In this document: positions 1 to 64,000 of the stretch, in pieces
How the letters are laid out: every line of letters starts with the position of its first letter
Numbering within the stretch: the stretch's first letter is position 1
NCBI GenBank assembly: GCA_019448385.1
Contig: JAGTXO010000068.1
Span: forward strand, 93,846 to 157,845
DNA length: 64,000 nt
Origin: Diacronema lutheri
Taxonomy: Eukaryota; Haptophyta; Pavlovophyceae; Pavlovales; Pavlovaceae
Direction of reading: 5' to 3'
Notes under the pieces: model-generated
What the model was told of the DNA's origin: nothing
Databases searched by the model: none
Seen by the model: only the letters and a program-made list of their open reading frames with translations
Made by a program: the position numbers and the translations under genes

Positions 1-592
1 GCGGCGGCGGCTCGCGGTGCACACGCGGCGAGCGCTTGAGCCGCTCGGCCGTCTTGACGCGCCCGTCGCCCTCGGCGGCGTCGGCCTCCGTCGGCTCGGC
101 GCGCGGAACGCGCGGCGCGACCTGTGCGCCGATCGGCCTGCCGCGCCCATCTGAGGGCTCGAATGTCGCGGCCGCCGCCGCGCCGCTCGCGCCGGCGGCG
201 CGCGCGGCCACCAATGCACCGTGCTCCGGCTCCGCGCGTGCCGCGGTGACGAGCGCGTTTGGCGTGGCGCTCGGCGCGCGGCGCGAGAGGAAGCCGGGCG
301 TGGGCTTGGTGACCGACTGCGAGCGGCGGATCGGGTCGTCCTTGGAGCGCGGCGCGCGCGCCGCGGGCGCGTCGCCCGCGCCGGCGACGGGGAGCGCGGC
401 GGCGACGAGCAACGCGCGCGCAGGCGGTGGGTTGTCCGCGAGCCAGTTAGCGAGCGCAGTGCGCTTGGCGGCGAGCGTCGACGGCTGCGGCACGCCCGTG
501 AGCTGCGCGACGATCTGGGTGAGCGCGCTCACCTCACTCGCGCGCAGCTGCGCCGCGTCCTTGCCCGCGACGGCCGCGTAGATCTCGTCCAT
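1..592 (-). CDS. Conserved hypothetical protein, 5' part only (runs off window start); paralogue A of a head-to-head pair
   Basis: An ATG at 592 opens a frame that stays open on the minus strand to the window edge (197 codons, no stop seen). The function is not recognised. Residues 1-50 form a compact conserved block ending in LTGVPQPSTLAAKR...NWL, followed by low-complexity Ala/Pro/Arg sequence and a second conserved motif SVTKPTPGFLSRRAP near residue 95. Both blocks recur in the same order in the divergently transcribed gene at 749-2486 (LTGVPKPAMLSKKR...NWL and SLTKPTSGLLSARP), so the two are clearly paralogues from a local inverted duplication. The start is the only ATG before the first conserved block. 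The 3' end and any introns lie outside the window. Confidence 0.65.
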   Translation of the reverse strand, partial: MDEIYAAVAGKDAAQLRASEVSALTQIVAQLTGVPQPSTLAAKRTALANWLADNPPPARALLVAAALPVAGAGDAPAARAPRSKDDPIRRSQSVTKPTPGFLSRRAPSATPNALVTAARAEPEHGALVAARAAGASGAAAAATFEPSDGRGRPIGAQVAPRVPRAEPTEADAAEGDGRVKTAERLKRSPRVHREPPP

Positions 593-748
593 GGGGCGGT
601 GGCGCGCGCGCGCGCGAGCAGCGAGAGCGCGTCTCACGCGCGAGAGCACGCGGGGTGCCTCCGCGCCGAGCGCGCGGCGCCGAGCACGGGCCCCCTTTTC
701 GCCTCCCTTTCCGGGAACTTTCCGACGAAGTGAGCGCGTCGGCGGGGC
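593..748. promoter_or_regulatory. Shared intergenic region between the two head-to-head paralogues
   Basis: Only 156 bp separate the two divergent start codons, so both 5' UTRs and promoters must lie here or overlap. No TATA-like element is visible; the sequence is CG-rich with a short alternating GC run near 602-615. The assignment rests on position only. Confidence 0.35.
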
Positions 749-1888
749 ATGCCGGCGAGCGCGGCGTCGGTCGTCGCGCTGCTCGCGGGGCGCGATGCGG
801 CCGATCTGTCGTCGCCCGAGGTGTCAGCGGTGGTCGAGCAGATCGCCGAGCTCACCGGCGTGCCCAAGCCCGCCATGCTCAGCAAGAAGCGCGCGATGAT
901 CGACAACTGGCTGACCGACTACGGCGGCGGCGGTGCGACGACCGCGGTCGCTGCCGCGCCGCCGGCGCCGCTGAGCGCGCGCGCGCCCAGCGCAGCGCCA
1001 CCCGTCGCGCCAACCGTCCGGTCCACCGACGCGATCGCTGCGCCGCTCTCGCCCACGCCCGCGTCGCTCACCAAGCCAACGTCCGGCCTGCTGTCCGCAC
1101 GGCCGAGGCTCGGCTCGGTTGCGGCGGCCGACACGTCGTCCGCGCTGCTCGTGCGCGTGCACTCGGCGGTCAGGGCGGGGCAGGGGTGGGTGCACTCACT
1201 CGAGGAGGCGCGCCTCTTCGCGCGCGAGATCCACGCGCTCACCGCCATGCCCGTCGGTATCGACGTGCAGGAGTTTGTCGCTGACTGGTACAATTGGCAG
1301 CGATGGCAGACGCGCTCAGGATGGCCGCTCGAGCCCAAGTGCGCGCGGCCGCTCGGGCTGCCGATGCCGGGGCGCGCCGTCCTCGGCTTTGGCACGGCCG
1401 TCCGGCTGCCCGCATTTGGCGCCGGCGCCTTCGCGCCGCCGCACGCGCTCGGCGCGTACGGCGGCGGGCTCGCGGCGCTGGGCGGCTTCGGCCCGATGGG
1501 CGCAGGCGGCGGCGCGTACGCGCAGGCGGCAGCTGCGGCAGCGGCAGCACAGCAGCAGCAGCAGCAGCAGCAGATGCTCGCGCTGGCGCAGATGGGCGTC
1601 GAGCGTAGGTCCGCGAGCGCGCAGCTCGAGCAGCAGCGGCTCGAGCTCGAGGCGCAACGCTCGGCGCTCGGAGGTGCGCGCGGCGGATGGGTTGTGAACG
1701 GGCGAGGGGAGGAAAGGTCGGCTTAGAGGCGAGAGCGCATCGCTGCCGCGCCGTGGCGACGCTGCGCTGCTCCCGCACCGGTCCCCGCGCCCCTCATGAT
1801 CCCATCGGAGCGCCTCTTTTCAAACCAGCAATCAGCCGCAAAAACATCTCCCGCGCCCCTCCCCCCCCCCCCCCCCCCCACCCCCCCT

Positions 1889-1924
<36 letters not shown>

Positions 1925-2486
1925 TTTCCCCCCAGGCGTATATTCGATGATCCACTCGCTCTCGTCCACGGTCGCACAGGCCTTTCACGCCGGCGGAGGC
2001 GGCGGAGGAGGAGGCGGCGGAGGCGGCGGCGGCAAAGGAGGAGGAGGTGGAGGCGGAGGTGGAGGAGGAGGCGGCGGAGGAGGAGGAGGAGGAGGCGGTG
2101 GAGGAGGCGGTTCCGGAGGCGGAGGCGGATGCGAAGGTGGGGCCGGGGCCGGGGGCGGGGCATTGGGCGGGGGCGGCGCGCCGCATGGCTACCGTCCCGG
2201 CGCGCTGTCCGCGCGGCCGACCGGGCTACAGGCGCCGAGTCACGCCGCGTACGGTGACGATCCGCGCTACGGCCCGCCCGTCAGCACGCGCTCCCAGCCG
2301 CAGCATGGCGGCGCGGCGGGGGCGGGGCGCAGCCTGCCCTTCTCACGCGCCGAGAGCGCGCAGGGGCAGGCGTTCGCCGTTTCGCCCATCGACGGCGAGC
2401 AGACGGCGCCCGACGACGGCGACGGCCAGGCCCTCTTGCGGCTGCCCTTCGGCCACTTTGGCGGGCGCAGCATTGAGACAGTCTGA
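749..2486 (+). CDS. Conserved hypothetical protein with polyQ and long polyglycine tract; paralogue B
   Basis: Exons 749-1673 and 1936-2486 join in phase (donor GTGCGCG, acceptor CAG after a poly-C tract) to give 491 residues. Function not recognised. The N-terminal 50 residues and the TKPTSGLLSARP block match the divergent neighbour. A region unique to this copy (about residues 140-215, with GWVHSLEEARLFAREIHAL and DWYNWQRW) looks globular. It is followed by Ala/Gly-rich sequence, a run of Ala then eight Gln, and a Glu/Leu/Gln helix. Exon 2 opens into a glycine run of more than 50 residues broken by one Lys and one Ser. The C-terminus ends in GHFGGRSIETV. Reading through the intron would give a shorter 325-residue product, but splicing restores phase exactly and extends the frame, so I prefer the two-exon model. 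Confidence 0.65.
1861..1924 (+). repeat. Near-pure poly-C tract just upstream of a 3' splice site
   Basis: An almost uninterrupted C run ends 11 bp before the CAG acceptor at 1933-1935 and so occupies the place of the polypyrimidine tract of this intron. Confidence 0.9.
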
Positions 2487-2790
2487 GTGACAGTCACGCG
2501 GACCGTCTCAATCCTGCGCCTGAAGGTGTCTGTCTGCCGACAAGCGAGGTCACCCCCCAGATTGACGATCGACTCAGACGGACGGCAGTGGTCTTCCACC
2601 GCGTGAAACGTACAAGCCGAAACGCATGCTGTCTGTTGGCACGCCTGCTCGCCTACTCCGATGCGTGGGTCGGGCGGCCGGCCGGCCATCCGCCGCAGCG
2701 CGCGCCCGGCTGCGCAAGGCGACCGCCGCCCTGCGCGCGCCCGCGTCTCTGCACAGCGCCGCGGCGCGCGGCGAGAAAGAGGGCGCTCGC
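2487..2790. other. Convergent intergenic region
   Basis: The 3' ends of the plus-strand gene ending at 2486 and the minus-strand gene ending at 2791 face each other here. The first bases after the stop include the 11-bp palindrome GTGACAGTCAC, one of several CAGT/ACTG clusters near gene ends in this window. No ORF with family similarity is visible. Confidence 0.5.
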
Positions 2791-3398
2791 TCAGATGAGC
2801 ACGTCCTCGCCACGCGGCGGCGCGTGCAGCGCCGTGAAGAGCGACGGCGCAAGCGCGAGCATGACGAGCACGGCGAGCCAGAAGCGCGTGTCGCGCACGA
2901 GCTCGTATGGCGAGGGGACGGAGGAGCGCATGTCGTTGAGCACGCGCGTGGCGCGTGCAGTCGCCAAATCCTGCGTCGTGTACGCCGAACGGCCCTCTGG
3001 CCGCCAGCTCGCGCTGCCCTCTCGCTGGAACTTCCTCCAGTCCTGCGCGCGACACATCGCGCGTGGCGCGCGCGCGCGCCGCACATGGGTGAGGACCTGG
3101 CTGGCGGTGGGGCGGGCGAAGAGGGGCGCGCGTTGAGCTGCGAGGGCAGAGAGGGCACGCGCTGCGCTGCGCGCGCTCGTCCGCGCCGCACCGCGTCCCA
3201 GTCTGTGCTGAACTCTGCGCCCGCGGCATCCTCGCCTTCGGGTAGCGGCGGCTCGCCGTCGCCGCCGCGCTCGGCGAGCGCGTCGATCCTGCAGATGCGG
3301 CGCGGCTGGCGTGCGAGGAGCTGCGTGCCACGTGCGCGCGGCGCGACGGCGGCCGTGCACGCCGCCAACGCCGCGGCGAGAGCCACGAGGCGCAGCAT
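2791..3398 (-). CDS. Small predicted plastid or secretory protein with C-terminal membrane segment
   Basis: Two minus-strand exons, 3398-3192 and 3042-2791, join in phase 0 (GTGCGG...CAG) to encode 152 residues. The N-terminus MLRLVALAAALAACTAAVA is a hydrophobic signal peptide followed by an Arg-rich stretch, as in plastid-targeted precursors of complex algae. The junction gives STDWDA-DWRKFQREG, a motif style I associate with small uncharacterised plastid proteins of algae. Near the C-terminus FWLAVLVMLALAPSLFTAL is a predicted membrane helix followed by a short polar tail. An upstream in-frame TTG (3446) would extend the protein by 16 residues, but the ATG directly preceding the signal peptide is the natural start. 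No function can be assigned. Confidence 0.6.
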
Positions 3399-3564
3399 CC
3401 GTCGGAGCGTTCGAGAGAGGTCGGGCTCCCGCTTCCCAAGGGGCAACAGGGCCTTTTTGACGGGCGCGCTTTTTGCGGGCGATCCCAGTCATCAACTCAC
3501 CCCCAGTGTGAGCACGAGACGCGTCAGTTCCACGACCACACGCCCGTTAGTCCGTCACGCCGGC

Positions 3565-5677
3565 TCAGACGGCGCCCACCTCGAGCTTCTCGCCGTCGCT
3601 CAGCTGAACGCGCCCCTGCTGCTCGTCGAGCTGCCGCAGCTTGCGCAGCGCCACGGACGTGCGCTTGGTTCCCATCTCATGCAGCTCCTTGAGCACTTGC
3701 CCAAAGTCCTGCGCCCGCCGGGAGTCGCCCGCGGCCCCGGCCGCGCATCGGCGCGCGCGCGCCCATGCGCGCGCCCGCGTGTCGCACGACGCGCGGCGCG
3801 CGACGCGCGACGCGCGACGCGCGCGCGCGCTCACGCGGATGGACAAGGAGCGGGTGCGCCACTGTTCGGCCATGTGCGCGTAAAGCGCCGCGTGCAGCTC
3901 GTGGAACGCGTCGACGGCCGAGTTGCGCTCGTTCGCCGCGGCGGTGAGCGCACCGCAGCGCAGCGCCTCGATGCACACCTTTGTCAGGTTGATCGAGACC
4001 GTCATGAACGGGAAATCACGCTCGCCGCGCGAGAGCGCGTACAGGCCCTGCGCGAGCGGCCGCCTGCGCGTGACGAGGTAGAGCGCGTTGAGGAGGGAGA
4101 GCATGCCGACGCCGCGCAGATCCGTCGCCGGGTCCGTGCCCTGGAAGCCCACCATGTCCCAATGCGCGCCGTAGCGCGGCGGGTCGCGCGCGTTGCCCGT
4201 GAGCGCTTTAAAAATCGACATGAGCATGCGCAGATGCGCGTCGACCGTGTCATCGAGCGGCGTCTTCGCGACGCAGAGCAGCATGTCGCGCTGCGCGTGC
4301 AGGTGCTCGCCGCGCAGGCGCGGGCGGAGGAACGGGACGAGGCGTGGCATGCAACCCGCACCGGACCAGTCCTGCAGCACAGCGGCGCGCGGTCCGCACG
4401 CCGCGCACGCGCGTCAGCCGCGCGCGCGGCGCGCGGACCACGCAGCCGCGCATACGCGCGCGAGCGCGCGTGGCGCCGCCGCGGGCGCGCACCGCGCGCG
4501 CGTGGCGCGGATGCGCGCGCGTCACCTCGCGAACGATCACCGCAGCGTGCGCCGTCACGTCCGCGTCGGTTTCAAAAAAGGCGAGGGCCTCGGCGAAGCC
4601 GATCTTATCGCCGCGCGCGCGCGCGCCGAGCGGCGCCTGTGCGCGCGCCGCGGCGCGCTCGGCGGCGGCCGCGCCCGCCTGCTCGACAGCCGCCCACTGC
4701 GCCTCGGCTGCCGCGCGCTCGGCGGCGTCCGCCGCGCCGCGCGCGCCGGGCAGCGCGGCGGCGCCCGGCGCGCCGCCACGCACGTCGGTGCCGCCCTCCT
4801 CGCCGTCGCCGCCGGCCCTGCCCTCGCCCTCGCCCCCATCGCCACCACCGACCGCGCCCGCGCCCTCGCCTCCGCCGCCGTCGCCATCGCCCCCGTCGCC
4901 ACCACCGTCGTCATGCTCATCCTCTTCCGCATCCTCCGAGATGTGAATCAAGCCGCCGCGCCGCTGCGAGGCGGCGAGCTCGTCCGCGCGCTCGGCTGCA
5001 CTCTTCGCCGCGTGCGCCGCCACCGCCTGCTGCCCCGCCGCGCCTCCACCCGCCGCGCCACCCGCCGCCTCGCGGACGGCGCGTAGCGCGCTCGCGGCGT
5101 CACCTCGAAGGTCGGCGAGTTGGCGCTCCTCAGCGGCCGCGGCGGCCTCGGTTGCCTTTCGGCGCTGCTCGGCGAGAAGCGCGTCCACGTCGTCCGCGTC
5201 TGCCGCATCCGCCGGAGACAACGCCGGCGCCGCCGGCGCCGCCGCCGCTGGCAGCCGAGGCGCGTCGGCGCGGTCGGCGTCGGCGTCGGCCGCCGGCCGT
5301 GCGGTCTCGGCGTCCGCGGGCTCGAACGCAAACTCGTCGTCGTCGTCGCCGTCGTCGTCTCCGCCGGCGCGGGCGGTCGCGGGCACGCGCACGCTGCCAA
5401 CCTGCGCGGCCGCCGCCTCGGCCTCCAGCTCGAGCTGCCGCTCGAACTCTGCGCGGCGCGCCTCGTCGTCGCGCGCGGCGGCAGCAGCCGCGCGACTATC
5501 GCGCGCGGCCGCGAGCGCGCGCTTGCGATCGTCCGCGTCGGGTCGCGCGCGCTGCGCGGCAAGTTGCGCGGGCCGCGCGCCCGGGATCGACGTGCCAGCC
5601 GGCACGCCGGCCGGCCCGCCGCCGCCGAGGACCTCCTCGACGGCGTTGGCCATCGCCAACTCGAGCGGGGTGGCCAT
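3565..5677 (-). CDS. ELMO-domain protein (ELMOD-like, putative Arf-family GAP)
   Basis: Three minus-strand exons (5677-4526, 4371-3835, 3708-3565), both introns in phase 0, encode 610 residues. The C-terminal third is an ELMO domain: residues 454-474 read HWDMVGFQGTDPATDLRGVG, matching the family core W-x-x-x-GFQG-x-DP-x-TD-x-RG. Residues 1-384 are an Ala/Glu-rich, largely disordered or coiled-coil extension with an acidic patch (DDDGDDDDEFAFEP) and a second Asp/Gly-rich run near 240-290. ELMOD proteins stimulate GTP hydrolysis on Arf/Arl small GTPases in membrane traffic and ciliary function; that role is inferred from the family. The donors GTGACG and GTGAGC are closer to the eukaryotic consensus than most in this window. 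The 5' neighbour's stop lies 194 bp upstream. Confidence 0.85.
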
Positions 5678-5871
5678 GCTTTTCAGCCGGGGACTCCAGG
5701 AGTTGGCCGTTGCGCGTCCGATTTTCGATACGCACGACTTGTGCGCGGCGCGAGCCAGTCGCGTGCCGTCCGCTCACGCCTCACGGCTCCGCGGGCACGT
5801 CAGCGCTGCGGAGCCAAAATTGCTGCCCGCAAAAGGGGTTCTGGGCAATTGGCATGCCTTGCACGGATCAT

Positions 5872-8800
5872 TCACGCGCTTTGGCGCGCCGGCGCGTCCG
5901 CGCTTCGCAGCCAGCGACACGACCTCGACATCTGCTTCCCTGCGCCGCCGAAGCGCAGCTCGAACGCGCGCCCGACCTCGCCCGCGCCCGACGCGCGCCG
6001 CCCGTTGCCCGCCCGCCCTCCAAACGGCAGCCGCTCCTTGGCGCCCTTCTCGGGCTGCGCGCCCGCGCCGGCCTGGCTGGCGCACGCGCGGCGCACGACG
6101 TGCTCGCGCAGCTTGAGCAAGAGCGGCTCGACGTCGGCGGCAAACCACGCGTCCACGTGCTGCATGTACGTATCATGCCACGAGTCGACGCCACCCGACG
6201 GCGTGCCGGGCGCGCACACACTTCGCCGAGGCGCGCTCTTCCTGGGCCGACGGCGTCCAGAGACGGTTGGGCTTGCCGAGCGCGACGGTCGGCCGAGCTC
6301 GGCAACCACCGCCTCGATCGTCGCCGCGCTCGCGGCCTCGGCGGCGGTGCGCGTCGGAGGCGCACGCCGCGGCGCGCACCCCGTCGACGCGCGCGCGCGC
6401 CGCTCGCGGTGCGCCGGCTCGTCACTGCCGGCGGCTCCGCCGTCAAGCGCGTCGACGCCCGAGCCGACGGCGGCGTCAACCTCGCGCGAATGCGCGCGCG
6501 CGCCGCCCGCCACGGCCTGCTCGGCGCGCGAAGCGTCGCCGCCGGCGGAGCTGTGCTCGTCAGGCCGCGCGACCGCGCCTGCCGCCGCCGGCGCGCGTGG
6601 CGAGCTGCCCACGGGCGGCGTCCCGGGCACGGCCTCGTCGCCGCCGTGCGGCGTGTCGACGCGCAGCAGCGGCGCGCTGCCCGCGCGCCGCAGCTGCGCC
6701 GCCGCCCGCGCGCCATCCGCGCGCTCGTTGTCGCCGTGCGTGGACGGCGGCAGCGCGCTGCCGCCGTCCACGCGCACTGCGCTCACTGGCGCCGTCAGCT
6801 CACTGTGCTCACTGCGCACACTGCGCACACTGCGCACACTGACGGCGTCAGCGCGCGCAGTGAGCGTGGATGGCGGCAGCGCGCTGCCGCCGTCCACGCG
6901 CACTGCGCTCACTGGCGCCGTCTGCTCACTGTGCGCACTGCGCACACTGACGGCGTCAGTGCGCGCAGTCAGCGCCGCGCTGTGCGCGAGAGGCGCCACG
7001 CCGCCGTTCCAGGCCGTCGCCGGGGCGCCGTCCGCCATTTGTCGAGGCGCCCGTTGCGCCGTCTCGGCCACCGGCGGCGCGCGCTCGTGTGCGAGCGTCG
7101 TGCCGACGCTGACGAAGAGCGGCGCCTCCTCGCCGTCGGTCGACTCGCCCACGTCGTCGAGGCCCGCCGCCGCGCCGACCGCGGCGGCGCCAACCACCGC
7201 GTCGGCGCGCGCGCGCGCCGCCGCACCCGCGCGCTGGGCAGCGCCGCCGCGCGCCGCGAGCGCGACGGGGTGGCGCACGACGACCGTGGGCGAGGCGTTC
7301 GACGACCGCGCGCGCGGCGGCGCCGGGTCCGCGAGCTCCTCGGCGGCGCGCAGCGCGAGCTCGGCGCACGCGGTGCACGTCTCGCCGTCCCACGTGGCGC
7401 ACAGGCGGCCGTGCCGCTGCTGCGTGGTGCCGTGCGCGGTGCGGCGCGCGCGTTGGCGGCAACAGGTGCGGAGCGGCGCGCCATCCGCTGTGCCGTTCGC
7501 GCGGCCAAAGTGGCCAAACGTCGCGTGGCGCGCGGGCAGCGGCTGCGTCGACGCGGTGATGGCGACCACGTCCGTCCGGTCCATCCGTCGTCCGTCGCCA
7601 TCGTGCGCAGCACTTACGCCTGCCAACGAGCGCATGGGCGCGCGGGCGTGCGCGACGGCGGGCGCGCTGCACGCCGCTCGCGCTGCATGCGCGTCCGGCT
7701 CGGCGTCGCTCGAGCAGGCGCTGTCCGGTGCGCTGTCCGGTGGACTGGGGCTGTCCGGCGGCGAGCGCGCGCGCGGCAGCCGGAGCAGCGCCGAGCCGGA
7801 CTCGACGGCGGTTCGGCGCCACTCGGTCGGGTTGGCGCGGCGCAGCGCGACGGCGAGCGTCTCGAAGAGCAGCTCGGATGCCAGGTCGGCGAAGGACGCG
7901 AGGAGTCTCGAGTAGCCGTAGCCGCGCGCCGCGCGCTTCGCGGCCGCGCGCGCGAGAAGTGCAATCGCCGTGCACTGCGCGAAGCGCTCGAACGCGGCGT
8001 CGGAGACGAAGGAGCGCTGGATGAGCGCGCGGAGCACGCGCCGCTGCGCCGGCACGGCGACGGCCGTCGTCATCACCGAGATCCGCCGGATCGCGTCCGC
8101 GTAGCGCGGCGCGTTCTCCGGTTTTAAAAAGAGCTCCGCGGAGACATGCACAGCCGATGGCGGCCGGCTGAGCAGGAAGAGGCCCCACTCGAAGAGGCAC
8201 CACCTGCGCACAACACGGCGCGCCAAAACGACGACGCCGACGCCGAGCGCGCGCGGTGGCGGCGCCGCGCCGAACGATGAGCGCGCGCGCGACTGCCCGC
8301 GCGTCTCAACTGGGAAACAAAAAGATGAGCACGCGTTGAACAACTGAAAACAAAGAAAAGAAGAAGAAAAAGAGCACGTGCCCGCCGGTGTCCGAGCCGG
8401 CCGTCCGGCGCCGGCGCCAACGGCGCAGGCCGCGCTCCGGCCGCGCTCGGCAAAACACCTCGCCGGCGTCCTCGCCGGCGTCCGGGGCCCGCGCGCGCCG
8501 GCGCGCGCGCGCGCGCGCGCACATGCGCGAGAAGTAGTTGTGCGTGCACAGAACAATCATGGCGTCGCACTGGCCAAGAAAGCCGCCGATCTACGCGTTG
8601 ACGCGCGCGCGCGCGTGTGTGCGTGGGCAGGCGGCGGCGTGCGAGGCGGCGTGCAGGCCGCGCGCGGGGGGTCAACGCGTCAAAGTGGCCGGGGGTTGCC
8701 GAGGGCCGGCGCGGGCGGCACGGGCGGCACGGCGAGCGGCGCGCGCGCGCGCGCGCGCGCGCGCGCGCGCGCACCTGACCGACGCACAGGTCGAGGAGAG

Positions 8801-11392
8801 AGTGTTCTTGCGGGCAGCACGCCTTGTCGATCCACAGCCGCGGCTCAGGCGGCGCGGGCGGCGCGCTCGAGCAGCCGCCCGCGTCGGCGGCGTGCGCGGC
8901 GGAGCACGCGCCCGCCGCGCACTCCGCGGCGGCCTGCAGGTCCTTGCACGCGAACGAGACCTCCATCGCCTTCGCCTGCGCGTACGCGATCGCAGAGTCC
9001 CAATCCTCGGGAGGCGACCAGACGTGGCTGACGAACCACAGCGGCGCTTTGGCCGCCGGAGGGCAGCGCGCACCGGACTCCGGTGCGGCCGCCGGAGCTC
9101 CCGGACTCAGCCAGCTCGGCGTCGCTTGACCAGCCGATCGCGCCGCGCCAGCGCCCGCCGGGCACGGCGCGTCGATTGACGCAGCGCGCGGCGGCGCGGC
9201 CGGCGCGGCCGGCGCGGCCGGCGACGGCGCCGGCTGCCGCTGCCGCGTGCCCCACGCACCGCACGCGCCCGCCGCGCACGGCCCGATGGGCTGCGAGAGG
9301 AGGTAATCCTCGAGCCTGCCGTTCGGAACAGCCCAAAAGGACGCCGCAACGGGCAGCCGCTCTGGCGTCGTCCAGTCAGCGCTGACTGTGGCGACGTGCA
9401 CCTGTTGCGAGGTGAGTGGAAGCGCACGAAACGAAGGAGCGCGCGCGCGCCACGCAGGGGCGATGACGTGAAGGGGGTACCGCCACGCAGCGGGCGATGG
9501 CGTGAAGGGGGCGGCGCGCAGCGCGGCGGGTGAGGGCAGGCGGCAGGCACGCAGCGGGCGCGCGCGGCGCGGCCGCCAGCGCGCAAGAGCGCGGGCCCGC
9601 CAACCGCAGACCGCTGAGGCGATGACGAGGCCAACGATGGCGACCGCGCGCAAGAGCGCGGGCCCGCCGGCGCGGGCCCGCCAAAATGCGCGCGCGGCGT
9701 GCGGCGTGCGGCGCGCACCCCGCGCAGCAGCAGCAGCTCAGGCGTCGGATGGCGCTGCGCGAGTGCACTGAGGACGTCAAGCTCGCGCACGAGGGCCGCG
9801 CGCTCGTGCGACGTCATGGGCGAGACGTGCAACGGCGCCGCGTGCGCCGAATTCCACGACGCGCCGCGAGTCGGCAGCACCGGCAGCACGAGCGCACTCA
9901 GCACGGCGAGCATCGGCCGCGCGTCGGCCACGTCCCCGGCCGCATCCGCGTCCTGCCCACCGCGCGCCGCGTCCTCGGCAGCGGCGCCGACGCTCGCCGC
10001 GCCGCGCGCAGCGGCGCTCGCGGCGCGCGCACGCCCCGCGCGCGGCCGCGCGCGCTCGGCCGCGGCGTCGTCGTCGTCCGCCGCTTCCGGCGTGCGCGAC
10101 GGCGGCTGCACCTCGAGTGTGTCGTGGAAGACAGCGTCCTCGCCCGGCGACTCATAGCCGGCCCCGGACTCGAGCGGCGCGGCCCCGAACTCGAGCGGCG
10201 CGGCCCCGGACTCCGCCCCCGCGTCGTCCGCGTCCGCCTCCGTGCCCGCCTCCACCTGCTCGAGCATGTGCGCAAACTCGTGCGCGGCGAGCGCGCGCAC
10301 GTCGGCGCCCAGCTCGGCCGCGACCGCCGTCGCCATCGCCGTCGCCCGCGAGCGGCGCGCTAAACGCACCGCACTGCGCGGCGATGGCAGACCGCCGCCT
10401 CGCACCACGCCAGGCGCGGGCGACGCGCGCGCGCGGGCGCGCCACGCGCTGAGCAGGCCGCGCCAGCCGTGGCTCGCGAGCGCGGCCGCTGGCCAGCGCC
10501 AACTGTCGCGCGGCGCATGAGACGTCGGGTCCTTCGCCTCCGCGCCCGCCGCCACGCCGCTACGCCACCACGCGCGCTCAGCCACCGTCGCGAGCGGAGA
10601 GCGAGCTGGGAGCGAGTGCGCGAACGCGTTCAAGTCGAATGCCGAGCGCTCGATCGAGCCGCGCGGGCTGTCCGCCGCGCCGCGCGTCCGCCGCTGCTCG
10701 TTCGAGCTCTCGGCGGTAACGAAGAGTTGTGCAAGCGCGTCGTGCACGTCGCCGGGCGAGAAGGGCGCGGCGGGCGTGCCGGAGGCGAGCGGCTCGCTCG
10801 CGCGCGCGACGGCGGCGCGGCCGAGAACCCACACCTGCCACGCCGCCGAGCTCCCCTCGGGCGGCACGATCGGCACCATCAGGATGGACTCGCCGTACAG
10901 CCGCTCGGCGAGCGCGGGCACGGCGCCCTCGACAACGTACTCGAGGCCGCGCCGGTCGGACGCGTAAGAGAGGCGCGACGAGCCGTCGGCGAGCAACCGG
11001 TAGTCGAAGATTGGCATGCTCGACCTGCGGAACGACCGCTCGAGATTGGTATGCAGCAGGTTGAGGTTGAGCATTAGCTCGCGCACGTCCGAGCCGAGCG
11101 CACCGAGCAGCTTCAAGTAGCCGGCGCGCGCGACGTGTTCGATATGCGCCTTACCGATCAGCCGGAGCCCATCCGCCAGCTCGAGCTCGAGCTCGTCGAG
11201 CGTCGCAACGAGCAGGCTCTTCGACAGGCAGTCGGGATACTGCTCGGCGCGCACGAGCGTGTCGTCGGGCGCGACGACCGGCGCGACGTCGCGCGCCATG
11301 TCGGCGAGCGCGCGCGCGCGCGCGCGCGCCCACGCGCTCGGCTCGCGCTCGTCGAGCAGCGCCTTGAGCACCGTGTGGATCAGCCCGTGCAT
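5872..11392 (-). CDS. H-NOX (haem gas-sensor) domain joined to a TIR/HET-like domain; novel architecture
   Basis: Four minus-strand exons (11392-9719, 9401-8775, 8590-8523, 8203-5872) encode 1,566 residues. Residues 1-170 are an H-NOX domain: start MHGLIHTVLKALL, predicted proximal haem ligand His114 in LNLLHTNL, and the haem-propionate motif YxSxR at Tyr143-Ser145-Arg147. Residues about 680-860 carry a TIR/HET-like block: WFVSHVWSPPEDW (680s), LWIDKACCPQE (747-757), CDAMIVLCTHNYFSR then MWCLFEW (775-796). The last 700 residues look disordered, with a duplicated VDGGSALPPST segment. Exons 1 and 2 join in phase 0, exon 1 has no stop before the intron, and there is no in-frame ATG ahead of exon 2, which argues against two genes. 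H-NOX domains bind NO, CO or O2. That gas binding controls the TIR-like part is inference. No guanylate cyclase domain is visible. Confidence 0.75.
6731..6905. repeat. Duplicated segment with a 34-bp palindrome inside the H-NOX/TIR-like gene
   Basis: The segment at 6739-6772 is a perfect 34-bp inverted repeat (CGTGGACGGCGGCAGC and its complement). A second, one-mismatch copy lies at about 6865-6898. Both copies and the adjoining CACTG-rich stretch encode the repeated VDGGSALPPST and SVRSxxSE peptides near the middle of the last exon. Confidence 0.8.
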
Positions 11393-11658
11393 CGCCGCGG
11401 CGCCTCGCCGAGCGCGCGCACGGGCGTGCACTGACTTCTCGCGGGAAGGGCGCACCCACGTGTGGCCCCAGCAGGGACGAACCTCGACGGGTCCCTTTTC
11501 GGGGCCAGCGGAGTAAAAATTTGAACGTTTGGATGCGAACGGATATGAACGGAAATGGTGCGATAGATGCGTACCCACGCACGAGCACATGGCTCCGTCT
11601 CCCCGTCTTCCAGGACCGCACTGCCTGCCATGTTCTAAGGACCCCGTCTTCCAGTCGC

Positions 11659-14638
11659 TCAATAATACGAGCGCTGCGCGCACGAGAAGGGCGAACCAAT
11701 CCGCGGGAGCAGCGGCGGCTCGCCCGCCGCCGCCTCGCCCGCGCCGCCCGCCGCGGGCCTCGTCGCGCCGAGTGCGCCGCCGCTGCGCGCGACTGCGCCC
11801 GCGGCGAAGGACCACAATTCGTCGTCCTCATCGAGCGCGCCCACGCCACCGCCCGAGGCGTACGCCGCGCCGCGCGTGAGGCCGAGCGCGCGTGCGTCTG
11901 CGAAAGGCGCGGCGGCCGCGTCGACGCGCTCGGCGTCGGCGGGCGCGCGCGCGCCCGGCCGCGCGTTGCCCGCCTTGCCCGCCGGCGCGCCGCTCGCGAG
12001 CTGAACGCCCGACGGCACACGGCGCGCGGCGAGCGTCGGCGGCGGGCGCGGCGCTGCTGCCGCCGCGTCGACCGCCGGCACGTTCGGCGCGCGGCGCGCG
12101 CCCTGGCGCGCGCCGTCCGCGCCGTCGTCGCCTCCACGACCGCCGCCGACCTTGCCGCCACGATCGTCGTCGCCGCCACGACCGCCCTCAACGGCGCGCT
12201 CACCCGCGCGGCGCGCGGCGGCCGCGGTCACGGCGACGAGGTCAGCTTGCAGACCGAGGGCGATCCGCTCGAGCTGCTGCCGCTTGGCCGCCTCCGCCTT
12301 GAGCTGCTCCGTCAACTGCGAGACGAGCGTACCGGACGACGCGGCGGCGGACGACGCGGCGGCGGGCACGCCGGCGCCGGCTGCGGCCGAGCCGGGGCCG
12401 TGGGCGACGGCGCCAATGGCGGACACGTTGGCGCCGACGGCGCGCGGCAGCTGCAGCGCGGCGCGCAACTGCGCCTCGGCGTGCGCCTGCGCGACCGCCG
12501 CGTCCTCGCGCCGGCGGGTCGCGTCCGTGAGTTGCGACTGCAGGTCGTAAAGCCTACGCCGAAGCTCGACCGCCGTCGCGTCCGCCGCCTTGACCGCGTC
12601 GGCCTGCGAGCCCATCGCGACGCGCGCGCGCTCCGACTCGGCCGCGAGCCGCGCCTCGAGGTCGGCGATGCGCGAGCGCTCGCCCTCGCGCGCGCGCAGC
12701 GCCGCGCGCAGCGCCTCCTCCGCCGCGTTGAGCTCAAGCGCGCGGCGCAGCATCGCGTCGTTCGCGACGGCCAGCCGGCCGCGCTTGGCGGCGAGCTCGC
12801 CATCGAGCGTCGCGAGCCGCTCGTGTGCGCGCAGCTTCAGGTCGCCCTCGCGGAACGCCTGCGGGCGGGCGAGCGCGCGCGCCGGCGTGGCGGCGTGCGG
12901 CGTGTGCGCGGTGCGCGGCAAAAGGGGCGGCGCGAGCGGCGGGCTTTGTCCGCGTCGGCGGCGGGGGCTGCGCGAGCCGCCGCGCAGCAGTGGAGGGGGC
13001 AGAGGCGCGCGTGCGTCGTGCCGCACATCGCGAGGCGCGGTGCACGAACAGAAAGGGGGGGAAGGGGGAGGGTAGGGGTCCGGGTGGGGGGTCCGGGCTA
13101 TCCGGCTGGGGGTCGCGGGCTCGCGCACCCGCTGCTCCGCATCGCGCCGCGCGTCCTTCTCCTTGTCGAGTGCCGCGCGCGCTTCGCCGAGCAGACGCGC
13201 CGCTTCCGCGTGCGCCTCGCGCGCGCCCGCGAGCTCCTCGTCGACGCGCGCGCGCGCGCGCTCTTCGCCGTCGGCGCGCGCCTCGGCGTGCGCGCGCGCG
13301 CGCTCCGCGTCCGCACGCGCGGCGCGCTCCTCGACGAGCGCCGCGTCGTGCAGCCGGCGCGCGTCGCGCAGCTCGCCGTCCAGCGCGGCGCGCGCCGCCT
13401 CCGCGCGCGTGAGCGCAGCCTGTGGCGCGGCGCGAGGCGAGGCGAGGCGAGGCGAGGCGAGGCGCGGCGCGGAACGGAAAAGGGAATCAGAGCAAGGCCA
13501 AAAAAAGAAAAGAGAGAGGGAAAAAAAAAAGGACAACGCAATGCGTGCGCGGCATGAGCGCGCGCGCTCGCGGCCGGCCGACGAGCGCGCGCACCTGCAG
13601 CTCGGCGCGCGCGGCCTCGACGGCGTGCAGTTCGCGCTCGGCCGCCCACCGCCGGCTCGCCTCCTCCTGCGCGCCCGCCGCCGCGCGCGCCGCGTCCGCC
13701 TCCGCCTTGGCGCGCGCGTCCGTTTCGGCGCGCGCGCGCTCGTGCGCGTCGCGCACGGAGGCCTCGAGAGCGACGCGCGTCTTGGCGGCGGCGGTGAGCT
13801 GCGCCTCCGCCTCGCCGAGCCGCTTCGTCGCGCCCGCCAGCTCGGCGCGCAGCTGCGCAACGTGCGCCTCGGCGCCGGCGAGCGCCGTGTCGCGCACGGC
13901 GGCGCGCACCACGAGCGCCGAGACCGCGCGCGCGCCGACGCCGGGCGCGACGAGGCCGGCCGCGTCGGCCTGCGCGGCGGCGCCGTCGAGCTCGGCCGCC
14001 GAGTGCACGGGCGCCGCGAGCGCCGCCCACACGTCCCGCTCTGCCGCCATCTTGCGCGTGACGGCGTGCCGGCGTGACGCGCACGCCGCGCTGAGCTGCG
14101 CGACATCCGCCTCGAAGATCTCCTCGTAGTAGCCGCCGGGGAAGAGCGGTGTTGGGAGGTGGTGGCGCAGCTGACCGAGCTCTTCGCCCACCGCGGCGAG
14201 CGCGCCGTCCGGCACCTCCACGCCGAGCATCGCGCCGCACGCGAACGCGAGCACGGATTGCGTGCGGTCGGCGAGCCGCGCGTCGCTCGCGCGCATGCGC
14301 GCGAGCGGCTCGCTGCGCACGTCGCGCATGAGCGCGCGCGAGACCTTGGCCCACTCGCGCCGCTGATGCTCTTCCGAATCGGCGTGCGGCGACGTCGCGG
14401 TGAATGCGAGCGAGCGCATCATCGACGCGACCTTCTCGACCGACGCGGGCGAGAGCGGCCGCGGCTGCGCGCCGCGCGGCTCGAGCAGCGCGTCGTCGCG
14501 CGGCGGGGCGAGGTCAGCGGCCAGATCGTACCGTGGAAACGGGTCGAGCGCGAGGCTCGGCAGATCGAGCGCGTCGAAGTCGTGCCCGACCGGCTGGAAG
14601 GCCGAGCGGCCCGCGAGGGGCGCCGGGTCGAGCAGCAT
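11659..14638 (-). CDS. Large coiled-coil protein, function unknown
   Basis: Three minus-strand exons (14638-13595, 13419-13129, 12858-11659) join in phase 0 and encode 844 residues. After a conserved-looking N-terminal region (about residues 40-210, with LPTPLFPGGYYEEIFEADVAQL) the protein is almost continuous Ala/Glu/Arg/Leu heptads to about residue 640, a long coiled coil. A Gly/Ala/Pro-rich disordered tail ends in LLPRIGSPFSCAQRSYY. The N-terminus is set at the first ATG; the frame continues upstream to a GTG but not to another ATG. Intron 1 holds a GAGGC tandem repeat and a long A-rich stretch on the plus strand (pyrimidine tract on the coding strand). Cytoskeletal or basal-body roles are common for such proteins, but nothing specific supports one here. 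Confidence 0.7.
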
Positions 14639-14727
14639 GCGGGCCGTTACGTCCGCAATGGCAGCGTCAGCCAGATTCACTTTGTCAGTGTGTTCAGTCA
14701 CTTCAGTGGGCGCGATTCAGACCACGG

Positions 14728-15020
14728 TCACGCGCCGCCCTCCCGCGCTTGCCGCCGCGCGCGCCGCGCCTCACGCAGCGCCATGAGGACGACATCGAGC
14801 GCGGGCGCGGTGCAAAGCGCGTCAACCACGTCGGCCATCGTCACGTCGCCCTCCGCGTCGGCCGGCGTGGCCCCCGTCTCGCGCCTCGCGGCCGCGCTCG
14901 GAGTCGCGCGCGTCGCCGCGCTGTTGCGCGCGCCCTCGGCACCGAGCGCGGCGTCGAGCGCGCGCAAACTTTGCGCGGCCGGCCACGCCTCCTCGCCGTG
15001 GTTGAGCCAACGCGGCGGCG

Positions 15021-15108
<88 letters not shown>

Positions 15109-15990
15109 CGCGCGCTCGCTCGCGCCGGTGCCGAGCGGGAGCAGCGCACACGCGACGAGGCGGACGAGCGCCTCGCGCGCGCGGTCGAGCGCGTCGTCCG
15201 GCAGGTCGAGCCATGCGTTGACCGAAATGGAGGCGGGCGAAACGGTCGTAACGGCATGGTACCAGTGCTTTGGGACGAGCAGCAGGTCGCCCGGCCCGAG
15301 CTCGGCTGTGAGGCGGCCGGGCGCATCGCGCAGCTCGCTCGCGGACGCGCGCGCGAAGATGGACGATTCTTCGTACGGCACGCGCGACGGGCGGAGCGAC
15401 GCGCGCGCGGACGGCGGGAAAAGCACCCACAATTTGGTGCCGTGCAGCTGCGCGACGGCGTTCGCGCCGTACGCGTCCTGGTGGCAGGGCGTGCTCGCAC
15501 CGCGGCTGCCCACCCAGAGCGTGCTCGCCTCCGCCGGTACGTCCAGCCCAAGCGCGCGCCAATCCACCGAGCTGAGGGCGCGCGCGTCCGCACCAAAGAC
15601 ACTGTGGAAGCGTGCGTACGATACGTAGCCACTCGCGCCCGCGGGAAGCGCGCCGAGCGGGCCGGGCGCGGCGGACCGCGGCTCGGCAAGCGCGAGCCAC
15701 GCGCAAAACTCGCGCATCGTCAGTTCGAGCTCGAGCCCGTCAGTCTCGACTTGCGCGTCAGCGTCCGTCTCGGCGTCCGCGTCGGCGGGCTCGTGGAAGC
15801 GTGCGCGCACGCACGCGCCGCCAAACTCGCTCGCGAGGAGCTGCGGCGTCCACAGCCGCGCGCCCCACGCGTCGATCGCGCCGGTCAGCACGACGGGCCG
15901 CGCCACGTGCGCGAGCGCGCGTGCGCCGTGCCGACCGATCGGCACGCGCGGCACGGACGGCGCCTGCCGTCCATTCTTCGTCGCTTCCAT
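14728..15990 (-). CDS. JmjC-domain protein, HSPBAP1-like 2-oxoglutarate/Fe(II) hydroxylase
   Basis: A single-exon minus-strand gene of 420 residues starting at the ATG at 15990. The cupin/JmjC iron triad is visible as His170-x-Asp172 (CHQDAYGAN) and His245 (VPKHWYHAV), with the conserved HGTKLWVLFPP strand between them and a conserved SISVNAWLDLPDD downstream. This order and the REFCAWLA and ARFHSVF motifs fit the HSPBAP1/JMJD5 branch of small protein hydroxylases rather than large histone demethylases. Residues about 300-330 carry an Ala-Asp-Gly tandem repeat. The start codon lies only 14 bp from the start codon of the divergent gene at 16005. Substrate and localisation cannot be told from sequence. 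Confidence 0.85.
15025..15113. repeat. Coding microsatellite, 9-bp unit (GCCGTCCGC)n
   Basis: About nine to ten perfect 9-bp units encode Ala-Asp-Gly repeats inside the JmjC gene. Unit length is a multiple of three, so length changes would keep the frame. Confidence 0.9.
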
Positions 15991-16004
15991 GGAATTTTGA
16001 ACGC

Positions 16005-18053
16005 ATGGCGGCCACTGGCGAGTGGTGGCGCTCGGTGATCTCGTTGCTGAAGGAGTTGGACGACGAGGTGGCCGGCGCGCACGAGCGGCGCGCAATGTCG
16101 GCAGCGCGCCTCTCTACATCACCCGGAGCTGCATCGCCCGTCGACGAAGACGGCGCGGCGCCGGCGCGCGAGTCGAGTGAGCCGCGCGGCCAAAGGCCTC
16201 CGCGCGAGGCGCTCGATGCGCTCGAGGACGCGCGGCGGCAGAGTCGCGAGGCCGCGAGCCTCGCGGACCGCGGGCCGTACGCGCGCGCCTTTTACGCGCC
16301 CTCGCTCTATGAGCCCGCGCCGGCCCGCGCGCGCCTCGTGGCAAGCGACCGGGCGTTCGGCGAAGCCGTTCGCGCGAGCACCGGCGACCCGCTGGCGGCG
16401 TGCGCGACGGCACGCGCAGCGCTCAGCGGCGCGGCGCGAACGGCGCCGCGGCCGCGCTCCGCGCCACCCGCCATTGAGCGCCGCGCGCGCCGCCCTCGTT
16501 CGGCGCTGCCTGCGAGCGGCGAGCGATCATCGGCGTCGGGGATACGGTCTGCGCGCGATATCAGCATGGCCGCATCGCGTGCGCAGGAGACGAATGTGGC
16601 CGGCTCTGTCGGCAGCTCGCCGACGCGCCAGCAGGCGCTCGCCGGCACCCTCAGCGGCGTCGGCTGGTCGGCCGGCGCGGGCTGGCCCGCGCGCGCGCGC
16701 GCGCGCGTGCGCCGGCCGCACAGCGCTTCGCGTGCTACCGCCGCTGCCGACCGCTCCGTGTCGCCGACCGCGGCGTCGGCGGATCTGCGGATCGAGCCGT
16801 CGGCGCACACGGCGTCCGCGATCTCGCTCCGCCCGCTCCCGCCGCGCGCCCTGCCGGCCGCCGCCGCCACCACCGACCCGGGCGAACGCCTCGACGCGCT
16901 CAAGCGCACGGTGCGCGCACGCGCGCGCGAGCGCCGGGGGCGCCGGGGGCGCCGGGGCCTGCGCGCCGCGCCTGGGGCCAGGCCAGGCTTGCGCGTGGCC
17001 TGTGCGCAACGCAGCGCGCGCCCGCAGCCACGCTGCGCTGGCGAGCGGGCGCCCACCGCGGCCGACGCATGCACGTCGCCACGCCAACCGTGCGCCCGCC
17101 CCCTCCACGTCGCCACGCCAACCGTGCACCCGCCCCGTTCCCCCCCCCCCCCCTCCCCCCCTCCTCCTCCTTCATCCGTCTCCTTCCCGCCCCTCTCTCC
17201 CATACCCGCCCCCCCCTCCCCCCCCCCCCCCCCCAACACACCCCACCCGCCCGCTTCCTTCTCTCTTCAGCTGCGCAAAATCAGCGCCAAGATCGCGGAC
17301 CGCTCCGCCGCCAACGAACGTCTGCGCGCGCAGCTCGCGCAGCGCGATGGCCGAATCGCCGTGCTCGAACGCGCGCACAAGGCGACCCACGCGCAGAGCG
17401 GTCTCGTGCAGGCGCTCGCCGCGAAGCTGGCGAGCGCCGAGGCTGCGCTGGCGGACGCGCGCACGGCGCTGGCGGGCGCCGAGGCGCGCGCGTCGCGCGC
17501 GCGCGACGAGGCGGGGCGCGACGCGCGCGCGCACGCGCTCGATCTGCAGCGGCAGCTCGCGCGGCTGAAGCGCGAACTTTCCGAGCAATTTCCGGAGCGC
17601 GCGCACCCTTTCGACTCCGCGCAGCCCGACGCGGCCAAGCGGCGCGCCGAGCTCGAGCGGCGGTGGCGTGCCGAGCACGTGCGCGCGAACGACCTTCAAC
17701 GCGCTCTTGACGAAACACGCGCGCGCGTCGCGGCGCTTGAGGCACAGCTCGGCGCGCGCGCGCGCGCCGGCGGCGGCGCGCTGGCGCGCGGCGCGGGGCG
17801 CGAGGGCGCGCGTGTGCGACACGGCGGGGAGGAGGCGGCGGCCGTGCCGCGCGATGGGCCGGCGCCGGCGCCGTTGCCAACGCCGAGCCGTGCGCCGGCT
17901 GGAGGCGCGCCCGCCCCCGCCGGGCCGGCCGCGCGGGGGTTCCAAGGCGGCGCGGCTGCGGCCGCAGCCGCCGCTCCTGTCGCGGCCCTCGAAGTGCGCC
18001 AGCGGTGGGTGTGCGTGCAGCCGTACGGCGGGGCGGTCTTGCTCGGCGGGTAG
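16005..18053 (+). CDS. Coiled-coil protein, function unknown
   Basis: Exons 16005-16910 and 17271-18053 join in phase 0 (GTGCGCG...TTCAG) to give 562 residues. The N-terminal half, from MAATGEWWRSVISLLKELDDE, is Ser/Ala/Pro/Arg-rich and probably disordered. Exon 2 opens with LRKISAKIADRSAANERLRA and continues as an Arg/Ala/Glu/Leu coiled coil to about residue 450. The last 60 residues are Pro/Ala-rich and end in RQRWVCVQPYGGAVLLGG. The intron is strongly pyrimidine-rich on the coding strand, with C-runs before its acceptor. The ATG lies 14 bp from that of the divergent JmjC gene, so the 5' UTRs probably overlap the opposite gene. No family is recognised. Confidence 0.65.
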   Translation: MAATGEWWRSVISLLKELDDEVAGAHERRAMSAARLSTSPGAASPVDEDGAAPARESSEPRGQRPPREALDALEDARRQSREAASLADRGPYARAFYAPSLYEPAPARARLVASDRAFGEAVRASTGDPLAACATARAALSGAARTAPRPRSAPPAIERRARRPRSALPASGERSSASGIRSARDISMAASRAQETNVAGSVGSSPTRQQALAGTLSGVGWSAGAGWPARARARVRRPHSASRATAAADRSVSPTAASADLRIEPSAHTASAISLRPLPPRALPAAAATTDPGERLDALKRTVRARARERRGRRGRRGLRAAPGARPGLRVACAQRSARPQPRCAGERAPTAADACTSPRQPCARPLHVATPTVHPPRSPPPPSPPPPPSSVSFPPLSPIPAPPSPPPPPNTPHPPASFSLQLRKISAKIADRSAANERLRAQLAQRDGRIAVLERAHKATHAQSGLVQALAAKLASAEAALADARTALAGAEARASRARDEAGRDARAHALDLQRQLARLKRELSEQFPERAHPFDSAQPDAAKRRAELERRWRAEHVRANDLQRALDETRARVAALEAQLGARARAGGGALARGAGREGARVRHGGEEAAAVPRDGPAPAPLPTPSRAPAGGAPAPAGPAARGFQGGAAAAAAAAPVAALEVRQRWVCVQPYGGAVLLGG

Positions 18054-18195
18054 GCACAGTGTGCAGCTGACTGTGTGGTCAAAACGAGTGACATGAAACG
18101 ACTGGCGAAACCGCTCAGGAAAGCGCCGGCGCCCTCATATTTTCCTCCCCGCAGACCGTCGGCGCCGACCGACCGACCCTCAGGCGTGACCGGTC

Positions 18196-19817
18196 ATGGT
18201 GAAGGAGACCAAGTTCTACGACGAGCTCGGCGTCGAGCCTACGGCGACGAAGACGCAAATCCGCAAGGCGTACTACACCAAGGCCAAGCAGTGCCACCCC
18301 GACAAGTTTCCAGGCGACGACGCGAAGGAGGCGCAGTTCAAGGCGCGCGCGCGCGCCCTCTGCGCACGCCACCCGCGCCGCGCGTGGCACGTGCCGCCGA
18401 TGCGCACCTGCTCCCATGCGGGTGCGCGCGCCTGCGTGTCGCGCGCATCGCTCATCGGCGCGCGGCGCGCGCGCGCTCTCGCGTCGCGCGCCCGCGCCAC
18501 GCCGCCCGGCGCGACTGCAGGCGCTAAGCGAGGCGTACCAATGCTTGTTTGACGATGAGAGCCGCGCGACGTATGACCAGCTGGGCGCAGCGGGGATGCA
18601 GCAGAGCACAGTGGACCCGCGCGACGTGTTCGCCGCGGTGTTTGGCGGTCCGCAGTTTGAGCCCTTTGTCGGCACGCTCGCCATGTGTGCGCCGCTGCGG
18701 GTGCTTGGAGGGCGCGTTGCGAGGTACCCGTGCGGTTGTGGCGTCGGGCGGGCGGTCGGAGGGTGCGGTCTTGAGCGCGGCGACAGGCAACGGAGGTGCT
18801 GCCCCATTGTTGTGGCCATGGCTGCGGCCTGGGGGGGGGGGGGGGGGGGGGGGGGGGGGGCTTCCAAGGGCAAGACGAAGGGGGGCCCGGAATTGGGCCA
18901 GGGCGAGGCCGGGGCAGGGCAGTGGGGCAGGTGGTGGCGCGCTCTTGTGCAGCCACCCCTCAGCTGCAGCTGCAGGGCAGTGGGGCAGGTGGTGGCGCGC
19001 TCTTGTGCAGCCACCCCTCAGCTGCAGCTGCAGGGCAGTGGGGCAGGTGGTGGCGCGCTCTTGTGCAGCCACCCCTCAGCTGCAGCTGCAGGGCAGTGGG
19101 GCAGGTGGTGGCGCGCTCTTGTGCAGCCACCCCTCAGCTGCAGCTGCAGGGCAGTGGGGCAGGTGGTGGCGCGCTCTTGTGCAGCCACCCCTCAGCTGCA
19201 GCTGCAGGGCAGTGGGGCAGGTGGTGGCGCGCTCTTGTGCAGCCACCCCGCAGCTGCAGCTGCAGGGCAGTGGGGCAGGTGGTGGCGCGCTCTTGTGCAG
19301 CCACCCCTCAGCTGCAGCCAAACCAGCACCCACAGCTGCAGCTACAGCTGTACACACAGCTGTAAGTGCAGTGCGGGAGGCAGGCAGTGGGTGCAACCGC
19401 CGCACTTGCAGCCACCCCCCAGCTGCAGCCAAACCAGCACCCACAGCTGCAGCTACAGCTGTACACACACAGGAGGCAGTGGGTGCAACCGCCGCACTTG
19501 CAGCCACCCCCCAGCTGCAGCCAAACCAGCACCCACAGCTGCAGCTGCAGCTGTACACACAGCTGTAAGTGCAGTGCGGGAGGCAGGCAGTGCAACCGCC
19601 GCACTTGCAGCCACCCCCCAGCTGCAGCCAAACCAGCACCCACAGCTGCAGCTACAGCTGTACGCACAGCCGCGTGCACACGCACGCGCGCTGCAAGGCC
19701 GCGCAAGCCCCCGCGTCCCCCTTCGAACCGCCATTCGCCCCCCCCCCCCCCCCCCCCCCCCCTCCGCGCGCTGCAAGGCCGCGCATGCCCCCGCGTCCCC
19801 CTTCGAACCGCCATTCG

Positions 19818-19854
<37 letters not shown>

Positions 19855-22800
19855 CGCGCTGCAAGGCCGCGCATGCCCCCGCGTCCCCCTTCGAACCGCC
19901 ATTCGTCCCCCCCCCCCCCCCCTCCCCCCCCCCCCCCCCCCCCCCTGCCTGCCTGCCTGCCAGGTGTGCGCCAATTGACGAGCGGATCGCGCAGGAAGCC
20001 GACGTCGCGATGGCCGAGGTCTCCGCGTATCACAAAGTGCGCGGCACCCGCGCGGCGCCCGCGCGGCGGCGTGCATCCGCGTGCTGTGCCCTGCGAGGCC
20101 TTCGGGTTTTAAAAAAAAAATGTGTTCAAAAAAAAAATGGGTGGGGGGGGGGGGGGCTGGAGAAGCGGGTGGGTGGGGCGTCTTGCGGACGGGCTGCAGC
20201 CCCGCAGCGTCGAGGACTGCCCCGTGACGGTGTGCTGCGTCGCGTGCGCCCACGCCGCGCGCCACGCTGTGCGCGCACGCCGAGCAGGAGTTGAACGCGC
20301 GGCGCGCGGATGGTCACGTCTTCTCGGCCGAAGAGGCCAAGGACGCCCGCGAGAAGCTCGACAAGCTGCAGGCGAAGGCGTCGGAGAAGCGCGCCGCGTT
20401 CGAAGCCGAGTCCGCGCGCGTGCAGCGGCTGCGTGTCGCGAAGTGCGTCGAGCACCTACGCGAGTACATCAGCGCGTACACGACGGGCGGCGACGCGGGA
20501 CGCGACGCCTTCCTCGCAAAGGCGCGCGCCGACCTCGAGCAGCTGCGCGCGCTCAACATGGGCGAGCCGCTGCTCAACACGATTGGGTACATCTACGTGC
20601 ACGAGACGAACAAGGCGCGCCGCGCTGCCGCCCGCTCGCCTGGCCGTGCGCTGCACTGCCGTGCCCCCCCCCTCCCCCCAACGGCTTCCCCCAACCGGCT
20701 TCCCCAACCGGCTCCCCCCAACGGCTCCCCCCCAACCGGCTCCCCCCAACGGGCTCTTCCCCTCTCCCAAATCCCCTGCTGCGCCCTTTTGCGCACATTC
20801 GCACGCGCGCGCGAGGTTGCCGCGCGCGCGCGCACCAGCGCCGTCACACCTCCGTCACACCACCGTCACACCTCCGTCACACCACCGTCACACCACCGTC
20901 ACACCTCCGTCACACCACCGTCACGTCACACCACCGTCCACGCGACCGTCCGCGCGCGCACTCAACCCGGCACGCAGGTGCTCGGAAAGCATGGCGTCGG
21001 GATCCACCGAGTCTGGGGCGCGCTCGAGTCAGCGCGCGAGTTTGGCCACAATTTGGGCGAGGGTCTGTCGGCGGTTACAAAGGCGCGTGCCGCACCGCAC
21101 CGCCACCGCACCGCCGCCGCGGCCGCGGCGCGGCCGCGCGGGGACGCGCGTGCGGTCGTGCGCGCGCGCGCGCAGCTCAAGTGCGCCATGCTGTGCGCCA
21201 TGCTGTGCGCCATGCTGTGCGCCATGCTGTGCGCCATGCTGTGCGCCATGCTGTGCGCCATGCTGTGCGCCATGCTGTGCGCCATGCTGTGCGCCATGCT
21301 GTGCGCCATGCTGTGCGCCATGCTGTGCGCCATGCTGTGCGCCATGCACGTGCCTACGCCGGGCCCGAGGCGTCATGCCGTCACGTGCGTCATGCCGTCA
21401 CGTGCGTCATGCCGTCACGTGCGTCATGCCGTCACGTGCGTCATGCCGTCACGTGCGTCATGCCGTCACGTGCGTCATGCCGTCACGTGCGTCATGCCGT
21501 CACGTGCGTCATGCCGTCACGTGCGTCATGCCGTCACGTGCGTCATGCCGTCACGTGCGTCATGCCGTCACGTGCGTCATGCCGTCACGTGCGTCATGCC
21601 GTCACGTGCGTCATGCCGTCACGTGCGTCATGCCGTCACGTGCGTCATGCCGTCACGTGCGTCATGCCGTCACGTGCGTCATGCCGTCACGTGCGTCATG
21701 CCGTCACGTGCGTCATGCCGTCACGTGCGTCATGCCGTCACATGCGTCATGCCGTCACCTGCGTCATGCCGTCACCTGCGTCATGCCGTCACGTGCATGC
21801 GCGCGCACAGCATGGCGCACAGCATGGCGCACAGCATGGCGCACAGCATGGCGCACAGCATGGCGCACAGCATGGCGCACAGCATGGCGCACTTGGGCCC
21901 GACGGCATGCACGCGCCATGCCGTCACGGCGCGCGCCTCGCCTCGGCTCCGCCGCGCGCGCGCCCGCGCCCGCGCCCGCGCACTCGCGCGCCGGCCGAAC
22001 CCGTCCGGCCCACCGGCGCACCCGCGCGCCCGCCGGACCCGTCCGGCCCACCGGCGCACACGCGCGCCCGCCGGACCCGTCCGGCCCACCGGCGCACCCG
22101 CGCGCCCGCGTCGGCGCAGGTCGCGTCGCTCGCGCTCGCGCAGGCGAAGCTCGCGCGCGACGCGGAGGAGGACATCGACGACGCGTCGGCCAAGCCGGGC
22201 GCGAAGCCGCGCAAGAAGCTGACGCAGGAGCAGCGCGAGGCGCTCTCGCGCACGGTCGGAGAGTCCACGTTCCACCTGCTGTGGAAGCTCACGAAGAAGG
22301 ACGTGGAGGACACGGTGCGCGCCATCGTCGACGCGCTGCTCGCCGAGCCCGACCCGACCGCGCGGGAGGCCGGCGAGGCGGGCGCGGCGGGCGCGGCGGC
22401 GGCGGGCGGGTCGGGATCGGATGGGGTCGTGCTCGGAGGTGCGGTGCTGCCCCGCGTGTCGGACGAAGACGGCGCGTGCGTCGGTGCGCCGGCGAGCGCC
22501 GCCGCGCCGGCGAGCGCCGCCGCGCCGGCGAGCGCGCGCGCGGCGGACGCGGCGCGGCCGCCGACGACGACGCTACCGCCTCACGTGCTCGCGCGCGCAA
22601 AGGCGCTCGTCGAGCTGGGCCAGGTCTTCGGCGAGGCGCTCACGTTCTCCCAGTTCCTCGCGCAGCAGAACCAGCCGCCCAAGCCGAGCCGCGTGGACAA
22701 GGCCGCCGCGGCCGTCGGCGTCGACATGAGCCAGGCGTCCAAGAGGGCGGCCGAAGCGCGCGACGCCGCGCGCAAGTCGGCCGCTGAGATGGGCAGCGCG

Positions 22801-22923
22801 ATGGGCAAGCTCTTCTTCGGCAAGAAGAGCGCACAGACGCCGGTGCAGACACCACGGCCACCCACGCAGCCCACGCCGCCCGGCTCGCCGCCCCCCGGCT
22901 CCGAGCCCGAGCGAGCAACGTGA
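18196..22923 (+). CDS. DnaJ (Hsp40) co-chaperone with DnaJ-X-type C-terminal domain
   Basis: Six exons (18196-18342, 18521-18684, 19964-20036, 20288-20614, 20978-21082, 22120-22923) give 539 residues. Residues 1-70 are a J domain: KFYDELGVEPTATKTQIRKA, the Hsp70-activating HPD at 34-36, and after splicing FKALSEAYQCLFDDESRATY. No Gly/Phe or zinc-finger region follows. Instead there is the helical DnaJ-X region seen in yeast CAJ1/DJP1 and plant homologues, including LLNTIGYIYVHETNK, VLGKHGVGIHRVW and STFHLLWKLTKKDVEDTVR. The last 130 residues are Ala/Pro-rich with a lysine-containing end. Introns 1, 4 and 5 have GC donors, each AAG followed by GCGCG; all junctions keep phase and rebuild conserved motifs. 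Introns 2 and 5 exceed 1 kb because of tandem arrays. Confidence 0.85.
18920..19325. repeat. 58-bp tandem repeat, seven copies, in DnaJ intron 2
   Basis: Units start at 18920, 18978, 19036, 19094, 19152, 19210 and 19268, almost identical, each beginning CAGTGGGGCAGGTGGTGGCG and containing CAGCTG palindromes. A poly-G run (about 18829-18860) lies upstream. Confidence 0.95.
19310..19680. repeat. Second tandem repeat family in DnaJ intron 2 (about 110 bp unit, degenerate)
   Basis: Three to four partial units share CCAAACCAGCACCCACAGCT, a CAGCTGTACACAC segment and GCAACCGCCGCACTTGCAGC. The array abuts the 58-bp array and shares its CAGCTG core, suggesting that one arose from the other. Confidence 0.85.
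19681..19945. repeat. Poly-C-linked repeat ahead of the DnaJ exon 3 acceptor
   Basis: Three copies of a unit containing GCTGCAAGGCCGCGCA and CCCTTCGAACCGCCATTCG are joined by poly-C runs. The last C-run leads into CCTGCCTGCCAG, the exon 3 acceptor. Confidence 0.9.
20840..20935. repeat. Short CACACC-ACCGT / TCCGT tandem repeat in DnaJ intron 4
   Basis: About nine 10-11 bp units alternate between the forms CCGTCACACCA and CCGTCACACCT. Confidence 0.85.
21181..21346. repeat. 12-bp tandem array A (GCGCCATGCTGT)n in DnaJ intron 5
   Basis: About 14 perfect copies. The array is the exact reverse complement of array B at 21805-21891. Confidence 0.95.
21371..21797. repeat. 17-bp tandem array (CGTCATGCCGTCACGTG)n in DnaJ intron 5
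   Basis: About 25 nearly identical copies without spacers. Each junction creates a CACGTG palindrome, and the last copies carry single substitutions. The array sits between the two inverted 12-bp arrays. Confidence 0.95.
21805..21891. repeat. 12-bp tandem array B (GCACAGCATGGC)n in DnaJ intron 5
   Basis: About seven copies, the exact reverse complement of array A at 21181-21346, so an intron transcript could form a duplex of more than 80 bp. Confidence 0.95.
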
Positions 22924-23115
22924 CGGCGACGGCGTGCGGAGCTAGGATGCCCGTGTGACGCACGGCCGACGGGCACACTTCCCGTGTCGCCAGCGGGCAC
23001 CAGCCCCGGCGCTGGTGCTTTCCCGTGTGACGCACGGCCGACGGGCACTTCCCGGGCCGACTAGACACGCACGGCCGACACGGGCACCAGCCCCGGCGCT
23101 GGCGGTGGCCTGGGC
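22924..23115. repeat. Tandem duplication at the 3' end of the 23061-24275 gene
   Basis: GTGACGCACGGCCGACGGGC occurs twice (about 22956 and 23026), and GGGCACCAGCCCCGGCGCTG also occurs twice (about 22998 and 23082). The second copy of the latter encodes the last codons of the minus-strand gene, so coding 3' end and flank share duplicated sequence. Confidence 0.8.
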
Positions 23116-24275
23116 GGCGCCGACGGCCTGCGGCCCTTGCCGCCGCGCGCCGCGGCCGCGTCCGCGTCGACCCACGACGCGTCGGTGTCACCCTTGATCG
23201 CGACGCCGTGCAAGGCCATCTGGATTCTGCGCGCGATGAGGGCAGGTCGGACGAGCTTAAAGTAGATGACGACGAGGGCGACGCCCAGGCCGAACGCGCC
23301 CACCGTGCTGCCGATCAGCATTTCAATGTTGATCGCCTGCGCGTCATCGGACGCGGCGTTGTTCGCGCCACCCTCGAGCGGCACGGCCGGCTTGGGCTCG
23401 TCCTCGCGCAGCGACGCGAGGAGCGGCGTGGTGAGGCGGCCGAAGATGTCGGCGAAGCGCTCGGCGTCGAACGTTGCGGGCACCGGCCGAAACGTCTCGT
23501 CGTACCGCATCCCGCCCCAGACGAGCAGCGCAACGAGCGAGACGCCGTCGCCGTCGCGCCACGTCACCGAGTCGAGGTCGATGTTCGTGTCGCACGAGAC
23601 GGAGTGCCTCGCGCCGGGCGGCGCGAGGATGAGGTGGTTGACGGTCGCCTTCGAGTCGGCGTAGCTGCACGTGCTCGCCGTGTTGTTCGAGATGTCGCAC
23701 CGGTCCGACCACGGGTAGTCGGGGCAGACGGCGTCGTTGAGGTCCTGCACGGTGTAGTCCGTCCCGCGCGACGCGAACTTGTACCAGCCTTCGAGCGTAT
23801 TCCCCGAAGCTGTGCGGGTGAGCGGGGCCACGTTCCCGCCCACACGCCCGATCGAGTCGGCGCCCAGGTTGCCCGTCACGCGGAACTGCTGGATCGCCTT
23901 GCGGCGCGAGACGAACACGGCGATCATGGCCGAATTGACAAAGCACGTCTTGTAGACGACGTCGGCGATGCCGGCAGAAGCCCACGGCAAAATGTTGGCG
24001 CAGTCGTCGGCGTAGGGCAACGCAAGCGCCTCCTCCGTACTCGTGTACACGTTGAGGAAGTTGCCGCCGTCGAACATGTCAGCGCCGTCGCCGTCGAGGT
24101 TGTTCGTCCCCGCGCCGTTCGCGACCATCCAGTGGAGAAGCGACTCATGCTCGACCGCGGCGTCTTCGAGCCAGGCCGTTGCGAGCGTCGTGATGCTCGC
24201 TTTGCTCGCATTGATCTCCGCGTGCACCGATGCGACGCCCAGCAGTGCGGCGCACAGCCAGGCAGGCCTGGCCAT
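23061..24275 (-). CDS. Type I membrane protein with signal peptide, function unknown
   Basis: A single-exon minus-strand gene of 404 residues. The ATG at 24275 precedes a clear signal peptide (MARPAWLCAALLGVASVHA). The lumenal or extracellular part has several cysteines, NAS and NNT glycosylation sequons, and motifs such as CANILPWASAGIADVVYKTC. A single hydrophobic segment near residues 320-345 (MLIGSTVGAFGLGVALVVIY) is followed by KLVRPALIARR and a basic/Pro-rich cytoplasmic tail. The post-membrane LVRPxLxAR motif recurs in the haloperoxidase-like protein at 44209-46659. The family is not recognised. An in-frame GTG eight codons upstream is an unlikely start. Confidence 0.7.
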   Translation of the reverse strand: MARPAWLCAALLGVASVHAEINASKASITTLATAWLEDAAVEHESLLHWMVANGAGTNNLDGDGADMFDGGNFLNVYTSTEEALALPYADDCANILPWASAGIADVVYKTCFVNSAMIAVFVSRRKAIQQFRVTGNLGADSIGRVGGNVAPLTRTASGNTLEGWYKFASRGTDYTVQDLNDAVCPDYPWSDRCDISNNTASTCSYADSKATVNHLILAPPGARHSVSCDTNIDLDSVTWRDGDGVSLVALLVWGGMRYDETFRPVPATFDAERFADIFGRLTTPLLASLREDEPKPAVPLEGGANNAASDDAQAINIEMLIGSTVGAFGLGVALVVIYFKLVRPALIARRIQMALHGVAIKGDTDASWVDADAAAARGGKGRRPSAPPRPPPAPGLVPVSAVRV

Positions 24276-24641
24276 TTTCGGAACCGCCCCTTTGGCCACG
24301 ACGGCGGCCGGTTGGGAAGCCTCCCTTGGGTCCCCGGTTGCTGCGCGAGCGACACATACGGATATGGGTAGGACGGGGGCTGGAAAAGTGCGAGCGGTCT
24401 TGAAGACGTTTGGATCCGGACTCTCACAACCACTGGCCGGTCCGGGAGTTTGGGCCGCCCGAGCTCAGTGCGAGCGTCACAACCCCCGTGGCCCGCCCGG
24501 CGCAACGACCACCACCGGCCAACGGCACGACCGGCCCTCCACAGCGCGGCGCCGCGGGCCGCCGGCCGCACGCGCGGCCGCGCGACCGCGCGGCCGCGCG
24601 GCCGCGCGCGCCGCGCGCGCCGACCCGTAGCCGTTCTCGGC
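24276..24641. other. Intergenic region upstream of the membrane-protein gene
   Basis: 366 bp between two minus-strand genes. It holds a lower-GC stretch (about 24340-24420) and then alternating GCGGCCGCGC sequence; no gene is seen. It probably contains the promoter of the 23061-24275 gene. Confidence 0.4.
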
Positions 24642-25838
24642 TCAAAGGAGCGAGACGACGAGCGTGTTGTTGAGCAGGCCCGCCTCCTTCAGAGTCGGCG
24701 CGTCATCCGCGAGCACGTGCCTCGGCATCGCGATCGCAAGCTCGAACGGCCGGCCGGCAGGCGTGAGCGTCGCGACGTGCGCGCGCAGATCGCCGACGGT
24801 GTGCGACACGTTCAATTTTAAAACCTTGCGCGCGCCGTCCGCCATGCGCAGCTGCACCGACGTCGTCGGCGCCGACGCGTCCACCGTCGCCTCGCGCGGC
24901 TCGACAAGCGCGCGCGCCGGCGCCGAGCCCGCAGCGCGGCCCGGGCCCGCGCGCATCGTGTGGCCTGCGCCCGTGAACGGGTGTAGGCTTGCCGTGGGCG
25001 GCACGTACGCCTCGGTGCTCTTGTCGATGCAGTGCACGTCAATGTCAGCGCCTGCGCGCCCAGCGCGGTCGCGCGCACGACGCCAGCCCGCGCGCGCGAG
25101 CGAACGCGCGCGCGCGCGCGCGCCGAGGCGGCGCGGCGCAGCGCAACGGGGCGGCGTGGCGCGGCGTAGTGCGGCGTGCGCGCGTGCGCGGGAAAAGCGG
25201 CTCGGCTGAGACGACGCTCATGCGAAGCGCGCGAGCGCGAGCGCGCCCAGCGTCGCCGGTGGTGCGACACTCGCTCGCGCGCTCGCGGGCGAGCCGGGGC
25301 GCGGCCACCGGCTCGCAGCGCGCGCGCTGCGCGCGCGCGCGCGCGGCTGCGCGGCGCGCGCACCACCGGACGAGTCCTCGAGCTCGCGCGGCACCTGCCC
25401 GCGGTTGATGTCGGCGAGGAACTGCGCGTTCTCCGGGTCGGCGGTGCGGCGGAGCGGTCCGTCGTCGACGGTGAAGCCGTCGCGCCAAAAGGTGATCGTG
25501 TGCGCCTGCCCGCGCGCCGGCTGCTCGCCGTCGGCGGCGTCGTTCGCAGCGGCCGTCGCGACGGGCGGAGCGGCGGCGCTGGGCGGCGGCGCGGAGGCGA
25601 GGGAACGCCCCGCGCCAAGCGCATCGAACGGCGTGCCCACCTGCTGCCGCTCGGCATTGTACTCGTCGAGCGAGCGCGCGCCGAGCTCGTCGCGCGCGCG
25701 GCGCATGAACTCGCGCGGGTCGAGGATCTGCTGGCCGGAGCCGCCGCCGTTCTGCCCCTGCCCGCCGGCGTAGTACGCCTGCCGCTTCTCCTCCTCCTCC
25801 TGCTCATTCAGGTCGCGCAGCCCGCGGATGTTCGCCAT
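24642..25838 (-). CDS. SEP-UBX domain protein, p97/CDC48 adaptor (p47/PUX-like)
   Basis: Two minus-strand exons (25838-25364, 25051-24642) give 294 residues. The N-terminus MANIRGLRDLNEQ and the YYAGG...GQQILDP segment match the region before the SEP domain in plant PUX and animal p47 proteins. The SEP domain is seen in HTITFWRDGFTVDDGPLR and PENAQFLADINRGQVPRELE. The C-terminal 75 residues are a UBX domain (TTSVQLRMADG, then AMPRHVLADDAPTLKEAGLL and a final NTLVVSLL). There is no UBA domain. Such proteins recruit the AAA ATPase p97/CDC48 to substrates; that is family knowledge. The donor is ambiguous by 3 nt (GTGGTG), altering one glycine only. Confidence 0.85.
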
Positions 25839-26030
25839 CGCGAGACGCGCGCGCTCTGCGGCCTCGAGCTCCCGCGGCTTCGGCTGCCGCCGCCCGCGCT
25901 CCGTTCTCCGCTCTTCGGGCGCCTGTCGAGAGACAGCCAAGCCGGGACCGCGCCAAAAAGGGGGCTTTTAGCTTTTTACATCGCGGGAGGGTAAAAGCTT
26001 TACGGTGCCTTTTCACTTTGGGCGGGATCG
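25839..26030. promoter_or_regulatory. Shared upstream region of the UBX gene and SMC1
   Basis: 192 bp separate divergent start codons. It contains a short A/T-rich stretch (about 25960-26010, GGCTTTTAGCTTTTTACATC and GTAAAAGCTTTACGG), the most AT-rich part of the neighbourhood and a plausible core promoter. Assignment by position and composition only. Confidence 0.4.
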
Positions 26031-29000
26031 ATGCTGGTCGAGGCCGCGGCGCTGGCCGGCGGGCCGCTCGCGCCGTATGCGCGCGGCGTGCGGATCGAGC
26101 GGCTGCTCGTGGAGGACTTCAAGTCGTTTCGCGGCAAGCAGACCATCGGTCCATTCCTCGACTTCACCTCCGTCATCGGGCCCAACGGCGCCGGCAAGTC
26201 GAACACGATGGACGCGATCTCGTTTGTGCTCGGCGTGCAGTCGCGCGACCTGCGCGGCCGGCAGCTCAAGGACATGATCTTTCGCGCGCCGGGGCGCACG
26301 AGCGGTGCGCGCACTTACGCCGCGCCGCGTGCCGCGCGTCTCCGCGTCGCGCCGCGCGCTGCCGCGCGACGCCGCGCCCCGCGCCGCGCGGCGCGCGCGC
26401 ATGCATGCCCCGCCGCTCACGCGCTCCGCCGCCGGCGCGGATCGGCGCGGCGCGGCGCGGCGCGCGCGCGCGCGCGCAGTGGCGCGGCGGGCATCGGTGA
26501 CGCTCTGCCTGCTCGTCGACGGCGCCGAGCGCGAGCTCTGCCGCGCCGTCTCCGCCGCGGGCTCGTCGGAATTCTCCGTCGATGGCACGGCCGTCTCGGC
26601 CGCGTCGTACGAGCGGACGCTCACCGAGCTCTGTCTGAACCCGCGCTCGCGCAACTTCCTCGTCTTCCAGGGCGATGTCTCTGAGGTCGCGAGCAAGTCG
26701 CCGCGCGAGCTCACCGCCCTCTTCGAGCGCCTCTCCGGCTCCGACGGGCTCAAGGCGCCGTACGAGGCCGCGCTCGACGCCAAGACGGCCGCCGAGGAGG
26801 GCACGCTCTCGGCCTACCAGCGGCGCAAGGCGCTGCTCGCCGAGCAGAAGGTGCTGCGCGTGCAGCGCGACGAGGCGAGCGCGTACGAGGCGCTCGACGC
26901 GCAGACGCGACACCTCCGTCGGCGAATCGTTCTGCTGCGCCTCTATGAGATCGAGGCGGCCATCGCTGCGATCGAGATTGAAAGGCAGCGCGCGCGCGCC
27001 GCGCACGGCGGCGCGCGCGACGCGGCGGACGCGGCGGACGCGGCGACGGCCGAGGCGAAGGCCGCCGCCGCGCGCCACGCCAAGGAGCGTATTCAAATTG
27101 AGCGCCGTGCGGCCGCGGCCGCGCGGGACGCTGACCGCGAAAAGCCGCGCGGTATCACCTTGCAGACGGAGGTGCGCGCGCGCGCCGGCGGGCGGCACGG
27201 CGGCGCGCGCGCGCGGGCGTGGATCCGGCCGGCCGCTCGGCCGTGGCTGGCCGAGCGGCCGCGCGTGCGCGCGTCGCCCGCGTGCGTGCGCGCGGGCGAC
27301 GCCGCGGCGCGCGCGGCGTGAGGCCGATGTGGCTCCGCAGCCCTGGGCCGGTTGAGTGCTACCCCGCACACCCTGCCCCGCAGCCCTGGGAAGCCTGGGC
27401 AGCCTGTGGCTTTACAGCGCGCCCCGCAGCCCTTGGGAGCCTGGGCAGCTTGCCGGTCTGACCCTCACGCCCCGCCACGCGCCCCTCGCACCAACCGCCC
27501 GCCCCGCACACCCGCCCCTCGCACCAACCGCCCGCCCCGCACACCCGCCCCTCGCACCAACCGCCCGCCCCGCACACCCGCCCCTCGCACCAACCGCCCG
27601 CCCCGCACACCCGCCCCTCGCACCAACCGCCCGCCCCGCACACCCGCCCCTCGCACCAACCGCCCGCCCCGCACACCCGCCCCTCGCACCAACCGCCCGC
27701 CCCGCACACCCGCCCCTCGCACCAACCGCCCGCCCCGCACATCCGCCCCTCGCACCAACCGCCCGCCCCGCACATCCGCCCCTCGCACCAACCGCCCGCC
27801 CCGCACACCCGCCCCTCGCACCAACCGCCCGCCCCGCACACCCGCCCATCGCACCAACCGCCCGCCCCGCACACCCGCCCCTCGCACCAACCGCCCGCCC
27901 CGCACACCCGCCCATCGCACCAACCGCCCGCCCCGCACATCCGCCCCTCGCACCAACCGCCCGCCCCGCCGTGCTTCCCGCCCCGCGCCGCCCAGGTCGA
28001 GCACCTTGACCGCCAGATCGCGCTCACGACCAAGTCCGCCGCCGCGCTCAAGGCAAAGTCGTCGTCGCAGTCGACGGCGGTCAGCGCGCTCCGCGCGCGC
28101 ATCGCCGAGCTCGAGGCGGCGGAGGCGGCGGCGGACGTCGTGTACGCGGCCGCCGAGGCCGCGCGGCCCGAGCTCACGCTCACCGCCGAGCAGAAGAAGC
28201 GCCGCGCAGAGCTGACGGCGCGCGCGGGCGCGCAGACGGCGGAGACGCAGGAGCGGCTCGTCCGCGCGCGGCGCGAGCTACGCGCCGCCGAGCGCGCGCT
28301 CGCGCAGGCGGAGAGCGACGCGGCGACGGCGGACGCCGACGCCGCGGCGGCGCGCGAGCAGGCCGTCGCGCTCGCCGAGCGCGCCGCGGCCACGTCGGCG
28401 GAGATGGACAAGGCGCGCGACGAGGGCGTGCGTGCGCGCGACGAGCTTGCGCGCCTCGACGCCGAGCGCGAGCGCGCGGAGGCGCGCGCGAGCGCGCTGC
28501 GCGCCGAGCTCGCGGACGGCCAGTCGCGCCTGTCCGAGCTTCGCGCCGACCGCGCCGACTCCGAGCGCGACGCCAAACTGCGCGCGTCGCTCGACGCGCT
28601 GCAGCGGCAGATCCGCGGTGTCGTCGGCCGCGTCTCCGAGCTCTGCGAGCCGACTCACCGACGCTTCGACGCCGCGTGTGCGATCGGTGCGCGCGCGGCA
28701 GCCGCCTGCGTCGCCGCCTGCGGCGCCGGCGCCGACGTCGGCGCCGGCGCGCCTGTCGCTGCGCCGCCCGCCCGCGCGCGCGCACGCACCCACCCACCCG
28801 CCCACCCACCCACCCACCCACCCACCCACCCACCCACCCACCCACCCACCCGCCCGCCCACCCACCCACCCACCCACCCACCCACCCACCCACCCACCCA
28901 CCCACCCACCCACCCACCCACCCACCCACCCACCCACCCCTCCACCCACCCCTCCACCCACCCCTCCACCCACCCACCCACCCACCCACCCACCCACCCA

Positions 29001-32000
29001 CCCACCCACCCACCCACCCACCCACCCACCCACCCGCCCGCCCGCCCGCCCGCCCACCCGCCCACCCACCCACCCGCCCACCCACCCACCCACCCACCCA
29101 CCCACCCACCCACCCACCCGCCCACCCGCCCACCCGCCCACCCGCCCACCCGCCCACCCGCCCACCCGCCCACCCGCCCACCCGCCCACCCACCCGCCCA
29201 CCCGCCCACCCACCCACCCACCCACCCCCGCCCGCCCGCCCACCCACCCCCCCCACCCACCCACCCACCCACCCACCCACCCACCCACCCACCCACCCAC
29301 CCACCCACCCACCCACCCACCCACCCACCCACCCACCCACCCACCCACCCACCCACCCACCCACCCACCCACCCACCCACCCACCCACCCACCCACCCAC
29401 CCACCCACCCACCCACCCACCCACCCACCCACCCACCCACCCACCCACCCACCCACCCACCCACCCACCCACCCACCCACCCACCCACCCACCCACCCAC
29501 CCACCCACCCACCCACCCACCCACCCACCCACCCACCCACCCACCCACCCACCCACCCACCCACCCACCCACCCACCCACCCACCCACCCACCCACCCAC
29601 CCACCCACCCACCCACCCACCCACCCACCCACCCACCCACCCACCCACCCACCCACCCACCCACCCACCCACCCACCCACCCACCCACCCACCCACCCAC
29701 CCACCCACCCACCCACCCACCCACCCACCCACCCACCCACCCACCCACCCACCCACCCACCCGCCCGCCCGCCCGCCCTCCTCGCCGCCGCCGCGCGCTC
29801 GGCAGCGCTCGGCAAGAACCTCGACGCCATCGTCGTCGACACCGAGGCGACCGCTCGCGAGTGCATCAAGTACCTGAAGGAGCAGCGGTACGCGCCGCAG
29901 ACCTTCATCCCGCTCGACGGGATCCGGCCCAAGCCCATTGCCGAGCGGCTGCGCGCGCTCGGCGGCTCTACGCGCCTTGTCCTCGACGTGCTCAAGTTCC
30001 AGCCCGCGCACGAGCCGGCAGTCCGGTACGCTGCCGCGGACACGCTGCTGTGCGACGGACTTGACGAAGCGCGCGAGCTGTGTTACCGCTCGAGCAGCGC
30101 GCAGTCGGGCGAGCGGTTCAAGGTGGTCTCGCTTGATGGGACGCTCATCGCAAAGTCGGGCCTTATGACCGGCGGCGACGGCGGCGGCGATGGCGGCGGC
30201 GGCGGCGGCTTCGGCGGCGGGGGCGGCGGTCGCGGCGGCGCGCGCGCCGGCAGCCGCGGCGCCGCCGGCGCGGGCGCGGCCGGCGCGGGCGGGGGCTCGT
30301 CGCGTTGGGACGCAAAGAAGGCGAACGATTTCAAGGAGGCGCTCGAGAAGTCGCACGCCGAGCTCGTCGCGCTCGAGCGCGAGCCGCAAGCGCGCGCGGA
30401 GCACCGCGAGCGGTTGCTCAACTTTGCGGTGCGCCACGAGGCGATGGTCGCCGCGTTGCACGCCGACCTCGCGACGACGCGCGCGAAGGAGGCGGGCGCG
30501 CGCGCGCGCGCGAGCGAGCGTGCCGCGGCCAAAGCCGCCGCCGACGCGACCGCTGCGAAGGAGCGGCGGCGCGTGGGCGAGCTCGCCGCGAGCGAGGCAA
30601 CGCTCGCCGAGGCGGCGCGCGCGGGCGGGCGGGCCGAGCTCGCGGCGCTCGCTGCCGAGCTCGGCGTGCCCGACCTGCTCGCGTACGAGGCTGAGGTCTC
30701 AGACCGGCGGCGCGCGCACGAGGCGCGCAAGGTCGACTTCGAGCGCGTGAGCGGCACGCTGCGCGCCGAGCTCGCCTTCGAGGAGCGGCGGGGGTTGCCC
30801 GCGGCGCTCGCCAAGCTCGAGGCGCAGTTGAAGGCCGACACGGCGGCGCGCGCGGCCAAGGCGGCGCTGCACGCGGAGTGGGCGAGCGGCGCGGCCGACG
30901 CCGAGGCGAAGCGCGCGTCACTCGCCGCGCAGCTCGACGACGCGCGCGCCGCCGGCCGCGCGCTCGACGAGGCGGCCAAGGCGGCCAAGGCGGCCAGCGC
31001 GAACGCGCAGCGCGACGTCGAGGCTGCGGCCAAGACCCTCGCCGCGTGCGATGCGGACATCGAGGCGTCGCGCGAGCGGCGTCGCGCCGCCTTTGGCCGC
31101 GCGCGCCTCGACGAGGTTGAGCTCGATACGCTCGACGCGGACGCTGGCGGCGCGGACGGCGCGCGCGACCACGCCGAGGTCGCGCGCAAGCGCGTGGCGG
31201 ACGCGCTCGCGGCCGGCGGCGACGGCGACGGCGGCGCTGACGACGAGGGCGTCCGCCGCGCGGCGAAGCGCGGCAAGCGCGCAAAGGGCCGCACCGCCGC
31301 CGCCATGGGCGGTGGCGATGCGGCGGGCGCCGGCGGCGTTGCAGCCGCCAATGCGGCGGGTGGCGGTCCCCTCGTCACGCCGCTGCTGCTCGGAGCGTCC
31401 GAGCCGTTCGAGCCGTCGGGATTTATCGGAACGGCGACGGCGGACGGCGCGCGGCAGCGCGGCGCGGGCCGCGCCGACGGCCCGGACGGCGACGGCGCCG
31501 ACGGCGGCGCGGACGGCGCCGGCGCTGGCGGCGGCGGCGGCGGCGGCGGTGGCGGCGGCGCGCGCGTGCGCATCGACTTCCGAGAACTTTCCGAAGACGA
31601 GCGGCGGGACGGCGGCGCGGCGGCGGCCGCCGCGAGCGCGCTCGAGGCGGAGCTCGACGAGCTCGCCGCCAAGATGCGCGCCATCTCGCCAAACCTGAAG
31701 GCCATCGCGCAGTTTGAGGACCTCGAGGTGCGCGCCAAGGACGCCGACGCCGCGTTCGCCGCGAGCCGCACGGCGGCGGCCGCCGCGAAGCGCGAACTCG
31801 ACGACGTCGCCGAGCGGCGCAAGGCGCTCTTCCTCGGCGCGTTCAAGAACGCCGCGTCGGTGCGCGCGTTTGAAAACGGTCGCCCGGCGGTCGCCACCGC
31901 GCGCGTCGCGCGCGGCGCGTGTCGCGACGCGAGAGCCGTGCGTCAGCTCCCTTTTCCCCCCCTTTTTTTTCCCAGCTCCCTTTTTCCCCCCCTTTTTTTC

Positions 32001-33351
32001 CTCCTTCCATCGCGGAGAGCGGCGCTGGCTGCGCCGTAGGCTGCGCCTTCCACACAGCGCGCGTTCACGAGCGCGCGAGCGCGGCATGGGCGCGCGCCGT
32101 GGAGAGCTGCGCGTGGGCGCTGTGGAGAGCTGCGCGTGCGCTCATGCGCGCGCGCCCCTCGCGCCGCGCTCGCGCCGCAGGTGATCGACGACATCTACAA
32201 GGAGCTGACGCGCTCGGACACGTTCCCAATGGGCGGCACCGCTTACCTCGCGCTCGACAACTCGGACGAGCCGTACCTCGCCGGGATCAAGTTCAACACG
32301 ATGCCGCCCGCCAAGCGCTTCCGCGAGATCGACCAGCTCTCGGGCGGCGAGCGGACCGTCGCGGCGCTCGCGCTGCTCTTCGCGCTGTGGAAGGCGCAGC
32401 CCGCGCCGCTCTTCGTGATGGACGAGATCGACGCCGCGCTCGACAACGTGCGCGCCGCGCTGCTGCGCTCCGGACGTGCGCGTGCGTGGAGGAGGCAGTG
32501 CGCACGGCGGCGTGCACGGCGGCGCATGCCTGCGCCGCCCTGCGCGCTGCCTGCGCCGCCCTGCGCGCTGCCTGCGCCGCCCTGCGCGCTGCCTGCGCCG
32601 CCCTGCGCGCTGCCTGCGCCGCCCTGCGCGCTGCCTGCGCCGCCCTGCGCGCTGCCTGCGCCGCCCTGCGCGCTGCCTGCGCCGCCCTGCGCGCTGCCTG
32701 CGCCGCCCTGCGCGCTGCCTGCGCCGCCCTGCGCGCTGCCTGCCTGCCTGCGCGCGTCGCACACGATCTTGCGCGCTGCGTGCGTGCCTTGGCGTGTCGC
32801 ACACGATCTTGCGCGCCGCACGCACCCTGTGCTCGGTGTGCGCCCTTGGCTGCGGCATTCACTCGTGCATGCAGCATGCCCTCCTTTTCCTCTTTTCCTC
32901 TCCTCTCCCTCGCTCGTCCTTTTCCTCCTGCATGCGCTCCTGCGCGCGACGCACGCGCTTCCTCGCACTGCGTGCGCCCTGTGGCGCTGCGCAAGCGCGC
33001 TCTCTTGCGCGCCAGTCGCGACGCGCGATCGCCTTGCGCAGCTTTCGCCGAGCGCAAGGAACGCCGCGACAAGCGCACGCGTGCACCCCTCACGCCCGTG
33101 CGACGCACGCGGCACGCGCCTCGTTTGCCCGCGGCCGACGCGGCTGCGCGCGCCGCCGCGCGCCGATGCGATCGCAGGTGAACGTGACGCGCGTGGCCGA
33201 CTATATCCGGCAGCAGGCCTCGTACGTGCAGTTCATCACTATCTCGCTCAAGGACTCGTTCTACGACAAATCGGACGGGCTTGTCGGGGTTTACCGCAAC
33301 GTGGCCGCCGACTCGAGCGCGTCGGTAACGTTCGACCTGCGCGAGTATTGA
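26031..33351 (+). CDS. SMC1: SMC1 cohesin subunit (structural maintenance of chromosomes 1)
   Basis: Six exons (26031-26304, 26480-27171, 27996-28686, 29806-31859, 32181-32447, 33178-33351) join in compatible phases to give 1,383 residues. Walker A is GPNGAGKSN at 50-58; the ABC signature LSGGERTV is at 1290-1297; Walker B with catalytic Glu is [10 protein letters not shown] at 1313-1322. The hinge is marked by [36 protein letters not shown] and KSGLMTGG. Long coiled coils flank it. Hinge and head motifs match SMC1 more closely than other SMCs. SMC1 pairs with SMC3 in the cohesin ring. The protein is about 150 residues longer than usual because of Gly/Ala-rich insertions after the hinge and near 1130-1160. 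Introns 2, 3 and 5 are swollen by tandem repeats, yet every splice rebuilds conserved sequence. Confidence 0.93.
27473..27970. repeat. 33-bp minisatellite, about 15 copies, in SMC1 intron 2
   Basis: The unit contains GCCCCTCGCACCAACCGCCC and CGCCCCGCACACC, with single-base variants (ACACCC/ACATCC, CCCCTC/CCCATC) scattered between copies. It is C-rich on the coding strand. Confidence 0.95.
28786..29783. repeat. About 1 kb (CCCA)n tetranucleotide array in SMC1 intron 3
   Basis: The array is nearly pure CCCA/CCCG on the coding strand. Its 5' third has CCCG and CCCT variants and its 3' two-thirds (about 29250-29760) is almost perfect CCCA. It fills nearly all of the 1,119-bp intron. Confidence 0.97.
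32528..32752. repeat. 21-bp tandem repeat, about 11 copies, in SMC1 intron 5
   Basis: The unit GCCTGCGCCGCCCTGCGCGC plus T repeats almost perfectly, then decays into GCGTGCC/CACACGATCTTGCGCGC duplicates. Confidence 0.92.
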
Positions 33352-33595
33352 GCCACAGCCGCACGCCGGTCCCATCCGGATGGCGCGCGCTTTGGCTTTC
33401 CTGCCTCGCGGCCGCCCACAGTCTCCTGCACTGCACCGCTCCTCCAATCTCATTTGGCAAAAGGGCGCGAGGAGCCACAGCTGCAAGCCGGTCCCATTTA
33501 AACGGCGCGCGCGTGGGCTTTCTCGTGCCTCGCGGTCGCCCATCGTCCTCTGCACTGCGCCGCACCTCCAATTTTCTTCGGCGAGAGGAGGGAAG
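33352..33595. repeat. Imperfect tandem duplication (about 120 bp, two copies) downstream of SMC1
   Basis: Copy 1 starts at the SMC1 stop codon (GAGCCACAGCCGCACGCCGG) and copy 2 at about 33472 (GAGCCACAGCTGCAAGCCGG). Each continues with a CTTTCCTGCCTCGCGG-like block, CTGCACTG, and a CTCCAAT segment. Confidence 0.85.
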
Positions 33596-33612
33596 GGTTC
33601 GCCCTTGCCCCT

Positions 33613-34506
33613 CTACACGCGCTGGATCGACGCCGTGCGCGGCGGCACGACGACGTACTGCAGGTTGCTCAGCGGGAGGTACTGGTTCATGCGCTGCTGC
33701 TTGGTGAGGCAGCAGTTGAAGAAGCCGCACCACGGCGTCGAGCCCGCAGGCATGGCCATCTGCGCCTGCTGCAGCACCCCGTCGTACCTTTTCGACTTGA
33801 CGAGCCGGCCCGCGCCGTCGAGCCAAGCAATCTTCTTCCACAAGTACTGGTAGGCGAGGCCCGAGCTTGGGTCGGTCGGATCCTTCCATGTGATCCGCAT
33901 AAAGTCGCCCGGCTCCACGCCGCTGAGAGGCGCGCCGTCGGGCGTGGTGAGCGTGTCGTCGGCCTGCAGCACGCGCATCCAGAAGGTTTTCGCGCCATGG
34001 ATCATGATCCACTTGCGGTCGGGCGAATAGCGAAGCGTGACCTCCGCTGGACCGACGGCGCGGAAATACAGCGGTGAGCCGAGTAGCGAGGCGAAGCACG
34101 TCGGGTCGCGCGTCCAGTTCAACCGGTTGGTCTTGGTGCCGACCGTACCGTCCGCAGACCACTCGGCGTCCTGCACGGTGATGAGCACCTCGCCCGCGAT
34201 GTTGTCCTCCATCCAGAAGACGGCCTTCTGCTCGGCCGGGCAATTCGGGTGTGCGGTGTTGCTCAGCATGCGCTCGAGCGCCGTGTCGGGGTCGGTGAGG
34301 CTGAAGTATTCGACGCCCGGGTTGCAGAAGCCGCTCCGCAACACCTGCGCGACGCAGCACGGGAAGCGCACGCAGAGGGGGTTGCGGTGGCCCGTCACGT
34401 AGCAGAGCATGACCTGGTTCGCAAAGCTAGCCTTGCGCTGCGGCGGGTCGTAAACACGCGGCACGTCCGCGTCCGTCGGCCAGTAGGTCTTGTCCGTCGA
34501 GCCCAT
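33613..34506 (-). CDS. Conserved-looking protein of unknown function, cysteine-containing
   Basis: A single-exon minus-strand gene of 297 residues from the ATG at 34506 ([20 protein letters not shown]). It lacks the Ala/Arg low complexity of its neighbours, which supports a folded protein. Paired cysteines occur ([20 protein letters not shown]) and the middle is rich in aromatics and strand-like motifs ([38 protein letters not shown]). There is no signal peptide or membrane segment. The family is not recognised. It ends at TAG at 33613. Confidence 0.7.
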
Positions 34507-35320
34507 CGCGCGTCGCCGGTAACGTCGTCGAGTGAAAGTAGAGCGCAGCCCGTTCTCTATTCATCGGATTAGCGAAGGACGTACCTTTCGACCTTTCTTC
34601 ATTTTCTCTGGTGACCGGGATGCGCGGGGATCGACGACATTGGTGGCTACTCGATTCCCCCGCAGCTGGTGCTGACCCCGCTGTCCTGACGTAAGCGCCG
34701 TTAGTATTTTCCCGTCATTCGAGGGTTTAAGTCCCCCCCCGCAGCTTTAGCAGCGTGCGCCGCCACCCCCAACTTGGAGCCGCGCACGCGCACGCGCACG
34801 CGCACGCGCACGCGCACGCGCACGCGCACGCGCACGCGCACGCGCACGCGCACGCGCACGCGCGCACGCGCACGCGCACGCGCACGCGCACGCGCACGCG
34901 CACGCGCACGCGCACGCGCACGCGCACGCAGGGGCCAGCCCCATGGGGCCGGCAACAACTGAGAAAAATTCGCTAGGGGGGGGGGGGGGGGGTCACGAGT
35001 CACGAGTCACGGCTCGGCCCGGGCACAGGCGAGCCGTGGCCGAGGCGGAGCGTGACCACAACATCTGCCGCCTGACGCCTGCGTCACACCCGGCCTGCGT
35101 CACGCCCTTTCGAGTCGCCCCGTTCCTGCGTGGTGTGCACTCAAGCGCATCCACGCAGCACGCGCGTCTGACGGGCCACACAGCGTGTCTGCGGCCGCAC
35201 GCACGCTCCAAACGACCGCAGCGGTTTGCAGGCGTACTTTGCCACCAGAGGTGCTCCAGGTGCGCACGCCGCACGTCGCCACACGCGCCGCTCACGCGGC
35301 CACACCCAGGGCGCGCCCCT
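34507..35320. other. Intergenic region with (ACGCGC)n microsatellite and poly-G tract
   Basis: 814 bp between two minus-strand genes. The microsatellite spans about 34781-34929 (hexamer ACGCGC, one slip near 34862); a poly-G run is at about 34976-34992. 34540-34740 is less GC-rich and holds the promoter side of the 33613-34506 gene. I see no gene; tRNA-like folds were sought and not found. Confidence 0.7.
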
Positions 35321-35967
35321 TTACTTGAGCGGCACGAAGCGCGACGAGTTGGTCGCGCCAATGCCTGCGCACGTGATCCACCGTAGACAAGCGCGCACGG
35401 CCAACCACGCCGCGCGTCAGTCGGCGTGCCGCGGCGGGCGTTCAGACTGCGGAGAAGGTGGGTGGGAAAACTGCGGCCGACACGCGCGCACGCGCGAAGC
35501 GCGGCAAGGCGCGGCGAGAGTGCGCCCGAGCGGCGCGGCGGAGGCGGCGCGTGCGCACCAGGCCGTCCGTGCTTGACCGGCTTGTACGAGATCGAAAACT
35601 CGGCGAGGTAGTGGCCGACCATCTCGGGCTTCACCTCGATCACGTTGAAGACCTTGCCGTTGTACACGCCCACCTGCGAGCCGATCATCTCGGGGACGAC
35701 GATCATGTTGCGCAGGTGGGTCTTGACGACGTTCGGCTTGTCGTGCGCACCCGTGCACTCCTTCTTCGCCTTGCGCAGCTTCTTGATCAGCGCCATCGGC
35801 TTGGCCTTGAGGCCGCGCGAGAACCTCCTGCGCGCGCGCGCGTGAACGAGCTCGACAAACTGGTCCATCGGCAGGTCGAGCAGCGCATCAAGGTCGACGC
35901 CGCGGAAGGTGAACTTGCGGAACGTGCGCGACGATTTCTTCGTGGGCTCCGCCTCCTCATCCGCCAT
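35321..35967 (-). CDS. RPS15: 40S ribosomal protein S15 (uS19)
   Basis: Two minus-strand exons (35967-35559, 35364-35321) give 150 residues, the usual size for eukaryotic uS19. The N-terminal half matches the family ([20 protein letters not shown], then [12 protein letters not shown]). The core has [20 protein letters not shown] and [18 protein letters not shown]. The tiny second exon completes the hallmark C-terminus [14 protein letters not shown]. The intron is 194 bp with GTGCGCAC donor and CAG acceptor; the phase is exact. The product is part of the small-subunit head near the decoding centre. It is divergent to the desaturase gene with 184 bp between starts. Confidence 0.96.
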
Positions 35968-36151
35968 GGCTGCTCGCGGCGCACCCTGTCGGCCTCTCTC
36001 GCTCTTCAACAGAGGGCGTCCTCAGGCGCGTGGCTCACCGCCGTTTTTCAAAAATGCGGCGGCACTCGAAAACCGGCCAAAGGGGAGTAGTTCGAAGGAT
36101 CGCGCTCGCAGCGGCCTCCTGAGCGCACCCGCCAGCGACCCGGAGCGAGCG

Positions 36152-39100
36152 ATGCCGGCGACCTCGGACGCGGCGCCGCCGAAGAGTGCCGACTCGCTGG
36201 GAACGGCGGCACTCACCGCGCTCTTCGCCGTCCTGCTCTCCGCGTGCAACCCGCTCGCGCTCGCGATGCCGTCCATGCGCGCGGCGCAGGTCGTCGTATA
36301 CGCGGGCTGCCTCCTCTTCTCGCTTTCCGTCAACTCGTCGGTGCTGCGCGACCGGCTGCTGCACGCGCCGCGCAACTGGGCGCGCTTCCCGGTGCGCTCT
36401 CTTCTCGAATGGGCCCTCTGGCTCGCCGCCGTCTCCGCCGCGCAGAGCTGCGTCCTCTCGACGCCGGGCGGCGCGTGCATCGCCGCGCTCGGCGCGTGCG
36501 CCATCTGCTGCGCGGGCGACGAGCTCACGCGGCTCGCGGAGCGCGTGCGGCTGGTGCGCAGCTCGCGCACCTTTGACGGCATCGCTCCCACCTTCTTCGA
36601 CGACGGCTCGCCCCTCGCGCCCGCTGGCACGCGGCTCGTGCCGATGTCCGAGGTGGCCACACACAACGCTCCGAACGACTGCTGGATGGTGCTCGACGGC
36701 GCCGTGCTGGACGTGACGGCGTGGGCGGCAAAGCACCCGGGTGGCGCGCTGATCATCACCTCACTCGGCGGTCGCGACGTGAGTGACCAGTACAAGGCTT
36801 TCCACGGCACAGCGATGGGCGCCAGGCTGCGCGCGCTGTGTGTCGGCCGCGTCGACCCGTCGACCGTCGAGCCGCCTTCGGCCGCGCAGCGCGAGTTCCG
36901 CGCGCTGCGCGAGTCGCTGCGCGCGCGCGGCGTGTTCTCGTTCCCGCTCTCGCGCACGCTCCGTCCCGCCATTCTTCCTATTCTCACGATGGCTGCCGCC
37001 GTGTGGTGCGTGCGTGCGGCGAGCGCCGCTGGCCCGCACGCGCCCGCGCCCGCGCTCGCGCTGCTCGGCGGAGCGCTCTGCGGCGCGGCGTGGCAGCAGA
37101 TGTCGCTCTTCGGACACGATTTGGGGCACGGCAACGTGACCGGCTCGTGGGCGCACGACATGGCGATTGGGATTGCCCTCATCCCCTTCTTTGGCATAGG
37201 TGCGTGCTCGCCTGTTGCCCGTGCCCGTTGCCCGTGCCCGTTGCCCGCGCCCATTGCCCTCGACCGTTGCCTGTGCCCGTTGCCTGTGCCCGTTGCCCGT
37301 GCCCGTTGCCTGTGCCCGTTGCCCGCGCCCATTGCCTGTGCCCGTTGCCTGTGCCCGTTGCCTGTGCCCGTTGCCCGTGCCCATTGCCCGCGCCCATTGC
37401 CCGTGCCCGTTGCCCGTGCCCGTTGCCCGCGCCCATTGCCTGTGCCCGTTGCCTGTGCCCGTTGCCTGTGCCCGTTGCCTGTGCCCGTTGCCTGTGCCCA
37501 TTGCCTGTGCCCGTTGCCTGTGCCCGTTGCCTGTGCCCATTGCCCGTGCCCGTTGCCCGTGCCCGTTGCCCGCGCCCATTGCCCTCGACCGTTGCCTGTG
37601 CCCGTTGCCTGTGCCCGTTGCCTGTGCCCGTTGCCTGTGCCCATTGCCTGTGCCCGTTGCCTGTGCCCATTGCCTGTGCCCGTTGCCTGTGCCCATTGCC
37701 CGTGCCCGTTGCCTGTGCCCGTTGCCTGTGCCCGTTGCCCGCGCCCATTGCCTGTGCCCGTTGCCTGTGCCCGTTGCCTGTGCCCGTTGCCTGTGCCCGT
37801 TGCCTGTGCCCGTTGCCCGTGCCCGTTGCCCGCGCCCATTGCCTGTGCCCATTGCCTGTGCCCGTTGCCTGTGCCCATTGCCCTCGACCGTTGCCCGTGC
37901 CCGTTGCCTGTGCCCATTGCCTGTGCCCATTGCCTGTGCCCGTTGCCTGTGCCCATTGCCCTCGACCGTTGCCTGTGCCCATTGCCCGTGCCCGTTGCCT
38001 GTGCCCGTTGCCTGTGCCCGTTGCCTGTGCCCGTTGCCTGTGCCCGTTGCCTGTGCCCGTTGCCTGTGCCCATTGCCTGTGCCCATTGCCCGTGCCCGTT
38101 GCCCGCGCTTGTGGCCCGCTGCGCCACGCACCGCGCATTGCGCGTGTGCGGTCGTCGGCGCGCGGCGCCGGCCGAAGCAAATCGCGCGGATCCACACACA
38201 ACCCCCCCACCCCCCCCCCCTCCCCCCTTTCCCACCTCTTACCGACCCCTTTCCGGCCCTTCCGGGCCCCTTCCCGCTCGTCGCGCGTTCGCGCGCGCGT
38301 CCGCTCGCCTGCCCTCCCCCGCCCTGCCCAACCCCTCGCCCGCCCGTGCCCGCAGGCCTCTCATGGTGGAAGGCGTCGCATAACACGCACCACGTTGTGA
38401 CGAATTCCGAGACGCACGACCCGGACATCCAGCACATGCCCGTATTTGCCGTTGCACCGCGCATGCTACGCGGCTTCTACTCACATTACCACCGGCGCGC
38501 CTTCGCGTTTGACGCGGCAGCGCAGGCGCTTCTCGCGCGCCAGCACTGGCTGTACTACCCAATCATGGCCGTCGCGAAAGTCAACCTGTGGATCCAGACG
38601 CATATCTACCTCGCCGCGCAGTGGCACCGTGCGCGCTGAGCGCGGCACGGCGCGGCGCGCACGGCGCGCGCGGTGCTCTTACGCGCGGCGTGGCGTGCGG
38701 CACGGCACGGCACGTCGTGTGGCGCGGCGCGCGGCGACGCATGCGGCAGGTGGCGAACGGCGCGTCCGTGGCCTCGTCGCGCGTCCCTCCCCACGACTGC
38801 AAGTCTAACCCGCGCCCGCGCCCGCCATGCACGCCCGCATGCCGCGCGTGCACCCACCTCTCGCAGGCACGCCGACTCCGTACCTGGAGACGGCAGCCAT
38901 GCTTACGCATTACGCGGCGATCGGCTGCGCGCTGCACGCGCTGCCGACGGCGGGCGCGCGCGTGGTCTTCGTCTTCGCGGCGCTCGCGTGCGCGGGCGTG
39001 CTGCACGTGCAGATCACGCTCTCGCATTTCCCAATGGCGACGCACGAGGTGCGCGCGCGCGTGCGCGCCCGGCCGCGCCTCGATCGGCTCGGCACCCCTG

Positions 39101-39648
39101 CACCAGCATTACCCCCTTTTGGCCTCTTTTGTGGGGAAATGGCCCTGTCCCCACAAAAGGCCTTTTCGCACAAAAGGCCTTTTCGCACAAAAGGCCTTTT
39201 CCCACAAAAGGCCGTACTCAGCGTGCCACGTGGTGTGCCGCGTGGCGTCGGGCTCACGCGCGGCGCTCCGCGTGCTCGTCGCACCTGCCGCTCGCCGCAG
39301 GGCGTCGCATACGATGGCGTCGACCGCTCGTGGTGGCACATGCAGCTGTCCGGGACAATCGACGTCGACTGCGCCCCCTGTATGGATTGGTTCCATGGCG
39401 GCCTGCAGTATCAGACAGTGCACCACCTTTTCCCGAGGCTGCCGCGCTTCGCGCTGCGCGCCGTCTCGGCAGAGGTCGACGCCGCCGCACGCGCGAGCGG
39501 CCTCGTCTACCACAAGGACTCGTTCGCAAAGATCAACAGGCGCGTGCTGCGCGTGCTCCGCGAGACAGCCGCGCTCTGCGCCGCCGCGCCGCTCGGCGCC
39601 GGGCCCGGCGCGCCGCAGCTGTGGGACGCGCTCAACGCGCGCGGCTGA
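36152..39648 (+). CDS. Cytochrome b5-fused front-end desaturase, sphingolipid delta-8-like
   Basis: Four exons (36152-37199, 38356-38628, 38867-39048, 39301-39648) give 616 residues. After two hydrophobic segments there is a cytochrome b5 domain (VATHNAPNDCWMVLDGAVLD; haem ligand His195 in KHPGGALI). The desaturase follows with histidine boxes HDLGH (322-326), HNTHH (358-362) and QTVHH (539-543); a Gln opens the third box, as in front-end desaturases. The third-box context WFHGGLQYQTVHHLFPRLPR resembles fungal delta-8 sphingoid-base desaturases more than algal delta-5/6 acyl desaturases. The product is probably an ER membrane enzyme using cytochrome b5 as electron donor. The substrate call is inference. 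Exon 1 has a longer N-terminal extension than usual. The first intron is filled by a minisatellite. Confidence 0.9.
37214..38108. repeat. 12-bp minisatellite (GTTGCCYGTGCCC-type), about 75 copies, in desaturase intron 1
   Basis: The unit GTTGCCTGTGCC varies at two positions (C/T, G/A). Variants are interleaved (CATTGCCCGCGCC, CCTCGACC), giving about 0.9 kb of array in a 1.16-kb intron. Confidence 0.95.
39104..39213. repeat. Hairpin and AAAAGGCCTTTT palindrome cluster in desaturase intron 3
   Basis: TTTTGTGGGG (about 39127) and CCCCACAAAA (about 39149) form a perfect 10-bp stem with a 12-nt loop. Two complete AAAAGGCCTTTT palindromes linked by CGCAC follow, then a third partial copy. It is strikingly AT-rich against its surroundings. 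Confidence 0.85.
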
Positions 39649-39770
39649 CTCTGCCGCGTACCACCGCACACCCTGGGGTGTTGAATTTGGAGCGTCACAC
39701 GTCTCAAGAGTGTCATCATTGTACCGCCGCTGTGTCCGTTGTTCTCTTTCGGCTGTATGATTGTGAGTTT

Positions 39771-41354
39771 TCACCGTTTGGTCCTTGACGACGACTCGAA
39801 TTTCTCAGGCCCGTGCTCGGCCTTTCCCGCGCCGTTGGCTGCGCGCGCCTTGCCGCCGCGCTGCACCTCGAGCTCAGCGTCGGCGAGCCGCGCGCTCCGC
39901 GTGGCGAAGCGCGCGCGCGCCGCCCACCAGCGGTGCGCGCGCTGCACGCCGAACGACGCCGCGAGGGTGGCGGCGATGAGGGCGAGCGTGCTCGTGCCCG
40001 ACACGGCGACGAGCACGGCGCAGAGCAGCAGCGGCGGCGCGACGAAAAGCCAGATCCCGCGCCGGTCGCCCGCCGCGATCCGATACGGCCGAGCGAGGTC
40101 GGGCTCGAGCGCGCGGAGGCGCGCGAGCGCGACAAACTCCGCGGCGGTTGAGAGCATGTAAAGCGACATGCACAGGGTGATGACGAGCTCCCACTCGCCG
40201 CAGAGGAGGAGCGCCGAGCCGCACGCGACGTTGACGACCGTCGCGCGCACAGGCGTGCGCAGCGTCGGGTGGAGCTCGCCCACCCAGCGCGGCGCGACGC
40301 CCAACTGCGCGAGCGCCACGAGGACTCGACTCGAGGTCGAGATGATGGAGGTGAGGACGGCGAAGGCGCAGACGGCGCCGGCGGCGGAGAGCCAGCGGCC
40401 GAGCCATCGCCCGCCGCCGTGCACGCCGCGCGAGATGTCGACGAAGTACCCCTCGTCCCAGAGGGAAAAGTCCGGTGCGACACTGACGCCGACGAGAAGC
40501 GGCAGCGCGTAGGCGCACAGCGCGAGCGCGAGCGCGCCGAGCATCGCGGGAAGAAAGGAGGCCTGCGCGTCGGCGACCTCGGAGGCGAACGTGCCCGCCA
40601 GATCAAAGTAGCTCAAATTCCACAGCAGCACCGACAGCGCGCCGCCCCAGTCGGCCCGGCCCTGCCCGGCGGGCGGTCCGGTGGCGATCGCCGCGCCGGA
40701 CAGCTGCGGCGCGCCGAGCGCGACGAGCGCGACGAAAGGGGCGAGCGTGAAGGCGGCGAAGGCGGCGGACGCGTTGCCCACAACCTCCACACCCAGCGCG
40801 TTGAGCGCGCCCGCCGCGCACAGGACGAGCGTACCGATCGCCCAGCGCGCGCCGAGCGGCAGGATGGCCGCCGCGTCGTCGTCCTCCGACGCCGAGTGAG
40901 GGCCGAGGTACGAGAGCATGAGGAGCGGGTAGGAGGCGATGTCGAACATGCTCGAGACGACGCGCCAGTACCCGATCTGCTGCGCCGCCGACTCGCCCAG
41001 CCCGCGCGAGAGCCACACGACGAAGCCGCCCATCTCGGGCAGCGCGCACGAGAGCTCGGCGGTCATGAGCGCCTCCTGCAGTGACCAGACGAGCGGGACG
41101 ACGCAGAGCAGCGCGAGGGTGACGGCCGGACCCATCACGCGCACAACCGGCTCGATCCCAAACGGCCCGCCGCACACGCACGCGTACGTGACGAACATGA
41201 GCTGCACCGCGCTCAGCTTGTGCGCCGGCCGGCCGGCGCCATCGGCCGCGACCGTCGCGCCCACGCCGGCGGGCGCGCCGGCCGTCGTCGTGCCCCTCTC
41301 GGCCCTCTCGGGTCGCTCCAGCGAGATGAGCGGCATTCCGACCGGAAGCCGCAT
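39771..41354 (-). CDS. Amino acid / polyamine permease (APC superfamily, PUT/LAT-like)
   Basis: A single-exon minus-strand gene of 527 residues with about 12 predicted membrane helices. TM1 has CVCGGPFGIEPVV, the unwound substrate-binding helix of plant polyamine uptake transporters (GGPxGxE). It is followed by VPLVWSLQEALMTAELSCAL and GGFVVWLSRGLGE, also typical of that branch. Later helices include LLWNLSYFDLAGTFASEV and STSSRVLVALAQLGVAP. The N-terminal 45 residues and the C-terminal 40 are polar and cytosolic. Plant relatives import polyamines and paraquat; animal LATs carry amino acids, so substrate is undecided. It is convergent with the desaturase gene (stops 122 bp apart). Confidence 0.88.
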   Translation of the reverse strand: MRLPVGMPLISLERPERAERGTTTAGAPAGVGATVAADGAGRPAHKLSAVQLMFVTYACVCGGPFGIEPVVRVMGPAVTLALLCVVPLVWSLQEALMTAELSCALPEMGGFVVWLSRGLGESAAQQIGYWRVVSSMFDIASYPLLMLSYLGPHSASEDDDAAAILPLGARWAIGTLVLCAAGALNALGVEVVGNASAAFAAFTLAPFVALVALGAPQLSGAAIATGPPAGQGRADWGGALSVLLWNLSYFDLAGTFASEVADAQASFLPAMLGALALALCAYALPLLVGVSVAPDFSLWDEGYFVDISRGVHGGGRWLGRWLSAAGAVCAFAVLTSIISTSSRVLVALAQLGVAPRWVGELHPTLRTPVRATVVNVACGSALLLCGEWELVITLCMSLYMLSTAAEFVALARLRALEPDLARPYRIAAGDRRGIWLFVAPPLLLCAVLVAVSGTSTLALIAATLAASFGVQRAHRWWAARARFATRSARLADAELEVQRGGKARAANGAGKAEHGPEKFESSSRTKR

Positions 41355-41559
41355 TCCTCAGGGCGACCGGGAGGGCGACATGACACTGCCGCAGAGCCGC
41401 ACCTTCGGCTTCGCCTCGAAGCCGTGCGACAGGCGGGAAAATGGCAAGAGGACGTACGTCTTGGCGTGTGACACGCCCACGGCGGTGTGGCGTGCCGCGT
41501 GCGGACTGCCCTCGCGGAGCGGGCTCGGGCTTGGTCTCGCGCCCGCTGGTGTGTCGGGC

Positions 41560-43368
41560 TCACTGCTCTACGCGCGGCCGCTTGGCCGCGCCGCTCTTCC
41601 CGCCCTTGCCCGCCCTCGGCTTGCGCTCCGCGGCCTCGGCCGCCTCCTTGCGCTTGGCGAGCTGCGTGGCAAATTCCTTGCGCTCCTTGCGCGTGTGCTT
41701 GTCGCCGCCCGCCGCGCCCGCGCCGTCCGCGCCGGCCGCGCCGCCGGCCGCGCCGCCCTTGGCGGCCGACGCGCTGGGCAGCTCCTTGGGCGCCAGGCCC
41801 TTGCGCATCCGAACGCGGTTTGCGATGTTGGTCGCGCGCAGCTGCTTCCGCTCCGCCTTGGCGCGCTCGACGTCGCTCGCGCGCTCGGCCCACGCGGCCG
41901 CCGACTTGCGCTTCTGCGCCTCCTTGCGCTTCACCGCCTTTTTTAAAAGCCTCTCCGAGTCGAGCACCTTGCCGCCCGACGCCTTGAGCAGCGCCTTGTC
42001 CCACGCGGCGTCGGCGGCGCCCTCGTGCGCGGCCGCTGCCTCCGCCGCCGCGCGCTTCTGCTTGGCCGCCTGCGCCCGTCGCCGCCGACACGGCGCGCGC
42101 ACGCGCGGCGCGCGAGCGGGGCGCGCGAGCGGGGCGCATGGGACCGGGCACCGGAGCGCATGGCGGAAGCGTTCGTCAGCGCGCGCGAGCGCCGGGCGGC
42201 CGCGTGGCGGAGGCGTACGCCGGCGAGCGCGCGCGGCGCTGATCGGCGGCGATGCCGCGCGGCGGCGCGCGGCCCGCGGCCAGGCCGGCTGGGCGGATGC
42301 GGCGCGCGCGCTCGCCACGGCCTGGTTGAGGCCATACTTGTCCATTCGCGCGAGGCGCGCGCGCGCGGCGCCAGGCCCATCCCGGGCGGACGCGAGGCGC
42401 GCGCGCGCGGCGCCAGGCCACTCTCGGGCGGACGCGAGGCGCGCGCGCTTGCAGCTCACCGCGGCTTGCGCGAGCAAAAGCTTCGCCGATGGACCGTGCG
42501 AGTGCGCCTGGGTGAAGACGCGCGTGTCCACCGCCTTGCGCTCGGACGGCAGCCGCAACTGCGCGTACTCGAGCGCATCGCCGTCGACCGCGGCTGTGCG
42601 TGCCGCGCTGCCCGCCGCACCTGCCGCGCGCGCGGCCGTCGCCGCGTCGGCGCGCGGCGCGCGCGCGGGCAGCGGCTCGCCGCGCGCCTCGGCCTCGGCT
42701 GCGGCCGCGCGGCCGCGCGCTTTGCGCAGCTCGCTCTCGCGCCGCTCGGCGGCCTTGCGCTGCTTCGCCTTGCGCCGCGCCGCCTTGTCCGCCTGTTCCG
42801 CCGACGCGGCCGCCGAGCTCGCGCGCTCGACCTTCCGCTTCTCGCGCTTCACCGCGGCCTTGGCCTCGGCGGCGGGAGCGTCCGCGCCGCGCTCGTGGCG
42901 CAGCTCGGCGAGTTTGCGCGCCATACGCTCCTTGAGCGTGAGCTCGGCGGCGCTGTCCGCCGCCGCGTCATCGGCGCCGGCGTCGTCTTCCGCGTCCGTA
43001 TCGCCCTCGTCGTCGTCCTCCTCCTCCTTCTCGCCCGCGTCCGCATCCTCGTCGTCCTCGTGATCCCCATCCTCGTCGTCCTCGTCCATGCCCGGCTCAT
43101 CGCGCTCGCGCCTTTGCTGCGCCTTCCTCTCCCGTTGCACGTCGAGCACGCTCTTGGCGTTCCGCGCCGGGTCAAGGCGCGCGCGCTTGGCCTCGCCGCG
43201 TTTAGCTTTGAGCTCGGAGAGCGTCGGCAGCTCCTTCTTCGAGTGCTTGAGGTAGCGATTCTGTACGCGCTCCTCGTCCGGCGGAAAGTACAGGTGCGGC
43301 GGAATCATCGCCACCAGCTCGTCGATGAAGGCGCAGTCGGCGGCGATCGCCGCCGACGTGACGGCCAT
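41560..43368 (-). CDS. SURF6: SURF6 / Rrp14 family nucleolar ribosome-biogenesis protein
   Basis: Two minus-strand exons (43368-42460, 42069-41560; GTGAGC...CAG, phase 0) give 472 residues. The N-terminus FIDELVAMIPPHLYFPPDEE is the conserved SURF6/Rrp14 leader. The middle is an acidic Asp/Glu block and a basic coiled region. The C-terminal half has the family core WDKALLKASGGKVLDSERLL, the long KKAVKRKEAQKRK helix, and a Lys/Arg-rich end. Rrp14/SURF6 acts in early pre-rRNA processing in the nucleolus. The start is the only ATG before the leader. It is divergent to the MED22-like gene, with 54 bp between start codons. Confidence 0.88.
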   Translation of the reverse strand: MAVTSAAIAADCAFIDELVAMIPPHLYFPPDEERVQNRYLKHSKKELPTLSELKAKRGEAKRARLDPARNAKSVLDVQRERKAQQRRERDEPGMDEDDEDGDHEDDEDADAGEKEEEDDDEGDTDAEDDAGADDAAADSAAELTLKERMARKLAELRHERGADAPAAEAKAAVKREKRKVERASSAAASAEQADKAARRKAKQRKAAERRESELRKARGRAAAAEAEARGEPLPARAPRADAATAARAAGAAGSAARTAAVDGDALEYAQLRLPSERKAVDTRVFTQAHSHGPSAKLLLAQAAVSCKRARLASAREWPGAARARLASARDGPGAARARLARMDKYGLNQAVASARAASAQPAWPRAARRRAASPPISAARARRRTPPPRGRPALARADERFRHALRCPVPCAPLARPARAPRVRAPCRRRRAQAAKQKRAAAEAAAAHEGAADAAWDKALLKASGGKVLDSERLLKKAVKRKEAQKRKSAAAWAERASDVERAKAERKQLRATNIANRVRMRKGLAPKELPSASAAKGGAAGGAAGADGAGAAGGDKHTRKERKEFATQLAKRKEAAEAAERKPRAGKGGKSGAAKRPRVEQ

Positions 43369-43422
43369 CGCGCCACGTCGTCCGTCGGGCTGCGATGGCG
43401 GCGCGGTGAAAGGCGCGCGGAA

Positions 43423-43785
43423 ATGTTGCGCTCGCCAAAGGACGTGGTGGTGGACGCAGAGCAGTACACGCGCGAGCTGGTGGCGGCATTTGGCGAGATC
43501 GTCGGCCTCGCGCGCGCCGACGACAGCGCGCCCGAGCCCGACGCGCTCCGGCTTCGCCAGCTCGCCGACACGATCGCGGAGCGCGCGGGCGCTCTCGAGG
43601 CGCTCGTCTCGCGGCTCAAGTACGCGGCGGTGCTGCGCGAGGGGCGCGAGTGCGAGGAGCTCGTGCTGCACACGGCAGATCAGTACGACGCGCTCGCAAG
43701 CGCGCACGCCGCCGAGCTCGCGAGTATTGCGAACGAGGTCGACGAATCGATCGCGCGTGCGGAGGCCGAGCTCGCGCGCGGCTGA
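43423..43785 (+). CDS. MED22: Mediator subunit 22-like (MED22/SURF5)
   Basis: An intronless gene of 120 residues, starting MLRSPKDVVVDAEQYTRELV. The whole protein is two long amphipathic helices. ELVAAFGEIVGLARADD aligns with the first MED22 helix, and LADTIAERAGALEALVSRLK fits the family segment that precedes the LKQFLIL-like turn. A final HAAELASIANEVDESIA helix matches the C-terminal half. Length fits the family (about 120-200). MED22 is part of the Mediator head module that binds RNA polymerase II. Helical similarity of this kind is weak, so the call is tentative. A four-codon upstream ORF (ATG at 43394) sits in the 5' leader. Confidence 0.6.
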   Translation: MLRSPKDVVVDAEQYTRELVAAFGEIVGLARADDSAPEPDALRLRQLADTIAERAGALEALVSRLKYAAVLREGRECEELVLHTADQYDALASAHAAELASIANEVDESIARAEAELARG

Positions 43786-44208
43786 CGAGGCGCGCCGACG
43801 AGGCGCGCTGCGCGCCACCCTTTGGCGGGGCCGCGGCGTGGGCACAGCGGCGCGCCGCACCCGGCGAACGCGAGGCGTGCACCGCGACCGCGGGCTCTGG
43901 TCGCCATTGCCAATACTGGGCATGCGAAAGACGCTGTTGGGCGGCCGGAAGGCGTTGGCGCCACGGCCGCGTAGCGAGGGAAGCCTCGTGGAATCCGCAT
44001 GCAACCAGTGTCCGAGTGGTGAGAGGCTGAGAGCCGAGCCCGGCTCGGGAGTGCGACGTGCGAAGGTGGGCGCCCCGCGGACGAGACCATTCTGAAGTCT
44101 GAACTCGAAAACGGAAAAGGGGGAAGCGCGGGAGTGTGGATATGACGGCAGCGTGCCGCTCATGCCGTGCGCGCCCGGGGCCCGCCGGCGTGCGGGCGCG
44201 CGCACCGC
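43786..44208. other. Convergent intergenic region
   Basis: 423 bp between the MED22-like stop and the haloperoxidase-like stop. 43900-44150 is somewhat less GC-rich; no gene, tRNA or array is seen. Confidence 0.5.
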
Positions 44209-46659
44209 TCACCACGGCCACCACGACGCGCTCTCTGCGCGGCGCTCGCCGCCAGCCGACGTGATGGCGACCGCCGTGACTTCGACCGGCGCGCTCGCGT
44301 GGCGCGCGCCGCTCTCCGCGCGCGAGCGGCGGCGTGGGCGACGATCCTCGCCGCCCGCGTCGTGTTCGGCCGTGGGCGCCACCTTTGCGCCGTCGCGCTC
44401 CTGGGCGCCACGGTCGATGTCGCGCAGCGTGTCGCGCCACGGCGTCGAGGCCTGCGCCTTCGTCCCGCGCTTGGCGGCCGCACTTGCGCCCGCGACCGAC
44501 GCGACGGCCGCGCGCGCGACGAGGCGCGGGCGCACGAGTTGCAGCCAGCCGACGAGCGCGGCGAGCACGAGCACGACTGGGCCGAGAACAAGCACATAAA
44601 GGTACTCTTGTACCCACGTGCCTGGCTCGAGCACGACGCCCGACTTCGCCGTCTTCGCCGCGTCCTTCGAGCCGCCGCCGCCATTGCCGTCGTCGTCTGA
44701 GGCCGACGTGGCCGTGCCGGCGCCGATGCCGCCGCTCGAGCCGTCGGTCGACGGCTGCGTGATCGTGACGACGGTGCCGTCAAACTTGGAGAGCGTCCAG
44801 CCGCCGCCCAGCTCGGCGCCCTTGACGCCCATCTCGTCCTCGCGCGCCTCGCGCAGCTTGTCCTCCAAGTACGCGATGGCGTACTCCTCGCCCGCGGCGA
44901 TGCCGCCGTCCGCGTCGCCGCGATAGTGCACGCCCGCCCAGTTCCGGCCGATGGCAATGTTGGACGCGAGCTTGTTCAACTCGCCGATGATCGTCATGTC
45001 TGCCGCGTCGGCGGCCGTGTACGCGACGAGGGACTGGCCGTCGGCGGAGGGCACGCGCGCGGTGCGCGCGCCGGCGACCCACTTGAGCGGTGCGGCCGCG
45101 TCGCCCTCGCCGTCGTGCGTGCGCAGCATCGCCTTGAGCACCGTGACGCACGCGCCGGCGATGACGGCGTGGCCGGACGGATGCGACGGATGCGTCGGCG
45201 CACCTTCCGGGAATTGTCCGGCGAGGAGGAGCGTGCGGTTGGCGCCGCGCCGCTCATTGTCGGCGCGGACGAGCTCGAGGAGCGCGGGCGAGACGGCCAT
45301 TTCGGCCAGGATGGCGGCGAGGCCCGGCACCGCGTCGTGCAGCTGCGCGTCGGCACTTGCGAGCTCGACGCGCTGCGCGAACACCTCGGGCCTGATTCGA
45401 AGCGTCAGCGCCCATTTTTGATGCCACGCGGTGCGCAGCGCGGGGAGCGCGACGTGCGCGAGCGCCGCGAGCACGTCGGGCTCGCCGCCCGACGTCCACG
45501 CGCTCGTCGCCGGGTGCCCGTACTCGTTTGGCGCTATGCCGTTGCTTTTTGCAACGAGATAAGCCTGCTGGAAAAATTGGTTCACGGGGTCGTTGTGCAC
45601 CTGCGCGCGGGCGGGCGGGGCCGGACGACGCCGCGCGCGCGTGCGCAGGCGGCGGGCGTCTGAGATCTGAGAGAAATGCGCGCGCGCGCGCGCGCGCGCG
45701 CGCGTGCAGGACGCGAGGCGTGTGCGGCGCGGTGCGCGCACGATGGCGCCGAGCACGCGTGGCGTGTGGACGAGCGACGGGGCTGTGAAGCTGATCGCCG
45801 GCGTGCGGCCACCGTTCTGCTGGTCGCGCCAGCTGGCAAAGGTGAGCGCGTTGTCCGGGTCCTCCTCGCCCACATACCGCTGCTCCACGTTGCGCATGTT
45901 GCCGTTGTGGAAGGCGCTGAGCAGGAACTGCGAGATGTATGGTCCAACGGTCTCGCCAGTGCCCACGCCGCGGAAGAGCGTTGCGGGCGTGATCGCGCCG
46001 GTGGCGTCGGTTGGCGCGGTGGTCTTGTCGGTGTACGCGTTGAGCGCGTCGATCACTGCGAGCACCGTCGCGTCCGTGCCGAAGTCGGTAAATCGCACGT
46101 CGCGCAGCAGCGACATTGCGTAGACCTCGGCCATCTCGAACGCGCTCGCGGCCGAGTCGATCGGGTAGAGGTGGTAAAGGTGCGGCGTCTGCACGGCGCA
46201 GCCCATCAAATTGTAGCTGTATCCGGTCGGCACGCCCGTCAGCTTGCGCACGCGAAGCGGTGCGTTTGCGCCGTCGACGCCGTCAAAGAGGCGGATGCCG
46301 TCGAGCGCCTCACGGCTCATGCACCGAATCGCGCGCAGGAGCGTGTCGACGTCGTCGGCGTCGGAAAAGCCGGTCCTCTCGTCGTGAGCGAGGGTCTTGG
46401 CGAACACGTACGGGTAGAGCCGCCGGCCGCTCGTCGGCTCCGTGTACGTGCGCAGGTCCCAATGCCGGCCCGTATGATCTTCGCGCGCGGCCACGCCGCG
46501 CAGGCCCGTGCTCGCCGTGAGCGCGGAGTCAACGCGCACGTGTTCGATCGCGGACGCGGCGCACGCTGTGGCGGCGCTCCAGTCCGAGTCCGCCGCGTCG
46601 CCTGCGCACGTGCACTGGCTCGTGTCGCCCGCGAGGGCGAGGAGGAGGGGCCAGTACAT
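44209..46659 (-). CDS. Vanadium-dependent haloperoxidase-like / PAP2-superfamily type I membrane protein
   Basis: Two minus-strand exons (46659-45742, 45600-44209) give 769 residues. The active-site set of vanadium haloperoxidases is present in order: Lys368 and Arg376 in KWALTLRIRPE, Ser448-Gly-His450 in THPSHPSGH, and Arg525 with His531 in GRNWAGVHYRGD. Unlike most soluble haloperoxidases, there is a signal peptide (MYWPLLLALAGDTSQC), a C-terminal membrane helix (LYVLVLGPVVLVLAALVGWL) and then LVRPRLVAR and a basic tail. The catalytic part should face the lumen or outside. Bromide/iodide oxidation is inferred; acid phosphatase activity is an alternative in this superfamily. Intron donor GTGCGCG, phase 0. 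An upstream GTG in frame is disregarded. Confidence 0.85.
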   Translation of the reverse strand: MYWPLLLALAGDTSQCTCAGDAADSDWSAATACAASAIEHVRVDSALTASTGLRGVAAREDHTGRHWDLRTYTEPTSGRRLYPYVFAKTLAHDERTGFSDADDVDTLLRAIRCMSREALDGIRLFDGVDGANAPLRVRKLTGVPTGYSYNLMGCAVQTPHLYHLYPIDSAASAFEMAEVYAMSLLRDVRFTDFGTDATVLAVIDALNAYTDKTTAPTDATGAITPATLFRGVGTGETVGPYISQFLLSAFHNGNMRNVEQRYVGEEDPDNALTFASWRDQQNGGRTPAISFTAPSLVHTPRVLGAIVRAPRRTRLASCTRARARARAHFSQISDARRLRTRARRRPAPPARAQVHNDPVNQFFQQAYLVAKSNGIAPNEYGHPATSAWTSGGEPDVLAALAHVALPALRTAWHQKWALTLRIRPEVFAQRVELASADAQLHDAVPGLAAILAEMAVSPALLELVRADNERRGANRTLLLAGQFPEGAPTHPSHPSGHAVIAGACVTVLKAMLRTHDGEGDAAAPLKWVAGARTARVPSADGQSLVAYTAADAADMTIIGELNKLASNIAIGRNWAGVHYRGDADGGIAAGEEYAIAYLEDKLREAREDEMGVKGAELGGGWTLSKFDGTVVTITQPSTDGSSGGIGAGTATSASDDDGNGGGGSKDAAKTAKSGVVLEPGTWVQEYLYVLVLGPVVLVLAALVGWLQLVRPRLVARAAVASVAGASAAAKRGTKAQASTPWRDTLRDIDRGAQERDGAKVAPTAEHDAGGEDRRPRRRSRAESGARHASAPVEVTAVAITSAGGERRAESASWWPW

Positions 46660-46897
46660 CTTGCCCCTGCCGAGTCGTGGAAATGCCACTGGGCCGTTGG
46701 CGTGTCACCAAGTCCTTGTCGCAAGAATCCAGGACAACGTTGGATCAGGCGGGGCCAACCGTGCACGAAACAGAAACGGCGCCCAGAATAGAAGGAAACC
46801 GCCGTAGGCACGGCGCTCGGGTGGCTCGCGTCCAACGCGCATTCCACGGCGCGCGAGCGCGTGTGTGCTGTTGAAACAACGGCTCGTGGAAGGATAT

Positions 46898-46938
<41 letters not shown>

Positions 46939-47267
46939 GATGCCTTGCACGTCATGCGATGAGCGCACGCACGTCGTGGCGAGTGGCAACGACCGGGCGC
47001 AAGGACTGCGCGGACCAGCGCCTCTCGGCTGTGCTCGCACACAAGTCCGAGACGGCCTTCGGCCCTAACGATGCCCGTCAACACGACGCGCGTCGCCCGT
47101 ATCAACGCGCTGTCGGCGCACTTGCAGCGGAGTGTGCGCGACCTGCATCGCGTTGATTCAGCCTGCAAGAAGGGAAAGACCAAGACGTTTTCCCGTTTCC
47201 GGTGCCAAATTGCAACGTTTCCCATATATTTTCGCGGCGGGGTCTCACTTTTTCAAGCGCGCCGCAC
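46660..47267. other. Divergent intergenic region with poly-G tract
   Basis: 608 bp between divergent start codons. A G run spans about 46897-46937. Two lower-GC stretches (46720-46800 and 47150-47260, the latter with CCCATATATTTTC) are candidate promoters for the haloperoxidase-like and RCC1-like genes. Confidence 0.5.
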
Positions 47268-47653
47268 ATGGCGAGCCGCCGCTCAAGGCGAGCTGTCGGC
47301 GCGTTGACGGCGCTTGGCGCGCTATGTGCGCTCGGGGTCGCAGGCGCAGCCCCGCCCGCTGACATTCCCACCGCCGTGCTTGAGAAGAGCTTTGACCAGC
47401 TTGAGGAAGGGCCGCTCGACCACGACAACAGCCTGACGCAGATCGACCTGCCCGACTATGCGCACCGCGACCCGTGCAACGGCAACCTCGACCGCGACGC
47501 GCACTCGGTGGGCCACCACGGAACGGGCCTGGCGGACGAAGATACGTTCACCCGGCCGCCGCCTAGCGTCCAGTGCCCGCCGCCCAGCCCGCCGCCGGTC
47601 GCGTCGCCGCCGTCACCGCGCGTGACCGCCAACGTGCAGTCCGTGAGCGTCCA

Positions 47654-47732
<79 letters not shown>

Positions 47733-49681
47733 GGCAAGATGTCCGGCTGCGCGCTGCCCGCCGGCCTGCGCGCCTACCAGCGCACGGGCGTGTGGGACCC
47801 GGCCGCGGAAGTGGGCGGCGTGTGCCTCCGTACCGACGAGGCGCTCGGCCGCGGCGTGCGGTGCAAGTGGGCGCACGCGCAGCCCGAGTGCTCGGTGCCG
47901 GCGGCTGAGTATGCCGGGCGAGAGTACATCACGTCGTCGCTGCTTGGCCGCTTCTCCATCTCGGCGGGCGTGAAGGACACGTGTGTACATAGCGATGACG
48001 GCGCGCGCTGCTGGGGTTCCAACGAGGGCGACAAGCTCGGGCTACACCACGGGATCCACGGCGCAATTGGCGGCTCAACGTACTCGCGCTTCGACCTCAC
48101 CTCCGCCGGCATCCTGCGCACGCCCGCCAACAACTCGATCCTCGAGATGAAGCTCGGCATGGTCTTCACGTGCGCGCTGCGCGAAGCTGGCGAGGTCACG
48201 TGCCAGGGCGGCGACGTGGCGACGGACGGCTCGTTCGTGTGGCATCGGAACCGGAAGACGCGGTACGGCGCGCGGCGCAAAGTCGACGACCTGCACAGGA
48301 AGGTCGACTTTGCCCTCGACGGCGGTGAACGCGTCGTCCAGTTCGATTTAAAAGCGATCCACGGCTGCATGGTCTCGGCAACGGGCAAGCTCGGCTGCTT
48401 CGGCGCCAACGACGTCGGGCAGGTGGGCAACAGCCAGAACGGGTACGGCGCGTGGGAGCCGCGCCACATCATCTACGCCTTCCACTCCGACACGACCGTG
48501 ACGCACGTGTCGGTTGGCGGCGGCCATTCTTGCGGTGTAACGGCACAGTCGACGGTCTTCTGCTGGGGCAACAACGCGCACGGCCAGCTGGGCGTCGGTG
48601 ACACCTGGGCGCGGACGGACATGCACCAGCTCGCCGAGCTGCGCCCCGTCGCGCTCGGCGGCGCCGCCACGCGCGTCGTCTCGGGCGCCGACTTCAACTG
48701 CGCGACGCTCATCGCGTTCGACGACGCGACGGGCGACGTGCTCGTGCGCTGCTGGGGCCACAACGCGCAAGGGCAGCTCGGGCTGGGCGACCAAACGTCG
48801 CGCGGGCTGCACGACAAGGACCTCGGCTCGGAAAACTGGAGGCCGACGCCGTACCGCAACGTGTACGGACACAACCTCGCCGTCGCGCGCACGATCGCCG
48901 CCGGCTGGCGGCACGCGTGCGTGCTCACGGTGGCGAACGAGCTCAAGTGCTGGGGCGACAACGGCGCGGGCCAGCTGGGGCTGGGTGATCGGCTCAACCG
49001 CGGCGACCAAGAGAACGAGCTCTTCTACGCGCCAAAGTCCACGTACGTCGGGCACAACCACAAGGCGTACGCCGTCTCGCTCGGCGAGACGCACACGTGC
49101 GTGCTCTCGTACGAGGGCGAGACGCCGCCGCCCGAGGTCGTCAACACGGACGGCCCGTGCATCAAGTGCTGGGGCGGTGCGCGCGTGCGCCCCTGCGCTT
49201 CAGCTCCGCGGCGTGCGCACTTCCGACCAGCACCCCCCCTTTACCCGTTTACTCACCAAACGTGCCAAAAACCACGCTCACTCGCCCGCGTACCCACGCC
49301 CCCCAACTGCCCACACGCGCAGACAACTGGCACTTTGAGCTCGGCTACGGCGATCAGGACTCGCGCGACTACGCCGACCACGCCGAGCGCGGCGTCGATT
49401 CGTGCCTCAATCCGGCCGTCGCCGTGCTCGGCGACCTGCAGCGGCCCGACCTCACGGGCCACGTGAACGTCGCGGGCGACTTCCTCGCCGTCGAGCGCGC
49501 GGCGGCCGCCGCCGGCGACGCGCGCGCGCGCGGGCGCGGCGCGCGCGCGCTCGGCGCTGCCGCGTGCCTCGTCGCGTGCGCCGCGCTGTTCGGCGCGGCC
49601 GCGCGGAGGCGCGTGCTGCGCGCGCGCGCCGCGCACGGCCTAGACGGCGTGACGCGCTTGAACGAGGACGCGAGCGCGTGA
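47268..49681 (+). CDS. RCC1-repeat protein with signal peptide and C-terminal membrane anchor
   Basis: Exons 47268-49176 and 49323-49681 join as GGC-G/AC (CWG-D-NWHFELGYGDQD) to give 755 residues. The N-terminal signal peptide (ALTALGALCALGVAGAAPPA) leads into a lumenal region with a Pro-Thr dipeptide repeat encoded by (CGACGC)n at about 47657-47730. RCC1-type blades follow, for example VFCWGNNAHGQLGVGDTW, CWGHNAQGQLGLGDQTS and LKCWGDNGAGQLGLGDRL, each preceded by a short VSxGxxHxC strand. Each blade carries CWG, so disulfides may brace the propeller, as expected outside the cytosol. Near the C-terminus AAACLVACAALFGAAARRR is a membrane anchor with a basic stop. Secreted RCC1 proteins are common in algae; ligand unknown. 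Confidence 0.85.
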
Positions 49682-49859
49682 GTCGCGCGACGGCGTGAGC
49701 GCCGGGCGGCGGCGGAATTTTTTGCGCGCGTGGGCAGGCGACCGTAAAAAGAAGAGACGTCCTAGAGTCTTCTCCTTTCCATCATTGTACCGTTGGGAAC
49801 ATAATTCTTAATTCTTAAGAATCTGACGGGGATAAATTTCGAGGGTTCACACCCAGGTG
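49682..49859. promoter_or_regulatory. AT-rich island upstream of the PAF-acetylhydrolase-like gene
   Basis: 178 bp holding the most AT-rich run of the area (about 49775-49850), including the palindrome TTCTTAAGAA and the word CATCATTGTACCG also found at 39714. It may combine the RCC1-gene 3' end with the promoter of the next gene. Confidence 0.35.
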
Positions 49860-51965
49860 ATGCGCGCCGACCTCGACGGGCTCTTCTCGTCGCTCCCCGC
49901 CGAGCTCGCGCTGCTCGGCGCGGTCGCCTTCGCCCTCGCGCGTGTGCACCCGTTCGTCGGCCCGTGCGTCACCGCCGTCGTCCTTGCCAAGCTCACGCTC
50001 GAGCGCGGCGTGCGCCTGCCGTTTACCCCGGGCGCACTCGCGCTCGTCGGCACCGCGCATCCGCTCGTCGCGCCGGTGGGCTGGGCGCTGGTCGCGCTCG
50101 CGCTGCCGCTCGTCATTCTCTTCCCGCAGCCGCGCGGCCCGCCGCCCTTCCTCGGCCCGTTCGCCGTCCGCGCGATCGACGCGCAGCTCGAGATGAACGG
50201 GCAGCCGTTCCTCGCGCGCGTCCTGTATCCCGCCGTCGCGGACAGGCGCTCGCCGGGCGGCGCGGTCTACTACCACCTGCAGCTGCGCCGTACGCTCCAC
50301 GCGCTCGTGCGCGTGAGCATCCCCGCCTCGCTCCCTCGCTGCGCCGCGTGCGCCGCGCGCGTGATAGCGCACCTCGGGCTCGTGCGCGCCGACGTAACGA
50401 TCACGCCCGTTTCGGCGGTGCCGGCGGCGCTCGCGGCGGGAGGAGAGGCGCTCGCTGGGCCGCAGCGCGCGCCGGTCGTCATTTTTAGCCATGGCCTCCT
50501 CTCCACGCGCGAGCAGTACCTCGGCACCGTCGTCGGCGAGCTCGCATCGCGCGGGTGCGTCGTCGTGTGCCTCGAGCACGCCGACGGCTCCGCGGCGATT
50601 GCGCGCTTCCCGGACGGGACGGTACTGGAATATTCGGCGGAGGAGAGCAAGCTGCTCATGCCAAGCGACGTTACCGCGGCCGACGAGGCCGCGCTCACCG
50701 CCAACGAGCCCCCAATCGGCGCCGGCGGCGAGGCGGCAGCCATCGCTGCGCCGGGTGCGCCGGCCGCCATCGCTGCGCCGGGTGCGCCGGCCGCGGCGAG
50801 CGCGCGGCCGCCGCGCCCCAGCCCGCACGCGTACGTCTGGGCGCGGCGACGGCAGGTGGAGACGCGCGCGCTCGAGTTCCGCGCTGCGCTCTCCGCCGTC
50901 GCGTGGCTCGCGCGCGCGCCACGCGACGGCGCACAGCTCGGCGCTGCGTCCGTTACGCGCGACGGTTCGGACGGCGGAGATCGCGCGAAGCTGCGCGCCG
51001 GCCCGCGCGACGTGGGCGGTGCGCGCGCCGTCGTCGCGCTGCTGAGCGGCCGGCTCGACGCCGAGCGCGTGGTTGCCGCGGGCCACAGCTTTGGCGGCGC
51101 GACCGTGCTCACCGCACTCCTGTCGACTGTGCCGCCGCCTGCTGAATCAGAGGTGCATTCCGGCGCGGCGCAGTGCAGTTCGAGGGTCGCGCGATCCGCC
51201 GGGCGCACCGACGCCGACGCGGGCGGCGGCAGTGGCGGCGGCGCGGGCGGCGGCGCGGGCGGCGGCGCGGGTGGAGGCGCGGGCGGCGGCGCGGGTGGAG
51301 GCGGTGGCGGCGGCGGTGGCGGTGCGTCGGCGGGCGGCGTGCGCGCGTGCCTGCTGCTCGACCCAATGGTGGACTGGGTGGCGGGCGCGCCCGCGCGCGC
51401 CGCGTGGGCGGGCGTGGAGGGCGCCGAACGGTCGTGCACGCCTGACGAGCCGGGCTACGCGTCGCGGCTGCCGGTCGGCGCGGCGGTTGACGCGTCCGGC
51501 CACGCGTCGCTGCGCGGCGCGGCGGTGCTCGCATTGTACTCCGACGAATGGCGCCAATACTTCAGTGCGACAATCAGGTACGTTCGCGCGCAGCTCGCGA
51601 GCGGGCGCGGCGGCGCGGGCGCCGGTTCCGAGTTTGCCTTCATCCGAGACAGCGCGCATGTCGAAATGTCGGACGTGTCCGCCATGCTGCCGGGCTGGTA
51701 CGCGCGCCGCAGCGGCTTCGCTTTCACTGGCGCGACCTCCGAGCAGATTGCGATGCGCACGCGTGCCAACGTCGTTCGCTTCTGCGCGGCGCACGGGCTC
51801 TGCACGCCGGTCGGCATTGGCGACGGCGCGGCGCGGCGCGCGCGCGGGTGCGCCGGCGCGCGCGCGGCGGCCGAGGCCGCGTTCGTGCGCGAGGGCGACG
51901 TCGCGTTGCTCATCGACCGGTGGGCCGACGGGCACGACGTGGTCGACGCACCCGCGGCACGTTAG
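49860..51965 (+). CDS. Platelet-activating-factor acetylhydrolase-like lipase (group VII PLA2 family)
   Basis: An intronless gene of 701 residues. Two hydrophobic segments near the N-terminus (about 15-60 and 72-90) suggest a membrane anchor. The alpha/beta-hydrolase core has the oxyanion strand APVVIFSHGLLSTREQYLG, the nucleophile elbow GHSFGG with Ser410, Asp501 in LLLDPMVDW, and His600 in SAHVEMSD. That order and the SHG motif match plasma-type PAF-AH, which hydrolyses short or oxidised sn-2 acyl chains of phospholipids. Two insertions, an Ala/Pro repeat near 285-320 and a Gly/Ala run near 455-490, make it longer than animal forms (about 440). The start is the ATG at 49860, just after an AT-rich leader. 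Confidence 0.85.
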   Translation: MRADLDGLFSSLPAELALLGAVAFALARVHPFVGPCVTAVVLAKLTLERGVRLPFTPGALALVGTAHPLVAPVGWALVALALPLVILFPQPRGPPPFLGPFAVRAIDAQLEMNGQPFLARVLYPAVADRRSPGGAVYYHLQLRRTLHALVRVSIPASLPRCAACAARVIAHLGLVRADVTITPVSAVPAALAAGGEALAGPQRAPVVIFSHGLLSTREQYLGTVVGELASRGCVVVCLEHADGSAAIARFPDGTVLEYSAEESKLLMPSDVTAADEAALTANEPPIGAGGEAAAIAAPGAPAAIAAPGAPAAASARPPRPSPHAYVWARRRQVETRALEFRAALSAVAWLARAPRDGAQLGAASVTRDGSDGGDRAKLRAGPRDVGGARAVVALLSGRLDAERVVAAGHSFGGATVLTALLSTVPPPAESEVHSGAAQCSSRVARSAGRTDADAGGGSGGGAGGGAGGGAGGGAGGGAGGGGGGGGGGASAGGVRACLLLDPMVDWVAGAPARAAWAGVEGAERSCTPDEPGYASRLPVGAAVDASGHASLRGAAVLALYSDEWRQYFSATIRYVRAQLASGRGGAGAGSEFAFIRDSAHVEMSDVSAMLPGWYARRSGFAFTGATSEQIAMRTRANVVRFCAAHGLCTPVGIGDGAARRARGCAGARAAAEAAFVREGDVALLIDRWADGHDVVDAPAAR

Positions 51966-52370
51966 GCGCGCCGGCGCGGCGCGCGCGCGCGCGAAGCTTT
52001 TGGTTGGGTCCATGGCGGTGGTGGGGTGGATGGCGCGTTGGCAGGCGCGTGGGTAGGCGCGTGGGCAGGCGCGTGGGCAGCGCAGAGGCGCATGGGAGAG
52101 CCGAGAGCCGAGACAGCCAGAGATTGGGACATGCTCACGAGCGCGCCTTTTTTGCTGCCCGGCCGCAATCGAACGCCCAGAACGCGCTGCGCGGGGTGTG
52201 ATGCACGCACCGTCGACTCGCGGACGTCGTCGCACGCACCCGGCGTTCGTCCCGGACGCGCCCGGCCCGCAGACCGCGACGACGTTCTCGCTGACCCGTG
52301 GGCCGTGAGTGATCGACTGACCGATGCACAGGACCGTTACGTGTGACTGAAGCGTGAAACGGTCTGCACG
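51966..52370. other. Intergenic region between co-oriented genes
   Basis: 405 bp. A short 12-bp repeat (GGCGCGTGGGCA)n lies at about 52039-52080, and a CAGT-like cluster (GAGTGATCGACTGACCG) at about 52306. No gene seen. Confidence 0.5.
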
Positions 52371-53201
52371 ATGGCCAATGTCGAAGACGAAACTGCGACG
52401 CTCCGCGCGCTCGACGAGCTCGTCGCCTCGCTTGCGGCGCTCGAGGCGGAGGCGTCCGCCGCCCCGAAAGTGCAAGATTGGCCGCCGTCAGGCACTCTCG
52501 CCGATCGCCGCATCCTTGCGCCCGCCGGTCGGCAGCCCGTCGGGCGCGCGGCGGGCGCCGCGGTGGACACCATCCTGTCGCGCGTGCACAGCGATTGGGT
52601 GGGCGGCGCGGCAGGCGCGCGGCACGAGGACGACGGCGAGTCAATCGACGCGACGATTGCGCGGCTTGAGGCGCTCAACGACCGCCTCGCCTGGGAGTAT
52701 GCCGTGCGCAGCCGCGCGCCCGCTCCGCGCACCGCGCGACCGCACGTACGCCTCGACGACGGCGCTCGCCCGGACGCGCTGCTCGCGTACGCGCCCGCCA
52801 TGGCGGAGCGCGCGAACGGGCGCCAAACGGTGCGCGGGCTTGCCGCGCAGCTCGCCGCCGAGCGTGCGCATCGGCGCGACGTTGCCGCGCGCGCCGCGGA
52901 CGACGCGGAGCGGCTGCGCGCGCGCTGCCACGCGCTGCAGGCGAGCAACGCTGCGCTGCGCGACTTGCTGCTCGAGCACGCGCGCGGAACCTTGCCGCTC
53001 GCGCGGTCATGCGGCGCAATCCCCGCGCGCTCGCCGCCCGTCAGTCCGCCATCCGCCCGCTGCTCGCCGACGGTGCGGCTGACTCGAGCGTGGCGCGCTA
53101 GGCCCGTGGGGGCGCGGCCGCTCTCGGCGGCGTCCTCGAGCGCCGCGCTCGCCCGGCGCAGGGCGAACGCAAGCGTGGGCGAGCGGCGCGCGTGGAGATG
53201 A
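52371..53201 (+). CDS. Small coiled-coil protein, function unknown
   Basis: An intronless gene of 276 residues starting MANVEDETATLRALDELVAS. The first 25 residues and residues 85-110 and 145-210 (IDATIARLEALNDRLAWEYA; VRGLAAQLAAERAHRRD) are predicted helices of coiled-coil type. The C-terminal 60 residues are Ser/Pro/Arg-rich. No family is recognised. A frame this long on the coding strand could arise by chance in such GC-rich DNA, but the ordered helix periodicity and clean ATG argue for a gene. Confidence 0.5.
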   Translation: MANVEDETATLRALDELVASLAALEAEASAAPKVQDWPPSGTLADRRILAPAGRQPVGRAAGAAVDTILSRVHSDWVGGAAGARHEDDGESIDATIARLEALNDRLAWEYAVRSRAPAPRTARPHVRLDDGARPDALLAYAPAMAERANGRQTVRGLAAQLAAERAHRRDVAARAADDAERLRARCHALQASNAALRDLLLEHARGTLPLARSCGAIPARSPPVSPPSARCSPTVRLTRAWRARPVGARPLSAASSSAALARRRANASVGERRAWR

Positions 53202-53329
53202 AAAGCGGGAGTGCCTCACGTCCCACTACGTAGACAACACGAGGAAAAGGAAAGGGGGGAGGCACGAAGTACATGGAAGTACATGGAAGTACATCACAAG
53301 GGCGCATCTGGCGTGTGACAGTGACTGGC

Positions 53330-54746
53330 TCAGAGGACGGCGAGGAGCTCCACGTCGAAGATGAGCGTCGCCTGCAGCAGTCAGCGGCAACACGGGGTGT
53401 GGCGAGGAAAGACGGTCAAGATGGGGGCGGGGGCGGGGCGGGGGGCTAGGGTGGGGTGGGGTGGGGTGGGGTGGGGTGGGAGGGAGGCGAGGTGGAGCGG
53501 ATTTTTGGTTCTCGTAACGTCATCCGGGGCGGGATGCGTTCGCGCCGGCGACGCCAAAGGGCGCGCGCGCGCGCGCGCGCGCCTTCGCGGGGATCGGGCC
53601 CTGGCCGCCGTCGCCGTACGCCAGGTCGCTCGGGATCGTCAGCTTGGCCTTGCCGCCCGGCTTCATCATCTGCAGGCCCTCGGTCCAGCCCCTGATGACG
53701 CGGTCGAGGCCAAACTCGATCGGCTCGCCGCGCGCGATCGACGAATCGAAGACCTGCGCCGAAAGGCGGGAGAAGGAAAAGTCGAGTTTTAAAAGTGGGT
53801 TGCGCCCGCGCGGGGCGCCGCGCGCGCGTGCGGTCGCGGCCGGTCGTGCGAGTGGAGCGCAGAGGCTGGCGCCGGTCTGCCATCGTGCGAGGCCGAGGAA
53901 GAGAGGGAGAGGGGGGGGGGGGGGGGGGGTGGAAGCCCTCGTAGTGCACGCGGGCCGGCTTGTCGATGGGACGGAGCGGAGGCCGGTGCTGCATACCGAG
54001 GAAGAGAGGGGGGGGGGGGGGGGGGGGGGGTGTGGCGAGGGGGGCACGGGCAGCGCACCGTCCCATCGACAAGCCGGCCCTCGTAATGCACGCGCACGGT
54101 CGACGTCGCCGACGGCGAGGCGCCCGACCCGCTCACAACCTCCTTGTAGATGAGTCCGGTGATCGACTTGGTCGCGCCGGACTCGGCCGCGGCCGCGACG
54201 AGCGCCTCCGCGCCCGCCGCCGCCATCTTGGCCGCGCCGGCCTGCTGCTTCGCCGTGAACAGCGTCGCGGCGGCCTGCGCATACTTGCCCACGTCGACCT
54301 GCAGGTTGTTGAGCAGCGCCTCCTTGACGCCGCCGAGGACGGTGTCGAGCTCGGCGGGCTCGAGGCACTTGAGGTCGCCCAGCTGCGAGCCGATGTTTGC
54401 GCCTGCGCTCCGCCGGCGGCGCCGGCGCGGCGCGCACGGCGCAGGTCGGTGCGCGCGCTCCAGTGACGCGCGCGCGCGCGATCGCGCTCTGGCCGACCGT
54501 CACTTCGGACGAGCCACACGGCAAACGACCCAGCCTGCGCGCGGGCCGCCGCGCGCGCGCACCGAGCGCGTAGAGCGCCTTGGAGTCCTCGGTGGGGAGC
54601 GGCGTGGACGCCTTGATGCCGTGCGTGAAGCTGCGCGTCGCGCTCGCGCGCGACGTGGCGACGCGGAGCAGCGAACGGCCGGCGGCGAGGCGCGACATCG
54701 GGTTGGCGTGCGAGAGGACGAGCAAAGCGAGCGTCGCTACGGCCAT
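53330..54746 (-). CDS. FKBP-type peptidyl-prolyl isomerase with N-terminal FkpA-like domain
   Basis: Four minus-strand exons (54746-54563, 54402-54059, 53753-53583, 53371-53330) give 246 residues. A hydrophobic leader ([16 protein letters not shown]) and an Arg/Ser-rich stretch suggest organelle or secretory targeting. [15 protein letters not shown] and [12 protein letters not shown] match the FKBP N-terminal dimerisation region of Mip/FkpA proteins. The catalytic FKBP domain follows: [53 protein letters not shown] and a last exon encoding [13 protein letters not shown]. Intron 3 has a GC donor (AAG then GCGCG). Intron 2 carries an inverted copy of the preceding exon end. An in-frame ATG at 54788 would add 14 residues; I chose the ATG at the leader. 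Confidence 0.88.
53892..54101. repeat. Partial duplication and inverted repeat spanning an FKBP exon 2 / intron 2 boundary
   Basis: Exon end 54059-54080 (coding strand GGCCGGCTTGTCGATGGGAC) has a perfect 22-bp inverted copy at 53952-53973 in the intron. Directly adjoining, the exon segment CGTGCATTACGAGGGC recurs in direct orientation as CGTGCACTACGAGGGC (about 53936-53951). Two CCGAGGAAGAGAGGG + poly-G units (plus strand, about 53892 and 53997) complete the structure. Confidence 0.85.
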
Positions 54747-54827
54747 GCTTTGTTTGGCCTCCCACGTGGGCCCGCCCAGCCGTTTCATGACGGCTGCCAC
54801 GCGCGTACGTTTTCGAATCGCACCGCG

Positions 54828-55736
54828 ATGGCGCTGCGGGCGCACGGGCCCGATGGCGAGGAGCTGCCGGCGCACGTGCTGGTCGGTCGCGCGCCGGACG
54901 CGACATACCGGGTGAACCGCAAGGATATCTCGCGCAAGCATCTCGAGATCGTCACCGAGGCCTCGCTCGCCGAGCCCGGTCCGTACGTCGAGCTGCACAA
55001 GGCCGGCGCGACGCTCCTCAACGGCGCGCAGCTCCGCGCCGGCCGCACGGCGCTCGCGAGTGGCGACGTGCTTGAGCTGCACTCCTTCTCGCCGACAGCG
55101 GAGAACAACATACGGCGCTTCGCTTTCACGCTGCGTGCCGCACCCGACGAGGAAGAGCCGCTGCCGCCGACGGTTGCCGCGGACGGCGAGTCGCGCGCGC
55201 GCGCGCGCGCGGGCCGCGAGAACGGCGCGTGCGCGGTCAACCTGGCGTCGATGGCGGGGCTCGCGACGGCCGCCGCGGCAGCCGCAGCCTCGCGCCGCGC
55301 GGCCGGCGCCATCGGCCCGCCACCGCCGCACATCTCGCCGCGCGCTTCGCCGCGCGCCGTGCAGGCGGGGCGCGCGGCCGGTGGCGCCCGCGCGTCGCCG
55401 CGCCGCGCCGCGCCGCTCGACCTGCTCTCGAGCTGCGTGCCGCCGCTCGACGCCCCATCGCGCGCGCCGCTGTGCGACGCGAGCGCGCTCTTCCCCACGC
55501 AGCTTCCCGAGCCGCTACTTCCGATCACGGGCCGTTTCGCGCCGCGCGCGCTCTGCGCAGCGCCGCCGCCCATGCCCGCGCGAACGCCGGCCAACGGCGT
55601 GTCCGCCGACGCGCGCGCCGCGCCCGTGAAGCCGCCCGTGGGGCGCGTGCCCTGCACGCCGGTACCGCCGCCGCCGCCGCCGCCGCCGCCACCGCCGCCA
55701 CCGCCACCGCCACCGCGCTCTACGCGGCGCGGCGCG

Positions 55737-55771
<35 letters not shown>

Positions 55772-57107
55772 GCGCGGCGCGAGCAAGCTCAAGCCGTTCG
55801 TGTGGGCCAAGCTGGCTAAGGGCAAGCTGCGCAACACGGTGTGGCAGGCACTGGGCATCGCGCCGCTCGCGATCGACGCCGCCGAGATCGCGGCGCTCTT
55901 CGCCGCCGCGCCGCCGCCCGCGGCGGTCGGCGGTGGCGCCACGCGCGCGGCCGGCGCGCGCGGCGGCTCGCCGCGCGCGGGCGGCGCGCTGCGCCTGCTC
56001 GACGCGAAGCGGGCCAACAACCTCGCCATCATCCTCTCGCGCCTGCAGCTCACCGTGCCGCAGATGCGCGCCGCCATCCTGTCGTGCGACGAGAGCGCGC
56101 TTCCCGCCGAAAAGCTCACGTCGCTTTTAAAATGCGTGCCGACGGCGGCGGAGATCGAGCTCGTCGCGACGGCGGTGGACGGCGCGGCGGCGGACGGCTT
56201 GGACGACGGCGCGAGCCAGCCACTCGCGCTCGGGCTGGCCGAGCAGTTCGTGCGCGACGTTGGGTCCATCCCGCGCCTCCGCCAACGCCTCGAATGCCTC
56301 GCTTTTAAAAGCCGTTTCGCCTCGGAGCTCCGAAGCCTCTATGCCGATGCGATGGCGGTCTCGGTCGCGTGCGACGACGTCCGCGAGTCGACGACGCTGC
56401 GCCGCCTGCTTGGCGTCGTGCTCGGCGCGGGCAACGCGCTCAACGGTGGCTCGTTTCGCGGTGGCGCGCACGGCGTCCGCCTCGAGTGCGTCACGCGCCT
56501 CGCCGAGCTCAAGTCGACGCAGCCCACCGGCGCGCGCCCCGACCTCCTCTGCTTCTGCCTGCACGCGACGGCGCCGCAGCCCATCGTCGTGGACGGCGCC
56601 GAGCGCGACGCTTGCACCGACGCGTTGGACTTTGTACGCGTGCGCGTCGTCGCCGACGCGCTCAGCGCCGAGCTCGCCAGCGCGCGCGCGGCGGCGCGCA
56701 TGTGCACGGCGGCGCTCGCCGAGGACGTGCGGCTTTTCGAGGCCGGGTATGCGGCGGTTGAGGACGAGCTGCGCGCCGGCGCGGCGGGTGTGGCCGGTGG
56801 TGTGGCCGGAGGCGGCGCGCGCACCGCCGGCGACGGCGCCACCGCGCCGGACGACGGCCAGCTGCAGCGCGCGCTCGGCGCGTTCTGCGCGCAGGCGGGC
56901 GCGCAGGTGCGCGGGCTGCGCGCCGAGCTGGTGCGCGTCGAGGCCGAGTTCAGCGAGACGCGCGCCTTCTACGGCGAGGAGGAAGGCGTGACGGTCTCCG
57001 ACTTCTTCGGCCGGCTCAGCGCGTTCGTCGCGCAGCTCGAGGCCGTCAGCGCGCGCTGCGCGGCCGTCGCGAGCGCGCAGCGCGCGAAACGGCAGCGCAC
57101 GGGCTGA
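54828..57107 (+). CDS. Formin with N-terminal FHA domain (FHA-FH1-FH2)
   Basis: An intronless gene of 759 residues. Residues about 10-100 are an FHA domain: [20 protein letters not shown] then HLEI, and [10 protein letters not shown], the N-G turn of phosphothreonine-binding FHAs. A disordered Ala/Pro/Arg linker leads to an FH1 stretch of 18 prolines (about 281-298) that would bind profilin-actin. The FH2 domain begins [21 protein letters not shown] and continues with [30 protein letters not shown] and the signature [22 protein letters not shown]2 domains nucleate and processively elongate unbranched actin filaments. It begins 81 bp from the divergent FKBP gene. FHA is not the usual formin N-terminus. 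Confidence 0.87.
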
Positions 57108-57303
57108 GGCCGTGGCGGGCGCGGGATGTGGGAAGGGACGGGGGACGGGGGCGAGGGGGGATGTGAAGTGCACTACGTCGTTCAGAAATGCCTCGCTTTG
57201 AGAAACTCAGGTCAGACGCGGGCTGGAAGCGCCCAGCCTAGCCCGAACTTGAACTCAGGCGAGTCACAGTGACTGTGAGCAGACAGAACTCCCCGTCGCC
57301 CAC

Positions 57304-58522
57304 CTACTCGCCCTGCACGACAGAGACGAGGAACGCGGCCGCCGCGAGCGCGACCGCGCCAGCGCCCGCAGCGACGCCCGTCGCAATTTGCACGGCGAGC
57401 AGCGCCGCGTTGTCGTCGGGCACGAGCGTGACGATCACCGCCTCGGCGCCTACCAGCCCGGCGATGCCGAAGAGGAGGAGCGTGACGGGCGTGTTGACGA
57501 GCGCCTCGGCGGCGCCGAGGAGGCCGAAGTCGTCGGCTGCGAGAGGCGCCGCGGCGGCGCGCGGCGCGCGGCGAGCGGCGCGTGGCGGCGCGTGCGCGCG
57601 GGCCGAAAGCGGTGCGGGGAGGCGGGGCGGTGAGGGGGTGGCGGGGCGGGGAGGCGGGGCGGTGAGGGGGTGGCGGGCGGTGAGGGGAAGGCGGGGCGGG
57701 GAGGTGGGCGGTGAGGGGGCGGAGTGGCGGTGGGAAGGAAGGGGAAGGGGAAGGGGGGGGGGGGGGTGCCCCGTGCGGGCATGGCGTCAAAATGGCGTGC
57801 GCCCGGAGGCCGCTCGTGCCGCCGCGGGTGGGGACGGCGTCCCCGCCCGACCCCGTTGCGCGCGACCGTGAGCCCAGCCCTCTTGACCCGACACGGCGCG
57901 CGCACCCGCGCGCGAGGGCGCACGCGGCGCGCGGCGTACGACGCAGCGCGCAGCGCGTGCGCGCCGTACCGGCGGGCAGGAGCTTCTCAACCGTCGAAAA
58001 GGCGCCAGCGCTCTCGAGCTTCGAGAAGAGACCCGCGCTTTCCGCCTGCGATCGACGGGTGGGTGAATAGAGGCGCGTGGGCGAATACGCACGCGCGTCG
58101 GCCAGCTGCACGGCGAGAGGGGCGCGCGAGTGCGCGCCGACGCCGAGGCGCGGCGGCGCGCGGCGCGCGCGGCTCAGCGCTCGCCTGCGACAGAAGGCCG
58201 GCGTTGGCGACCTGCGTGAGGAGCTTGAGCTCGTCGATCCGGCGAAGCAAGTTGACGCGCGGCACCTGCAACGCGCGTGGAGGGCGCGCGCGGCCTCCGC
58301 TCAGCGCAGCGCGTGCGTGTCGAGCCGGCGCCGAGGCGGGTGGCGGCGTTGCCCTCGCGCGCGCACCGACGCGGAGACCTCGCGCGCCTGGAACTCGCCA
58401 CGCGCATCGAGCTTAAGGACCTTCTTCTGAGCCATCACCACGACCGACTGCCGCGCGCCGCTCGGCCGGGCCAGCTTGGGCGAGCTGAACGCGAGCAGCG
58501 CATGCACGACAACGGCGAGCAT
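57304..58522 (-). CDS. DUF1118-like predicted plastid membrane protein
   Basis: Four minus-strand exons (58522-58367, 58265-58185, 58045-57970, 57536-57304) give 181 residues. The leader MLAVVVHALLAFSSPKLARP followed by GARQSVVVMAQKK looks like a signal peptide plus transit sequence of a secondary plastid. The mature protein has the repeated helices of plant DUF1118 plastid proteins (LLRRIDELKLLTQVANAGLL; ESAGLFSKLESAGAFSTVEK; DDFGLLGAAEALVNTP) and two C-terminal hydrophobic segments around a conserved VTLVPDDNAALLAVQ. Intron 2 has a GC donor (CAG then GCGAGC) and intron 3 a GTACGG donor. Each small exon was placed by phase and by family order. Function of the family is not known to me. Confidence 0.75.
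57600..57770. repeat. G-rich minisatellite in DUF1118-like intron 3
   Basis: Degenerate units of GGCGGGGCGGTGAGGGGGTG on the plus strand, ending in a poly-G run; C-rich on the coding (minus) strand. Confidence 0.85.
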
Positions 58523-58671
58523 CGCTGCGAACGGAATCCGATGCTCCGAGGAAAATTTTGGCCGCTGTAATTTGCGCGGCAGGGCGGCTCAGTGTGTGGC
58601 ACTGAGCCGACGGTGTCAGTGAAGACTGAAGAGGCGGCCTGCGCCTGACGGCACGGGCCCCAGCGGCGGCG
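58523..58671. other. Intergenic region with stem-loop and CAGT cluster
   Basis: 149 bp between two minus-strand genes. GCTCAGTG and CACTGAGC (about 58587-58607) form an 8-bp stem; a second CAGTGAAGACTGAAG follows next to the CEP41 stop. It could act in 3'-end formation of the CEP41 transcript. Confidence 0.4.
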
Positions 58672-60318
58672 TCACTTCCACGCGCCGCCCGCCGGCTTGG
58701 CGGCAGCGCCGCCGCCGGCGCGCGAGCTCACGCCCGAGAGCTGCGTGTTCACGGTGCGCGCCGACCTCGCCGACTGCGCCGTCGACGGCGGCCGCGGCGA
58801 GGCGCCGAGCGGCGACGCCGAGCCCGGCGCCGATCCGCTGCCTCTCCGCGCGAGCGCGGAGAGCGTGCTCGGCGCGGGCGACGCCGGCGGCATCGGCAGT
58901 GCCGGCACGTCGCCCTCGAGCAGGTGACGAAATCGCGGCGCGAACTGCGCAAGGCCGCCGCGCACAGCAAACGTGTTCTCGACGCCCTTCTCCACGAGGA
59001 TGTTGGCCACGTGCGCGGCGGAGCGGCCGTCCGCGTCGATCACGACGACCATCTTGCCGCAGTCGCGCGCGCCCTGCGGAGCGCGCGCCGCGGGCGCGCG
59101 CGCACGATGGCGGTCGGCAGGGGCAGGCGGCAGGCGGCACGATGGCAGGCGGCAGGCGGCACGATGGCGGGCGGCAGGCGGCACGATGGCGGTCGGTCCA
59201 GCGCGGCACGCTCGCCCGCGCGCGCGGGGCGCGCGCCAACGGCGAGGCGAGGCGGCGTGCGCGCGCGAGGCGGGGCGGCCGGACTGGCGGCCGGACTGGC
59301 GGCCGGACTGGCGGCCGGATTGGCGGTCGGATTGGCGGCCGGATTGGCGCGACGCGGCTCGCCGCGGCGTGCGAGCCTATCCGGCCGTGCGCGCGCGCGC
59401 GCGCCTTTCGCGGAACGGCGGGCAGCGCGTGCGGCACGCGGCGCGCGCGCGGGCGCGCGCGGGCGGGCGGCCGGAGCTTTTTTTTTTTTTTTTTTGGGGG
59501 GGGGGGGGGGGGGACGGCCCGCACCTTGTAGTAGTAGATGTCGTGCGGCAGGCTGTTGCTCGCGTGGATCATCTGCGACGGCGGGTACGAGACCGCGCCG
59601 CGCACGCGCCACTTTTCAAACTCGTCGGGCGGACGGATGTCGAGGAGCAGCAGCTGGCCACCGCCGCCGCCCGCTCCCGGCGGCGGCGCGTGTAAGCTGG
59701 CGGCGGAGGCGGCGGCGGCGGCGGTGGCGTGGGCGGAGGGCGAGGGCGCCTCCGCGTGGTGCGTGATCGTGTGCGCCGCCGCCGCGCTGTGCGAGACGCT
59801 CGCCGCGCCGATCGACCGCGCGGACGCGCCGCCGATCGACCGCGCGTCGTTCTCGCCGGCACCGAGGGCGTAGATTGACTCGTCGTCGGCGGTGAGCTGC
59901 TCGAGGAGCGCGCCGAGCGTCGTGGGCCGCAACCGCTGGAAGTACTCGTCGTGCGCCTTGATGCGCGCGTCTGCCGCCGCCAACGCCGGCGGCGCGCGCG
60001 GGCGCGGAGCCGCGTGCGTACACGCGCTCGCGGCGTGAGGCGCGCCGATCGGTCGCGCGGCGCCACGCCCGACGGCAAGCGCGCGGCATACGCACGGCTG
60101 CGCCGCCGCGCGCACGGACGGCGCGCGCGCTTGTGCGCGCTCCGCACGGGTGGAGGCGCGGCGCGGCGCGCACTCGGCCCGGACGTGCCCTCGTACTCGC
60201 GCATGATCTTGAGGACGTTGGAGCCCGAGTTGATGCGCGGTCCGACGGCCTTGTACTTTGGGCTCGACGCGGGCACGCGCTGGTCGAGAATCTTCGCGTT
60301 GCCGATCGACGAGCGCAT
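58672..60318 (-). CDS. CEP41: CEP41 homologue (rhodanese-domain centrosome/cilium protein)
   Basis: Three minus-strand exons (60318-60174, 59970-59525, 59073-58672) give 330 residues. The N-terminus has the CEP41 leader pattern (RVPASSPKYKAVGPRINSGS) and then ARIKAHDEYFQRLRPTTLGA, matching the animal LFKRLKVTTF segment. The rhodanese domain starts LLLLDIRPPDEFEKWRVRGA, continues SYPPSQMIHASNSLPHDIYY, and after splicing resumes with CGKMVVVIDADGRSAAHVAN and GVENTFAVRGGLAQFA. The loop lacks the catalytic Cys of active sulfurtransferases, as in CEP41. Animal CEP41 supports tubulin glutamylation in cilia, so its presence implies a flagellated cell. The exon 1 donor could also be a GC site nine bases... 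upstream in the same phase; only a few residues would change. Confidence 0.85.
59265..59350. repeat. 12-bp repeat (GGCCGGACTGGC)n in CEP41 intron 2
   Basis: About six units with GGACTGG/GGATTGG variants. The same intron also carries a T-run followed by a G-run at about 59478-59512 (A then C on the coding strand). Confidence 0.85.
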
Positions 60319-60416
60319 CGCGCCCCGCGTTGCAGCCTCTCTTTCAAGGGCTCCACCGGCAGGCCGGAGGCGGAAAGGGCGGTTGGGCCCTTTTCAACAG
60401 CGGCGGCAGCCACGTG

Positions 60417-61103
60417 ATGGCGGCTCGTTCATCGGCGCGGGCATCGGCCCTGTCGTTCTGCCTGATGGCGGGTGCGGCGTCGAGCCTGGCACGCGGCGGC
60501 GCGCGGCGGAGCGCGGTGCGCATGTCGTCGCTACCCGCCAACATGGCGCGCGGCGGCCACGGCCAAGGCAGCCGCTTCATGCCCATCGTGTCGCTCTACG
60601 CCAACGACTACGCGCCGCGCCTGATGCCGGTCGCGGGCATGCTGCCGCACGTGACGCTCGAGCAGCTGCGCACGCCCGTCAACCCGCAGGCGCCAGCGGC
60701 TGGCCGCTGGAAGTATTACACGCTTGACGCCGCCAACGCGCCGTTTGGCTTCGTCTGCATCGACTGCCCGGACGCGCTCGCCGCCGCGGCCGACCCCGTG
60801 ATCGTCGTCGCGATGGCGTACGACCTGGGCATCCCATTGACGGACGGGAAGAACGACGAGTTGCTCGTGCTGATCGACCGCGGCGATCCCGCAGTCGCCG
60901 ACCCCGATGCCTTCGAGCCCGGCAAGTTTTACGCGTTTGCCGACACGAGCACCGGCCTTCTCGACATTGCATGGCAGAAGGCCTACCCGACCGGCAGCCA
61001 GGTGCTCGCCGGGCGCGTGCTGTACGCGTACCTGCCGTTCGTCGAGTCGCGCGTCAAGCCGGCCACCGGTTTCGCCGAGATGTCCGACGAGTTCAACTTT
61101 TGA
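60417..61103 (+). CDS. Predicted plastid-targeted protein, function unknown
   Basis: An intronless gene of 228 residues. A hydrophobic leader (about residues 8-24, SARASALSFCLMAGAASSLA) is followed by RGGARRSAVRMSS, the kind of bipartite leader seen in secondary-plastid precursors. The mature part looks folded, with motifs SRFMPIVSLYANDYAPRLMP, GRWKYYTLDAANAPFGFVC and GKFYAFADTSTGLLDIAW, and ends ATGFAEMSDEFNF. It starts 98 bp from the divergent CEP41 gene. I do not recognise the family. Confidence 0.65.
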   Translation: MAARSSARASALSFCLMAGAASSLARGGARRSAVRMSSLPANMARGGHGQGSRFMPIVSLYANDYAPRLMPVAGMLPHVTLEQLRTPVNPQAPAAGRWKYYTLDAANAPFGFVCIDCPDALAAAADPVIVVAMAYDLGIPLTDGKNDELLVLIDRGDPAVADPDAFEPGKFYAFADTSTGLLDIAWQKAYPTGSQVLAGRVLYAYLPFVESRVKPATGFAEMSDEFNF

Positions 61104-61226
61104 GGCCAGGGACGGAGGTTGCGGTCCTGCGGATGTCCGGGCGGCCTGCGGACGTCCGGGCAGCGACTGGGGGAGGGCATGGGCAGAATGGGTGAAGGCA
61201 CGTGTAGCGTTGGGCACCACCCAGAA
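61104..61226. other. Convergent intergenic region
   Basis: 123 bp between converging stops, with a GCGGACGTCCGG-like palindromic repeat (GCGGATGTCCGGGCGGCC / GCGGACGTCCGGGC at about 61130-61160). Confidence 0.5.
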
Positions 61227-62018
61227 TCACCCATGGTAATCGGCGGCGCGGGGCGTGCGCGGTGCGCTGTGCCTCGGGCCTGATGTCGACTCCAAGATTC
61301 GGCCCGGCATGGGCGCCACCTGTGGCTCGCGACCCCGGCCGCGCCGCCGCCGCCGCCACCATGGCCACGACCTCGTTTCAGCGCACGCGCTCTCCGGACG
61401 CACCGGCTCGACCGGCCTCAACAGGTCGTCGCGGAAGGTGGCGTGGAACGCCGCGCGCCCGAACCAGACCGAGAAGAGCGCCGTCGCGAACTGCGCGTCG
61501 CGCGCGCCGACGTGGCCGAGGGCGGCGCCGTTGAGCCGGATGGAGACGGCGTGGCGCGGGTGGTATTCGAGCGTATACCGGTCACCCGGCCGCACGTCGC
61601 GATACAGCGCGTTGAACTGCGCGACGAGCGCGGCGACGCGCGGCGTCATGAGGCCGTTGCGCTCGATGAGCGTCGCGGTCGAGAGGCGAAAGTCGGCGGC
61701 CTTGACGTGGCGGGCGTAGGCGATCTCGAGGGCCTTGGGCACGTTGCTCATCACCGCCGCGTTGGCCACGTGCGGCTCGAGGTAGAGCACCGCCGAGCAC
61801 ACGGGGATCACGAAGAGGTGGAAGTGCGTGCTCCCCTTGGCGACAAGCCGCGCGCCGTGCAGACGGCGCGCGTGCGCGAACACGTCGCGGCCGACGAGGA
61901 GGTGCTCGAGGGTATGCTCCTGGTGCGGGTCGAGCGCCACCCGGCGCAGCCCGGCGAGCGCGAGCCCGACCGCAACCGCGACGAGCGCCAACGGCGCTGC
62001 GCGGTTGAGAAGCGTCAT
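61227..62018 (-). CDS. Chalcone-isomerase-like domain protein
   Basis: A single-exon minus-strand gene of 263 residues from the ATG at 62018. An N-terminal hydrophobic segment (PLALVAVAVGLALAGL) could be a signal anchor or targeting peptide. The rest resembles the bacterial-type chalcone-isomerase-like fold: VCSAVLYLEPHVANA, KALEIAYARHVKAADFRLST, NGLMTPRVAALVAQFNALYR and DRYTLEYHPRHAVSIRLNGA, ending with AQFATALFSVWFG. Members of this superfamily outside land plants are usually fatty-acid-binding or uncharacterised, so no isomerase activity is claimed. The C-terminal 50 residues are Arg/Pro-rich. The start is only 22 bp from that of the divergent bL9 gene. Confidence 0.75.
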   Translation of the reverse strand: MTLLNRAAPLALVAVAVGLALAGLRRVALDPHQEHTLEHLLVGRDVFAHARRLHGARLVAKGSTHFHLFVIPVCSAVLYLEPHVANAAVMSNVPKALEIAYARHVKAADFRLSTATLIERNGLMTPRVAALVAQFNALYRDVRPGDRYTLEYHPRHAVSIRLNGAALGHVGARDAQFATALFSVWFGRAAFHATFRDDLLRPVEPVRPESACAETRSWPWWRRRRRGRGREPQVAPMPGRILESTSGPRHSAPRTPRAADYHG

Positions 62019-62040
62019 TCGCGCGGCATCGTGCCGAGGG

Positions 62041-62604
62041 ATGCTGAGTGCGTGGCTCGCTCGCGGCGCGCCTGCGCGCCTCGGCACGGCGCAGGTGCGC
62101 TACGCGAGGCGGCGCGCCAAGACGGTCGAGGTGCTGCTCGCGCGCGACCGGCCCGAGCTTGGCGTGCGCGGCGACATCGTCCGCGTCGCGCCCGGCTTCG
62201 CGCGCCACCGGCTGCTGCCGCGCGGCGACGCCGTGCGCGCGTCGCTCGCTGACGACGTCGCGGCGGTGCGCGCCAACATCGAGGCGGAGGACGCGGTGGA
62301 GCGCGCGGCGCTCGATCCCGTCGTGCGCACGCTCGAGAGCGCCGCAGGCCTCCGCTTCGTCCGCACGCCCGCCGGCGAGCGCGGCGCGCTCGCCGAGCCC
62401 GTCTCGGCCGCGCACGTCGCCGCCGCGCTCGCGCGCGACTTTGGCGTGGAGGTGAGCGCGGCGGCCGTGACGCCGGCCACGGTCGCGAGCGTTGGCGAGC
62501 ACGCCGTCACCGTGCGCCTCGGCCGGTGCCGCCTCCCCGCGACCGTGCGTCTGACCGTCGTTACGACCGCCGAGCCGGCGGCGGGCACAGCGGCAGTGCA
62601 GTGA
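62041..62604 (+). CDS. Ribosomal protein bL9, probably mitochondrial
   Basis: An intronless gene of 187 residues. After a basic Ala/Leu/Arg leader (MLSAWLARGAPARLGTAQVR), likely mitochondrial, comes the bL9 N-terminal signature VEVLLARDRPELGVRGDIVR then VAPGFARHRLLPRGDAVRAS (family: LG..G..V.V..GYARN.L.P.G.A). A connecting helix (about 70-95) and a C-terminal domain with LAEPVSAAHVAAALARDFGV and a final VTVRLGRCRLPATVRLTVVT strand follow. bL9 binds 23S rRNA at the base of the L1 stalk. A plastid location is possible but the leader lacks a clear signal peptide. Confidence 0.8.
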   Translation: MLSAWLARGAPARLGTAQVRYARRRAKTVEVLLARDRPELGVRGDIVRVAPGFARHRLLPRGDAVRASLADDVAAVRANIEAEDAVERAALDPVVRTLESAAGLRFVRTPAGERGALAEPVSAAHVAAALARDFGVEVSAAAVTPATVASVGEHAVTVRLGRCRLPATVRLTVVTTAEPAAGTAAVQ

Positions 62605-63034
62605 CCGTGCGGCGGCGGCTGGCGCGGCGCGCGCCGGGGGGAGGGGGCGCGCGCCGGGTGGGCGTGTGCCGGGGGGAGGCGCGTCCGGCAGCTGCGCACG
62701 GCGCGACCGCCGACCGCGCAGCCGGCGGAGGCAATGCGCCGCAGCGGGGGCTGCGCAGCTGTGACGAAACTCGCGGCCGCGGCTTCCGACGGCCGCCCGC
62801 CCGGCGGGCGTCGCGTCGGCGTTAGGTCGTTGCTGCCAGGGTAGCGCGTGCCGCGCCGGCCCGGGCAGCCGGCAGACCGGGCAGCGGACCGGGTCAGCCT
62901 GCCCCGCAGCCCTGCGACCCTGACTCAGATGTCTGCTCAGAGAGTCAGACTTTCAGTCAAAAGCGGCCCCGCCGAATCCAATCTCGTTGGACTGTCGTGG
63001 GCGGGAGTGCGGCTTGCGCGACGAGTGAGCCCCC
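62605..63034. other. Intergenic region upstream of the remodeller gene
   Basis: 430 bp between co-oriented genes. 62850-62910 holds CCGGGCAGCCGGCAG-type repeats. About 62920-62960 has a cluster of ACTCAG/CAGTC words (GACTCAGATGTCTGCTCAGA). No gene seen. Confidence 0.5.
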
Positions 63035-63967
63035 ATGGGCGACCACCTCACCTACGCGCAGCGCGAGCGGGTGCGCGGGATGCTCAAGGACGGGATCGCG
63101 CTCAAGGCGATCGCCGAGGAGACCGGTGCGCGCGGCGGCCCGCCACGCGCCGCGCGTGCCGCGCGCGCGCGCATGCCCGCGCCGCGCCGCGCGCGCGCGC
63201 GCGCGCGCGCGCGCGCGCGCGCATGCGCGCTCGGCGGGCGGGCGCGCGCGCGCGCGCGCTCACACCGCGCCCTGTGTTTGGCGCGGCGCGTGCGGCGTGC
63301 GGCAGGCGTGCCCGTCGACGTGATCGAGTCCGACGTGATGCCGCCCAAGCGCGCGCAGAGCGCGTACTACCACTTCAGCGCCGCGAAGCGCGCGGAGGTG
63401 ACGCGCGCGCTCGGCGACGGCGCGAGCTCGAACGACGTGGCCAGGGCGCTCGGCGCGCGCTGGCAGGAGGTGGATTCGGAGGAGCGCGCGCCGTACGAGG
63501 CGCTGGCCGACACCGACCGCGCGCGCTACGCGCGCGAGCTCAGCGCGCACGAGGCGCGGCTGTCGGCGGAGGCGGAGGCGGAGGCGGAGCGCGCCAAGCG
63601 CGAGCGCTCGGGCCCGTCCGAGCGCGACGCGGAGCGCGCGGAGAAGCGCGCGCGGCTGGCGGAGGAGGTGGAGGAGCGCGCGGCCGCGCCCAAGCTCGCG
63701 CGCGCGCCCAAGGAGCGGACCGCCGACGAGGCGCGCCTTGACGCGCAGAACGCGTCGATCGAGCGCGACAAGCGCACGGCGGCGGACGCGCGGCTCCGTT
63801 TTCTCTTCAGCCAATCAGATCTCTTCAAGCATTTTGGCTTTGCGGCGGAGGCGCCGGCGGGGATGGGCAAGGGCGCGGGCAAGAAGGGGCGTGGGCGCGG
63901 GCGCATGACGGAGAAGGAGGAGGATGACCAGGCGAGTGGAGCAGCTGCAGCGGGGGGGGGGGGGGAT

Positions 63968-64000
<33 letters not shown>
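63035..64000 (+). CDS. HMG-box protein with ISWI-type N-terminal motif, 5' part (continues past window end)
   Basis: Exons 63035-63125 and 63306-about 63950 join in phase (ACC-G / GC GTG). The first exon (MGDHLTYAQRERVRGMLKDG) is helical. Exon 2 carries an HMG box: PKRAQSAYYHFSAAKRAEVT, LGARWQEVDSEERAPYEALA and DTDRARYARELS. After an acidic/basic coiled region comes RLRFLFSQSDLFKHFGF and then GRGRGRMTEKEEDDQ, which closely match the segment before the ATPase core in ISWI/SNF2H (LFAHF and RxTEQEEDEE motifs). The SNF2 helicase core itself would lie beyond the window, so the remodeller call is inferred from this leader. The frame runs into a poly-G tract at about 63950, probably an intron; exon 2's true end is uncertain. 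Confidence 0.65.
63950..64000. repeat. Poly-G tract at the window end
   Basis: A G run with one A interruption extends to the window edge. It is likely intronic, and it is also where a contig could break. Confidence 0.85.

Follow-up and report, generated by a model that had tools for sequence, protein, structure and literature searches.

The window analysed here is a stretch of 64,000 nucleotides from Diacronema lutheri, a haptophyte of the class Pavlovophyceae, corresponding to positions 93846-157845 of contig C55 in the genome that we searched (43,492,796 bases in 103 contigs). On its minus strand, between positions 5872 and 11392, lies a gene whose four exons, separated by GT-AG introns, make up one frame of 1566 amino acids with a single terminal stop, and whose product carries an N-terminal H-NOX domain and a TIR-like domain. 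The gene model rests on the genomic sequence, that is, on splice signals, open frames and alignment with paralogues. Its features are the following (a slash marks a splice site):

9719..11392, minus strand: exon 1, residues 1-558, H-NOX domain and long linker; ATG at 11392, open frame, donor CGCGGG/GTGCGC
10823..11392, minus strand: H-NOX domain, residues 1-190 (PF07700, E 2.5e-18 over residues 43-170; sGC beta-1, E 2.4e-11)
11051..11053, minus strand: proximal haem-ligand His114, identical in nine of nine fusion proteins and aligned with the sGC histidine
10952..10966, minus strand: YxSxR motif YASDR, residues 143-147, aligned with YYSDR of sGC
10934..10936, minus strand: Val153, aligned at the position of the sGC beta-1 distal residue I145
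9719..9766, minus strand: exon 1 half of the pre-TIR block, residues 543-558, gapless across the splice join with the profile of eight paralogues
8775..9401, minus strand: exon 2, residues 559-767, with the FW...G......LS block, the TIR-like strand A WFVSHVW and WIDKACC; acceptor CAACAG/GTGCAC, open frame
7951..9053, minus strand: TIR-like domain, residues 675-874, spanning exons 2-4 and introns 2-3
8523..8590, minus strand: exon 3, residues 768-790, IGGFLGQCDAMIVLCTHNYFSR; GT-AG, aligned with paralogues and the wider family
5872..8203, minus strand: exon 4, residues 790-1566 and stop, with the WCLFEW helix, a helical extension, a low-complexity tail and the C-terminal block
8188..8190, minus strand: Glu795 of WCxxE, where TIR domains have their catalytic glutamate; neighbour Cys792 at 8197-8199
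6085..6180, minus strand: C-terminal conserved block WHDTYMQHVDAWF...EPLLLKL, residues 1465-1496, matching W......VDxW

The minus strand also encodes an ELMO/CED-12 domain (PF04727, E 2.2e-32) at 3568-4413, some 1.5 kb downstream from this gene, and on the plus strand, at 54150-57104, Formin FH2 and FHA domains share one open frame.

The published genome of D. lutheri NIVA-4/92 has a GC content of 73.25% (PMC8379373). GC3 and GC2 were compared along exons 1, 2 and 4 and introns 1 and 3: GC3 was the higher of the two in each third of exon 1, throughout exon 2 and in the two parts of exon 4, but in neither intron, which supports coding through the long linkers. The original prediction had joined exons 1 and 2 in phase 0, with no stop right after exon 1 and no ATG ahead of exon 2. 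The spliced frame is indeed continuous, the exon 1 frame stays open beyond the exon end as far as 9107, and no methionine codon occurs from 9737 to exon 2. Among 33 open phase-0 GT donors, that at 9719 ranks second by score, and the top-scoring one would give an intron of 26 nt. A profile built from the pre-TIR block of the eight paralogues described below aligned without gaps over the exon 1/exon 2 splice, scoring 38.2 bits on the spliced frame versus 30.4 bits on the unspliced one. The junction of exons 3 and 4, not specified previously, was worked out here as CGCAT/GT...AG/GTGG, which yields SRMWCLFEW and agrees with R[LI]WC[VM][YF]EW in the paralogues; exon 4, with its acceptor GCGCAG/GTGGTG, can likewise be aligned with them.

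The fusion is replicated across nine loci of the D. lutheri genome. We found at least 11 H-NOX stretches in at least 10 loci. At nine of the ten, TIR-like stretches lie no more than about 2 kb away and have the right order and strand. Besides the window gene, these loci comprise two further genes on C55, two each on C102 and C11, and one each on C97 and C28. The eight paralogues were spliced by hand. Two of them, on C55 at 16-18 kb and 20-22 kb, hold the H-NOX domain and both TIR halves in a single open frame (794 and 953 amino acids, respectively), and a third, on C11 at 84-86 kb, holds the H-NOX domain and the first TIR half in one open frame of 658 amino acids. These three genes lend the strongest support to the earlier claim that both domains belong to one protein. 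In addition, the FW, G and LS residues of the pre-TIR block are kept in all nine fusion proteins, each of which also has a W......VDxW match after its TIR-like domain. The TIR intron of the paralogues lies at R[LI]W^C[VM][FY]EW, one codon past intron 3 of the window gene. In the two C55 paralogues this intron has a GC donor and measures 126 nt, in frame, and may therefore stay in.

The eight paralogues are 31-36% identical to the window gene in the H-NOX domain and 31-43% in the TIR block. Trees built separately for the two domains have the same topology, in which the window gene adjoins the two other C55 genes; such agreement is expected if a single fusion was followed by duplications. In five paralogue pairs, dN/dS was 0.23-0.62 for the H-NOX domain, 0.22-0.54 for the TIR block and 0.50-0.93 for the linkers; these values carry no significance test, linkers and tails were force-aligned, and the window gene was left out in view of its 31-43% identity. 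Four of these five pairs, which are drawn from C55, C102, C11, C28 and C97, showed less synonymous divergence in the H-NOX and TIR blocks than in their linkers and tails; C11/C28 is the exception. Gene conversion among the copies may be the cause, or else the forced alignment of the linkers.

The N-terminal H-NOX domain of the original prediction, with its His114 and its YxSxR motif at 143-147, was borne out. Residues 43-170 reach 66.9 bits against Pfam HNOB (PF07700), above the curated cut-off of 25.5, and a search of the PDB gave chains of sGC beta-1 as the nearest solved structures (best E 2.4e-11), followed by Alr2278 (best E 3.3e-7). In an alignment of the window domain, three of the eight paralogues and the sGC segment, His114, Pro127, Tyr143 and Arg147 are invariant. 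YASxR is found in seven of the nine fusion proteins and YTGER in the remaining two, which are two C55 paralogues. Stable O2 binding by H-NOX domains requires a distal tyrosine. At the corresponding place of sGC beta-1 stands the non-polar residue I145; since the window protein has the non-polar Val153 there, its sequence suggests, together with what is known of H-NOX domains, binding of NO rather than O2. No H-NOX domain was found in viral contigs by exact peptides, which make a weak test.

The TIR/HET-like block predicted for the second part of the protein has its motifs at the expected places, with WFVSHVW starting at residue 680, WIDKACC at 748 and WCLFEW at 791, and residues 746-874 align by hhalign (99.5%, E 1e-22) with a protist family modelled with a TIR-type fold. 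The resemblance of the WC..E element to the TIR active site also held: Glu795 occupies the place of the catalytic glutamate, and neither this residue nor the cysteine varies among the nine fusion proteins or among the 79 rows aligned for the wider family. Against Pfam TIR_2 (PF13676), the window domain scores 15.8-17 bits, below the cut-off of 28; Pfam TIR (PF01582) had no match in the genome, in a search that detected one of 14 controls. Pfam scans of the three single-frame paralogues listed HNOB and no TIR family. As for the structural check, the H-NOX domain matches sGC beta-1 and the wider family is modelled as a TIR fold, but the fused TIR-like domain has no significant relative in the PDB: profile searches with the fused domain and with the wider family returned nothing significant, the best TIR protein being SIGIRR (E 0.11). 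The predicted fold of P0001, a fused TIR that reads as the C28 paralogue, is of low confidence (pLDDT 56, pTM 0.39). By sequence and modelling, the output domain appears to be a divergent TIR-like domain related to a protist TIR/HET-like family, and 'TIR-like' is the correct term, since it scores under the Pfam cut-offs and belongs to this divergent family.

The genome contains 82 TIR-like stretches, 59 of them at E <= 0.001 (19 in the nine H-NOX loci and 40 elsewhere). The wider family, marked by the motifs FISHSW, WxDKxCIDQ and RLWCxxE, is a large TIR/HET-like one, abundant in marine protist data. A protein search gave 193 matches, with length limits that exclude long fusions (matches listed, 342 amino acids at most), and 118 of 120 database relatives among the matches listed have no precomputed Pfam domain. 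A fold search with the predicted structure of the wider family found TIR proteins in all 50 of the matches listed, so that a TIR-type fold is predicted for the family; the WCxxE glutamate lies within helix 150-161 of this model, helix C. Two clusters, C9:282051-292827 and C48:342472-351774, have five TIR-like stretches each, evenly spaced by 2,694 bases in C9, and we read them as recent tandem amplification of the wider family. None of 17 stretches of the wider family was found in viral contigs, and one of 26 was found in prokaryote genomes, in a Chitinophagia MAG, a match that we infer to be eukaryotic contamination.

Searches for relatives of the whole fusion were less informative. A protein search with the first 930 residues scored 8000 candidates with none significant; it was probably swamped by low-complexity words and is not evidence of absence. 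The fused TIR alignment gave four matches, by eye all D. lutheri fragments (P0004 is 99% identical to exon 4 of the window gene, and P0001 was mentioned above), and thus says nothing on other species. In the open-access literature we found no report of an H-NOX/TIR fusion, in line with the prior statement that none was known, and none of a haptophyte nitric oxide receptor. H-NOX domains with alternative outputs are already known; the TIR-like output and its nine-locus expansion are new as far as tested, and to judge by the open-access literature no haem gas sensor had been reported in fusion with a TIR-type effector before. The tenth H-NOX locus, on C40 (C40:162000-170000, at 3260-8001), has later open frames matching HisKA below threshold (17 bits versus 26.9) and HATPase_c above it (42.8 versus 26.4), on the strength of which we regard it as a probable H-NOX histidine kinase of eukaryotic type. 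By eye, hydrophobic stretches are seen between its domains and suggest membrane segments. Pfam scans of the exons of the window gene showed no cyclase family, and no contig with an H-NOX locus carries any of the six cyclase (PF00211) places found in the genome, in a search that detects exons, not spliced genes.

Taken together, these results lead us to lean towards a receptor in which the H-NOX domain, through its TIR-like output, would convert NO signals into a response of stress, defence or cell death. NO would bind the haem held by His114 and break or strain the Fe-His bond, so that the H-NOX domain would move in the manner known from soluble guanylate cyclase; linker and conserved FW block would relay this movement, which would release or drive self-assembly of the TIR-like domain; assembled domains would then, most likely, cleave NAD+ or another nucleotide by means of the WCxxE glutamate, and this cleavage would set off the response. 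Direct support comes from the architecture and its recurrence at nine loci, from dN/dS values that stay under 1 for each domain in the compared pairs, from the conserved haem-pocket and WCxxE residues and from the TIR-type fold predicted for the wider family. As the two domains are fused, control of TIR-like assembly by an NO-driven movement of the H-NOX domain is the simplest reading. The parts of the proposal differ in strength: given the fusion, gating of the TIR-like domain by the H-NOX domain is very likely, NO is fairly probable as the ligand, the chances of nucleotide hydrolysis being the output are about even, and a role in cell death or immunity is put forward tentatively. Immune cell death can be set off by TIR domains in plants and animals, and the haptophytes of two NO studies, one on exposure to bacteria and the other on viral infection, are one species under two names. 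In PMC10356946, NO is reported to be involved in triggering a PCD-like death of this haptophyte when exposed to NO-making bacteria, which makes a death or defence output plausible, and in its main text the words receptor, sensor and guanylate cyclase are absent; PMC6461841 describes NO as a hallmark of early-stage viral infection in Emiliania huxleyi. As for the steps themselves, according to PMC8846402 the binding of NO to HNOB domains displaces the haem, His, Pro and outer loops, with a presumed effect on the output domain, and according to PMC9153377 TIR domains act by assembly, which can build an NAD+-cleaving site.

The alternative that survives best, though we consider it unlikely, is that the TIR-like domain is a non-enzymatic assembly module like MyD88 or MAL, whose NO-gated clustering recruits partners such as other TIR-like proteins. 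Such partners exist, since 40 TIR-like stretches lie outside the H-NOX loci at E <= 0.001; adaptor TIRs are among the fold matches of the wider-family model, and NAD+ hydrolysis is not universal among TIRs (PMC9153377). However, the invariance of the WCxxE glutamate and cysteine throughout the fusions and the wider family speaks against a pure scaffold, which would not need them.

A poorer alternative, quite improbable in our opinion, concerns the input: the H-NOX domain might sense O2, CO or redox state, or have lost its haem, so that the protein would not be an NO receptor. The serine of YxSxR is missing in two of the nine fusion proteins, and the genome search found no NO synthase domain, having detected two of 14 controls and seeing exons, not spliced genes. 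Nevertheless, the window protein retains the proximal His and the Pro, Tyr and Arg, and its distal position is a valine, non-polar like that of sGC, in keeping with NO as the ligand.

More doubtful still is that the output domain would be better named HET and work as in fungal incompatibility. W(I/L/F)DxxCxxQ in the TIR-like domain is similar to the HET motif, and Pfam HET (PF06985) matched, always below its cut-off, two of six fused members (best E 0.034) and four of six of the wider family (best E 0.022, 15.5 bits versus 22.5); it returned no row for the window's own domain, and the genome-wide HET search had neither matches nor detected controls. TIR_2, however, does no worse, matching four of six fused (best E 0.0086) and three of six wider-family members (best E 0.0036). 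Besides, HET and TIR domains are considered relatives of each other (PMC9153377; PMC10197012), so that the HET name would alter the label more than the mechanism. Finally, two adjoining genes falsely joined, H-NOX in exon 1 and TIR-like in exons 2-4, are extremely improbable: although the exon 1 side of the junction block by itself has no significant match to the eight-paralogue profile and the gene model comes from genomic sequence, three paralogues hold H-NOX and TIR motifs in one open frame, order, strand and C-terminal block are common to all nine loci, and the junction block runs gapless across the splice.

With the NO-gated TIR-like receptor as the preferred reading, the H-NOX-TIR family offers a concrete and expressible NO receptor candidate, and the fusion suggests that in a single-celled marine alga the sensing of a gas could lead directly to death or defence. 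It is tempting to speculate further, though we hold it only as a possibility, that NO directly switches on NAD+ or nucleotide cleavage by the TIR-like domain, a one-protein link from NO to programmed cell death without cGMP, and that the main output of H-NOX is here TIR in place of cyclase. If true, this haptophyte lineage would possess a gas-gated immune or death enzyme answering NO from the environment or made by neighbours.

Several known systems come close to this design. Fungal HET-domain proteins resemble the window protein in the W(I)DxxCxxQ motif and in weak Pfam HET similarity, and differ in that the window domain falls below the HET cut-off and is fused to a gas sensor. HET-domain proteins have been associated with cell death (PMC10197012). 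Bacterial H-NOX proteins are likewise NO sensors with a swappable output, as PMC8846402 describes, but their outputs are kinases or diguanylate cyclases, often separate proteins, whereas here the output is a fused TIR-like domain. The TIR NADases (plant RUN1/RPP1, SARM1, AbTir and the TIR-APAZ of SPARTA) share the TIR-type fold predicted for the wider family and the WCxxE in helix C; unlike them, the window domain scores under the Pfam TIR cut-offs and is joined to a haem sensor in place of their NLR, ARM or Argonaute parts. Closest on the sensory side is sGC beta-1 (H-NOX-PAS-coiled coil-cyclase), which has the N-terminal H-NOX domain and the same haem-pocket residues and is the best PDB match; its output is a cyclase, and that of the window protein is a TIR-like domain.
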